From NCBI GenBank assembly GCA_016763285.1, contig JAESUC010000259.1, positions 1-40,970 of the forward strand: a stretch of DNA of 40,970 nt. Reading direction: 5' to 3'. This DNA is from Pseudomonas sp. (GTDB lineage Bacteria > Pseudomonadota > Gammaproteobacteria > Pseudomonadales > Pseudomonadaceae). Every line of letters begins with the position of its first letter. Position 1 is the first letter of the stretch. The position numbers were made by a program, and so were the translations under genes. The notes under the pieces were generated by a model. It was not told the DNA's origin and did not search any database. It saw only the letters and a program-made list of their open reading frames with translations. Shown in pieces: positions 1 to 40,970 of this stretch.

Positions 1-20
1 ACCAACTGAGCTATTCCCGC
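1..20 (-). tRNA. tRNA-Gly, 5' part only (cut by window edge)
   Basis: On the minus strand these 20 nt read as the start of a tRNA with acceptor strand GCGGGAA and D-arm beginning UAGCUCAGUUGGU, as in bacterial tRNA-Gly(GCC). The anticodon lies outside the window, so the isotype rests on the acceptor/D-arm match. It follows tRNA-Glu after a 15-nt spacer and is probably processed from the same transcript. Confidence 0.8.
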
Positions 21-35
21 AAATCTGACGCCGAA

Positions 36-111
36 TGGCGTCCCCTAGGGGACTCGAACCCCTGTTACCGCCGTGAAAGGGCGGTGTCCTAGGCCACTAG
101 ACGAAGGGGAC
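36..111 (-). tRNA. tRNA-Glu (UUC)
   Basis: The minus strand folds as a 76-nt tRNA with encoded CCA. The acceptor stem GTCCCCT pairs with AGGGGAC, the anticodon loop CCCTTTCACGG places UUC at the anticodon, and the T-loop is GGTTCGAGTC. The strong promoter about 90 nt upstream and the following tRNA-Gly make it the first gene of a two-tRNA transcript. Confidence 0.96.
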
Positions 112-129
112 ATTACCCGGTCTTTCTTC

Positions 130-182
130 GCCAGGGCCTTGACCCTGGCTACTTGCTGAACCCTGTTCGGTGAACATTGTTC
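130..182 (-). other. tRNA leader with a hairpin and two GAAC-N3-GTTC repeats
   Basis: The tRNA leader contains a perfect 7-bp stem, GCCAGGG/CCCTGGC (130-149). It also has two 11-bp inverted repeats of the form GAAC-N3-GTTC (158-168 and 172-182) offset by 14 bp. They lie downstream of the predicted start and so would be in the precursor RNA. Roles in folding or RNase processing are inference. Confidence 0.4.
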
Positions 183-198
183 GCTGCAAGTGGCGCGC

Positions 199-227
199 AT
201 TTTAGGCATGCACTGATGTGTCGTCAA
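199..227 (-). promoter_or_regulatory. sigma-70 promoter of the tRNA-Glu/tRNA-Gly transcript
   Basis: On the minus strand, -35 TTGACG (222-227) and -10 TAAAAT (199-204) are separated by exactly 17 bp. A GC-rich discriminator (GCGCGCC) follows, typical of stringently controlled stable-RNA promoters. The predicted start near 192 gives a leader of about 80 nt before the mature tRNA-Glu 5' end. Confidence 0.75.
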
Positions 228-331
228 CCCCTAAGTCCATCTTTTTCCGGTTTATTTTCTCCACCCGGCTGCAGGGGCCAACCGCTCTAGCATGCGGGCA
301 AGACTCTTGCGCCCTGCCCCGCCGCCGAAGC

Positions 332-1336
332 TCAGGCGAACGCCAGAATAACCCAGACGCCCACACCGACCAGCAACACGGCCCCTGCCAGCCCCCTGCG
401 GTGCATGGCCACCCAGAGTGTCCTGCTACGCTCGGCAGCGGCATCACTGAATCGCCCGTGGGTCGCATGCAGCCCCGTGACCGGCGTATGCAGGTTATCA
501 GCCCGAATCGACGCGGGTGCTGGTGCGGGCGCTGTGCGGTCCATTTGCCCGTCTACCGCCTTGCGGGTCATCAGCCAGTCCGTAAGGCCGGGTAGCAACA
601 GCGTACCGACAATCGCCTTTACCGAGGACCAGCCTACCCACAGCTCACGTCGACGATGGTGCGCTGCCCAGTAGATCGCTGCCGCCGCCACTTCCGGCTG
701 GTAGATGGGAGGCACCGGCTGCGGCTGGAACCGCAACCGGTGTCGGGCCCACTCGAATTGCGGCGTATTGCAGGCCGGAAGCTGCACCATGGTGAGACGC
801 ACGCGGCTCTTCTCGTGCATCAGCTCGACCCGTAGCGCATCGGTGAACCCGCGTATCGCGAATTTGGCCCCGCAGTAGGCCGACTGCAACGGGATCGAAC
901 GGTAGGACAGCGCGGAGCCTACCTGCACGATACTGCCGCGATTGCGTTCACGCATATGTCTGAGCGCGGCGCGGGTGCCATGCACTGCGCCCAGATAGGT
1001 CACTTCGGTCACCCGGGCATATTCCTCTGCGGTCATGTCAGCAAAAGGTGAAAACACCGTCACCATGGCGCAGTTGACCCATACGTCGATGGGCCCCAGG
1101 GACGCCTCGATGCGCTCTGCGGCAGCGTCCACCTCGTCAGCGCGGGCCACATCCAGCATGACTGTCATGACCTTGCCACCCGCCTGCCGCACCTCCTTCG
1201 CCGCCTCGGCCAGCCCCTGCCCGTCACGTGCCAGCAGCGCCACTGCGGCTCCCGCCTGGCCAAAGCGGATGGCGGTCGCGCGACCAACGCCGCCAGAGGC
1301 ACCGGTGATCACCACGGTCTGCTGTACCGAGGTCAT
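332..1336 (-). CDS. SDR-family oxidoreductase with C-terminal membrane tail
   Basis: A 334-residue classical short-chain dehydrogenase/reductase, presumably NAD(P)-dependent. The Rossmann motif TGASGGVG is at residues 11-18. The catalytic set is Ser141, Tyr154 and Lys158 (YxxxK). The usual NNAG motif reads VNCAM (about 87-91), a variant. After the roughly 240-residue SDR core there is an Ala/Pro-rich linker and a hydrophobic C-terminal segment (about 316-334) that looks like a membrane anchor, so the enzyme probably sits at the cytoplasmic membrane. It is the last gene of a five-gene operon: its ATG overlaps the stop of the ASRT gene in an ATGA junction (1333-1336). Within that operon it probably oxidises or reduces a hydroxyl or carbonyl group of the pathway substrate. 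The substrate cannot be named from sequence. Confidence 0.85.
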   Translation of the reverse strand: MTSVQQTVVITGASGGVGRATAIRFGQAGAAVALLARDGQGLAEAAKEVRQAGGKVMTVMLDVARADEVDAAAERIEASLGPIDVWVNCAMVTVFSPFADMTAEEYARVTEVTYLGAVHGTRAALRHMRERNRGSIVQVGSALSYRSIPLQSAYCGAKFAIRGFTDALRVELMHEKSRVRLTMVQLPACNTPQFEWARHRLRFQPQPVPPIYQPEVAAAAIYWAAHHRRRELWVGWSSVKAIVGTLLLPGLTDWLMTRKAVDGQMDRTAPAPAPASIRADNLHTPVTGLHATHGRFSDAAAERSRTLWVAMHRRGLAGAVLLVGVGVWVILAFA

Positions 1337-1707
1337 CGATCCTCACCGTAGGCCAGGGTGCTCAACAGCGCCAGTGAACCCAGCCGCGCATCCAGACGCG
1401 TATGCTGCACCACCACCGGCTGGCTGGACTCGATTACAGTGCTGTAGTCGGTTTCCCGTGGTACCGGCTCCGGATCATCCAGCTCATCAAAGCGCAGGTG
1501 CAGGGTACGGCGGGCCGGCACTTCCAGTTGGTAGGGCCCGGCGGGCTCGCGATCGGCAAAGTAGACCATGATCGAGAGCGCAGCAGGCTGGTGACCGGCA
1601 TTAAGCACACAGGCCGTCTCATGGCTGCGCAGGGTCGGGTCATCGGCGTGCGGTCCCCCCTGGGGAATATATCCCTCGGCGATTATCCAGCGTGTTTTGC
1701 CCAGCAT
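1333..1707 (-). CDS. Anabaena sensory rhodopsin transducer (ASRT)-family protein
   Basis: A 124-residue protein that aligns over its whole length, as I recall it, with the Anabaena sensory rhodopsin transducer. Shared landmarks are WxIAEGYIP near residue 7, SHETACVLNAG (about 28-38), GPYQLEVPARRTLHLRF (about 57-73), DDPEPVPRETDY, and VVVQHTRLD followed by LLSTLAY at the C-terminus. The Anabaena protein is a soluble beta-sandwich tetramer that binds a microbial rhodopsin. The wider superfamily has been predicted to bind small molecules and to occur beside carbohydrate-metabolism genes. No rhodopsin gene is present here. The gene lies 3 nt after the YdiJ-like gene and overlaps the SDR by 4 nt, so a metabolic role (substrate binding or sensing for the operon) is more likely than photosensing. 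Family assignment is strong; function is inference. Confidence 0.88.
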   Translation of the reverse strand: MLGKTRWIIAEGYIPQGGPHADDPTLRSHETACVLNAGHQPAALSIMVYFADREPAGPYQLEVPARRTLHLRFDELDDPEPVPRETDYSTVIESSQPVVVQHTRLDARLGSLALLSTLAYGEDR

Positions 1708-1710
1708 CGG

Positions 1711-4689
1711 TTATCTCCTCTCACTCGCGGCCTGCTGCCCGGTTGACGCCAGCACCTCCAGCGTTGGTGCGCCGGTCTGCAGGGCCATGTCGATGATTTC
1801 GGCCAAATGGTAGGTGTGTTCCCCGGTGGTGTGCGCCACCTGCTCCCGACAGCTGAAGCCGTTGGTCATCACCAGCGTGTGTTCACCCTTGCCGCGAACA
1901 GCCGGCACGACCTGCTGTCCGGCGATGCGCATCGACACCTCATACTTTTCGGCGTCGTAGCCGAAGGAGCCAGCCATGCCACAACAACCGGCGTCCAGCA
2001 TCTGGAAATCCGCCTGCATCCGTCGCAGCAGCGCCGCATCAGCGTCCCGGTCGGTGGACGCATACTGGTGACAGTGGGTATGTACCATCACGCTGCGATC
2101 CAGGCGCGGCGGCTGGTAGCCGCTGCGCTCGAGGAACTCCCCCAGCAGCCAGGTGGAGGTCTGCAGGTAGCGGGCACGCTCGTCGCCGGGGAACAATTGC
2201 GGTAGCTCATCGCGGAAGGTGGCGACGCAGGAGGGTTCCAGGCCTACGAGGGGCACGCCCTGATCAATCAGCCGGTTGAGCGAATCGAGGATATCCGCCA
2301 GCTGTCGGCGGGCGCGGTCGAGCATGCCTTCGGCGTACAGCGGACGACCGCAACACAGTGGCCGTGGCGGAAGGACGACCTGATACCCCGCGGCCTCCAA
2401 CACCCGCACTGCCGCCTGGAGCGTGCGCGGATAGAAGTAGTTATTGAAGGTGTCCGGCCAGAGCAACACGCTCGGCAGACCCGCATTACGGACCTCACGC
2501 GCCGCGAACCAGCTGCGGAAATCGACGGGTGCGAAATGCGGCATCTCGCGTTGCTGCGCTATGCCGCCGACCCACTTGGCCAGTGGGCCGATCAGCGGCG
2601 CATGCAGCATGAAGTTCGCCAGCCGCGGCACATGCACCGCGATGCGGCTCCAGGTCCAGATCAGTCCCATGGCATAGGCAGCCCTGGGTCGCAGCCGACC
2701 CTTGTAGTGGTGAGCCATGAATTCGGCCTTGAGCGTGGCCATGTCCACCCCTACCGGACAGTCCTCCTTGCATCCCTTGCAGGCCAGGCAAAGGTCAAGC
2801 GCTTCGCGCACCGGCTGGCTGCGCCACTGCTCGGCCAACTCGCGACCCTGCATCATTTCAAACAGCAGACGCGAACGGCCGCGGGTGGAGTGCTGCTCCT
2901 CGTCGGTAGCACGGAAACTGGGGCACATCACACCGCCGCTCTTGCGGCGGCAGTTGCCTATACCGACGCAACGATTGGTGGCTCGAAAGAAGCTGTTGTC
3001 ATCGTCGGTATAGGCAAAATAGGTATCGGTCCTGGGCGCTGCCATGCCCGGACCGAAGCGCAGACTGGCGGTCATGGAATAGGGGTCGACCAGTTTACCG
3101 GGGTTCATTTTCCCCTGCGGGTCCCAGAGTGTCTTGAATTCACGCATGGCGTCCATCAGCTCGGGGCCGTACATGCGCGGCAGCAGCTCTGCCCTGACCT
3201 GCCCGTCGCCATGTTCGCCGGAGAGCGATCCGCCATAGTGGACAACCAGCTCGGCAGCCTCCTCCATGAACGCGCGCCACTTGGCCTTTTCTGCCTCGTT
3301 GGCCAGACTGAAGTTGATCCGGCAATGGATACAGCCGTTACCGAAATGGCCGTACAACGAGGCCTCGTAGCCGAAGCGGTGCATCAGCTGACGAAAGTCG
3401 CGGAGGTAGGCGCCCACGTTTTCGGGGGCTACGGCAGCGTCCTCCCAACCGGGAAAGGTATCGCCCAGGGCCGGAGAACGCGATGTAGCGCCCAGCGACG
3501 CATCACGGGTATTCCAGATCTCTTTCTGCTCCGCCTCGCCAACGAACAGCGCCATGGTCGGGGCCGAATCGGCGGCGCCCAGATGCCGCATCAATGCATG
3601 GGCCTTGTCGGTGGCCTCCTGCTCGGTATCGCCACCGAACTCTACCAGCAGCCAGCTGTTGCCATCGGGCAGCATCGAGCGCGCCTGGGGATGCATGTGC
3701 TTGTTGCGCATTTCGCGGATCAGCAGGTGATCCATCCCCTCGAGCCCGACAGGGCCGAAGGACAGGATATCGGTGATGTGGTCGCAGGAGGTGTATACAT
3801 CCGGGTAGCCGAGCATGACCACGCAACGCGACTGCGGACTGGGCACCAGCTCCAGCTCCGCTTCCAGAATGACGACACAGGTTCCCTCGGAGCCCACCAG
3901 CGCCCGCGCCACGTTGAAGCCCTTGTCCTCGAGCAGCTCGTCGAGGTTGTAACCTGATACCCGCCGAGGAATGTCCGGGTAACCCTCGCGCACCAGGGCC
4001 GCATAGCGGTCACGTAAACGCTTGAGCCCGGCGTATATCTCCCCGCGCCGCCCGCCCTCGGCAATGATGTCGTCGAGCTCCTGTTCACTGGTCGGTCCGA
4101 CCCGGAACTCGGCGCCGTCATAGGTCAGCACCCGCAGCGAGCGCACATTGTCGGCTGTACGCCCGGCCATCACCGAATGCACACCGCAGGAATTATTGCC
4201 CAGCATCCCGCCCAGGGTGTTGTGCGTATGGGTCGAAGGGTCCGGCCCGAAGGTAAGGTGGTGCTCTTCGGCGCGGCTGCGCAGATAATCGAGTACGCAG
4301 CCGGGCTGCACCCGTGCCAGCCGTGTCTGCGGGTCGAGGGAGATCAACTGATCCAGGTGCCGGGAGAAATCCAGGATAACCGCGACATTGCAGGTTTGCC
4401 CGGCGAGGCTGGTGCCGGCGCCCCGGGATAGCACCGGCACCTGGTGGCGGTGGCAGATGGCAACGGCACGACGCACATCCTCAGACCTTCTGGGGAAGAC
4501 CACCCCGATTGGCACATGGCGGTAGAGCGATCCGTCGGTGGCGTACAGGGCACGCGTGCCATCGTCGAAATGCACCTCGCCCTGCACAGCCTTGCGCAAT
4601 TCTCTCGCCACCTGATCCGCCAGGGCGTGGTCGAAGCTCTCGGGTGCCTTGCGGGTGTCGGCATTGACTGCCTGTTCGGAACGCTGCAT
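1711..4689 (-). CDS. YdiJ-like FAD-linked oxidase with Fe-S and CCG domains (2-hydroxy-acid dehydrogenase)
   Basis: A 992-residue fusion, close to the usual length of YdiJ-type proteins. An FAD-binding PCMH domain (about 55-285) contains VLSRGAGTSLAGQTCNVAV (87-105) and FGPDPSTHTHNTLGG (147-161). An FAD-oxidase C-terminal domain contains GHFGNGCIHCRIN (447-459) and SGEHGDGQVR (490-499). Next come a cysteine-rich stretch (Cys574, 580, 589) and a 4Fe-4S motif CLACKGCKEDCP (Cys634, 637, 640, 644). The C-terminal heterodisulfide-reductase-like CCG domain has two CCG motifs (PLCCGRP and DAGCCGMAG). Family members oxidise D-2-hydroxyacids such as D-lactate or D-2-hydroxyglutarate and pass electrons through Fe-S to the respiratory chain. 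It starts 18 nt after the enolase-superfamily gene. The exact substrate is unknown but should be a hydroxy acid made or used by the operon. Confidence 0.88.
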   Translation of the reverse strand: MQRSEQAVNADTRKAPESFDHALADQVARELRKAVQGEVHFDDGTRALYATDGSLYRHVPIGVVFPRRSEDVRRAVAICHRHQVPVLSRGAGTSLAGQTCNVAVILDFSRHLDQLISLDPQTRLARVQPGCVLDYLRSRAEEHHLTFGPDPSTHTHNTLGGMLGNNSCGVHSVMAGRTADNVRSLRVLTYDGAEFRVGPTSEQELDDIIAEGGRRGEIYAGLKRLRDRYAALVREGYPDIPRRVSGYNLDELLEDKGFNVARALVGSEGTCVVILEAELELVPSPQSRCVVMLGYPDVYTSCDHITDILSFGPVGLEGMDHLLIREMRNKHMHPQARSMLPDGNSWLLVEFGGDTEQEATDKAHALMRHLGAADSAPTMALFVGEAEQKEIWNTRDASLGATSRSPALGDTFPGWEDAAVAPENVGAYLRDFRQLMHRFGYEASLYGHFGNGCIHCRINFSLANEAEKAKWRAFMEEAAELVVHYGGSLSGEHGDGQVRAELLPRMYGPELMDAMREFKTLWDPQGKMNPGKLVDPYSMTASLRFGPGMAAPRTDTYFAYTDDDNSFFRATNRCVGIGNCRRKSGGVMCPSFRATDEEQHSTRGRSRLLFEMMQGRELAEQWRSQPVREALDLCLACKGCKEDCPVGVDMATLKAEFMAHHYKGRLRPRAAYAMGLIWTWSRIAVHVPRLANFMLHAPLIGPLAKWVGGIAQQREMPHFAPVDFRSWFAAREVRNAGLPSVLLWPDTFNNYFYPRTLQAAVRVLEAAGYQVVLPPRPLCCGRPLYAEGMLDRARRQLADILDSLNRLIDQGVPLVGLEPSCVATFRDELPQLFPGDERARYLQTSTWLLGEFLERSGYQPPRLDRSVMVHTHCHQYASTDRDADAALLRRMQADFQMLDAGCCGMAGSFGYDAEKYEVSMRIAGQQVVPAVRGKGEHTLVMTNGFSCREQVAHTTGEHTYHLAEIIDMALQTGAPTLEVLASTGQQAASERR

Positions 4690-4707
4690 GACTGGGCCTT
4701 TCTGGAT

Positions 4708-5808
4708 TCAGGGGGACAGGCGAAACGGCTCGGCCTCGCTGCGAAGCAACCGCATACCGTGACCGATGCAATCCTCATCGGGCTGGAGTTGCCCTGCCTC
4801 CACGCGATGGTTGGTCTGGAACAGCATTGCTTCCAGACGCACGTGATCATGGAAATATTCCTGGTGGGTGAATACCGGCGCTGCTCGGGCGAGGGGCAAA
4901 TGGATGCCCGGCGCACAATGGGCCGACAGGCCTACACCGAAGGCTTCACACAGGTGCGCCGTACCCAGGAAGCCGGTGTAACCGCAACGGGTGGCGTCTG
5001 CCTGCAATACGTCGACCGCGCCCGCCTCGAGCATTCTTCGGAAATAGCGCAGATCCCAGCCATATTCCCCGGCAGCAATGGCTGTCCCCGAAGGCACCTG
5101 ATCCCGCAGCCAGCGCAGTCCGGCCAGGTCGTCGGAGGACACCGGCTCCTCCACCCAGGCGATCTCGTAGGGCGCCAGGCGAGCAAGCATGGCGGCAGCA
5201 CCCCGCCTGTCGCAGGCACCGTTCAGGTCGACCATCAGACTGACGTCCGGCCCAATCGCGCGCCGAGCCAGGTCTACCCGTCGCTCGGCATCGCTCACCT
5301 CGGCCCCCAGCTTGATCTTTACCGCAGCAAAGCCCTGCTCGACCCAGCCACGCAACTGCGCCTCGAGCTGCTCCTCGCTGTAGGTCAGAAAGCCGCCGCT
5401 ACCATAGGCCGGCACGCTCGTGCGCAGTTGCCCCCAAAGCGCGCTCAGGGGCAGTTCCAGCTGTCTGGCACGCAGATCCCAGAGCGCCTGATCCACCGCC
5501 GCGATGGCCATCATGCCAAGGCCTGGTACACCCACGTTACGCAGTGTCCGCTGCATGTCGCGCCACAGCATGGGAATGTCCTCGGTGCTGCGCCCCACCA
5601 CGCAGGGCGCCAGCTTCTCGCGGACAAGCGCTGCAGCGGGTGAGGCCGCCGTATAGCTGTATCCCATGCCGTGCACTGCTCCGGCGCTCAGATGCACGAC
5701 CACCAGTTCGGTGGCGTCCCATTCCAGCGTGCCATCGGCCTCGGGCCCCTGGGTGGGCACGCGGTAGCTGGAGACTTCAAGGTCATCGATCAGCGGTACC
5801 GCGCTCAT
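4708..5808 (-). CDS. enolase-superfamily (mandelate racemase/muconate lactonizing type) enzyme
   Basis: A 366-residue TIM-barrel enzyme. The start at 5808 is chosen because its ATG overlaps the TGA of the upstream ThDP gene (ATGA at 5805-5808). Visible active-site elements are the KxK motif (Lys164/Lys166 in AAVKIKLG), metal ligands Asp194 (LMVDLN), Glu220 (WVEEP) and Glu248 (AGEYG), and a His at 297 (SAHCAP). This layout is typical of the muconate-lactonizing/mandelate-racemase families, which abstract a proton alpha to a carboxylate to catalyse dehydration of acid sugars, racemisation or lactone isomerisation. In this operon, dehydration or epimerisation of an aldonic or related acid is most plausible. 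A specific substrate cannot be assigned. Confidence 0.85.
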   Translation of the reverse strand: MSAVPLIDDLEVSSYRVPTQGPEADGTLEWDATELVVVHLSAGAVHGMGYSYTAASPAAALVREKLAPCVVGRSTEDIPMLWRDMQRTLRNVGVPGLGMMAIAAVDQALWDLRARQLELPLSALWGQLRTSVPAYGSGGFLTYSEEQLEAQLRGWVEQGFAAVKIKLGAEVSDAERRVDLARRAIGPDVSLMVDLNGACDRRGAAAMLARLAPYEIAWVEEPVSSDDLAGLRWLRDQVPSGTAIAAGEYGWDLRYFRRMLEAGAVDVLQADATRCGYTGFLGTAHLCEAFGVGLSAHCAPGIHLPLARAAPVFTHQEYFHDHVRLEAMLFQTNHRVEAGQLQPDEDCIGHGMRLLRSEAEPFRLSP

Positions 5809-7598
5809 TCGTCCTTGTCCGCCCGCAGGTTGAACCGGGAGAACATCTGCTTGGTGCTCTGCTTGAGGATGCCCCATTGATCGGGATCGCCTTTGCCCAG
5901 CGTGGTCAGATAGGCCTGCATCTGATCCTTGGTGATGTGCGGCGGCAAGGGTGGCACGTCCGGATCGGTGACGAACTCGATCAGCACCGGACGGTCCGAG
6001 CTGAACGCCTCGCGCCAGGCGTCCGCGATCTTCTCCGGGTTGTCGACCCGGATACCCTTGAAACCGAGCATCTCGGCATAGGCCGAATAGCGGAAATCGA
6101 TTACCTCCTGGGCCTCGACAAACTTGGGGTCGCCAGCCATCGCCCGCTGTTCCCAGGTCACCTGGTTGAGGTCGTGATTGACCAGCACCATCACGACAAA
6201 GGTCGGATCCGACCAGGTCTTCCAGTACTGTGCCGCGGTCAGCAATTCGGCATTGCCGTTCATCTGCATTGCGCCATCACCGACCATGGCCAGTACCGGG
6301 CGGTCCGGATAGGCCATCTTGGCGGCAATCGCATAGGGGACACCGCTGCCCATGCTGGCGAGCTTGCCCGAGAGCGAGCCCATCATGCCGCGACGCATGC
6401 GAACGTTACGTGCGTACCAGTTGGTATGTGACCCGCTGTCGCCACACAGAATGGTGTTGTCTGGCAGCAGCGGCGACAACTCACTGAAGACCCGTTGCGG
6501 ATTGATCGGGTTGGCTCCCTCCATCGCCTTTTTGTGCACATCGTCCCACCAGTCGGCGACATTGTTCTCGATGGTCTCGCGCCAGCTGCGGTCATCCTTG
6601 CGCTCGAGCATGGGCGCCAGACGCCGCAACACAGCGGCGGTGTCGCCGATCAGGTTCACTTCGGTGGGATAGCGAATCGCGACGTTGCGCGGATCGATAT
6701 CGATCTGCACGGCCCTGGCCTGGCCGTCCTTGGGCAGGAACTCGGAGTAGGGAAAGGTGGTACCGATCATCAGCAGGGTGTCGCAGTCACGCATCATTTC
6801 CCAACTGGGCTTGGTGCCGAGCAAGCCGATACTGCCGGTGACAAAGGGCAGGTCATCGGGCAGTGCCGCCTTGCCGAGCAGGGCCTTGGCCACGCCCGCC
6901 CCCAGAATGTCGCAGATCTGAATGACCTCGTCGGTAGCGTTCAGGGCGCCGGCACCCGCCAGAATCGCGACCTTGCTGCCCGCGTTGAGTACCTGCGCGG
7001 CCGCCTGCAACTCGTTATCGCCGGGGACCGGATGGCTGATCGCCGGCGCCGAGCTGGAGTAATTGCTGCCATGGGATCGGGGCGGACTGGGCACCGCATC
7101 GGCGGTCTGCACGTCATTGGGCACAATGATGCAGGTTACCGTCCGTTCAGCGCGGGCAATGCGCACGGCCCGGTCGACCACGTGCCGCGCCTGGGCCGGG
7201 TCAGCAATCAGTTGTACATAACTGGCCACATCCTGCATCACCGATTGCAGGTTGACCTCCTGCTGAAAATCACTACCCAGGGAGCTGAGCGCCTGCTGGC
7301 CGACAATCGCCACGACCGGCATGTGGTCGACCTTGGCATCGTACAACCCGGCCAGCAGGTGCAGAGCGCCAGGCCCCGAGGTCGCCAGGCAGCAACCCAC
7401 CTCGCCGGTAAACTTGGCGTGGGCGCTGGCCATGAAGGCCGACATTTCCTCATGGCGCACGCGAATGTAATCGAATCTGTCGCCCGCCTGGTCGAGTGCG
7501 CCCATCAAGCCATTGATGCCATCGCCCGGATAGCCGTAGATCCTGCGGATGCCGCCCTCGGAAAGACGCTCCAGAATGAAATCGCTCACGTTGGCCAT
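5805..7598 (-). CDS. PoxB-like thiamine-diphosphate enzyme (pyruvate:quinone oxidase/acetolactate-synthase family)
   Basis: A 597-residue ThDP-dependent enzyme with the three-domain order of PoxB. The N-terminal Pyr domain has the catalytic Glu50 in RHEEMSAF, the same position as in E. coli PoxB, and a Gly-rich segment TSGPGALHLL. The central FAD/ADP-type domain is about 190-330. The C-terminal PP domain has the Mg/ThDP motif VGDGAMQMNGNAELLTA and a downstream Asn (VNHDLNQVTWEQ). The closest named family is pyruvate dehydrogenase (quinone), which decarboxylates a 2-oxo acid and reduces ubiquinone. Another 2-oxo-acid decarboxylation is equally possible here. It is the first gene of the five-gene operon, with GGAGG 5 nt before the ATG and a 7-bp inverted repeat in the leader. 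Confidence 0.85.
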   Translation of the reverse strand: MANVSDFILERLSEGGIRRIYGYPGDGINGLMGALDQAGDRFDYIRVRHEEMSAFMASAHAKFTGEVGCCLATSGPGALHLLAGLYDAKVDHMPVVAIVGQQALSSLGSDFQQEVNLQSVMQDVASYVQLIADPAQARHVVDRAVRIARAERTVTCIIVPNDVQTADAVPSPPRSHGSNYSSSAPAISHPVPGDNELQAAAQVLNAGSKVAILAGAGALNATDEVIQICDILGAGVAKALLGKAALPDDLPFVTGSIGLLGTKPSWEMMRDCDTLLMIGTTFPYSEFLPKDGQARAVQIDIDPRNVAIRYPTEVNLIGDTAAVLRRLAPMLERKDDRSWRETIENNVADWWDDVHKKAMEGANPINPQRVFSELSPLLPDNTILCGDSGSHTNWYARNVRMRRGMMGSLSGKLASMGSGVPYAIAAKMAYPDRPVLAMVGDGAMQMNGNAELLTAAQYWKTWSDPTFVVMVLVNHDLNQVTWEQRAMAGDPKFVEAQEVIDFRYSAYAEMLGFKGIRVDNPEKIADAWREAFSSDRPVLIEFVTDPDVPPLPPHITKDQMQAYLTTLGKGDPDQWGILKQSTKQMFSRFNLRADKDE

Positions 7599-7985
7599 GC
7601 AAACCTCCGTCCGTTATGTGCCACAGGTGCGTTGATCAGATAACGGCTGGCGCTCGGAACACCGCCGCCCGGACTGGTAGACCAGCCCTTCTGAGAAGTG
7701 TGACTGCCCCGCCGGTTTTCGAGTTCAACCGTTTTGGACTCACCCAGCCCGCCTCTGCGACGCCCGGCGAAACAGGTCCTGAACCCGGTTATCACGAAAA
7801 ATCTTGTTGCAACTTGGCGACAGTTGGATGACCCTTGAATCCTGTTCGGTTAATGTTTATTTGATATCACCTGAAGGCAGCTAAGGGACCGGGCTGCATA
7901 ATGAACCGGGCAAGCCCAGGCAGGGGTGAGCTTCGGGGCAACGCCTGCAGGGCAGGCAGAGCCATTCCAACAAGAGAGATTGACC
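7599..7985. other. 387-bp divergent intergenic region
   Basis: This region separates the ThDP operon (minus) from the membrane protein gene (plus). It holds the operon's GGAGG site (7604-7608), an inverted repeat (7611-7646), an AT-richer stretch near 7840-7870, and a hairpin GCCTGC-AGG-GCAGGC (7943-7957) just ahead of the plus-strand ribosome site. I found no -35/-10 pair with good spacing on either strand and no additional coding sequence. Confidence 0.5.
7611..7646 (-). promoter_or_regulatory. inverted repeat CCGTTAT-N22-ATAACGG in the operon leader
   Basis: Seven-base arms at 7611-7617 and 7640-7646 are perfectly complementary and end a few bases upstream of the GGAGG of the ThDP gene. 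It could be an operator half-site pair or an RNA stem close to the ribosome site. No regulator gene is adjacent, so the cognate factor is unknown. Confidence 0.35.
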
Positions 7986-8756
7986 ATGTCTCCGTTACTC
8001 ATAGGTGCCCTCGTCGCTGGCGGCGTCCTCCTTTTGCTCAGTATTGGTTTCATCAGTCACGGCCTGGAGCGCGCCCGCATCGAGAAGGCTCGCAGCATCG
8101 CCGAACTGACTGCGCGTCTGAAGGTATGCCGAACGATCAATGGCCAGTTGCCGGGTCAATACATGAGCCCGGAACTCAAGACATTGCTGATCGGCCTGGA
8201 AATCAGCCTGCTGGAAAAACTCACCCGTCTGGATCGCAAGGATGAACGGGCCCAGCAGATGCTTGAAAGCGCCCGGCAGGAGCTGAAGAAGCCCGAAGTC
8301 AACGTGGGCAACCCGCCGGTGAAGATGGAGAGCGAAGTGCAGGCCAAGGATGCCCGGCTGATGCTCGAGAACCTGCATTCGCTGCTCAAGCAGGCTCACA
8401 AGGAGCGCATGATCGACCAGTTGACCATGCAGCAATGGTCCGAGCAGATACGCCAGTACCTGTTCGCCACCTCCCTGGAGGTGTTCGAAGTACTGGCGAG
8501 ACAGGGCATGCGCCAGGGCAAGCCACGGGTCGCCAAGCTGCAGTACGAACGCGCCATCGCCTATCTGCATCAACAGAACGACCCCACGCTGGCCAGCCAG
8601 ATACTGCGTTTCAAGGAGTTGCTCAAACAGGCCGCCGCTGCCACCGTTCGCAGTGAACAGGCAACCAGTGCCGACTCCAGCGAGCTCAGCGCCGGTCTGC
8701 AGGAGCTGGAACAATCCGATGAAGAATGGAAAAAGAAGGCCGTTTACGACGACTGA
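7986..8756 (+). CDS. membrane-anchored hypothetical protein with helical cytoplasmic body
   Basis: A 256-residue protein with no enzyme motif that I recognise. The start at 7986 (MSPLLIGAL) is preferred over an in-frame codon 60 nt upstream because a purine-rich site (AAGAGAGA) lies at the right distance and the hydrophobic anchor then begins at residue 4. Residues 4-25 form one transmembrane segment. The rest is charged and helix-rich, with heptad-like stretches (residues 50-180) and a Glu/Ser-rich end (ELEQSDEEWKKK), and faces the cytoplasm if the anchor is type III. Its position before GST, the DUF815 ATPase and sagS matches the PA2820 region of P. aeruginosa, so it is a conserved pseudomonad gene of unknown function. 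Confidence 0.8.
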   Translation: MSPLLIGALVAGGVLLLLSIGFISHGLERARIEKARSIAELTARLKVCRTINGQLPGQYMSPELKTLLIGLEISLLEKLTRLDRKDERAQQMLESARQELKKPEVNVGNPPVKMESEVQAKDARLMLENLHSLLKQAHKERMIDQLTMQQWSEQIRQYLFATSLEVFEVLARQGMRQGKPRVAKLQYERAIAYLHQQNDPTLASQILRFKELLKQAAAATVRSEQATSADSSELSAGLQELEQSDEEWKKKAVYDD

Positions 8757-8780
8757 ACCGGCTGCACTGTCACTCCCCCA

Positions 8781-8801
8781 GGGGCCATCATCGGCCCCTT
8801 T
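8781..8801 (+). terminator. hairpin between the membrane protein and GST genes
   Basis: GGGGCC (8781-8786) and GGCCCC (8793-8798) form a perfect 6-bp stem with a 6-nt loop, followed by only three T. It sits 24 nt after the preceding stop codon. The U-tract is too short for a confident intrinsic terminator, so it may act as an attenuator or as a stabilising 3' stem. Confidence 0.4.
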
Positions 8802-8819
8802 ACCCGCTTGGATGACCCC

Positions 8820-9476
8820 ATGGCTTTGACCTTATACGGCGCAATACTCTCTCCCTTTGTGCGCAAGATCCGCATCCAGCTGGCGGAGCAGGCGATCCCC
8901 CACGAACACGTCATCGTGGCGCCGTTGCGCCAACCCGAGTGGTATTTCGACATCAGCCCACTGGGCCGTATCCCGGCCATTCAGGATGGAGAGCTGAAAC
9001 TGGCTGACTCGGCAGTGATCGCCCAGTACCTGCAAGACACCTACGGCGGTGCGTCGCTCTACGGCGAGACGCCAGCGGAGGCGGCGCGGGTCCGCTGGCT
9101 GGAGAAATATGCGGACTACGAGCTGGCCCCCTGGGCAACCTTCACGGTGTTTGCCCAGCGAATTCTAGAGCCGCTGAAAGGCAACCAGACCGACGAGCAG
9201 GCCGTGGCAAGGGCGCTCGAGGAATACCTGCCGCCACTCCTGGACTATCTCGATGGCGAACTGGGCGGCAAGGCATTCTTTCTCGGCGACCGCATGAGCC
9301 TGGCGGATATCGCCGTGACTTCGCAACTGATCAACATGGCTCACGTCGGCGAGTTGATCGACGAGGACCGCTGGCCCTGCCTGTCTTCGCTGCTGGCGCG
9401 GATGACCGCGCGTTCCAGCCTGAGCAGCCTGCTGCCGGCCGAGCATCAGCTGATTGCCAAGCTCAACAGCCACTAG
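8820..9476 (+). CDS. glutathione S-transferase family protein
   Basis: A 218-residue GST-fold protein. The thioredoxin-like N-terminal domain contains the active-site region GAILSPFVRK (Ser11), the cis-Pro loop SPLGRIPAI and the gamma-glutamyl-binding ADSAVIAQYL. The all-helical C-terminal domain contains the N-capping motif GDRMSLADIAV. ATG 8820 is preferred over a TTG at 8808 because residues before MALTLYG do not belong to the fold and a GGA lies 7 nt upstream of 8820. Such proteins conjugate glutathione to electrophiles or reduce peroxides; the substrate is unknown. The neighbourhood corresponds to PA2821 of P. aeruginosa. Confidence 0.88.
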   Translation: MALTLYGAILSPFVRKIRIQLAEQAIPHEHVIVAPLRQPEWYFDISPLGRIPAIQDGELKLADSAVIAQYLQDTYGGASLYGETPAEAARVRWLEKYADYELAPWATFTVFAQRILEPLKGNQTDEQAVARALEEYLPPLLDYLDGELGGKAFFLGDRMSLADIAVTSQLINMAHVGELIDEDRWPCLSSLLARMTARSSLSSLLPAEHQLIAKLNSH

Positions 9477-9520
9477 CAGCCCGTCGGACTAGAACAGGCC
9501 TGAGTCAGACAGGCTGCTAG
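9473..9520. terminator. inverted repeat containing both stop codons of a convergent pair
   Basis: The 9-bp arms CTAGCAGCC (9473-9481) and GGCTGCTAG (9512-9520) are exact reverse complements. The GST stop TAG is in the left arm and the stop of the opposing DUF815 gene is in the right arm. The loop contains a further GACT/AGTC pair and the palindrome CAGGCCTG. There is no T-run, so shared termination or 3'-end protection is inference. Confidence 0.4.
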
Positions 9521-10410
9521 TCGTGCTGCTCGAGTAGTCGGGCTCCCACCCAGGACCGGGCGAACTGATAGGCGCAGCGTCCGTTGCGGTTGCCCCGCGA
9601 CAGCGCCCAGCGCAACGCCTGCTGCTGCACGCTGGCAGACCACTGCCACTGCAGCTGATGGGCCCGGGCCAACTCGTTCAGCCAGTGCTGCACCACCTCC
9701 AGGTAATGTTCCTGGCTGAAGGGATAAAAAGACACCCAGAGGCCGAAGCGATCGGACAGGGCAATCTTCTCTTCGATGGCTTCGCCCGGATGCAGCTCGC
9801 CATCCACCATGCTTGCTCCCAGGTTGTCGCTGCGCTGCTCGGGCAGCAGGTGCCTGCGGTTGGAGGTGGCATAGAGCAACAGGTTCTCGGGCGCGGCTTC
9901 GACCGTGCCATCGAGCACCGTTTTCAGTGACTTGTAGGCACTGTCATCCGCCTCGAAGGCCAGATCATCGCAGAACAGCAGAAAGCGCCAGGGCTGGCCG
10001 GCGAGTTGAGCGACCAGGGCTGGCAGATGCAGCAGATCATTCTTGTCCATCTCGATCAGACGCAACCCGGCATCGGCATAGGTGTTCAGCAGCGCGCGCA
10101 CCAGCGACGACTTGCCGGTGCCCCGAGCGCCCCACAGCAGCGCATTGTTGGCCGGCAGGCCATGGACGAACTGTCGGGTATTGGCCTCAAGGGACTGCTT
10201 CTGGCGGTCGATACCCAGCAAGTCATCCAGCTGCATGTCCTGACTGGTCGCCAGCGGACGCAACCAGCCACCCTCCCCCTCGGGTACCCAGCGCGCTGCG
10301 GTCACCCCGTCCCAGTCAACCGGCTCTCGCCGACTGCCCAGGCCGCTGTCGAAGCGATCCACCAGTTGCAGGATGCGCTGCATGAATTGCTGGGGAGTGA
10401 TTTCTGCCAT
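9517..10410 (-). CDS. DUF815-type P-loop ATPase
   Basis: A 297-residue AAA-like ATP-binding protein of the DUF815 family. The P-loop GARGTGKS is at 94-101 and a Walker B-like hydrophobic strand FLLFCDDL at about 138-145. A sensor-1-like segment follows (LLLYATSNRRHLLPE), then DRFGLWVSFYPF and an arginine-rich C-terminus. ATG 10410 is chosen because GGAGG lies 7 nt upstream; longer in-frame starts have no ribosome site and overlap the sagS leader. It is divergent from sagS and convergent with GST. The biochemical role of the family is unknown. Confidence 0.85.
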   Translation of the reverse strand: MAEITPQQFMQRILQLVDRFDSGLGSRREPVDWDGVTAARWVPEGEGGWLRPLATSQDMQLDDLLGIDRQKQSLEANTRQFVHGLPANNALLWGARGTGKSSLVRALLNTYADAGLRLIEMDKNDLLHLPALVAQLAGQPWRFLLFCDDLAFEADDSAYKSLKTVLDGTVEAAPENLLLYATSNRRHLLPEQRSDNLGASMVDGELHPGEAIEEKIALSDRFGLWVSFYPFSQEHYLEVVQHWLNELARAHQLQWQWSASVQQQALRWALSRGNRNGRCAYQFARSWVGARLLEQHD

Positions 10411-10507
10411 ATCGGCCTCCAAATAACTGCACAATGCCATGCATGGAACGGACTCTCCAGCCAGAGTTGGGCTACCATTAGAGGCAGATGACTGTGGCAG
10501 GACGCTG

Positions 10508-12862
10508 ATGAACATCCGTTTTACCGATCGCCTCTCTTTCAAACAGACCCGCCTCGGGGTCCTCGCCGCCTTTATTCTCGGTTCCCTGCTGGGTCTGGTT
10601 CAGGTGATCGTCGACTACCGTGCGCAGAACGCCACGATAGACGAAGAGGTGCGCGCCCAGATCAACGTCAGTCTCGGGCCGGCTTCCCGCATTGCCTATA
10701 ATATCGACACCGAACTGGCGCTGGAACTGGTCAACGGCCTGCTCAAGGCACCCCCGGTAGTGCGTGCCGAGATCATCGATAACAACGCCATCGCCCTGGC
10801 CAGCGTCAGCCGACCCATGGCCAGCAGTCCCTACCGCCCGGTCAGTGACGCCCTGTTCGGACGCCGTCGGACCTACTCCCACCCGCTGTATGTCAACCAT
10901 GCGCCCAACGAGCTGCTCGGCTACCTGGTCATCGAGGTGGACACCTTCCACCAGGGGGCCAACTTCCTGCGCCGTGCCGGCCTCACCATGCTTTCCGGGT
11001 TCATCCTCAGCCTGATTCTGTCGCTGGTTCTGCTGGTCCTGTTCTACGGCATGCTGACCAAACCCCTGGTGCGCCTGATCGACGACCTGCTGAACATGAA
11101 AACCGGCGACGACGAGCGAAGGCGCCTGCCCTGCCCGGTGCAACACGAACGGGACGAAATCGGCGCCCTGGTGGAAGTGATCAATCGTCAATTGCAGAGT
11201 ATCGACGTCAACATGCGGCAGAAACTGCGCGCCGAGGAACGGTTGCGACAGTATCTGGAAGAGCTGGAAATCATCGTCGAAGCGCGTACCACCGAGCTGC
11301 AGGAAACCAATGCCCAGCTGCGTCGCTCGAACCGCGACCTGGAAAGCTCCCGGGAAGAAGCCCTGAGCATGGCGCGGGCCCGTTCCTCTTTCCTCGCCAG
11401 CATGAGCCACGAGATCCGCACGCCGATCAACGGCCTGCTGGGCATGATCGGGCTGACGCTCGACAGCCCACTGAACAACGAACAACGACAGCAACTGACC
11501 ATCGCCTACGACTCCGGCAAGGTGCTGGTAGAACTGCTTAATGACATCCTCGACCTGTCCAAGTTCGAAGCGGGAAAGCTGCAACTCGAGCAGATCCCCT
11601 TCGATCTCGGCGCCCTGCTGGAAGACACCGCCAGCCTGCTTTCGCAGAATGCCGGTAAACGCGAGGTCGAGCTGACCTGCCGGATCGACCCCCTGGTACC
11701 GGGGCTGGTAACGGGGGATCCCACGCGCATTCGCCAGATCGTCAGCAACCTGCTGTCCAACGCTCTCAAGTTTACCGAGCAGGGCCATGTGCATCTGCGC
11801 CTGGATATCGAACCCACGCTGCTTGGCGGCCACCAGGCCAGGATCACCGTGCGCGACACCGGTATCGGCATTCCCCAGGATGCCCTGCGCAGCATCTTCT
11901 CGCCGTTCACGCAGGCCGATGCGCAGATATCGCGGCGGTTCGGCGGGACCGGTCTGGGACTGGCCCTGTGCAAAAGCATGACCGATGCCATGGACGGCAA
12001 GCTGGAGGTGGAATCACGCTACGGCGAGGGCAGCACCTTCACCGTGACCCTGCCCATTGCGTTCCATCAGCATGAGCCCAACTATACCTATCCGCGGCCC
12101 TGCCGGGTGACGATCTGGAGCCGGACCGGCCGCTTGCAGGGGCAGGTACTGCTGGAGCTCTTGCGCCACTGGAAAATCGACTGTCAGCTGCACGAGTATG
12201 CGAACGACGACCTGCCAGGGGATGGCCTGGCGGACGCCGACCTCTGGCTGCTCGACAGTGCAGAACTTGCACGCCGCGTGGCCCGGGATCAGCCCGGCCT
12301 GCCCCGCCTGCTGGTGTGCCCCTATGCCGAGCAGCTCCCTGCCGACATCGCACGCGAAGCGGGCATCTGTGAACAGGTAGCCAGCCCACCACCCCGGGTA
12401 CGTCTGGCCCGGGCCATCGACCGCTGCATGGGTCTGGTCGACCCGGTGCCCGAAGCCGGCGCCAACGAGGCTGGCCCGACCGGCCAGCGCATACTGCTGG
12501 TCGAGGACAACAGCGTCAATCAACTGGTAGCGCGGGGCATGCTGACACGCCTGGGTTACGAGGTGGAAATCGCCGAACAGGGCGAAGCTGCACTGGCCCG
12601 CCTGGAGAGAGAAGAGTTCGATCTGGTGCTGATGGACTGCAACATGCCGGTCATGGACGGCTACGAAACCAGCCGGCGCATGCGTGCCGATCCACGTTGG
12701 CAGACCATCCCGATCATCGCGCTCACGGCCAACGCCTTGCACGAGGACCGCCAGCGCTGCGAAGAGGCCGGCATGAACGACTACCTGGCCAAACCGTTCA
12801 AGCGTGAAGACTTGCAGGCCCTGATGAGCAAGTGGCTGGAGCCCCCGACGGACCCGGACTGA
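10508..12862 (+). CDS. sagS: SagS-like hybrid sensor histidine kinase
   Basis: A 784-residue hybrid kinase; P. aeruginosa SagS is 786 residues. TM1 (about 16-35) and TM2 (about 158-181) flank a periplasmic sensor domain. A HAMP-like linker (182-235) and a coiled coil (236-290) follow. The HisKA domain has His301 in SMSHEIRTP. The HATPase has N, G1 and G2 boxes (NLLSNALKF, RDTGIGI, GGTGLGLAL). A degenerate receiver-like stretch (about 530-640) precedes a true receiver domain (661-780) with phospho-acceptor Asp710 and Lys in AKPFKRED. SagS passes signals through HptB and controls motile-to-sessile switching and biofilm tolerance in P. aeruginosa. Flanking genes on both sides match that locus, so the name is well supported. 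The ATG at 10508 removes non-homologous upstream residues. Confidence 0.92.
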   Translation: MNIRFTDRLSFKQTRLGVLAAFILGSLLGLVQVIVDYRAQNATIDEEVRAQINVSLGPASRIAYNIDTELALELVNGLLKAPPVVRAEIIDNNAIALASVSRPMASSPYRPVSDALFGRRRTYSHPLYVNHAPNELLGYLVIEVDTFHQGANFLRRAGLTMLSGFILSLILSLVLLVLFYGMLTKPLVRLIDDLLNMKTGDDERRRLPCPVQHERDEIGALVEVINRQLQSIDVNMRQKLRAEERLRQYLEELEIIVEARTTELQETNAQLRRSNRDLESSREEALSMARARSSFLASMSHEIRTPINGLLGMIGLTLDSPLNNEQRQQLTIAYDSGKVLVELLNDILDLSKFEAGKLQLEQIPFDLGALLEDTASLLSQNAGKREVELTCRIDPLVPGLVTGDPTRIRQIVSNLLSNALKFTEQGHVHLRLDIEPTLLGGHQARITVRDTGIGIPQDALRSIFSPFTQADAQISRRFGGTGLGLALCKSMTDAMDGKLEVESRYGEGSTFTVTLPIAFHQHEPNYTYPRPCRVTIWSRTGRLQGQVLLELLRHWKIDCQLHEYANDDLPGDGLADADLWLLDSAELARRVARDQPGLPRLLVCPYAEQLPADIAREAGICEQVASPPPRVRLARAIDRCMGLVDPVPEAGANEAGPTGQRILLVEDNSVNQLVARGMLTRLGYEVEIAEQGEAALARLEREEFDLVLMDCNMPVMDGYETSRRMRADPRWQTIPIIALTANALHEDRQRCEEAGMNDYLAKPFKREDLQALMSKWLEPPTDPD

Positions 12863-12875
12863 CCGCTGTCAGTCC
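12856..12875. terminator. perfect hairpin across the sagS/peroxidase convergent stops
   Basis: GGACTGAC (12856-12863), loop CGCT, GTCAGTCC (12868-12875). The 8-bp stem includes the sagS TGA (12860-12862) and the opposing TCA stop (12869-12871); the intergenic gap is 6 bp. Neither strand shows a T-run. Probably a shared 3'-end stem; efficiency as a terminator is unproven. Confidence 0.45.
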
Positions 12876-13378
12876 AGCAGCGCCTGGATATCGCGAGCGA
12901 TATCCGCCGGTGTCGTAGCCGGCGCGTAACGCCCCACCACATTACCCTGGCCATCAATCAGAAACTTGGTGAAATTCCACTTGATACCCTGACTGCCGAG
13001 CAGACCCGGGGCCTCGCTCTTGAGCCGCTTGAACAAAGGATGCGCATCGCTGCCATTGACCTCGACCTTGGCAAACATCGGAAAGCTGACGCTGTAACTG
13101 GTTTCGCAGAACTCGGCGATCTGCGCCTCGTCTCCGGGCTCCTGACCGCCGAACTGATTGCATGGAAATCCGGCCACCTGCAGGCCCTTGTCCCGATACT
13201 CTTGCCACAGGGCCTCCAGCCCCTTGTACTGCGGCGTGAAACCGCACTTGCTGGCGGTATTGACCACCAGAAACGCCTTGCCGCCCAGCGCGCCGAGGGT
13301 GGTCTGCTGATGGTCGATGGTGCTGACCGGGATGTCGAGTACCGGCTCGCTGCCGGTACTGCCTGCTGAATCTGTCAT
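12869..13378 (-). CDS. glutathione/thioredoxin peroxidase (GPx family)
   Basis: A 169-residue thiol peroxidase. The peroxidatic residue is Cys45 (NTASKCGFTPQY) rather than selenocysteine, Gln79 lies in FPCNQFGGQEPG, and Trp134-Asn135 in KWNFTKFL completes the tetrad. Cys91 (FCETSY) is at the resolving-cysteine position of thioredoxin-dependent GPx enzymes, so thioredoxin may be the physiological reductant. It reduces hydrogen and organic peroxides in the cytoplasm. AGGAG precedes the ATG. It lies 23 nt downstream of msrB on the same strand, forming an oxidative-stress pair equivalent to PA2826-PA2827. Confidence 0.92.
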   Translation of the reverse strand: MTDSAGSTGSEPVLDIPVSTIDHQQTTLGALGGKAFLVVNTASKCGFTPQYKGLEALWQEYRDKGLQVAGFPCNQFGGQEPGDEAQIAEFCETSYSVSFPMFAKVEVNGSDAHPLFKRLKSEAPGLLGSQGIKWNFTKFLIDGQGNVVGRYAPATTPADIARDIQALLD

Positions 13379-13401
13379 GGGTCACTCCTGTGGGGTGGGC
13401 A

Positions 13402-13797
13402 TCAGGCCCGTGGCTCGAGTCGCAGGGCAACCGAGTTGATGCAATAGCGCAGACCGGTAGGTGGCGGCCCGTCCGGAAACACATGACCCAGATGCGAGTC
13501 ACAGCGGCTGCACAGCACCTCGGTACGATGCATGCCATGACTGAAGTCCTCGACCTCGGTGACCACCTCGTCGTTGACCGGCGCGTAATAGCTGGGCCAG
13601 CCACATCCGGCATCAAATTGGGTGTCGGTATCGAACAGCTCGGCATCGCAGGCGATGCAGTGATAGCGGCCCGGGGTGGTGTTGGCGTAGTAGGCGCCGG
13701 TGAACGGGCGCTCGGTGCCCTTGAGCCGGCATACCTGGTACTGGTTGGCGTCCAGTTGCTCGCGCCAGGCCTCTTCGCTCTTGGTGATCTTGTTCAT
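13402..13797 (-). CDS. msrB: peptide-methionine (R)-S-oxide reductase MsrB
   Basis: A 131-residue MsrB. Zinc ligands are two CxxC pairs (Cys47/Cys50 in CIAC and Cys96/Cys99 in CSRC). The catalytic Cys119 is in RYCINS and the second redox Cys65 is in [15 protein letters not shown] and [10 protein letters not shown] are family signatures. It repairs the R form of methionine sulfoxide in proteins using thioredoxin. It is transcribed first, followed by the peroxidase gene, from a promoter in the 99-bp gap shared with divergent alaA. Confidence 0.95.
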
Positions 13798-13896
13798 GTC
13801 TACTCCTCAGGAGGTCGATAACGGACTTTCCCAGTCAGGTCCGCACAACGTATGATGCGGGTTTTACGCCCATTCGCACAGCCCCAGGAAAGCACC

Positions 13897-15108
13897 ATGC
13901 AGGTTAGCAAATCGCACAAGTTGGCCAATGTCTGTTACGACATCCGCGGGCCCGTTCTGCGTCACGCCAAGCGTCTAGAAGAGGAAGGCCACCGGATTCT
14001 CAAACTGAACATCGGCAATCCTGCACCGTTCGGCTTCGAGGCGCCCGAGGAGATCCTCCAGGACGTGATTCTCAACCTGTCCACCGCGCAGGGCTACAGC
14101 GACTCCAAGGGGCTTTTCTCCGCACGCAAGGCGGTGATGCATTACACCCAGACCAAGAATATTCCCAATGTGAACATCGAGGATATCTACCTGGGCAATG
14201 GTGTATCCGAGCTTATCGTGATGGCGATGCAGGCGCTGCTCAATAATGGTGACGAGGTATTAATACCCGCTCCCGACTACCCGCTATGGACCGCCGCCGT
14301 GAGCCTGTCGGGCGGCAAGGCAGTGCACTACCTGTGCGACGAAGAGGCCGACTGGTATCCGGATATAGACGACATTCGCAGCAAGATCACGCCCAACACC
14401 CGGGCCATCGTCGTGATCAACCCGAACAACCCGACCGGGGCGGTCTATTCGCGCGATATGCTCGAGCAACTGGCCCAGGTGGCCCGCGAGCACAACCTGA
14501 TCATGTTTGCCGACGAGATCTACGACAAGATCCTGTATGACGGGGTGGAACACGACTCCATCGCCGCCGTGGCTCCGGACCTGCTGTGCCTGACGTTCAA
14601 CGGCCTGTCCAAGTCCTATCGCATCGCCGGCTTTCGCTCCGGCTGGCTGATCATCAGCGGCGCCAAGCACAAGGCGCAGAGCTATATCGAAGGTCTGGAT
14701 ATCCTTGCCTCGATGCGTCTGTGCGCCAACGTGCCGGCGCAGCATGCGATCCAGACTGCGCTGGGCGGCTACCAGAGCATCAATGACCTGATCCTGCCGG
14801 GTGGCCGACTGCTGGAACAGCGCGACATCGCCTGGGAGCTGCTCAACGAGATTCCTGGTGTCAGTTGCACCAAGCCCAAGGGCGCGCTCTACCTGTTTCC
14901 GAAACTCGATCCCAAGGTCTATCCGATCCATAACGACGAGAAGATGGTGCTCGACCTGCTGCTGCAGGAAAAGATCCTGATCGTACAGGGCACAGCCTTC
15001 AACTGGCCCTGGCCGGACCATTTCCGCATCGTCTCGCTGCCGCGCAAGGATGATCTGGAAATGGCCATCGGCCGGATCGGCCGGTTTCTCAAGCACTACC
15101 GGCAGTAA
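13897..15108 (+). CDS. alaA: alanine-synthesising aminotransferase AlaA
   Basis: A 403-residue class I aminotransferase, nearly collinear with E. coli AlaA (405 residues), including LANVCYDIRGPVL at the N-terminus and NWPWPDHFRIV near the C-terminus. The PLP-binding lysine is Lys239 in NGLSKSYR; NPNNPTGAVYS and ADEIYDKILYD contain cofactor-contacting Asn and Asp. It transfers an amino group from glutamate to pyruvate to form alanine. ATG 13897 follows AGGA at a suitable distance; an earlier in-frame start adds residues absent from the family. It is divergent from msrB and followed 25 nt later by a small hypothetical gene. Confidence 0.95.
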   Translation: MQVSKSHKLANVCYDIRGPVLRHAKRLEEEGHRILKLNIGNPAPFGFEAPEEILQDVILNLSTAQGYSDSKGLFSARKAVMHYTQTKNIPNVNIEDIYLGNGVSELIVMAMQALLNNGDEVLIPAPDYPLWTAAVSLSGGKAVHYLCDEEADWYPDIDDIRSKITPNTRAIVVINPNNPTGAVYSRDMLEQLAQVAREHNLIMFADEIYDKILYDGVEHDSIAAVAPDLLCLTFNGLSKSYRIAGFRSGWLIISGAKHKAQSYIEGLDILASMRLCANVPAQHAIQTALGGYQSINDLILPGGRLLEQRDIAWELLNEIPGVSCTKPKGALYLFPKLDPKVYPIHNDEKMVLDLLLQEKILIVQGTAFNWPWPDHFRIVSLPRKDDLEMAIGRIGRFLKHYRQ

Positions 15109-15133
15109 CAGCCTGCCCCCAGCGGAGACGGAC

Positions 15134-15580
15134 GTGGCCGACCTGCATATCGATGATTTCTATCATGACGTTGCCGGGATACTGCTGGCGCTGTATGGCA
15201 GTTTCCCGCGGCCGTCCACGCTGTTTGTCGCCGACCTGATCGGTGGGCACGAGCCCGATGCCTTTGGCGTGCCGGCACCGCGGCACCAGGCGTGCTTCAG
15301 CGCCATGCTCTGGCTGGCCGAGGAAGGCTTTTTGCGCTACACGGATGTGATACGTCAGGAAGCCATTGACCAGTGCTGCCTGACCGAGCGCGCCTTTGTG
15401 CTGCTGAGCAGCCCGCTGGAAAGCCGGGTCGATTCCGGTCTGCCGGCCACCGTCGCACGCCAGCGGGCCACCCTGGCCCAGCAACTGCGTGATGCGAGGG
15501 CCAGCGGGTCCTCCATCCAGCTGGTGGAAACCGCCCACCTGTGCTTTATCAGACGGCCGGTCCAGGGCGCGCAGGGTTAA
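15134..15580 (+). CDS. conserved hypothetical protein downstream of alaA
   Basis: A 148-residue protein without a recognised catalytic motif. I place the start at a GTG (15134) because GGAG lies 6 nt upstream and the predicted domain begins there; an earlier in-frame ATG lies inside alaA and lacks a ribosome site. The protein is mixed alpha/beta with no signal peptide or membrane segment. The middle reads like a winged-helix fold (ACFSAMLWLAEEGFLRYTDVIRQEAIDQCCLTERAF), but this is weak. It corresponds in position to PA2829 of P. aeruginosa. Probably co-transcribed with alaA. Function unknown. Confidence 0.75.
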   Translation: MADLHIDDFYHDVAGILLALYGSFPRPSTLFVADLIGGHEPDAFGVPAPRHQACFSAMLWLAEEGFLRYTDVIRQEAIDQCCLTERAFVLLSSPLESRVDSGLPATVARQRATLAQQLRDARASGSSIQLVETAHLCFIRRPVQGAQG

Positions 15581-15603
15581 CACGATTTGCAACAGACGGC
15601 CTA

Positions 15604-15630
15604 TTGAAAGCCGCAAAAAAACACCCATTA
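15604..15630 (+). promoter_or_regulatory. sigma-32-type heat-shock promoter of htpX
   Basis: A TTGAAA core (15604-15609) is followed after 13 bp by ACCCATTA (15623-15630), close to the sigma-32 pattern CTTGAAA-N13/14-CCCCATNT. It lies about 85-110 bp before the htpX start, in the gap after the preceding gene. htpX is heat- and envelope-stress-inducible in E. coli, so the match makes biological sense. Confidence 0.55.
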
Positions 15631-15712
15631 TTATCGCTCGAATCCCGGGTAATCGCCGTCGTGGGAAGACGCTGGCGCCTACCCATATGATCCTCTGAGG
15701 AGACTGCAGTCC

Positions 15713-16600
15713 ATGATGCGCATTGTTCTTTTTCTGGCGACCAACCTCGGCATCCTGCTGGTCGCGAGCATCACGCTCAGCCTGCTGGGCGTAGGTACTT
15801 TCGACGCTGCCGGCGGTATCGACATGACCGGCATGCTGATTTTCTGCGCCCTGTTCGGCTTTGGTGGCGCCTTCGTCTCCCTGTTTCTGTCCAAGTGGAT
15901 GGCCAAGCGCGGCACCGGCGCGCGGGTTATTGAAACCCCGCAGAACCGCCAGGAGCAATGGCTGGTCGACACCGTCGCGGCGCTGGCCAAGCAGGCCAAT
16001 ATCGGCATGCCGGAGGTGGCGATTTTCCCGTCACGGGCGCCGAACGCATTCGCCACCGGCTGGAATCGCAATGCTTCGCTGGTGGCTGTCTCCCAGGGCA
16101 TGCTCGAGCGCTTCAGCCCCAATGAAGTGAAGGCTGTCATGGCCCACGAGATCGGCCACGTGGCCAATGGCGACATGGTGACCCTGACCCTGATCCAGGG
16201 TGTGGTAAACACCTTCGTCATGTTCTTCGCCAGGATCATCGGCAGCTTTGTCGACCGGGTGATCTTCAAGAATGAGGGCGGTCCCGGTTTCGGCTTCATC
16301 ATCGCAACCATCTTTGCCGAGATCATCCTGGGCATTCTGGCCAGCATTATCGTCATGTGGTTCTCGCGCCAGCGCGAATTCCGCGCCGATGCCGCTGCAG
16401 CGCAACTGGCCGGGGCCGGTAACATGATTGCCGCGCTGGAGCACCTGCGCTCGGAACAGGGCGTACCGGTGGAATTGCCCGGCGAAATGACCGCATTCGG
16501 CATCAACGGCGGCGTGCGCAAGGGCCTGGCTGCACTGCTGATGACCCACCCGCCGCTGGAAGAACGGATTGCTGCGTTGAAGACGGCCGGCTTTCGGTAA
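15713..16600 (+). CDS. htpX: membrane zinc metalloprotease HtpX
   Basis: A 295-residue M48 protease, the usual length. Two N-terminal transmembrane segments (about 4-26 and 38-60) precede the zinc motif HEIGH (His145, Glu146, His149). Two further hydrophobic segments follow (about 160-180 and 198-222), and the third ligand region is QREFRADAAAA. HtpX degrades misfolded inner-membrane proteins and cooperates with FtsH. The first ATG of an ATG-ATG pair (15713) is used because the family begins MMRI; AGGAG lies upstream. A sigma-32-type promoter precedes it and a strong bidirectional terminator follows. Confidence 0.95.
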   Translation: MMRIVLFLATNLGILLVASITLSLLGVGTFDAAGGIDMTGMLIFCALFGFGGAFVSLFLSKWMAKRGTGARVIETPQNRQEQWLVDTVAALAKQANIGMPEVAIFPSRAPNAFATGWNRNASLVAVSQGMLERFSPNEVKAVMAHEIGHVANGDMVTLTLIQGVVNTFVMFFARIIGSFVDRVIFKNEGGPGFGFIIATIFAEIILGILASIIVMWFSRQREFRADAAAAQLAGAGNMIAALEHLRSEQGVPVELPGEMTAFGINGGVRKGLAALLMTHPPLEERIAALKTAGFR

Positions 16601-16610
16601 AACCCAGCTA

Positions 16611-16702
16611 CAAGCTGCAAGCCTCAAGCTGCAAGTTAAAACCAAAAAACCCCCGGAGCCTGAAGCTTCGGGGGTTTTTCTTTTGGGTTCGCTTGCAGCT
16701 TG
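16611..16702. repeat. AAGCTGCAAG repeats flanking the terminator
   Basis: CAAGCTGCAAG occurs directly twice (16611-16621 and 16625-16635), and its reverse complement CTTGCAGCTTG occurs at 16692-16702, followed by the related CGGCTTGCCGCTG. The result is an inverted repeat around the intrinsic terminator. Similar short repeats occur between genes in other pseudomonads, from memory. Confidence 0.6.
16644..16680. terminator. bidirectional intrinsic terminator (htpX and ATP-NAD kinase-like gene)
   Basis: A 10-bp stem pairs 16650-16659 with 16665-16674 (one G-T pair) around a 5-nt loop. It is flanked by an A-run on the left and TTTTT on the right, so it works on both strands and separates the two convergent genes. 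Confidence 0.88.
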
Positions 16703-16718
16703 CGGCTTGCCGCTGCCG

Positions 16719-17855
16719 TCAGGCCCGCCAGCTCGCTGGATACAACATTTCTTCGCGATATCCGCTGAGTACCCGTCTTAGCCCGGTGAGCTGCTGATCG
16801 AGTTCGGCTTCGCCGCTGTCGAGCAGGAAGGGCCTGCCCGCCAGGGTCTTTAGCTTGGTCTTGGTCGCTACCACCAACAGATTATCCAGGCCGACCGCGC
16901 GTACCACACGCGGTGAAATCTGCTGGTTGCCGCGGCCCAGGATGTGCCCCTGCCCGCCTATGGCCGTGACCAGAATGCGCCACTCTCCGCCCTGCTGAAG
17001 CAATTGCCAGAGCTGCTGCTCGGTGGCGTCGACCGCAAGCAACTGACCATCGCGCAGCACGTCCACGCCGAGCAGGGTGCCTTCCAGCCCCATAGCCTCG
17101 AGCAGACCCAGATTGGTCGATCCCGGCCCCAGGATCCAGCCGATCTGCGGGTCCTCTTCCTGAAGCCAGGCTGCTATATCGTCCAGCACCAGGGTCTCGG
17201 TTTCGCGTCCGCCCTGCTTGACCTGTTGGACGAAACGACCTTCCTCGGGTATCGCCAACTCGCCGAAGTGGCGGGTGCGCACCCGGCCCTCGCGGAACGC
17301 CTCCTCGTCTATATCCCTGACCTCTGCCTCACCCAGGCGCACCAGCTCGCCACGCACCAGCAGCGACACCAGCTCGCCCGCCGCCCGGGGATTGACCGCA
17401 TAGACACCCGAATGAATCTTCACACCCGCTGGAATACCCAATACCAGCTGACCGGCAGGAATACTGCTGCAGATGTCGCGCGCCGTGCCGTCCCCCCCGG
17501 CAAACAGCAGCAGGTCTACACCCCGGTCGACCAGTTCGGTCGCCAGCCTGCAGGTGTCCTCGGCCTGGGTCCGAGCGTTGGCTAGTTGGCCGATCACCTG
17601 ATGCTCCAGGCCCATTTCCGCCACCAGATCCGCGCCCATGGCGCCGGGAGCAACAAGCAGTTCGATACGCTCGGCATAGGGCAGAACCCCCTGCATGGCC
17701 TGGCGCACCCGCTCGTTGGCCAGCGGCTGAACGCCCATCGCCAGTGCCTGGTCGGCGACGTTATCCGAACCCTTGAGGGCAGCCTGGCCGCCCAGCCCCG
17801 CCAGGGGATTGATGATCAGGCCAATACGAAAGCGCTGTAGCGGAGTCTCTGTCAT
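16719..17855 (-). CDS. ATP-NAD kinase family protein (AcoX-like)
   Basis: A 378-residue protein of the ATP-NAD/AcoX kinase family. INPLAGLGG (15-23) and the diagnostic GGDGT (120-124) form the diacylglycerol-kinase-like nucleotide site, followed by GIPAGVKIHSGVYAVNPR (139-156) and ILGPGSTN. It is larger than the housekeeping NAD kinase (about 295 residues), so it is a paralogue with an uncertain substrate. Its ATG overlaps the TGA of pdxB (17852-17855), so it is translationally coupled as the third gene of epmC-pdxB-kinase. The link to pdxB hints at cofactor metabolism, but this is inference. Confidence 0.82.
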   Translation of the reverse strand: MTETPLQRFRIGLIINPLAGLGGQAALKGSDNVADQALAMGVQPLANERVRQAMQGVLPYAERIELLVAPGAMGADLVAEMGLEHQVIGQLANARTQAEDTCRLATELVDRGVDLLLFAGGDGTARDICSSIPAGQLVLGIPAGVKIHSGVYAVNPRAAGELVSLLVRGELVRLGEAEVRDIDEEAFREGRVRTRHFGELAIPEEGRFVQQVKQGGRETETLVLDDIAAWLQEEDPQIGWILGPGSTNLGLLEAMGLEGTLLGVDVLRDGQLLAVDATEQQLWQLLQQGGEWRILVTAIGGQGHILGRGNQQISPRVVRAVGLDNLLVVATKTKLKTLAGRPFLLDSGEAELDQQLTGLRRVLSGYREEMLYPASWRA

Positions 17856-19003
17856 GGAATGGTAAACCCCGCTGCCCGCAGCAGCGAGACCGCCTCCTGG
17901 CTGAAATTGTCTGTCCCGGCGATGTCCAGCAGGCTGGCCTCGCGGCGCAACGGGTAATGCTTGCGCAGCCTGTCAAAGCCTGCCCGAATCCCGGCCGGAC
18001 TGGTCGCCGTCTCCAGCATATGGCGCATTCGGGCATCGTCGTCACGGACGTCGTACACCCAGCGCAGCGCCCGCGCCAGAATCCACTCGGCGGGCGTATC
18101 CGCGCTGAACTGCACACTGGCCCGCCCCGCCGCAGGCGCCAGCGCCTGCAAAGAGATGCCGGGGGGTTGCCGCAGGTGCTCGCACAGGGCGCGGTAGATC
18201 TGCTCGGTACCGCGCAGTTTGCTGTCCAGGCTGTAGCCGGCAATATGGGGCGTGACCAGGGCGCACAGCCGGGCCAATGCCGGATCGGCCTCCGGCTCGT
18301 GCTCCCAGACGTCCAGGACTACCTGCAGATCCGGTCGTTTCTGCAGCGCGGTCGCCAGCGCCTGGTTGTCCAGCACCGGCCCGCGGCTGCTGTTGATCAG
18401 CCAGGCGCCCGGACGCAAGGCCTGCAAACGGGCCTGGTCGAACAGATGAAAAGTGGGATGATCGCCGGCCCGGGTCAGGGGCACGTGGCAGCTGATCACA
18501 TCGGCCCCGGCGATCAGCTCGTCGAGCGTGTGCAGGCCCGCTTCTCCCCGCTCGGCACGGGGCGGATCACAGCGCAGACAACGGACGCCCAACGCCTCGA
18601 GTGTGCTGGCCAGTCGACCGCCCACCTCGCCGATACCCAGTATCCCGACTGTCCTGTCGCGCCAGGACTCCCCGGTACGCTCGGCCAGGGTCAGCAGGGA
18701 GCTCAAGACATACTCAACCACCCCCCGTGCATTGCATCCCGGAGCACTTGCCACACTGACGCCCGCCGCAGCCAGCCCCGGCAGGTCGAGATGATCGGTA
18801 CCTATGGTACAGGTGCCGACAAAACCCACTGGCGTGCCGCGCAGCAAGGCCGGCGTCACCGGCGTCACCGAGCGCACCAGCAGTATGTCTGCATCGATCA
18901 GCGCGGCTCGATCAATCGAACGGCCCGGCAGCCGGACGATGTCCCCGAACGGGGCGAAGAAGTCATCCAGCAGGGGAATGTTTTCGTCGGCGACTAGGCG
19001 CAT
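17852..19003 (-). CDS. pdxB: erythronate-4-phosphate dehydrogenase PdxB
   Basis: A 383-residue D-2-hydroxyacid dehydrogenase. The NAD motif GIGEVGG is at 123-129, and catalytic residues Arg207 (NSSRGPV), Glu236 (WEHEPE) and His253 (TPHIAGYSLD) are one residue off E. coli PdxB numbering. The C-terminal PdxB dimerisation domain (about 285-383) separates it from other hydroxyacid dehydrogenases. It oxidises 4-phosphoerythronate in de novo pyridoxal-phosphate synthesis. ATG 19003 (MRLVADENIP) is the family start. It overlaps the end of epmC by 10 nt and the kinase-like gene by 4 nt. Confidence 0.95.
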   Translation of the reverse strand: MRLVADENIPLLDDFFAPFGDIVRLPGRSIDRAALIDADILLVRSVTPVTPALLRGTPVGFVGTCTIGTDHLDLPGLAAAGVSVASAPGCNARGVVEYVLSSLLTLAERTGESWRDRTVGILGIGEVGGRLASTLEALGVRCLRCDPPRAERGEAGLHTLDELIAGADVISCHVPLTRAGDHPTFHLFDQARLQALRPGAWLINSSRGPVLDNQALATALQKRPDLQVVLDVWEHEPEADPALARLCALVTPHIAGYSLDSKLRGTEQIYRALCEHLRQPPGISLQALAPAAGRASVQFSADTPAEWILARALRWVYDVRDDDARMRHMLETATSPAGIRAGFDRLRKHYPLRREASLLDIAGTDNFSQEAVSLLRAAGFTIP

Positions 19004-19560
19004 ACGGAGTTTCCAGGTGGCAGTAACGAGCCAGCATAGGGTTCGGTGTGCCACTGCGGCAAGACGCCGGGCCGGTAGAACCCGGTCAGGGCCCGGATAA
19101 AGCGTGCCGGACGTTCCGGCAACCCTTCAGCCATATAGCGATCACGCTGCGCCTGCACGGCCAGGCGGAAGGGTTCCGGATCGGTCGGCTCGCCGCCCAG
19201 GTTGTCCATGCTCACGCTGAAGCGGTGCCCTGCCGCCTCGCAGAACAGCTGTTCCAGGGCCTGGGGTTTGACTTCCACCTGCTCGAACGCGCGTTGCTGC
19301 TGTGCATCGCGGCCATCGGGCGCGTACCAGTAGCCGAAGTCCGGCAACAGCCTGCGCTCGGCACCGGCTACGCACCAGTGGGCCACCTCGTGCAGGGCAC
19401 TGCGGAAGTAGTCACGGGTAAAGAATATCCGGTGGTGACGATGCTCGGCGTCGGCCGGCAGGTATTCCGGCTCCGCTGCGCCACCGAGCAGAACGGTGTT
19501 GTAGTCGCCGGAAAAACAGGCATTGAATAGGCGGATCAGATCCTGGCAATCGTGCTTCAT
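18994..19560 (-). CDS. epmC: elongation factor P hydroxylase EpmC (YfcM)
   Basis: A 188-residue protein; E. coli EpmC is 182. The HExxH-type motif LHEVAHW (His57, Glu58, His61), EYLPADAEHRHHRIFFTRDYFRSA, DFGYWYAPDGRD and GFYRPGVLPQW are recognisable family segments. EpmC hydroxylates the beta-lysylated lysine of EF-P in E. coli, after EpmA and EpmB. ATG 19560 (MKHDCQDLIRLFN) is the natural start; longer frames run into the divergent promoter region. It is the first gene of epmC-pdxB-kinase and is 65 bp from the divergent MATE gene. Confidence 0.88.
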   Translation of the reverse strand: MKHDCQDLIRLFNACFSGDYNTVLLGGAAEPEYLPADAEHRHHRIFFTRDYFRSALHEVAHWCVAGAERRLLPDFGYWYAPDGRDAQQQRAFEQVEVKPQALEQLFCEAAGHRFSVSMDNLGGEPTDPEPFRLAVQAQRDRYMAEGLPERPARFIRALTGFYRPGVLPQWHTEPYAGSLLPPGNSVCA

Positions 19561-19625
19561 GGACGGCTGGACAATGTCAGACAAGTTGTTAGGATGGGGC
19601 GCTTTTCTTCGGACTAACCGGCTAT

Positions 19626-21032
19626 ATGACCAGCAGCGAATCGGGCACCTACAAGCGCCGCAGTGTAACAGAATTGCGCTCCCTGATCTGGCTGGCACTG
19701 CCGATCATCGCTGCCCAGATGTCGCACACCCTGCTCGGGTTTGTCGACGCGGCCATGGCCGGTCGGGTCAGTGCCGTGGACCTGGCCGCAGTCGCCCTGG
19801 GCAATGCATTCTGGGTACCTACCTTCCTGTTTCTGACCGGCGTGCTGATGATCGTCACCTCCAAGGTCGCGGCCGCCAACGGCAGCGGCCATCTGGACGA
19901 CGCCGGCAGCCTGGTGCGCCAGGGTGCCTGGCTGGGGCTGAGCATCGGCTGCCTCAGCGCGCTGTTTCTGTGCTCGGTCGAGCCCATCATGCACTGGATG
20001 GAGGTCGAGCCGCAGCTGATCCCGATCACCGTCGACTACCTGATTGCCGTCGCAGTCGGCTTTCCCGCGGTGGCTCTGTTCCAGGCGCTGCGCGGTCTGA
20101 CCGATGGCATGTCGCAGACCAAGCCGACCATGCTGATCGGTTTTCTCGGCCTGGCATTGAACGTGCCGGCCAACTACGTGCTGGTCTACGGCAAGCTGGG
20201 CCTGCCCGCCATGGGCGCGGTGGGCTGCGGCGTGGCCACGGCCCTGGTGATGTGGTTCATGCTTGGCTGCATGCTGGTCTACCTCAAACGCTCGCCACGC
20301 TATGCAGTGACCGGCCTGTTCGCCCGCTTCGAATGGCCGCGCTGGCCGCAGCAACGGCATCTTCTGGGTCTGGGTCTGCCCATCGGCATGGCATTGTTCG
20401 CCGAAACCAGCATGTTCTGTGTCATCGCCCTGCTGATCGGCGGGCTGGGCGCGATCGTCGTGGCCGGCCACCAGATTGCCATGAACTTCTCTTCCCTGAC
20501 CTTCATGGTGCCCTTCAGCCTGGGACTGGCCATTACGGTGCGCGTGGGGCACAACCTCGGCCTCAACGGAGCCCGCGCAGGCCTCTTCGCCGCCAAGATG
20601 GGACTGGCGGTCGCGCTGGTATTCGCCTGTATAGCCGCCGGACTCATGCTCGGTCTGGCCGAGTGGATCCCCCTGCTCTACACCAACAACCCCGAGGTCA
20701 TCGCCCTGGCCACCCAGCTGTTTTTCTACGCGGCCCTGTATCAGTTCTCCGATGCCATCCAGGTGGCCTGCGCCGGGGCCTTGCGCGGCTACCAGGACAC
20801 CCGGCTACCCATGGTCCTGACCATGACCGCCTACTGGGCCATCGGTCTGCCCAGCGGCTATGTGCTGGGGCTTACCGATCTGCTTGGCCCGGCCCGCGGT
20901 CCGGTGGGTTTCTGGCAGGGACTGATCATCGGTCTCACCGCGGCGGCGGTGTTCCTCTCGGTGCGCCTGGCCCACGTCAGCGCCGAACGCAAGCGCCGCC
21001 AGCCCTGGGGTATCACCGGAAAACTCCGGTAA
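19626..21032 (+). CDS. MATE-family multidrug efflux transporter (NorM/PmpM-like)
   Basis: A 468-residue integral membrane protein with about 12 transmembrane helices in two MatE repeats. N-terminal family features are LPIIAAQMSHTLLGFVDAAMAG (about 24-45) and ALGNAFWVP; the second half begins around LGLPIGMALFAETSMF (about 250). Members export cationic drugs, fluoroquinolones or dyes using Na+ or H+. The N-terminal helix has the conserved Asp in GFVDAAMAGR used for cation coupling. ATG 19626 is 65 bp from the divergent epmC start. The substrate range is unknown. Confidence 0.92.
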   Translation: MTSSESGTYKRRSVTELRSLIWLALPIIAAQMSHTLLGFVDAAMAGRVSAVDLAAVALGNAFWVPTFLFLTGVLMIVTSKVAAANGSGHLDDAGSLVRQGAWLGLSIGCLSALFLCSVEPIMHWMEVEPQLIPITVDYLIAVAVGFPAVALFQALRGLTDGMSQTKPTMLIGFLGLALNVPANYVLVYGKLGLPAMGAVGCGVATALVMWFMLGCMLVYLKRSPRYAVTGLFARFEWPRWPQQRHLLGLGLPIGMALFAETSMFCVIALLIGGLGAIVVAGHQIAMNFSSLTFMVPFSLGLAITVRVGHNLGLNGARAGLFAAKMGLAVALVFACIAAGLMLGLAEWIPLLYTNNPEVIALATQLFFYAALYQFSDAIQVACAGALRGYQDTRLPMVLTMTAYWAIGLPSGYVLGLTDLLGPARGPVGFWQGLIIGLTAAAVFLSVRLAHVSAERKRRQPWGITGKLR

Positions 21033-21098
21033 CGGCTACCGGCGATATCCTTCGAAGGGTCATGCGATACTCGCTACAGCCAACCTGAAGGAGTTCTG

Positions 21099-22178
21099 AT
21101 GCGCGCGCTGCTGATGCTCACCGGTATATGCCTGCTGCTGACCGGCTGCGAACGGACGCCTCCGGCTGCGCAGCAGATGGACAACTACCTGGAGCGGCTC
21201 GGGCGGGTCCTTGATCAGGAGCATGTCGGCTACGACGTTAGCCAACTCAGCCAGTTTCGCCTGCCGGAGCGGCGCGAGCGGGTGATCGAGATAGCGCCCA
21301 TGCGCATCAGTCTGATCGATCTGCTGGTCGATACCCGGCGCTGCAAACCGCTGCAGCAGCGCGTCAGTGAACGCAACAGCATACTGGGCAAGGTCATGCC
21401 CTGGTCCCACCGCCTGGCATTCGAGGGCGAGCTTATCCGCGCCATCGAGGACTGCATCGCTCTGCTCTCCGATGACCCTGACCGCGAGGAGCTGGTCGCC
21501 GAGCTGGTCGAACTGGCAGAGGAGAAGCGCGGCCAACTACCCGGCGTGTTCTGGAATGCCCTCAATGCCAGCGAGGAGTTCGAGTACTACCTGCGTTTTG
21601 CCAGCGAACCCCTGCCGGTGCAGCAGGCGGCGCTGGAGGACCGGGAGGGCATATCTGCCCTTGGTCAGCTGGCGGTCATCGGCCAGCAGTTACCCGCCCA
21701 GCTGCCACCATCGCGCCCCGAACTGGAGGCCCACTTCCTCGCATTGCATCAGAGTGATCGCAGCAGCCAACTGATTCACAGCCTGAGCCGCATGACCCAC
21801 ACCCTGGAGCAGGCCACGGCGATGCTCGACAGTCCGGAGGCCGGCCAGCTCTGCCCCATGGGTACAGCCACATCACGCTCGCGCATCCTGCTGAATGTCT
21901 TCGTGACTTTCTACGCCGGCGAGATCCAGCCCTATATGGCGCAGCTGCAGCGCCTGGGCCAGCCCTGGGAGCAGAGCGTCAGCGCGCTTGCCGAGGCACC
22001 GGGCATTCCACCCGCAACGGCTGACTATCTGCAGGTACTGGCGACGGGACCGGATTCACTCTGGCAGCGTTATCAGCGCCAGCTTGCCGCCCACAGTCAG
22101 GCCTGGCAGAACGTACTCGGCGCCTGCCAGTTACGCCCGGGGCAATCGGGCTGGGAATCGGCAACTCGCAGTGACTGA
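21099..22178 (+). CDS. DUF3080 family lipoprotein
   Basis: A 359-residue lipoprotein. The signal sequence MRALLMLTGICLLLTGC ends in lipobox LTGC, so Cys17 is the acylated residue. The mature protein is mostly alpha-helical with family features such as the DTRRCKPLQQRVSERNS segment (about 77-93), IEDCIALL and the late MTHTLEQATAML and LCPMG. DUF3080 proteins are widespread in gammaproteobacteria and have no known function. GAAGGAG lies 6 nt before the ATG. It is 66 bp after the MATE gene on the same strand and converges with tusA (4-bp gap). Confidence 0.85.
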   Translation: MRALLMLTGICLLLTGCERTPPAAQQMDNYLERLGRVLDQEHVGYDVSQLSQFRLPERRERVIEIAPMRISLIDLLVDTRRCKPLQQRVSERNSILGKVMPWSHRLAFEGELIRAIEDCIALLSDDPDREELVAELVELAEEKRGQLPGVFWNALNASEEFEYYLRFASEPLPVQQAALEDREGISALGQLAVIGQQLPAQLPPSRPELEAHFLALHQSDRSSQLIHSLSRMTHTLEQATAMLDSPEAGQLCPMGTATSRSRILLNVFVTFYAGEIQPYMAQLQRLGQPWEQSVSALAEAPGIPPATADYLQVLATGPDSLWQRYQRQLAAHSQAWQNVLGACQLRPGQSGWESATRSD

Positions 22179-22182
22179 AAGC

Positions 22183-22428
22183 TCAGCCCTGCTTGCGAAT
22201 GAGATAGCGAAACAGACCGTCCTGCTCGTTCTGCTCCAGCAACTCGTGGCCGAGAAAGCTGCAGAACCGGGGGATATCACGCTGTGTAGAGGGGTCGGTG
22301 GCCAGCACCTCGAGCAGATCGCCAGCGGCAATATCGCGTACCGCGTTGTGCAGCAGCATGACCGGTTCCGGACACATCAGGCCACGGGTATCGAGTTGTC
22401 GGGGGGTAGTTGCTTGGTTCATCATCAT
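22183..22428 (-). CDS. tusA: sulfur carrier protein TusA
   Basis: An 81-residue TusA/SirA-like protein. The active Cys19 lies in the diagnostic [10 protein letters not shown] motif, followed by [32 protein letters not shown]. TusA accepts sulfur from IscS and passes it on for tRNA 2-thiouridine (through TusBCD) and molybdenum-cofactor pathways. The gene begins with three consecutive ATG codons, so the exact start is ambiguous by up to two residues. Confidence 0.93.
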
Positions 22429-22565
22429 CTGCCGGACAAAAAACCATTATCCGTAAAACCGCCGGTGCTTGCCAGCGACTGCGCGAGCACGGAAACTATA
22501 GCCACAACCAGACGACAGAAGCGCCAGCCAAGGCGCCATTGAAACTCGCATCAAGGACTCTTTTG

Positions 22566-22850
22566 ATGATCAAAGTACTGATCGAACGTGTTATTGCCGA
22601 GGGCCTGGAACAGCCCTACGAAGAAGCCGCCCGCAAGGTGATCCAGCAGGCGGTGCAGTCGCCCGGATTCATTTCCGGCGAGTCGTTCCGCGATCTGGAA
22701 CGCCCCAACCATCGCATCGTCATGGTGACCTGGCAGAACCGCCATTCCTGGGAGCGTTGGGAGAACTCCCAGGCCCGCATCGACAGCATCAGCGCCTTTG
22801 CACCGATGCTCGAGCGGGAGGAAAGGATCACTCTGCTGGAACCGCTGTAA
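22566..22850 (+). CDS. antibiotic-biosynthesis-monooxygenase (ABM) fold protein
   Basis: A 94-residue ferredoxin-like dimeric alpha/beta-barrel protein. The pattern is KVLIERVIAEGLEQPYEEAARKV..SPGFISGESFRD..RIVMVTWQNRHSWERWENS. It is typical of ABM-domain proteins with two beta strands ending in a W-x-S-x-x-x-W-x-x-W-like segment. Such proteins range from quinol monooxygenases to haem-degrading enzymes; nothing here decides between them. ATG 22566 follows AAGGA and gives the standard domain length. It is a single gene between tusA and rlmM. Confidence 0.75.
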   Translation: MIKVLIERVIAEGLEQPYEEAARKVIQQAVQSPGFISGESFRDLERPNHRIVMVTWQNRHSWERWENSQARIDSISAFAPMLEREERITLLEPL

Positions 22851-22871
22851 GGCTCCAGCGCGTTACCGTCC

Positions 22872-23957
22872 TCAGCTGAGGGTCTGGATCTTGAAGCTGC
22901 CGGCATGCAGCACACGAACGTGACAGGTCACTTCCTCGCGATCGCTATACAGCTGCTTGCAGGCAATCGAGGCCTTGATGCCTGCCGCATCCAGGTCGGC
23001 CTGCACATGCTCGATGCACTGCATGACTTCCTGATAGCGCTGTTTCATCGGCAACTTGAAATTGATGATCGCCTCGCGGCACCAGCCCCGCCCGACCCAG
23101 CGCCCTAGCAGTGCGCTGGAGCGTGCCGGCTTGTCGACGATATCGCAGACCATCCAGTGCACGGTCTTCTTCGGCTTGTACAAATAACCGTCGGCCTGGA
23201 TATGCTCGACCTGCCCGCTGTCCATCAGGCTCGGGGCCATGGGTCCGTTATCCACCGCAATCACCTTCATGTGGCGATTGACCAGTTGCCAGGTCCAGCC
23301 ACCGGGCGCCGCGCCCAGATCGACCGCGGTCATGCCCGGGGCCATGCGGCTGTCCCATTCATCGCGCGGGACAAAGTGGTGCCAGGCTTCCTCGAGTTTC
23401 AGGGTGGAACGGCTGGGGGCATCGCGCGGGACCTTGAGACGGGGAATACCCATCGGCCAGGGCGCAGCGTTGTTGGCCCAGGACCAGCCGACAAAGACCC
23501 GCTGGCCACTTTCGAAGCACAGGTGGAGACGTGGCGCATCGGTTTTGGCCGGGCGCACGAAACGGGTCTTGGTCAGCGCAGTTTCCAGCGGCCGTGACAG
23601 CTTCTTGGTCAAGGCTGCCATGGCCTTGCCGTCGTTGGTGTCAGCCGTTTCCAGCCAGACACAGGACGCAATCGGACCCTTGGAACAGGCGGTGATGATC
23701 GGTGAAATGCGATCGTCCACCGGCACATCCAGCCAGTCTCCCAGCGCCCATTGCCGGGCGAAGATCAACTGGCGGAATTTCAGCTTGGTCATCAGCTGCT
23801 CGGCGTCGCCCTCCTGCGGGCAGACGAAGCGCACCAGCGCGGAGCCATCCTTGGTGATCACGTAGCCGGCAATGCCCTTGGCTGCTGACAGTTCCTGAAT
23901 TTCAGCAGCCGCTTCGCCTTCGAACCCGGGACGGCAGTGCAACAATAACTCGCGCAT
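22872..23957 (-). CDS. rlmM: 23S rRNA 2'-O-ribose C2498 methyltransferase RlmM
   Basis: A 361-residue RlmM (E. coli 366). The N-terminal THUMP region begins LLLHCRPGFEGEAAAEI. The Rossmann methyltransferase core has the SAM motif AVDLGAAPGGWTWQL (about 218-232), VIAVDNGPMAPSLMDSGQV and MVCDIVDKPA. The catalytic Lys region is NFKLPMKQRY and the C-terminus has DREEVTCHVR. ATG 23957 is used because GGAG lies 6 nt upstream and the family starts there. The stop codon lies in the 12-bp palindrome CCTCAGCTGAGG (22870-22881). Confidence 0.95.
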   Translation of the reverse strand: MRELLLHCRPGFEGEAAAEIQELSAAKGIAGYVITKDGSALVRFVCPQEGDAEQLMTKLKFRQLIFARQWALGDWLDVPVDDRISPIITACSKGPIASCVWLETADTNDGKAMAALTKKLSRPLETALTKTRFVRPAKTDAPRLHLCFESGQRVFVGWSWANNAAPWPMGIPRLKVPRDAPSRSTLKLEEAWHHFVPRDEWDSRMAPGMTAVDLGAAPGGWTWQLVNRHMKVIAVDNGPMAPSLMDSGQVEHIQADGYLYKPKKTVHWMVCDIVDKPARSSALLGRWVGRGWCREAIINFKLPMKQRYQEVMQCIEHVQADLDAAGIKASIACKQLYSDREEVTCHVRVLHAGSFKIQTLS

Positions 23958-23996
23958 GTAACGCTCCAGCAAAATGACCGGCCGCTACTCTACAGG

Positions 23997-26330
23997 CTAC
24001 CCGGCAGACTGCGCCACCTGCTTGGCAGCAGATTGCGACAGCAGGTCATGTGCCTGGTCTTCCCGCAACTGTCGAGTGGCCTCGACCATGGCAGCCAGGG
24101 CTGCCCTGGTTTCCGGCCAACCACGGGTCTTCAGGCCGCAATCGGGATTGACCCACAGGCGCTCCGCCGGCACAACCCGCGCAGCCTTGCGCAGCAGGCG
24201 CACTATCTCCGCCACCTCGGGTATGCGCGGGGAATGGATGTCGTACACGCCCGGTCCGATGGCGTTGGGGTAGGCAAAGCCGGAGAAGGCCTCCAGCAGC
24301 TCCATGTCCGAGCGGGAGGTTTCAATGGTGATCACGTCCGCATCCATATCGGCAATGGAATCCAGAATCCCGTTGAACTCGCTGTAGCACATGTGAGTGT
24401 GGATCTGTGTGGTGTCCTCGACACAGCTGGCACTCAGACGAAACACCTCGGCGGCCCAGTGCAGATAATGATGCTGCTCGGCCAGGCGCAGGGGCAATCC
24501 CTCACGGAAGGCTGGCTCATCGATCTGAATGATCGCGATACCTGCTGCCTGCAGATCGGCCACCTCGTCACGGATCGCCAGCGCCAGTTGCCGTGCGCTG
24601 AGCTCGCGGCTGATGTCTTCGCGCGGGAAGGACCACATCAGCATGGTCACCGGCCCGGTCAGCATGCCCTTGACCGGCCGATCGGTCAGGCTCTGCGCAT
24701 AGCGTGCCCATTGCACGGTCATCGGCGCTGGCCGGCTGATGTCGCCGTAGATGATCGGTGGTTTGACACAGCGTGATCCGTAGCTCTGCACCCAGCCGAA
24801 GCGGGAAAATGCATAGCCTGCCAGCTGCTCGCCGAAGTACTCGACCATGTCGTTGCGCTCGGCCTCGCCATGGACCAGCACATCCAGCCCCAGCGCCTCC
24901 TGCTCGAGGATCACGCGGGCGATCTCCGCGCGCATCTGCTCTGTATAATCCTCTGGCTCGATCTCGCCGAGTCTGAAGGCCTGGCGGCTGGCACGGATTT
25001 CCCTGGTCTGCGGGAAGGAGCCAATGGTCGTGGTCGGCCAGGCCGGCAGGCCCAGACGGTCCTGCTGCACCCGGGCGCGCTCCGCGTACGGCGTACTGCG
25101 CTGGCTGTGTTCCGGCTCGATGCCTGCCAGACGACTGGCCACAGCCGGATCATGGATCCGCGAGGATGTCCGTCGAGCACGCTGCAAGGCATCCGACTCG
25201 GCCAGCGCCGCGCGTACCTCAGGCGCATCCGGATCCTTCAGCGCCTTGGCCAGCAGCGCTACCTCGGCGACCTTCTGCGTGGCAAAGGCCAGCCAGTCAC
25301 GCAGTTCGCTATCCAGGCGATCCTCGCGCTGCAGATCTACCGGACAATGCAGCAGCGAGCAACTGGGTGCGACCCACAGCCTGTCACCCCAACGGGCCAC
25401 AGCCTCTGGCAGGCGGTCCAGCACAGCATTGAGATCACAACGCCAGATATTGCGCCCGTTGACCACTCCCACCGACAGCACCTTGTAGGTGGGCAGCCGA
25501 TCAATGACCGCCAGCAGCTGCTCCGGAGCGCGCACCAGATCCACATGCAGACCGTCCACCGGCAGGCCACAGGCCAGTCCGAGGTTATCTTCCAGACCGC
25601 CGAAATAGGTGGTCAAAAGCTTCTTCAAGGGCGCGTACTGCAAGCGGTTGTAGACACTTTCATAGGCGGCCTTCCAGTCCGGCGGCAGGTCCAGTACCAG
25701 AGCGGGCTCGTCTATCTGCACCCACTCCACGCCCTGGGCGGCAAGACGATTGAAAATCTCGACATACACCGGCAGCAGTGCTTCCAGCAGCTCAAGCTTG
25801 TCGAACTCGCCCCCCTTGGTCTTGCCCAGCCACAGATAACTGAGCGGGCCCAACACCACCGGTTTAACCCGATGACCCAGGGCGATGGCCTCATCGACCT
25901 CCTCGAACAGCTGGGTCCATTGCAGACTGAAGGCCTGGCCACGGGTGAACTCGGGGACCAGATAGTGGTAATTGGTATCAAACCACTTGGTCATCTCGCA
26001 GGCGAACGTCTGGGCACCGTTGCGACTCACACCCCGGGCCATGCGAAACAGGGTATCCAGATCGGCCGACTCGGGTGCGCCGAAACGCTCCGGCACCGCG
26101 CCCACCATCAGGCTGTGGGTCAGCACCTGGTCGTACCAGGCGAAGTCGCCCACCGGAACCAGTTCCAGTCCCGCGTCCCGTTGCAATTGCCAGTGTGCGG
26201 CGCGCAGCTCACGCCCGGTCTGCAGCAGACTTTCCTGTTCGATCTTGCCGGACCAGAAGGCCTCCAGCGCCTTTTTCAGCTCGCGGTCGCGACCGATACG
26301 GGGGAATCCCAGATTGTGTGCCAGTGCCAT
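23997..26330 (-). CDS. metE: cobalamin-independent methionine synthase MetE
   Basis: A 777-residue MetE that aligns throughout with the E. coli enzyme. The N-terminal folate domain begins [22 protein letters not shown]. The C-terminal catalytic domain begins at [19 protein letters not shown], with zinc ligands in THMCYSEF (His and Cys) and [13 protein letters not shown] (Cys) and the homocysteine-binding [15 protein letters not shown]. It transfers a methyl group from 5-methyl-THF (polyglutamate) to homocysteine. ATG 26330 follows GGAGGG; longer starts add non-family residues. Divergent from metR, with a MetR-like site in the gap, it is expected to be activated by MetR with homocysteine. Confidence 0.96.
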
Positions 26331-26384
26331 AACGCCCTCCATCGTGTTCATTGTGTGGCCGCTATGGTCTGCCTCCACCGTTAC

Positions 26385-26397
26385 TGAATCAAACTCA
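26385..26397. promoter_or_regulatory. candidate MetR-binding site
   Basis: TGAATCAAACTCA matches the enterobacterial MetR pattern TGAA-N5-TTCA at 7 of 8 fixed positions. It lies in the 114-bp gap between metE and metR, the expected place for a shared activator and autoregulatory site. Confidence 0.5.
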
Positions 26398-26444
26398 TCC
26401 TGTTAATGCTAAACTTCGATTCTATTCATGTAGAGGGCAGGACC

Positions 26445-27374
26445 ATGCTGGAAATACGTCATTTGCGCACCCTGGTTACCCTGCGCGAGGCTGAAAGCCT
26501 GGTGGAGGCCGCTGAAAGGCTGCACCTGACCCAATCGGCCCTGTCCCATCAGATCAAGGATCTGGAGGAGCGCCTCGGCCTGCCCCTGTTCGCCCGCAAG
26601 AGCAAGCCGGTGCGTTTCACCAGCGCCGGACTACGCCTGCTGCGTCTGGCTGACAACATCCTGCCTCAGTTGCGCCAGACGGAACGGGACCTGCAACGCC
26701 TGGCCGGCGGCCAGGCCGGGCGCCTGCACATGGCCATCGAATGTCATAGCTGCTTTCAGTGGCTGATGCCGACCATCGATCAGTTCCGCAATGCCTGGCC
26801 GGAGGTAGAGGTGGATTTTGCTTCGGGCTTCTTCTTCGCTCCCCTGCCCGCGCTGGCCCGGGGCGAGCTGGATCTGGTGGTAACCTCCGACCCCCAGGAG
26901 ATTGCCGGCATCAGCTACGTCCCTTTATTTGCCTACGAGGCCATGCTGGCGATCAGCAACCAGCATCCGCTGATCAACCGCAACCATGTCGAAGCGTCGG
27001 ACCTGCAGGAAGAAACCCTGATCTGCTATCCGGTGGATCGCGACCGCCTCGACATCTTTACCCAATTTCTGGACCCCGCCGGTGTCCAGCCTGCGGCGAT
27101 ACGCAACGCTGAACTGACAGTGATGATGATGCAGCTGGTGGCCTCGGGCCGAGGGGTCTGCTGCCTGCCCAACTGGGCCATGGCCGAGTACCTGCAACGC
27201 GGCTATGTCAGCGCCAGACCCCTGGGCGCCGAAGGTCTGTTCGGCACGCTGTACGCGGCGGTGCGCGAGGACATGCTGGAAATGTCCTATCTGCAGGACT
27301 TCCTGCTCACCGCCAAGGACATCTCGTTTGCCACCCTGGAAGGCGTCAGCGCAAAGATAAACAAAAGGCCATAA
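26445..27374 (+). CDS. metR: LysR-type regulator MetR
   Basis: A 309-residue LysR-family regulator. The winged helix-turn-helix (about 1-60) reads EIRHLRTLVTLREAESLVEAAERLHLTQSALSHQIKDLEERLGLPLF in outline. The effector domain (about 90-300) contains IECHSCFQWLMPT, GELDLVVTSD and ETLICYPVDRDRLDIF, all closely matching E. coli MetR. It activates metE and other methionine genes with homocysteine as coregulator. ATG 26445 with AGAGGGCAGG upstream is chosen over an in-frame start 39 nt earlier that lacks homology. The stop lies in an inverted repeat (27371-27394). Confidence 0.93.
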   Translation: MLEIRHLRTLVTLREAESLVEAAERLHLTQSALSHQIKDLEERLGLPLFARKSKPVRFTSAGLRLLRLADNILPQLRQTERDLQRLAGGQAGRLHMAIECHSCFQWLMPTIDQFRNAWPEVEVDFASGFFFAPLPALARGELDLVVTSDPQEIAGISYVPLFAYEAMLAISNQHPLINRNHVEASDLQEETLICYPVDRDRLDIFTQFLDPAGVQPAAIRNAELTVMMMQLVASGRGVCCLPNWAMAEYLQRGYVSARPLGAEGLFGTLYAAVREDMLEMSYLQDFLLTAKDISFATLEGVSAKINKRP

Positions 27375-27394
27375 GCGATATAATCACCGCTTAT
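27371..27394 (+). promoter_or_regulatory. inverted repeat around a perfect TATAAT upstream of the carboxylesterase
   Basis: ATAAGCG (27371-27377) and CGCTTAT (27388-27394) are exact reverse complements with a 10-bp spacer that contains TATAAT (27379-27384). No good -35 is visible. A repressor-controlled promoter for the downstream esterase is possible. The left arm overlaps the metR stop. Confidence 0.4.
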
Positions 27395-27408
27395 GTCTCG
27401 CCCTTCGC

Positions 27409-27424
27409 TAGAGCTTTCGCTCTA
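27409..27424 (+). terminator. short hairpin after metR
   Basis: TAGAGC-TTTC-GCTCTA is a perfect 6-bp stem with a TTTC tetraloop, followed by TTCTGG. The T-content after the stem is poor, so it may be a weak terminator for metR or a leader element of the esterase transcript. Confidence 0.35.
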
Positions 27425-27511
27425 TTCTGGTGCATGCCCGGCAGACGATCGGGCACAGGGGCAACCGGCCACGGAAGCCCACTTAAAACAATAATGCTCA
27501 GGAGAGACCCA

Positions 27512-29377
27512 ATGCGTTCTTGCGCCCGAACGACCGATTGCCCATCCCACGTCCTATCCCGCCCGGTGCTATCCACCCTCGCCCTCGCCATTGTCGGATC
27601 GCTTACGCTGACCGGCTGCCTTGGCGGTGATGGCGGCCCCAGCAGCAATATCACTCCGGCCGGTCAGATCAGCCTGGCCAACGGCGCCGTGCAGGGTGTA
27701 GTCGAGGATGACGTGCTGGTCTGGCACGGCCTGCCCTACGCCCAGCCTCCCGTAGGCGACCTGCGCTGGCGCGCACCGCAACCCGTCGAGGACTGGACCG
27801 GCGTGCGTGACGCCACCCAGCGGCATTCCGAATGCGTCCAGGCTGAAACGACCAGCCAATGGCAGCGGACCTCGAACATGGTCGGCAGTGAAGACTGCCT
27901 GATCGTCGACGTATATCGACCCAACCGCGCCGACTATCAGGACGAGAAGCTTCCCGTCTATGTATGGATCCACGGCGGCTCGAACAATTTTGGTACCGCA
28001 AAACAGTACGACGGGCGCAATCTGGTCGAGAACTCCGATGTGGTCATGGTGGTGGTGCAGTACCGCCTCGGGCCGCTCGGCTGGTTCTTCCATCCCGACG
28101 TACAAACCGGCGGTGCCGACCCGGTCTCCGATTCCGGCAACTTCGGCACGATGGACACCGTTCAGGCGCTGAAATGGATCCAGGCCAACATCGCCGAATT
28201 TGGCGGCGACCCGGACAACGTCACCATCACCGGCGAGTCTGCCGGCGCACACAACGTGCTCAATCTCATGGTCTCACCCGAGTCAGGCAATGGCCTGTTC
28301 CACCAGGCTGTCTCCCAGAGCGGTGCCATGACCACGCGCAGTACCAGCAATGCGCGCAATTCCGCCAATAGCCATATCGAGTGGCTGATCCGGCTGCTGG
28401 AGGATCGCAAGACACCGGGCACCCCGATCACTGCCGCCCAGGCCACGCAAATGCGTCTGGACATGGAAGCGGCTGGCACCCTCGAAACCTACCTGCGCGC
28501 AGCCGAGGGTCGCGATCTGTACCAGGCGGTCTTCAACTACAGTTCCCTGAGTTCCTATGGCGCTATCGAGGACGGCACAGTGATTCCTGCCGGCGGCTGG
28601 ATCCCCGCGTTTACCAGCGGCAACTTCAATAACGTGCCCGTGATTCTCGGCGCCAACGAATACGAACAAAAGTCGTTCATGCCGCTGTACGGCGGTGCGC
28701 TGAAGGGCGCGACCGGCACCATACCGTCTGCCGCCGGCAAGAGCTGGCTGGACTTGCTGGATGTGGCCTTTACCGGCAACCAGACCCTGGACGAGGTACT
28801 GCCGACACAAAAGGACAAGGACACCTACGAGGTGACCGGCTACCACGGCGGCCGAGCCTGGCGGGCAAAGTATGTGGACGAACTGGCCCGTCTGATCACC
28901 CAGCATCAGCCTGACACCTATGCCTATGACTTCCGCTGGGGAACGCAGTCAGGACCCTCTCCCTTCAACTTCATCTATGGTGCCGGCCATGCCGCGGAAA
29001 TCTCGTTTTTCCATGGCATCGGCGAAGGTCTGTTCAGCCTGCCCTTTACCGAGCAGAACCGGCCCGGTCGGGAAGCGCTGCAGAACGCGATGATGGATTA
29101 TCTGGCGGACTTCTCCCGCGGCGGCAATCCCAACGGCCAGTTCAGCCAGAACGAGCTGACCTGGCAGCCGTGGTCCAGCGCAGCGGGCGCAGATAAAGTC
29201 ATCGTGTTCGATGCCACCGATGCTGCTACCGATATCAGCATGTCCAACGAGGAGTTGACACTTGGCGGCGTGAATACCGCCTGGACAGCAGCGATGACCA
29301 ATATTGGTCTGGGTCCGGTGGAACAGGGCACACTGCGCGCCTTCTTCGGCCAGTCGGCGGCTTACTCCAACCCCTGA
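27512..29377 (+). CDS. type-B carboxylesterase, lipoprotein
   Basis: A 621-residue carboxylesterase/cholinesterase-family enzyme. The signal peptide ends in lipobox LTGC with Cys36, so the enzyme is probably membrane-anchored outside the cytoplasm. Family signatures are SEDCLIVDVYRP (126-137), the oxyanion-loop WIHGGSNNFG (152-161) and the nucleophile elbow GESAGAHN (Ser243). The triad is completed by Glu383 (GANEYEQ) and His493 (GAGHAAEI). It hydrolyses carboxylic esters; the natural substrate is unknown. ATG 27512 follows AGGAGA. A strong terminator follows, so it is probably its own unit at the head of the ester-hydrolase island. Confidence 0.9.
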   Translation: MRSCARTTDCPSHVLSRPVLSTLALAIVGSLTLTGCLGGDGGPSSNITPAGQISLANGAVQGVVEDDVLVWHGLPYAQPPVGDLRWRAPQPVEDWTGVRDATQRHSECVQAETTSQWQRTSNMVGSEDCLIVDVYRPNRADYQDEKLPVYVWIHGGSNNFGTAKQYDGRNLVENSDVVMVVVQYRLGPLGWFFHPDVQTGGADPVSDSGNFGTMDTVQALKWIQANIAEFGGDPDNVTITGESAGAHNVLNLMVSPESGNGLFHQAVSQSGAMTTRSTSNARNSANSHIEWLIRLLEDRKTPGTPITAAQATQMRLDMEAAGTLETYLRAAEGRDLYQAVFNYSSLSSYGAIEDGTVIPAGGWIPAFTSGNFNNVPVILGANEYEQKSFMPLYGGALKGATGTIPSAAGKSWLDLLDVAFTGNQTLDEVLPTQKDKDTYEVTGYHGGRAWRAKYVDELARLITQHQPDTYAYDFRWGTQSGPSPFNFIYGAGHAAEISFFHGIGEGLFSLPFTEQNRPGREALQNAMMDYLADFSRGGNPNGQFSQNELTWQPWSSAAGADKVIVFDATDAATDISMSNEELTLGGVNTAWTAAMTNIGLGPVEQGTLRAFFGQSAAYSNP

Positions 29378-29409
29378 TACGCGCTGGTCAACCAGTCGTA
29401 ACACCCAGA

Positions 29410-29433
29410 ACGGGGCCTTCGGGCCCCGTTTTT
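29410..29433 (+). terminator. intrinsic terminator of the carboxylesterase gene
   Basis: A perfect GC-rich stem CGGGGCC/GGCCCCG with a TTCG tetraloop (29411-29428) is followed by TTTTT. Confidence 0.93.
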
Positions 29434-29461
29434 CATGATACATATTCAATAACCGTCCCAT

Positions 29462-29479
29462 CACCCAATCAGGCGAGTT
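29462..29479. promoter_or_regulatory. 18-bp palindromic box upstream of hydrolase copy 1
   Basis: CACCCAATCAGGCGAGTT matches the box found before copies 2 and 3 at 14 of 18 positions, including the core AGGCGAGT. It ends 35 nt before the predicted leader hairpin, as in the other two copies. A protein-binding site is the simplest reading. Confidence 0.45.
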
Positions 29480-29514
29480 TCAATCTCGACGCCGAGGCAT
29501 ACATTCGATCGCGT

Positions 29515-29551
29515 CAGAGCACTGTTTTGGGCACCCAGTCATTGAGCTCTG
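29515..29551 (+). ncRNA. leader hairpin of hydrolase copy 1
   Basis: CAGAGC (29515-29520) pairs with GCTCTG (29546-29551), and ACTG (29521-29524) with CAGT (29536-29539) inside it. The stem ends 40 nt before the ATG, the same place as the better-conserved leader hairpins of copies 2 and 3, although the sequence differs. Confidence 0.35.
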
Positions 29552-29591
29552 TAGACACATACCAACAACAATAAGCACCGCAGGTAACACC

Positions 29592-30473
29592 ATGAACGCA
29601 TCATCTGCTTTCAAACTGACCGGCCTGGCCCTTGGCATGCTGCTCGCTGCCAACGCCCTCGCCAATAACCCCACGCCTACTCCGACCCCCACACCAACGC
29701 CTCCACCAGGCTCGGGTACCGCCTTCCCTTCAGTATCCGATTTCAGCCGCACGGCTTCCTTCGCGACCACCAGCGGCAACGCCGGTCCGAACTGCACCAT
29801 CTACCGTCCGCGCACGCTGGGCGAGGCCGGCCGTCGCCACCCGATCATTCTCTGGGGCAACGGCACCGGTAGTTCGCCGAGCACCTACAGCGCTCTGCTC
29901 ACCCATTGGGCCAGCCATGGCTTCGTCGTCGCAGCCGCACGCACTTCAAACGCCGGTTCCGGTGAAGAAATGATCGCCTGCCTCAACTACCTGGTTCAGG
30001 AAAACGGCCGCAGCAGCGGTACCTATGCGGGCAAGCTGAACGTGAACCGCGTCGGCACTGCCGGCCACTCCCAGGGTGGCGGCGGTTCGATCATGGCCGG
30101 TCGTGACGGCCGCGTTACCGTGACAGCACCCTTCCAGCCCTACACCATCGGCCTGGGTCATCGCAGCAGCTCGCAGAGCCAGCAGAGTGGTCCGATGTTC
30201 CTGATGACCGGCAGCAGTGACACCATCGCCGCGCCACGGACCAACGCACTGCCGGTGTTCAACAATGCCAACGTGCCGGTGTTCTGGGGTGAGCTACGCG
30301 GTGCCAGCCACTTCGAGCCCGTCGGTAACGCTGGCGGCTTCCGTGGTCCGTCAACCGCCTGGTTCCGATTCCATCTGATGGGCGACAACAGCGCACAGAG
30401 CACCTTCTACGGCAGCAACTGCCGTCTGTGTGGCGATCGTAACTGGGAAGTGCGCCGCAAGGGCATCAACTGA
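29592..30473 (+). CDS. secreted cutinase/PETase-superfamily alpha/beta hydrolase, copy 1
   Basis: A 293-residue secreted enzyme. A Sec signal peptide (cleavage after about Ala25, NALA-NN) is followed by a Pro-Thr repeat linker (27-39) and an alpha/beta-hydrolase domain. The triad is Ser160 (GHSQGGGGS), Asp210 (GSSDTIAAP) and His240 (GASHFEPVG). The order SHFxP, then STAWFRFHL, then a late Cys resembles actinobacterial cutinases (SHFAP.. VAWLKRF.. C). The C-terminal pair Cys277/Cys280 and Cys68/Cys130 could form disulfides. Polyester or lipid-ester hydrolysis is inferred, not proven. It is the most diverged of the three tandem copies; the closing RRKGIN is shared with copy 2. It has its own terminator. 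Confidence 0.88.
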   Translation: MNASSAFKLTGLALGMLLAANALANNPTPTPTPTPTPPPGSGTAFPSVSDFSRTASFATTSGNAGPNCTIYRPRTLGEAGRRHPIILWGNGTGSSPSTYSALLTHWASHGFVVAAARTSNAGSGEEMIACLNYLVQENGRSSGTYAGKLNVNRVGTAGHSQGGGGSIMAGRDGRVTVTAPFQPYTIGLGHRSSSQSQQSGPMFLMTGSSDTIAAPRTNALPVFNNANVPVFWGELRGASHFEPVGNAGGFRGPSTAWFRFHLMGDNSAQSTFYGSNCRLCGDRNWEVRRKGIN

Positions 30474-30497
30474 CAGCCGTAAGGCTGCTGTCCTGGA

Positions 30498-30526
30498 GGC
30501 CGGCCCGCAAGGGACCGGCCTTTTTT
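30498..30526 (+). terminator. intrinsic terminator of hydrolase copy 1
   Basis: GGCCGG (30498-30503) pairs with CCGGCC (30515-30520), with an inner CCC/GGG pairing, followed by TTTTTT. Confidence 0.92.
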
Positions 30527-30539
30527 GTGCGCGGGCTCA

Positions 30540-30562
30540 ATTGATCCGAAAATCGCATCAAT
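30540..30562. promoter_or_regulatory. ATTGAT-N11-ATCAAT operator-like repeat, copy 2
   Basis: Perfect 6-bp inverted arms with an 11-bp spacer. The same arms, spacing and relative position recur before copy 3 although most neighbouring bases differ, which suggests a binding site for a dimeric regulator. Confidence 0.45.
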
Positions 30563-30593
30563 AATCTATAAATCAAGATTCTGTCCCTATTTT

Positions 30594-30611
30594 CACCCGA
30601 ATAGGCGAGTG
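30594..30611. promoter_or_regulatory. 18-bp palindromic box upstream of hydrolase copy 2
   Basis: CACCCGAATAGGCGAGTG is an imperfect palindrome (CACYCG-N6-CGRGTG) identical to the box before copy 3 and 14/18 identical to that before copy 1. It lies 38 nt before the leader hairpin. Confidence 0.55.
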
Positions 30612-30642
30612 TTGACTGCCTTTGCCAAGGCTATATTCAAAG

Positions 30643-30683
30643 TCGCTTGGAGCCTGACAGTCGGCGACCCGCCAGAGGCTCGG
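30643..30683 (+). ncRNA. conserved structured leader, hydrolase copy 2
   Basis: A 41-nt block identical to that of copy 3 except at two positions. GAGCCT (30650-30655) pairs with AGGCTC (30676-30681), and an inner stem GGCG/CGCC (30663-30666 with 30670-30673) closes a 3-nt loop. Both substitutions fall in unpaired bases (30659 and loop base 30669). It ends 36 nt before the ATG. A cis-acting RNA is favoured; a DNA-binding site is the alternative. Confidence 0.5.
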
Positions 30684-30717
30684 GGATTCGAAAATAACAA
30701 ACTGAAGAGAGAGCATT

Positions 30718-31593
30718 ATGAAAAATTCAACTTTCAGATTGTCCAGCCTCGCCGCGGCCATGCTGATGTCGACCAGCGTCATGGCGTACACCCCAGCTCC
30801 AACACCCACTCCAACTCCGCCTCCGTCTGGCGGCGGCGGAGATTTCCCCTCCGTTTCCGATTTCAGCCGCTCCGGCCCCTTTGCTACCACCAGTGGTAAC
30901 GAAGGCCCCAGCTGTACCGTCTATCGTCCGCGCACCCTGGGTGCCGAGGGCCGTCGCCACCCGATCATCATCTGGGGCAACGGTACCGGCACCTCACCAG
31001 GAAGCTATGGCAGCCTACTGAATCACTGGGCCAGCCATGGCTTCGTCGTCGCCGCGGCACGCACGTCCAATGCGGGGTCCGGCACCCAGATGATCGACTG
31101 CCTCAATTACCTGGTGCAGCAGAACGGCCGCAGCTCCGGCACCTATGCAGGTCGACTGAACGTGAACCGGGTTGCCACCACCGGTCACTCCCAGGGTGGC
31201 GGCGGTTCCATCATGGCCGGTCGTGACGGTCGCGTTACCGTGACAGCGCCCTTCCAGCCCTACACCATCGGCCTGGGGCATCGTTCCAGCTCGCAGAGCC
31301 GTCAGAGTGGGCCGATGTTCCTGATGACCGGCGGCCGCGACACCATCGCTTCACCGACCTTCAACGCCTCTCCGGTATTCCGCAATGCCAACGTGCCGGT
31401 CTTCTGGGGTGAGCGCACCAGCGCAAGTCACTTCGAACCGATCGGCAACGGCGGCGACTATCGCGGACCCTCCACGGCCTGGTTCCGCTATCACCTGATG
31501 AATGATGGCAATGCCGAGAGCACTTTCTACGGCAGCCGCTGCCGTCTGTGCACCGACCGCGGCTGGGATGTACGCCGCAAGGGCATCAACTGA
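30718..31593 (+). CDS. secreted cutinase/PETase-superfamily alpha/beta hydrolase, copy 2
   Basis: A 291-residue secreted enzyme. The signal peptide is probably cut after Ala23 (VMA-YTP); a linker of Pro-Thr repeats ending in PPPSGGGG spans 24-41. The triad is Ser158 (GHSQGGGGS), Asp208 (GGRDTIASP) and His238 (SASHFEP). The base after the nucleophile is Gln, where cutinases and PETases have Met, and the region after strand 6 reads APFQPYT rather than the Trp-bearing PETase sequence. Cys66, 128, 275 and 278 are conserved in all three copies. It differs from copy 3 at 25 of 291 residues. GAAGAGAGAG precedes the ATG. The substrate is inferred to be a polyester or insoluble ester. Confidence 0.9.
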   Translation: MKNSTFRLSSLAAAMLMSTSVMAYTPAPTPTPTPPPSGGGGDFPSVSDFSRSGPFATTSGNEGPSCTVYRPRTLGAEGRRHPIIIWGNGTGTSPGSYGSLLNHWASHGFVVAAARTSNAGSGTQMIDCLNYLVQQNGRSSGTYAGRLNVNRVATTGHSQGGGGSIMAGRDGRVTVTAPFQPYTIGLGHRSSSQSRQSGPMFLMTGGRDTIASPTFNASPVFRNANVPVFWGERTSASHFEPIGNGGDYRGPSTAWFRYHLMNDGNAESTFYGSRCRLCTDRGWDVRRKGIN

Positions 31594-31618
31594 CATCAGG
31601 CCGTCGCCGATGACCGAA

Positions 31619-31646
31619 GGCTGACCCGCGAGGGTCGGCCTTTTTT
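31619..31646 (+). terminator. intrinsic terminator of hydrolase copy 2
   Basis: A 9-bp stem (31619-31627 with 31632-31640, one G-T pair) closes a GCGA tetraloop and is followed by TTTTTT. Confidence 0.93.
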
Positions 31647-31659
31647 CTGAGCGATCGCA

Positions 31660-31682
31660 ATTGATCTGAAAAACACATCAAT
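31660..31682. promoter_or_regulatory. ATTGAT-N11-ATCAAT operator-like repeat, copy 3
   Basis: The same arms and 11-bp spacing as at 30540-30562, in the same place relative to the preceding terminator and the 18-bp box. Confidence 0.45.
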
Positions 31683-31713
31683 AGAGACAATTACTTACTT
31701 ATGTCTCAAATTT

Positions 31714-31731
31714 CACCCGAATAGGCGAGTG
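31714..31731. promoter_or_regulatory. 18-bp palindromic box upstream of hydrolase copy 3
   Basis: CACCCGAATAGGCGAGTG, identical to 30594-30611, 38 nt before the conserved leader hairpin. The bases immediately upstream and downstream are poorly conserved between copies. Confidence 0.55.
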
Positions 31732-31762
31732 TCGCTCGGCTGACCCAAAGCTACTCTCAGGA

Positions 31763-31803
31763 TCGCTTGGAGCCTGACTGTCGGCGACACGCCAGAGGCT
31801 CGG
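31763..31803 (+). ncRNA. conserved structured leader, hydrolase copy 3
   Basis: Outer stem GAGCCT (31770-31775) with AGGCTC (31796-31801); inner GGCG (31783-31786) with CGCC (31790-31793). It matches the copy 2 leader at 39 of 41 positions, with changes only in predicted unpaired bases. The outer stem ends 37 nt before the ATG. Confidence 0.5.
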
Positions 31804-31838
31804 TGACTTGAACAACAATAAACTGAAGAGAGATCACT

Positions 31839-32714
31839 ATGAAAATGGCAACCTTCAAATTGTCCAGCCTCGCCGCTGCCCTGCTGATGTCAACCAGCGT
31901 CATGGCTTACACCCCTACTCCGACGCCCACTCCTACCCCGCCTCCATCAGGTGGTGGTGGCGATTTTCCATCCGTTTCCGACTTCAGTCGTTCCGGACCC
32001 TTCGCTACCACCAGCGGTAACGAAGGCCCCAGCTGCACCATCTATCGTCCGCGTACCCTGGGCGCCGAAGGCCGTCGCCACCCGATCATCATCTGGGGTA
32101 ACGGCACCGGTAGCTCCCCGGGTACGTATGCCAGCCTGCTGAATCATTGGGCAAGCCATGGTTTTGTTGTTGCCGCTGCACGCACCTCCAACGCGGGTTC
32201 AGGTACGCAGATGATCGATTGCCTGGACTATCTGGTGCAGCAGAACGGTCGCAGCTCCGGCACCTATGCGGGCAACTTGAATGTCAACCGGGTCGGCAGC
32301 ACGGGCCACTCCCAGGGCGGCGGTGGCTCCATCATGGCCGGTCGTGACGGGCGCATCACCGTGACTGCTCCGTTCCAGCCCTACACCATTGGCCTGGGCC
32401 ATCGCTCCAGCTCGCAGAGTCGTCAGAACGGACCCATGTTCCTGATGACCGGCGGCCGCGACACCATCGCCTCGCCGGGTGCAAATGCTGCACCAGTGTT
32501 TCGCAACGCCAACGTGCCGGTATTCTGGGGCGAGCTCAACAGCGCGAGCCACTTCGAGCCCGTGGGTAACGGTGGCGGCTACCGTGGTCCTTCTACCGCC
32601 TGGTTCCGCTTCCACCTGATGAACGATGGCAATGCCGAGAGCACCTTCTACGGCAGCCGTTGCGGCCTGTGTACCGACCGCGGTTGGGACGTGCAGCGCA
32701 AGGGCATCAACTGA
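31839..32714 (+). CDS. secreted cutinase/PETase-superfamily alpha/beta hydrolase, copy 3
   Basis: A 291-residue paralogue of copy 2 with the same layout: signal peptide to about Ala23, Pro-Thr linker, catalytic Ser158, Asp208 and His238, and Cys66, 128, 275 and 278. Differences from copy 2 cluster in surface-like or loop positions. Examples are 92-98 (SSPGTYA), 153-154, the stretch after the catalytic Asp (214-218, GANAA) and 233-234 just before the catalytic His. The last two flank the expected active-site cleft and could shift substrate preference. GAAGAGAG precedes the ATG. A strong terminator follows. The recent duplication is clear from both coding and leader conservation. Confidence 0.9.
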   Translation: MKMATFKLSSLAAALLMSTSVMAYTPTPTPTPTPPPSGGGGDFPSVSDFSRSGPFATTSGNEGPSCTIYRPRTLGAEGRRHPIIIWGNGTGSSPGTYASLLNHWASHGFVVAAARTSNAGSGTQMIDCLDYLVQQNGRSSGTYAGNLNVNRVGSTGHSQGGGGSIMAGRDGRITVTAPFQPYTIGLGHRSSSQSRQNGPMFLMTGGRDTIASPGANAAPVFRNANVPVFWGELNSASHFEPVGNGGGYRGPSTAWFRFHLMNDGNAESTFYGSRCGLCTDRGWDVQRKGIN

Positions 32715-32764
32715 TCAACTCAGTTTGATCAAAGCGCTTCTGGCATAATCAGCGCCAGCAATCG

Positions 32765-32797
32765 AAAGCCGGTTACCCTCGGGTAACCGGCTTTTTT
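32765..32797 (+). terminator. intrinsic terminator of hydrolase copy 3
   Basis: AAGCCGGTTACCC pairs with GGGTAACCGGCTT around TC, giving an 11-12-bp stem followed by TTTTTT. Confidence 0.94.
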
Positions 32798-32842
32798 GTA
32801 TCTGGGGTATGCTTCGTAATCGTTTAGCCTGGGAGAATAAGA

Positions 32843-33601
32843 ATGTCAGACAACCGCCCTGTCGCACTGGTCACCGGCGCCGGAAGCGGCATTGGCCGCG
32901 CTACCGCCCTTGCCCTGCTAAAGGCGGGCTACGCCGTGGTACTCGCCGGCCGCCGCGAAGCTTCGCTGGATGAGACTGTCGTCGCCGCGGGTGAGCTCGC
33001 CGCCCATGCCTTGGCAGTAGTGACGGACGTACGCAGCCCGGAATCAGTAGAGGCGCTGTTCAACGCGACGCGCGAGCGCCATGGCAGACTGGATGTGCTG
33101 TTCAACAACGCCGGCACCGGCGCGCCGCCGGTTCCCCTGGAAGAAGTCAGTTTCGCCCACTGGCAAGCTACCGTGGAGACCAATCTGACCGGCGCCTTTC
33201 TCTGTACCCAGCAGGCATTCCGCATCATGAAGAGCCAGCAGCCCATGGGCGGTCGCATCATCAATAACGGTTCGATTTCCGCCCATGCGCCCCGCCCGAA
33301 CTCGGCGCCGTACACCTCGACCAAACACGCGATGACCGGTCTGACCAAGTCCACTTCGCTGGACGGACGACGCTACAACATCGCCTGTGGTCAGATAGAC
33401 ATTGGCAATGCAGCGACCGAGATGGCTGCCCCAATGCAGCGCGGCGTACCCCAGGCCAATGGCGAGATGGCGGTGGAAGCTGTCATGGATGTGGAGCATG
33501 TAGCGCAGGCGGTGGTGCAGATGGCCAGCCTGCCACTGGAAAGCAATATCCAGTTCATGACCATCATGGCGACGAAGATGCCCTTTATCGGGCGCGGCTG
33601 A
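32843..33601 (+). CDS. SDR-family oxidoreductase
   Basis: A 252-residue classical short-chain dehydrogenase. TGAGSGIG is at 11-18, NNAG at 88-91, Ser144 in NGSIS, Tyr157 and Lys161 in YTSTK, and the post-catalytic segment reads [13 protein letters not shown]. Arg37-Arg38 after the second strand (LAGRRE) suggests NADP preference. It is preceded by GGGAGAA and transcribed alone between the copy 3 terminator and the convergent lipase. It could process an alcohol or aldehyde released by the ester hydrolases, but this rests only on location. Confidence 0.88.
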
Positions 33602-33610
33602 ACACAGCCA

Positions 33611-33645
33611 AAGAAAAGCCGTCCCTGCCAATGGCAGGGGCGGCT
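33611..33645 (-). terminator. intrinsic terminator of the lipase-like gene
   Basis: A 13-bp stem (33617-33629 with 33633-33645, one G-T pair) is followed on the minus strand by TTTTCTTT. On the plus strand there is no T-run, so it mainly serves the minus-strand lipase gene; it may also protect the SDR mRNA end. Confidence 0.85.
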
Positions 33646-33666
33646 CGGTCCTGAGTCGGCAAATCC

Positions 33667-35541
33667 TTACTGTACGTTACGCTCCATGAATGCGAGCAGC
33701 GGATCGATTACGTTGTTGCTGGCATCGTCATCGGCAGCCAGCACGTCGTTATGCGAGTAGCCTTCACTCATGTGCACCTCGAAGCCGCCCTCCGGGCCAC
33801 CAAAGGTCGGGAAGGCGCTCAGATCATTGGCTCCGGCTAGCATTCTTGGCGTGATGCCGTCACAGCTGAGCGATGCACAGGGTGCAATGGCGTTGGCGAA
33901 GCTGCGCCAGATACCCGGCACCGGGGTCAGACCGTTGGTCCCACCGAAGCCGATGACCGGCACGTCGATCTGTTGTGCCTGGGTCTGGTTGACGATATCC
34001 GAGCGACCGCGCCCCCCCTGGCCCACCGGCAGCGACAGCGCGCTGGTATCCAGGCCCAGGTTGGCGCCACCGAGCGCCGCGTTGTTCCCGATCAGAAGAC
34101 CATAGGTCGGATAGTACCAGTCGCTGTAGTTGGTTTCGCCAACATACAGCGAGGGAACAAGGCGTCCCATGTTCACCGGCTCGGCCTCCACACCCCAGAA
34201 CAACTGCGGTGTAAGCAAGGTGGTCGGTGCCGGGCCGTTGTCGGTGAATGCTGATGCTGGCAGGGTCTGGTCGTTATCCAGCCACTCGACCAGACCATCT
34301 GCATTCAGCGAACCCAGCGCCCCCATCGAGAGATGGAAGAACTGCGGCGTCGGCTGATTATCGTCGTCCTGGAAGGTGGCCAGTGCCGCGCCCGCGGTGA
34401 CCGGGAAGGGTCGATCGTTATAGCCGGCCACCTGACCGTAGACGCTGTTGGGGGCGCCGTTGCGGTCCGGCCCGAATGCCTGCTGCAGTATGGCCTGCTC
34501 CCCGTTGATGGTGCCTTCAAACGCCATCTGCATTCCCAGCACCTCGCTCGACACCAACTGCTGTGGCCCCAGCCCTGGCGCATTGATATAGGAGCTGACG
34601 GTTCCGGCCTGTGCTGCGGCATATAGCCCACCGTCGGCCGCAGCTTCTACCGCGTCCAGCTCTGCCGGCGTTGGCGCTGTGGCCCGCAGCGAGCCCCCCT
34701 GCCCTTCAAACAGCACCAGCCCGCGTAGTTTCGCGTAACCTGGCTCCGGGGTACCGGTGTTGCTCAGATTGAAATCGGTGGCGGCATAGCGCGCAACAAA
34801 ACCGGTTCCGGCGGAGTGACCACCCAGAAACACGTTGCCGTTACGCGCCGCATCGCGTGCCAGCTCGACCACCACATCAATATCCCGGGAGAACACCTGG
34901 GGAGTCCAGTTGACCATGAAAGGCACATCGATCTGATCATAGAACACGGCACGTCGATCCAGCTCGGGGCTCAGCGGCAGATCGAGCTCGTCGCCAAACA
35001 GGAAGTTCACGGCCAGCAGGGCGTTCTTTTCTGCTTCGGCGATATTCAGACCGGTGGTGTCCTGCAACAGGACCGACCGGCGCTCGAATGCCCAGACTTC
35101 CACCACAGTGCCGCTGGCCTGCGCTTTGGCCATGAGATTCTCGGCCAGACGAAAATAATTGTGCGCACCGCCCAGCGTGCCAGGCACAGCAACCAGAATC
35201 GCGTCGGGCTGCAAGTTGGCCTGGTCGGCCAATGCGTAGCGGGTATAGCGCGCCTGATTCAAGTCCGCATCCGCGCCCAGATGGGTAATCAGTTTCGCAT
35301 TGGTGACCGTGACACCGGCCGTACCAGGCGTCTGGGCAGCTTTCGCCGGACTCGAGGTGGTCACGGTCTGTATGCACATGTCGTTCACCTGAACCGCACC
35401 GGCAATCGCATTGCAAGGCTCTGAGGACGGGATCGAACTGGAGGGGCCGCCGCCTCCGCCTGGCAAGCAACCTGCCAGGGCGACGCCAGCCGATAGCAGG
35501 GCGATAGCGCGGATGGATGCCGAGAGTCTGTTTACTCGCAT
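33667..35541 (-). CDS. large lipase-like alpha/beta hydrolase lipoprotein
   Basis: A 624-residue lipoprotein. Lipobox LAGC places the acylated Cys at 25, followed by a Gly/Ser-rich spacer. VPGTLGGAHNYFRLAENL (119-136) looks like the oxyanion region. The nucleophile is Ser243 in GGHSAGTGF, and a late SHNDVL supplies the likely catalytic His. The acid residue is not clear. Overall it resembles large bacterial cell-surface lipases and esterases (Pla-1/VolA-like), but I am not certain of the family. ATG 35541 is used because AGGAG lies upstream and the signal peptide begins there. It is divergent from the TetR-type gene (246-bp gap), which is the obvious candidate regulator. Confidence 0.82.
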   Translation of the reverse strand: MRVNRLSASIRAIALLSAGVALAGCLPGGGGGPSSSIPSSEPCNAIAGAVQVNDMCIQTVTTSSPAKAAQTPGTAGVTVTNAKLITHLGADADLNQARYTRYALADQANLQPDAILVAVPGTLGGAHNYFRLAENLMAKAQASGTVVEVWAFERRSVLLQDTTGLNIAEAEKNALLAVNFLFGDELDLPLSPELDRRAVFYDQIDVPFMVNWTPQVFSRDIDVVVELARDAARNGNVFLGGHSAGTGFVARYAATDFNLSNTGTPEPGYAKLRGLVLFEGQGGSLRATAPTPAELDAVEAAADGGLYAAAQAGTVSSYINAPGLGPQQLVSSEVLGMQMAFEGTINGEQAILQQAFGPDRNGAPNSVYGQVAGYNDRPFPVTAGAALATFQDDDNQPTPQFFHLSMGALGSLNADGLVEWLDNDQTLPASAFTDNGPAPTTLLTPQLFWGVEAEPVNMGRLVPSLYVGETNYSDWYYPTYGLLIGNNAALGGANLGLDTSALSLPVGQGGRGRSDIVNQTQAQQIDVPVIGFGGTNGLTPVPGIWRSFANAIAPCASLSCDGITPRMLAGANDLSAFPTFGGPEGGFEVHMSEGYSHNDVLAADDDASNNVIDPLLAFMERNVQ

Positions 35542-35787
35542 TGTGATCTCCTGACCCGGCCTGACCGGGTATATTTTTGTATTTGTTCGGACACAGCACA
35601 ATTACGCTACCAGTCTCTTCCGGCGCTGGCTTGAATCAATTTGCAGATCAGGCTTGCATACATCTTAAAACGATAAAAAGCCCGCCGGACAGATGAAAAA
35701 CTTGATGAATCACCATCGGGACACTTCTAATCTTGGTATCGATGTTGCTACTATGCATCACGCCATACAATTTGCGGATTAGAAACC
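35542..35787. promoter_or_regulatory. divergent control region of the lipase and TetR genes
   Basis: 246 bp, markedly more AT-rich than the flanking genes. It holds the lipase ribosome site, a stem ACCCGG-N5-CCGGGT beside an ATATTTTT stretch (about 35554-35577) in the lipase leader, and a short palindrome TTGAATCAA (35631-35639). A weak TACTAT (35749-35754) lies upstream of the TetR gene. No convincing -35/-10 pair stands out. An operator is expected here. Confidence 0.45.
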
Positions 35788-36411
35788 ATGAGTAACCAAC
35801 CGACCCCCCTCTCGCTGGCACTGTCGCAGCGCAAGTCCGATGAACGTGCCACCCCCATGACTGCCTTTCGCATGGCTCGCCGCTGGTGGCTGGAAGGCCG
35901 CAGGCTCAACCTGTCGCTGCTGGCGGAGGAGCTCGGCGTGGGTCGCGCTACGCTGATGCGCTGGGTGGGCAACAAGGACCTGCTGATGGGAGAGATTCTC
36001 TGGTCCGAGTACAAGCGTCTCTACGACGAGGCCATCGAGCGTGCCCAGTCAGATCCGAAACTCAAGGGAATTGATTTCCTGGCGCAGATCTACACCGACA
36101 TCAACGTCGCGCTGATCAATGCCAGACCCATGCACGATTTCATGCGCGCGGAACCACAATGGGGTCTGCAGCTTCTGACGTCCAACGTCTCCGGCCTGCA
36201 GAGCAGACTGATCGAGACCTGGCGCAAGCTGTTTGAAGAGCAGATTCAGGCCGGCACGATCAATCCCGAAATGGACGCCGACAGCCTGGCCTACTTCATC
36301 ATCCGTATCGGTGAAGGTGCGATTTACTGCGATCTGATCTGTGGACGCACGCCAAATCCCGAGCCCGCCAGCACCGCGTTCCGTCTGCTGGTCAACGGCC
36401 ATACCCGCTAG
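35788..36411 (+). CDS. TetR-type transcriptional regulator (possibly QsdR family)
   Basis: A 207-residue regulator. The N-terminal helix-turn-helix (about 42-66) reads LSLLAEELGVGRATLMRWVGNKDLL, and the C-terminal ligand-binding part is all-helical with LAYFIIRIGEGAIYCDLI (about 172-189). The overall pattern recalls the QsdR group of TetR regulators, but this is from memory. TetR proteins are usually repressors of a divergent gene and respond to the substrate or product of the encoded enzyme; here that is the lipase-like lipoprotein. Its TAG stop overlaps the stop of the opposing sensor kinase gene by sharing CTAG (36408-36411). Confidence 0.85.
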   Translation: MSNQPTPLSLALSQRKSDERATPMTAFRMARRWWLEGRRLNLSLLAEELGVGRATLMRWVGNKDLLMGEILWSEYKRLYDEAIERAQSDPKLKGIDFLAQIYTDINVALINARPMHDFMRAEPQWGLQLLTSNVSGLQSRLIETWRKLFEEQIQAGTINPEMDADSLAYFIIRIGEGAIYCDLICGRTPNPEPASTAFRLLVNGHTR

Positions 36412-37997
36412 CCTCTCCGCAGGGGCCACTCCAGAATGAAGTCCGCCCCACCCAGGGTGGCGGACTCGCCCGCACGGGCAGTACCGCTGTGCCAGTACAT
36501 CACTCGACGCACGATCGACAGGCCCAGCCCATATCCGCCCGAAGCGCGTGTGCGGCTGTCGTCCAGGCGCAGGAAGGGCGTAAAGACCTTCTCTCGCAGC
36601 TGTTCATCGATGCCCGGCCCGTCATCCTGCACGCTGACCACACAGCGACCATAGACCACCTGGCAGTTCACCCGCACCCGGCGGCTGGCGTGGCGCATGG
36701 CGTTGGTAATCAGATTGCTCAGCGCCCGGGTCAGATAGCGCTCTTCGGCTTCCACCGCGTTGGCCCGCCCGTAACTGTTATCGACAAGATCAATCTCGAT
36801 CGCCTGGTTCAGCGGCGCCAGTTCATGTATCACCCTGTCGATCAGCGCGGGTACATCCACCAGGACCATGCTCAGTGCCGGGGCACCCTGCTCCAGCCGG
36901 GCATAGGTCAGAATCTCGTCGACCAGCAGATCCAGTTCGCTCAGATCCGCGTCCATGCCCTGTACATAATGGGCAATATCCTTGTCATTCTTCGAGGTCT
37001 CGACCATCTCCAGTCCGAAGCGCAACCGTGCAATCGGCGTGCGCAACTCGTGGGATACCGCACCGATCATCTCCTGCTGGATCTTCATCAGTCGTTGCAG
37101 ATGGCTGGCCATGTCGTTGAATGCCCTGGCCACCCGCCCCACCGGGTCCTGACCGGCGGCATTCACCCGGGCATCCAGGTTGCCATGGCTGAGCAGCATG
37201 GCCGCCGCCTCCAGGGTAATCAGCCGGCGTTCGAGCTGACGCACCAGCAGATAGATCAGCAGGCCGCTGAGGGTCAACACCAGCAGGCCGGTGATCAACA
37301 GCAGCTCGCGGGGATAGTCTTCCATCTGGAACAGCGGCCCCAGGCGCAGCACCCAGTCGGTATCGGTGACCTTCATGTACAGCAGCACCGAGTCACCATC
37401 GGGTCCCAGGGTCATGACCGTATCGAACTCTTCCAGGCGGCGCCGCTGATCTGCGTCCAGGTCTGCTTCGCGCATGCGTGTGAGCATCAGGGTATAGCCG
37501 AAATTCTTGTCCTGTCGCAACCGCTGCAGGCGTGCAGGCATGTCCGACTCGGGGTGCCGCACAAGCTCGTCCACCAGCAGAAACAGGGTCGCCCGGCCCA
37601 GCTGCTCGGTAATTCGCTGGATGTCGGTGGTCAGAACGGTATGTTCATCCACCTGACTGAACACCTGCACCTGGTTTTCCGCCAGGGGCTTGACCAGCAC
37701 CCTGCCGCGAGCAAGCTGGGACCGTTGCCGGGAGTCCAGCGTCACCTGAGTCAGGGACCGCAGCTGTAGCGGGACACCAATCAGCCGGGTCCAGGCCGCC
37801 AGCGCACGCAACCGTTCAGTACCCTCCATTGCCTGCAGATTATCCGCCATCAGACGGAAGGTACCGGTCGCAATTTCCTCCCGGTAGGTCTCGGCGCGAA
37901 ACTCGTTGACCTGGCGGATGCCCAATAGCGCCAGCAGCGACACCACGACGAGAATCAGCAGCATGCCACCGTAGATACGCAGGAAGATGGAGTTCAC
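36408..37997 (-). CDS. RstB/BfmS-like sensor histidine kinase
   Basis: A 529-residue membrane histidine kinase. TM1 (about 8-27) and TM2 (about 232-252) flank a long periplasmic sensor region. HAMP (253-305) is followed by HisKA with His316 (AVSHELRTPIARLRFGLEM). The HATPase has NLITNAMRHA, DDGPGI and GGYGLGLSIV; the late GGADFILEWPLRRG resembles RstB. It is longer than E. coli RstB (433). A GTG at 37997 starts the frame (MNSIFLRIYGG) 12 nt after the regulator stop, with no good ribosome site, so it is probably coupled to the upstream gene. The signal is unknown. Position beside nrdA matches PA1158. Confidence 0.88.
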   Translation of the reverse strand: MNSIFLRIYGGMLLILVVVSLLALLGIRQVNEFRAETYREEIATGTFRLMADNLQAMEGTERLRALAAWTRLIGVPLQLRSLTQVTLDSRQRSQLARGRVLVKPLAENQVQVFSQVDEHTVLTTDIQRITEQLGRATLFLLVDELVRHPESDMPARLQRLRQDKNFGYTLMLTRMREADLDADQRRRLEEFDTVMTLGPDGDSVLLYMKVTDTDWVLRLGPLFQMEDYPRELLLITGLLVLTLSGLLIYLLVRQLERRLITLEAAAMLLSHGNLDARVNAAGQDPVGRVARAFNDMASHLQRLMKIQQEMIGAVSHELRTPIARLRFGLEMVETSKNDKDIAHYVQGMDADLSELDLLVDEILTYARLEQGAPALSMVLVDVPALIDRVIHELAPLNQAIEIDLVDNSYGRANAVEAEERYLTRALSNLITNAMRHASRRVRVNCQVVYGRCVVSVQDDGPGIDEQLREKVFTPFLRLDDSRTRASGGYGLGLSIVRRVMYWHSGTARAGESATLGGADFILEWPLRRG

Positions 37998-38009
37998 AGG
38001 GCGGCCGGC

Positions 38010-38723
38010 TCAGGGTCGCACGGCGACAAACAGATAACCCTTGCTGCGTACCGTCTTGATGATGCGTGGCAGTTCCGGGTCATCCCCGATCTTGGGTCGG
38101 ATGCGTGAGATGCGCACGTCGATGGACCGGTCCTGGCCGTCGTATTCGATACCGCGCAGGGCATTGAATATCTCCTCACGGCTGAGTACGCGACCGGCAT
38201 TGCTGGCCAGCAGCCAGAGCAGATCCAGCTCGGCACCCGTCAGGTCGATCAACTGATTGCGCAGCCAGGCCTCGCGTCGGGCGTGGTCGATCACCAGCGG
38301 ACCGAAGGTCAGACGGTTGACCGGCGCACCACTGGTGGGTTCGGTCTCGGCGGTCCGCCGCAATAGTGCGCGTATGCGGGCCAGCAGGACCTGGGGTCGC
38401 ACCGGCTTGTTGACGTAATCATCGGCGCCCAGTTCCAGACCCCGAATATGGTCTTCGTCGTCGCTACGGGCAGTCAGCATCAATACCGGCCGGGCATACC
38501 CGGCGGCGCGCAGGCGCTTGCAGATCGACAGACCATCCTCACCCGGCAACATCAGATCCAGCACGACCAGATCGGGATTGCTGGCCAGGATATGCTCCAC
38601 CGCGCCTGCCCCGTCGGTCAGCAGATCAACCTCCAGCCCTTGCGAACGGAGAAATGCCTGGATCAGATCCGCGAGTTTCAGATCGTCTTCAACTATGAGT
38701 ATGCGTTCATGTTCAGTTGCCAT
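38010..38723 (-). CDS. RstA/OmpR-family response regulator
   Basis: A 237-residue OmpR/PhoB-type regulator. The receiver domain (about 6-120) has phospho-acceptor Asp56 (VVLDLMLPGEDG), Thr in MLTARSD and Lys in VNKPVRP. The winged-helix domain (about 138-235) has LTGAELDLLWLLASNAGRVLSREEIFNALRG and the recognition region DRSIDVRISRIRPKIG, ending in IIKTVRSKGYLF. It is transcribed before the kinase gene. A minus-strand TACAAT (38768-38763) could be its -10, and an NrdR-type palindrome lies about 60 bp further up. Its targets are unknown. It is equivalent in position to PA1157. Confidence 0.9.
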   Translation of the reverse strand: MATEHERILIVEDDLKLADLIQAFLRSQGLEVDLLTDGAGAVEHILASNPDLVVLDLMLPGEDGLSICKRLRAAGYARPVLMLTARSDDEDHIRGLELGADDYVNKPVRPQVLLARIRALLRRTAETEPTSGAPVNRLTFGPLVIDHARREAWLRNQLIDLTGAELDLLWLLASNAGRVLSREEIFNALRGIEYDGQDRSIDVRISRIRPKIGDDPELPRIIKTVRSKGYLFVAVRP

Positions 38724-38827
38724 GGGCCCGCCAACCTGCCTGTCTCATCCCGGAAAGCAGCGATTGTACCACTCCCGAGCCAAAGGCCTACCCAGGGTGA
38801 AACCATGAATACAGACACATGAACAAA

Positions 38828-38843
38828 ACACTACATGTAGTGT
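38828..38843. promoter_or_regulatory. NrdR-type box 1 (perfect palindrome)
   Basis: ACACTACATGTAGTGT is a perfect 16-bp palindrome, extending to 20 bp at 38826-38845. It fits the NrdR pattern ACAC-N8-GTGT. It lies 105 bp from the response-regulator ATG but 289 bp from nrdA. Confidence 0.6.
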
Positions 38844-38961
38844 TTCAATAATTTTTTTCATCGGCCTTTTCTTGGCCTTTACACGCTGTAAATGCCCGTC
38901 ATTGCTGGTCTCGGGCCAGGCAGGCGGCACACTGCCATGATCACGGTCACAAAATATCGGC

Positions 38962-38990
38962 TTGCAGCGGCCGAAAACACACACTATCTT
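38962..38990 (+). promoter_or_regulatory. candidate nrdA promoter
   Basis: TTGCAG (38962-38967) and TATCTT (38985-38990) are spaced by exactly 17 bp. NrdR-type box 2 overlaps the -10 and box 3 lies just past the predicted start, the usual layout for NrdR repression. Hexamer matches are moderate. Confidence 0.5.
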
Positions 38991-38994
38991 GTGC
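38979..38994. promoter_or_regulatory. NrdR-type box 2
   Basis: ACACACTATCTTGTGC fits ACAC-N8-GTGT with one end mismatch. It starts 31 bp before box 3 (three helical turns), as expected for a cooperative NrdR pair. Confidence 0.6.
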
Positions 38995-39009
38995 CTCAGA
39001 TTAAAACGC

Positions 39010-39025
39010 ACACCACATGTAGTCC
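39010..39025. promoter_or_regulatory. NrdR-type box 3
   Basis: ACACCACATGTAGTCC shares ACATGTAGT with the perfect box 1 and has the ACAC left arm. It lies 31 bp downstream of box 2. Confidence 0.55.
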
Positions 39026-39089
39026 AGTCGCCGGCGTGCGGCTTGCCAACAGGCAGGCAAACGGCGGCGATTTCGACCAGAAACGACCA

Positions 39090-39105
39090 CCACAACATAT
39101 TGTGT
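39090..39105. promoter_or_regulatory. NrdR-like box 4, 26 bp before the nrdA start
   Basis: CCACAACATATTGTGT carries CACAA/TTGTG inverted arms with the NrdR spacing. It lies 80 bp from box 3 and close to the ribosome site AAGGAG, within the predicted leader. Confidence 0.4.
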
Positions 39106-39131
39106 TACCGGCTTCGCCAAGGAGATCACCC

Positions 39132-40970
<1,839 letters not shown>

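Follow-up and report, generated by a model that had tools for sequence, protein, structure and literature searches.

Three tandem genes for predicted type III PETases share one conserved promoter element

The closest described relatives of the enzymes reported here are HaloPETase1-4 (PMC12442448; PDB 9hl5). Type III PETases of this kind have the disulfides C64-C126 and C273-C276 (HaloPETase1 numbering), none of them beside the active site, and a subsite I of Thr88, Gln157 and Tyr180 without an aromatic clamp (PMC12442448). Active-site loops 1-3 of the HaloPETase1 shape and a PET hydrolysis that peaks at high salt also characterize the type. HaloPETase2-4, which originate from the metagenome-assembled genome (MAG) H. 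sabulinigri HyVt-376, degrade PET, and the main text of the same paper does not mention tandem arrangement, paralogs, copies, promoters or regulation (PMC12442448). PmC, the Pseudomonas mendocina lipase (PDB 2fx5), belongs to the same family and has the same catalytic architecture; it is PCLase I of P. hydrolytica (PMC8971842). R75estA from Stutzerimonas sp. R75, a genus other than that of the array host, is described as having type III features and hydrolyses BHET and PET microparticles, and its main text mentions no tandem copies, paralogs, operons or regulation (PMC13396203). Among the matches listed in a search of open-access titles and abstract starts, none dealt with type III genes in tandem or with how such arrays are regulated. 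We found the promoter control described below in no paper.

The window, a stretch of 40,970 nucleotides from Pseudomonas sp. (contig JAESUC010000259.1), belongs to a Halopseudomonas-type bacterium and contains three tandem hydrolase genes of the cutinase/PETase superfamily, as the first-pass annotation had recognized. The open reading frames of copy 1 (29592..30473), copy 2 (30718..31593) and copy 3 (31839..32714) are all on the plus strand within 29592-32714, and a profile search assigned all three products to PF12740. Each copy has promoter-like sequence and terminator-like sequence of its own, in agreement with the earlier view of three transcription units each closed by a terminator. A terminator-like stem-loop followed by a T run lies downstream of copy 1 (30495..30523, plus strand), copy 2 (31616..31643, plus strand) and copy 3 (32764..32795, plus strand). 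On the plus strand a simple terminator scanner reported the third stem-loop alone, its total of 2 sites being below the shuffle mean of 3.7; the third was also seen by folding, and those after copies 1 and 2 were located by folding. The flanking genes are likewise on the plus strand. A MetR-like LysR regulator that scores below the NCBIfam MetR cut-off (26406..27374) is the usual left border of the locus. A carboxylesterase family gene (PF00135; 27434..29377) precedes the array and is found in a few relatives only, and a short-chain dehydrogenase (32843..33601), present in some relatives but not all, separates the array from a TetR-family regulator (TetR_C_36; 35788..36411).

Against solved structures, the three copies matched 9hl5 (HaloPETase1), 9k0h, 9w68 and 2fx5 (PmC) with E values of 4e-128 to 4e-114, and the remaining chains, searched with copy 3 only, gave 2.5e-16 or weaker. 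The Ser-Asp-His triad noted earlier was located at Ser158-Asp208-His238 (copy 3 numbering) and is invariant across the copies. The lipase box GHSQG was present in 78 of 78 tree sequences. All three copies have cysteines at 66, 128, 275 and 278, each shifted by 2 relative to HaloPETase1, and T90, Q159 and Y182 of all three reproduce type III subsite I with the aromatic clamp absent. The earlier assignment to the superfamily therefore stood, and its lead toward type IIa PETases did not: that type is defined by the lipase box G-W-S-M-G plus an aromatic clamp, and GHSQG and Thr90 were found. Judged by sequence, the three enzymes are new members of the known type III PETase family, of the PmC/HaloPETase1 kind. 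Three further, more distant homologues in the same genome, on contigs C116 and C161, are 33-38% identical to the array enzymes and, by analogy with the genus, look like members of the type IIa group. The N-termini of the three copies look like Sec signal peptides by eye, as previously suggested, and we infer that these proteins are secreted and active on polymers. The Pro-Thr linker reported before is indeed present in all three copies, although it is no family trait, with at least three [TA]P pairs in residues 16-50 occurring in 4 of 51 Halopseudomonas-group sequences.

A type III gene was found in 35 of 37 Halopseudomonas genomes, and 14 of the 37 carry two or three adjacent copies; the copy number of the array within the genus is 1, 2 or 3. 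The H. sabulinigri HyVt-376 MAG contains only three type III genes, arranged in tandem, and this trio is almost certainly HaloPETase2-4. The PmC-type genes of Pseudomonas and Stutzerimonas differ in being single within the fetched flanks, with the exception of a P. mangrovi trio (L027), and those fetched have neither the promoter element described below nor a nearby TetR of this kind. In a phylogenetic tree, genes of several species sort by array position, with one clade of first-position and another of third-position genes. Copy 1 falls with the first-position genes from other species, whereas a further group unites copies 2 and 3 with a gene on a Colwellia-labelled contig. The array of the window thus consists of a first-position gene plus two sister copies. 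It resembles HaloPETase1-4 in family, GHSQG box, shifted disulfide cysteines, missing clamp and genus group, and departs from them in having no gene of the third-position clade and in the subsite II of copy 2.

Copies 2 and 3, the nearest pair in the array, differ at 25 of 291 residues, as had been counted before. Copy 1 differs from them at 65-67 of 291 aligned positions (78% identity to copy 3), and its earlier branching in the tree bears out the view that it is the older gene. Copies 2 and 3 are no recent pair either, with synonymous sites close to saturation between them (NG86 dS 0.85). Their computed dN/dS of 0.06, approximate since dS is near saturation, indicates purifying selection and favours retained function. 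Despite the dS of 0.85, the 22 bases around the promoter element are identical between the two copies and 38 of 40 leader bases are kept. Gene conversion between them was considered and rejected, the differences being scattered along the whole gene with no tract. At subsite II copy 2 carries Thr92 and Ser96; the published Halopseudomonas set at these two positions is A/S/G and T/G (PMC12442448). These changes in sequence leave room for a diverged substrate range in copy 2.

One rigid promoter is common to the three copies, in which TCACCC-N4-AGGCGAGT, centred near -43.5, is followed by TAnnnT. Its core is an imperfect inverted repeat, TCACC-N6-GGYGA, with a sigma-70-like -10 at fixed spacing. 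The element lies on the plus strand at 29458..29481 for copy 1 (CCATCACCCAATCAGGCGAGTTTC), 30590..30613 for copy 2 and 31710..31733 for copy 3; the corresponding predicted -10 sequences are TACATT (29500..29505), TATATT (30632..30637) and TACTCT (31752..31757), also on the plus strand. The -10 numbering is an assumed one. Among 56 distinct upstream regions of the genus, a set admitting only those that score at least 12 with the first position weight matrix (PWM), all 56 have T at -7, and 50 have TA at a single fixed spacing. No recognizable -35 hexamer was seen in the array promoters. A sigma-70 consensus scan of 28500-33500 returned 0 sites (shuffles average 1.4), which lends weak support to the absence of a -35.

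The pattern ACCCNNNNAGGCGAST occurs three times in its own genome (79.9% complete), once per copy and nowhere else. It produced 63 matches across the 37 genomes. Of these, 32 lie no more than 300 bases ahead of a type III gene, and the remaining 31 fall short of the 65 obtained with a reversed-pattern control. The element was found at every scorable Halopseudomonas-group copy except one mis-started row, and none of the 26 gene entries that were scored from beyond that group has it. The motif was first spotted in this window, and the 46 upstream regions behind the first PWM were selected out of 76 for their resemblance and location. A PWM trained on 25 promoters gave scores of 11.4-36.0 for 31 others, near relatives of the training promoters among them. 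Over 18 loci, 32 of 366,894 positions scored at least 12; 27 were at the type III gene promoters (8 of these being training promoters), and of the 5 elsewhere 2 were opposite-strand readings of a promoter site. Conservation was not uniform: genomes G002 and G011 have weak sites, for which the two PWMs gave 12.4 and 11.4, locus L009 has a degenerate element at its third copy (18.0), and a strict 14-base pattern matched in 7 of 19 genus genomes of the family sample. The type IIa-like loci L004-L006 lack the element (best score 7.4). A one-mismatch site in the host assembly (G000:C268:11784, L107; PWM 20.8) lies between acyltransferase-like and Lnt-like genes, named by eye. Eight of the off-target matches in relatives were retrieved, with PWM scores of 15.7-25.1 in five, and the three of these loci with ORFs read showed no clear functional link.

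A structured 5' leader RNA was also considered and rejected. GAGC...GCTC stems seemed conserved by eye, and covariation was no higher than in shuffles: for 30 leaders taken from the 56 (29 distinct), 61.2% of cells were paired against 59.5% when shuffled, with 79 of 500 shuffles as high. The leader alignment beat slid versions of itself on cells paired, as such a structure does anyway. Single-leader folding z scores were 0.27, -1.50 and 0.36. A search of 29300-32850 against Rfam gave one match, inside copy 3 and below its gathering score (20.3 vs 40 bits).

The gene at 35788-36411 is the leading linked candidate for a regulator of the array. Its closest solved structure is 4za6, QsdR (E 2.6e-15 over residues 29-198), and the helix-turn-helix stretch GRATLxRWVGN is near-identical in the two proteins. 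In Rhodococcus, QsdR is a TetR-type protein that represses the qsd lactonase operon, binding the target promoter until an inducer releases it, and docking predicts Glu90 and Arg96 as its ligand residues (PMC6262395). These positions are Ile and His in the flanking TetR (counted by hand with chain numbering assumed), so its ligand is probably a different one. Outside the family, 349 genomes of the phylum contained 2 homologues of this TetR (1e-15), both 43-44% identical. Plasmid records gave no match to the TetR or to a QsdR fragment. Two other neighbours were rejected as regulators. The RstB-like kinase of a two-component system is present in 104 of 148 family genomes and hence unspecific, and MetR was set aside on a match with one internal stop in G031, a genome without the enzymes. 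The known MetR site differs from the array element.

How the element is read may be weighed between this neighbour and a regulator encoded elsewhere. If the TetR is a repressor, as QsdR is, its dimer would cover the -35 region of the three promoters and be freed by a hydrolysis product, a reading we regard as somewhat doubtful. It fits an inverted repeat of 18-22 bases, which suits a TetR dimer, and it fits linkage: of the 37 genus genomes, exactly the 35 with a type III gene encode the TetR, which in each of them lies 176-3263 bases from such a gene. In the family sample (E 1e-45) all 19 genus genomes have it and none of the 129 others does, a specificity that the kinase lacks, and the promoter element, like the TetR, scored only inside the Halopseudomonas group. 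Against it, no orthologue of the flanking kinase is present in the two genomes without the TetR, so that both absences may come from a single block loss, and one of the two, G025, is missing the metR match as well in an assembly only 75% complete. Nor is the element present in the 289 bases before the TetR gene or in the fetched flanks of four distant homologues (L120-L123, the 2 outside-family homologues and two paralogues; best PWM 4.5). The missing -35 and the rigid spacing, moreover, suggest activation over repression. On the other reading the regulator is a class II activator encoded elsewhere, perhaps LuxR- or CRP-like, which would bind the element near -43.5, with the -10 at fixed spacing, and recruit RNA polymerase where 28500-33500 offers no sigma-70 consensus promoter. 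The TetR would then adjoin the array merely by shared descent of the locus. We consider such an activator a serious possibility, at slightly less than even odds, although no candidate gene was identified for it and an unlinked regulator should have more targets than off-target matches that do not exceed the control. The broader proposal of a small, dedicated polyester-hydrolase regulon in Halopseudomonas is likewise tentative; in it the flanking TetR, whether as activator or as repressor, would read the one class II-type promoter of the array copies and respond to a breakdown product of polyester or cutin.

Whichever protein reads it, the element bears on why three copies are kept. It had been proposed that they are separately controlled and subfunctionalised, with separate expression or substrate ranges. 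Separate control was not upheld: every copy has the same element at the same spacing, which argues against it, and from sequence the array gives the impression of one set switched jointly, not of three enzymes each under different control. Subfunctionalisation as a whole appears unlikely. The separate first- and third-position clades imply long retention of paralogues, copy 1 has its 65-67 differences from the other two, and Thr92/Ser96 of copy 2 departs from the published genus sets; set against these are the dN/dS between copies 2 and 3, copy numbers that vary within the genus as dosage predicts, and HaloPETase2-4, all active on PET. Redundancy or dosage is favoured because of that dN/dS of 0.06 and the PET activity of the presumed HaloPETase trio. 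Our preferred reading, to which we assign a probability of about 0.7, is that the array encodes secreted type III PETases in self-contained cassettes with one promoter design and one common regulator. Using their triad, the three enzymes would hydrolyse the ester linkages of insoluble polyesters or of long esters extracellularly. Each cassette would consist of promoter, leader, gene and terminator, and we infer that one protein binds the element, probably much as class II activators do, and switches all copies together. Tandem copies may then provide a higher dose along with modest differences in specificity.

To our knowledge, the switching-on of environmental PETases is largely unstudied. 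With a rigid element across a genus and a single linked candidate regulator, the control and the natural substrate of these enzymes can both be tested, and the array promoter may be usable in biosensors. If the TetR does read the regulon, it would be a ready-made sensor, and we know of no earlier regulatory circuit for type III PETases. The shared element gives tandem copies a means of acting as one unit, and its inducer would point to the natural polymer of the type III enzymes.

Three open reading frames lie head to tail on the forward strand, copy 1 at 29592-30473 (293 codons), copy 2 at 30718-31593 (291 codons) and copy 3 at 31839-32714 (291 codons), and all matched PF12740 (PET hydrolase-like) above the cut-off. 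Copies 2 and 3 share all but 25 of their 291 residues, and copy 1 is 78% identical to copy 3. A stem-loop with a T run was found 3' of each copy and likewise ends the carboxylesterase gene upstream of the array (29407-29432); the cassettes accordingly appear insulated from one another and from their left neighbor. The three tandem hydrolases proposed in the first-pass annotation were thus borne out. The closest solved structures for all three copies were 9hl5 (HaloPETase1), 9k0h, 9w68 and 2fx5 (P. mendocina lipase), with E-values of 4e-128 to 4e-114; any other chain was at 2.5e-16 or weaker in the search with copy 3. The type III PETase class was defined on HaloPETase1 in a 2025 paper (PMC12442448). 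The residue landmarks checked agree with HaloPETase1 at a constant offset of two, including the S158/D208/H238 triad and cysteines at 66, 128, 275 and 278. The aromatic clamp is replaced by T90, Q159 and Y182, and the lipase box is GHSQG, in contrast to the GWSMG of type IIa enzymes (PMC12442448). Based upon the structure matches, the triad, cysteine and clamp-position residues and the GHSQG box, the window enzymes are, by sequence, type III PETases. By analogy with other genomes of the genus, three remoter homologues in the same genome (contigs C116 and C161, 33-38% identity) probably represent the type IIa set.

The sequence CACCCGAATAGGCGAGTG is identical in copies 2 and 3, 124 and 125 bases 5' of the start codon, and with up to three mismatches allowed it had two matches in the window versus 0.04 expected; copy 1 carries a variant with four mismatches at 130 bases upstream. 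The core, ACCCNNNNAGGCGAST, was matched three times in the genome holding the window (79.9% complete), once per copy, with one match for a reversed-pattern control. Across 37 genus genomes it had 63 matches, 32 of them within 300 bases 5' of type III genes; the remaining 31 are no more numerous than the matches of the reversed control (65). Among 148 family genomes, the longer TCACCCNNNNAGGCGAGT was matched 11 times in seven of the 19 genus genomes, 10 of these at type III genes, and eight times in eight of the 129 genomes outside the genus. With its own promoter-like element and stem-loop, each copy has the look of a separate unit, but the first-pass suggestion that the units are separately controlled is unsupported, since one control design is common to all of them. 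The 5' leaders of copies 2 (30644-30683) and 3 (31764-31803) keep 38 of 40 bases despite a dS of 0.85; a structure test for RNA structure in the leader was negative.

A scoring matrix for the element was trained on 46 upstreams chosen out of 76 and applied to genes with an ORF of at least 250 residues and 180 bases upstream. All such Halopseudomonas-group genes scored at least 12 (56 distinct upstreams, two from dispersed copies in loci L023 and L025). Of 27 entries below 12, 26 were genes outside the group and the remaining one was a wrongly started copy in locus L013, with its site inside the ORF as called. A second matrix, built from 25 promoters in the window and L007-L020, gave 11.4 to 36.0 for 31 others, which are not independent, some being near kin of training sequences. 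A scan of 18 loci (366,894 positions) returned 32 scores at or above 12. Of these, 27 fell on promoters, out of 29 present (eight of the 29 from the training set); five lay elsewhere, and in two of the five a promoter site had been read on the opposite strand. The type III copies off the array locus (L023 5880, L025 5881) carry a more symmetric version, TTTACCCAATCGGGTGAGA. A one-mismatch element also lies between acyltransferase-like and Lnt-like genes, named by eye (L107, G000:C268:11784-11801).

In a gap-free alignment of the 56 upstreams, TA stands at one fixed distance after the element in 50 and T at -7 in all 56, with little conservation between element and TA. If TAnnnT is the -10, the inverted repeat TCACC-N6-GGYGA would be centered near -43.5. 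No -35 hexamer was recognized at the array promoters. A site near -43.5 without a -35 hexamer is typical of class II activated promoters, and from this centering and the lack of a recognized hexamer we infer such a layout for the element and its putative -10.

The type III gene was found in 35 of the 37 genus genomes, the window's own included, and in neither G025 nor G031. In the 37, no adjacent pair was seen in 21, two adjacent copies in six and three in eight; G017, G021 and G030 hold an extra dispersed copy. In H. sabulinigri HyVt-376 (L020, which has the coordinates of G019), the three type III genes stand in tandem. HaloPETase2-4 all came from the HyVt-376 metagenome-assembled genome and all degrade PET, and the word "tandem" is absent from the main text on them (PMC12442448). 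A tandem trio of the window kind would thus appear to have been assayed already and found active. Outside Halopseudomonas, three type III PETase-like genes stand in a tandem array of their own in Pseudomonas mangrovi (L027, 5959-9573), without the promoter element (scores of 8.2 or less).

A tree was built from 78 proteins after removal of 26 duplicate or contained rows. Copy 1 grouped with first-position genes of other species in a supported five-member set (96/94), and a gene from L013 joined copies 2 and 3 in a three-member set (100/99). Another clade, of 12 rows (100/99), held third-position array genes and some second-position, single and dispersed ones, with no window member; second-position genes of other species formed no single supported clade. 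On these groupings, the array at least in part predates these species, copies 2 and 3 being a lineage-specific pair. The L013 gene is about equidistant from both (dS 1.12-1.13), which fits a duplication after the split from it, at a dS close to saturation. On L013 (NZ_JAKKSL010000008, labelled Colwellia maritima), a segment with the order carboxylesterase-PETase-PETase-SDR shares 81-90% identity with the window locus, some of its genes being broken across frames; its presence there is more likely to reflect contamination or mis-assembly than transfer. NG86 dN and dS between copies 2 and 3 are 0.049 and 0.851 (ratio 0.06; 0.16-0.17 for copy 1 against either), a strong constraint that suggests dosage. 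At subsite II positions listed as A/S/G and T/G (PMC12442448), copy 2 carries Thr92 and Ser96, a concrete candidate site for altered specificity.

Genes at the locus are usually ordered metE, metR, in some cases a carboxylesterase, one to three PETases, often a short-chain dehydrogenase (SDR; 32843-33601 here), a TetR-family regulator and an RstB-like kinase facing back. Between SDR and TetR lies a 644-residue ORF (33667-35601, reverse strand) for which Pfam, NCBIfam and PDB sequence searches gave no match; homologues 65% identical occupy the same place in L091 and L092.

That the TetR (35788-36411, forward strand) reads the shared promoter is a tentative proposal, somewhat short of even odds. 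The gene occurs in the same 35 genomes as the type III gene, in each case at a distance of 176-3263 bases from one, and no match to it was seen in G025 or G031. In the sample of 148 family genomes, all 19 from the genus had it at 1e-45 and none of the 129 others, whereas the kinase was present in 104 of 148. Remoter homologues include two within the same order (43-44% identity), and paralogues (36-38%) occur in two genus genomes. QsdR (4za6) is its closest relative with a solved structure, a repressor whose release is triggered by the lactone ring of signal molecules (PMC6262395); the helix-turn-helix stretch is near-identical, but two ligand residues predicted for QsdR (PMC6262395) are changed in the window TetR. 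The element is, however, absent before the TetR gene itself and near four remote homologues, and the two genomes lacking TetR also lack the neighboring kinase, so the match between TetR and PETase may reflect one block loss or the incompleteness of G025. The main rival to TetR is an unlinked activator reading the promoter.

The window enzymes add members to an enzyme class named in 2025. No mention of the shared promoter was found in the available text of PMC12442448, and among the open-access papers searched nothing was found that deals with type III genes in tandem or with how such arrays are regulated. Here a familiar family of enzymes comes with a layer of control that is unexpected and open to testing.
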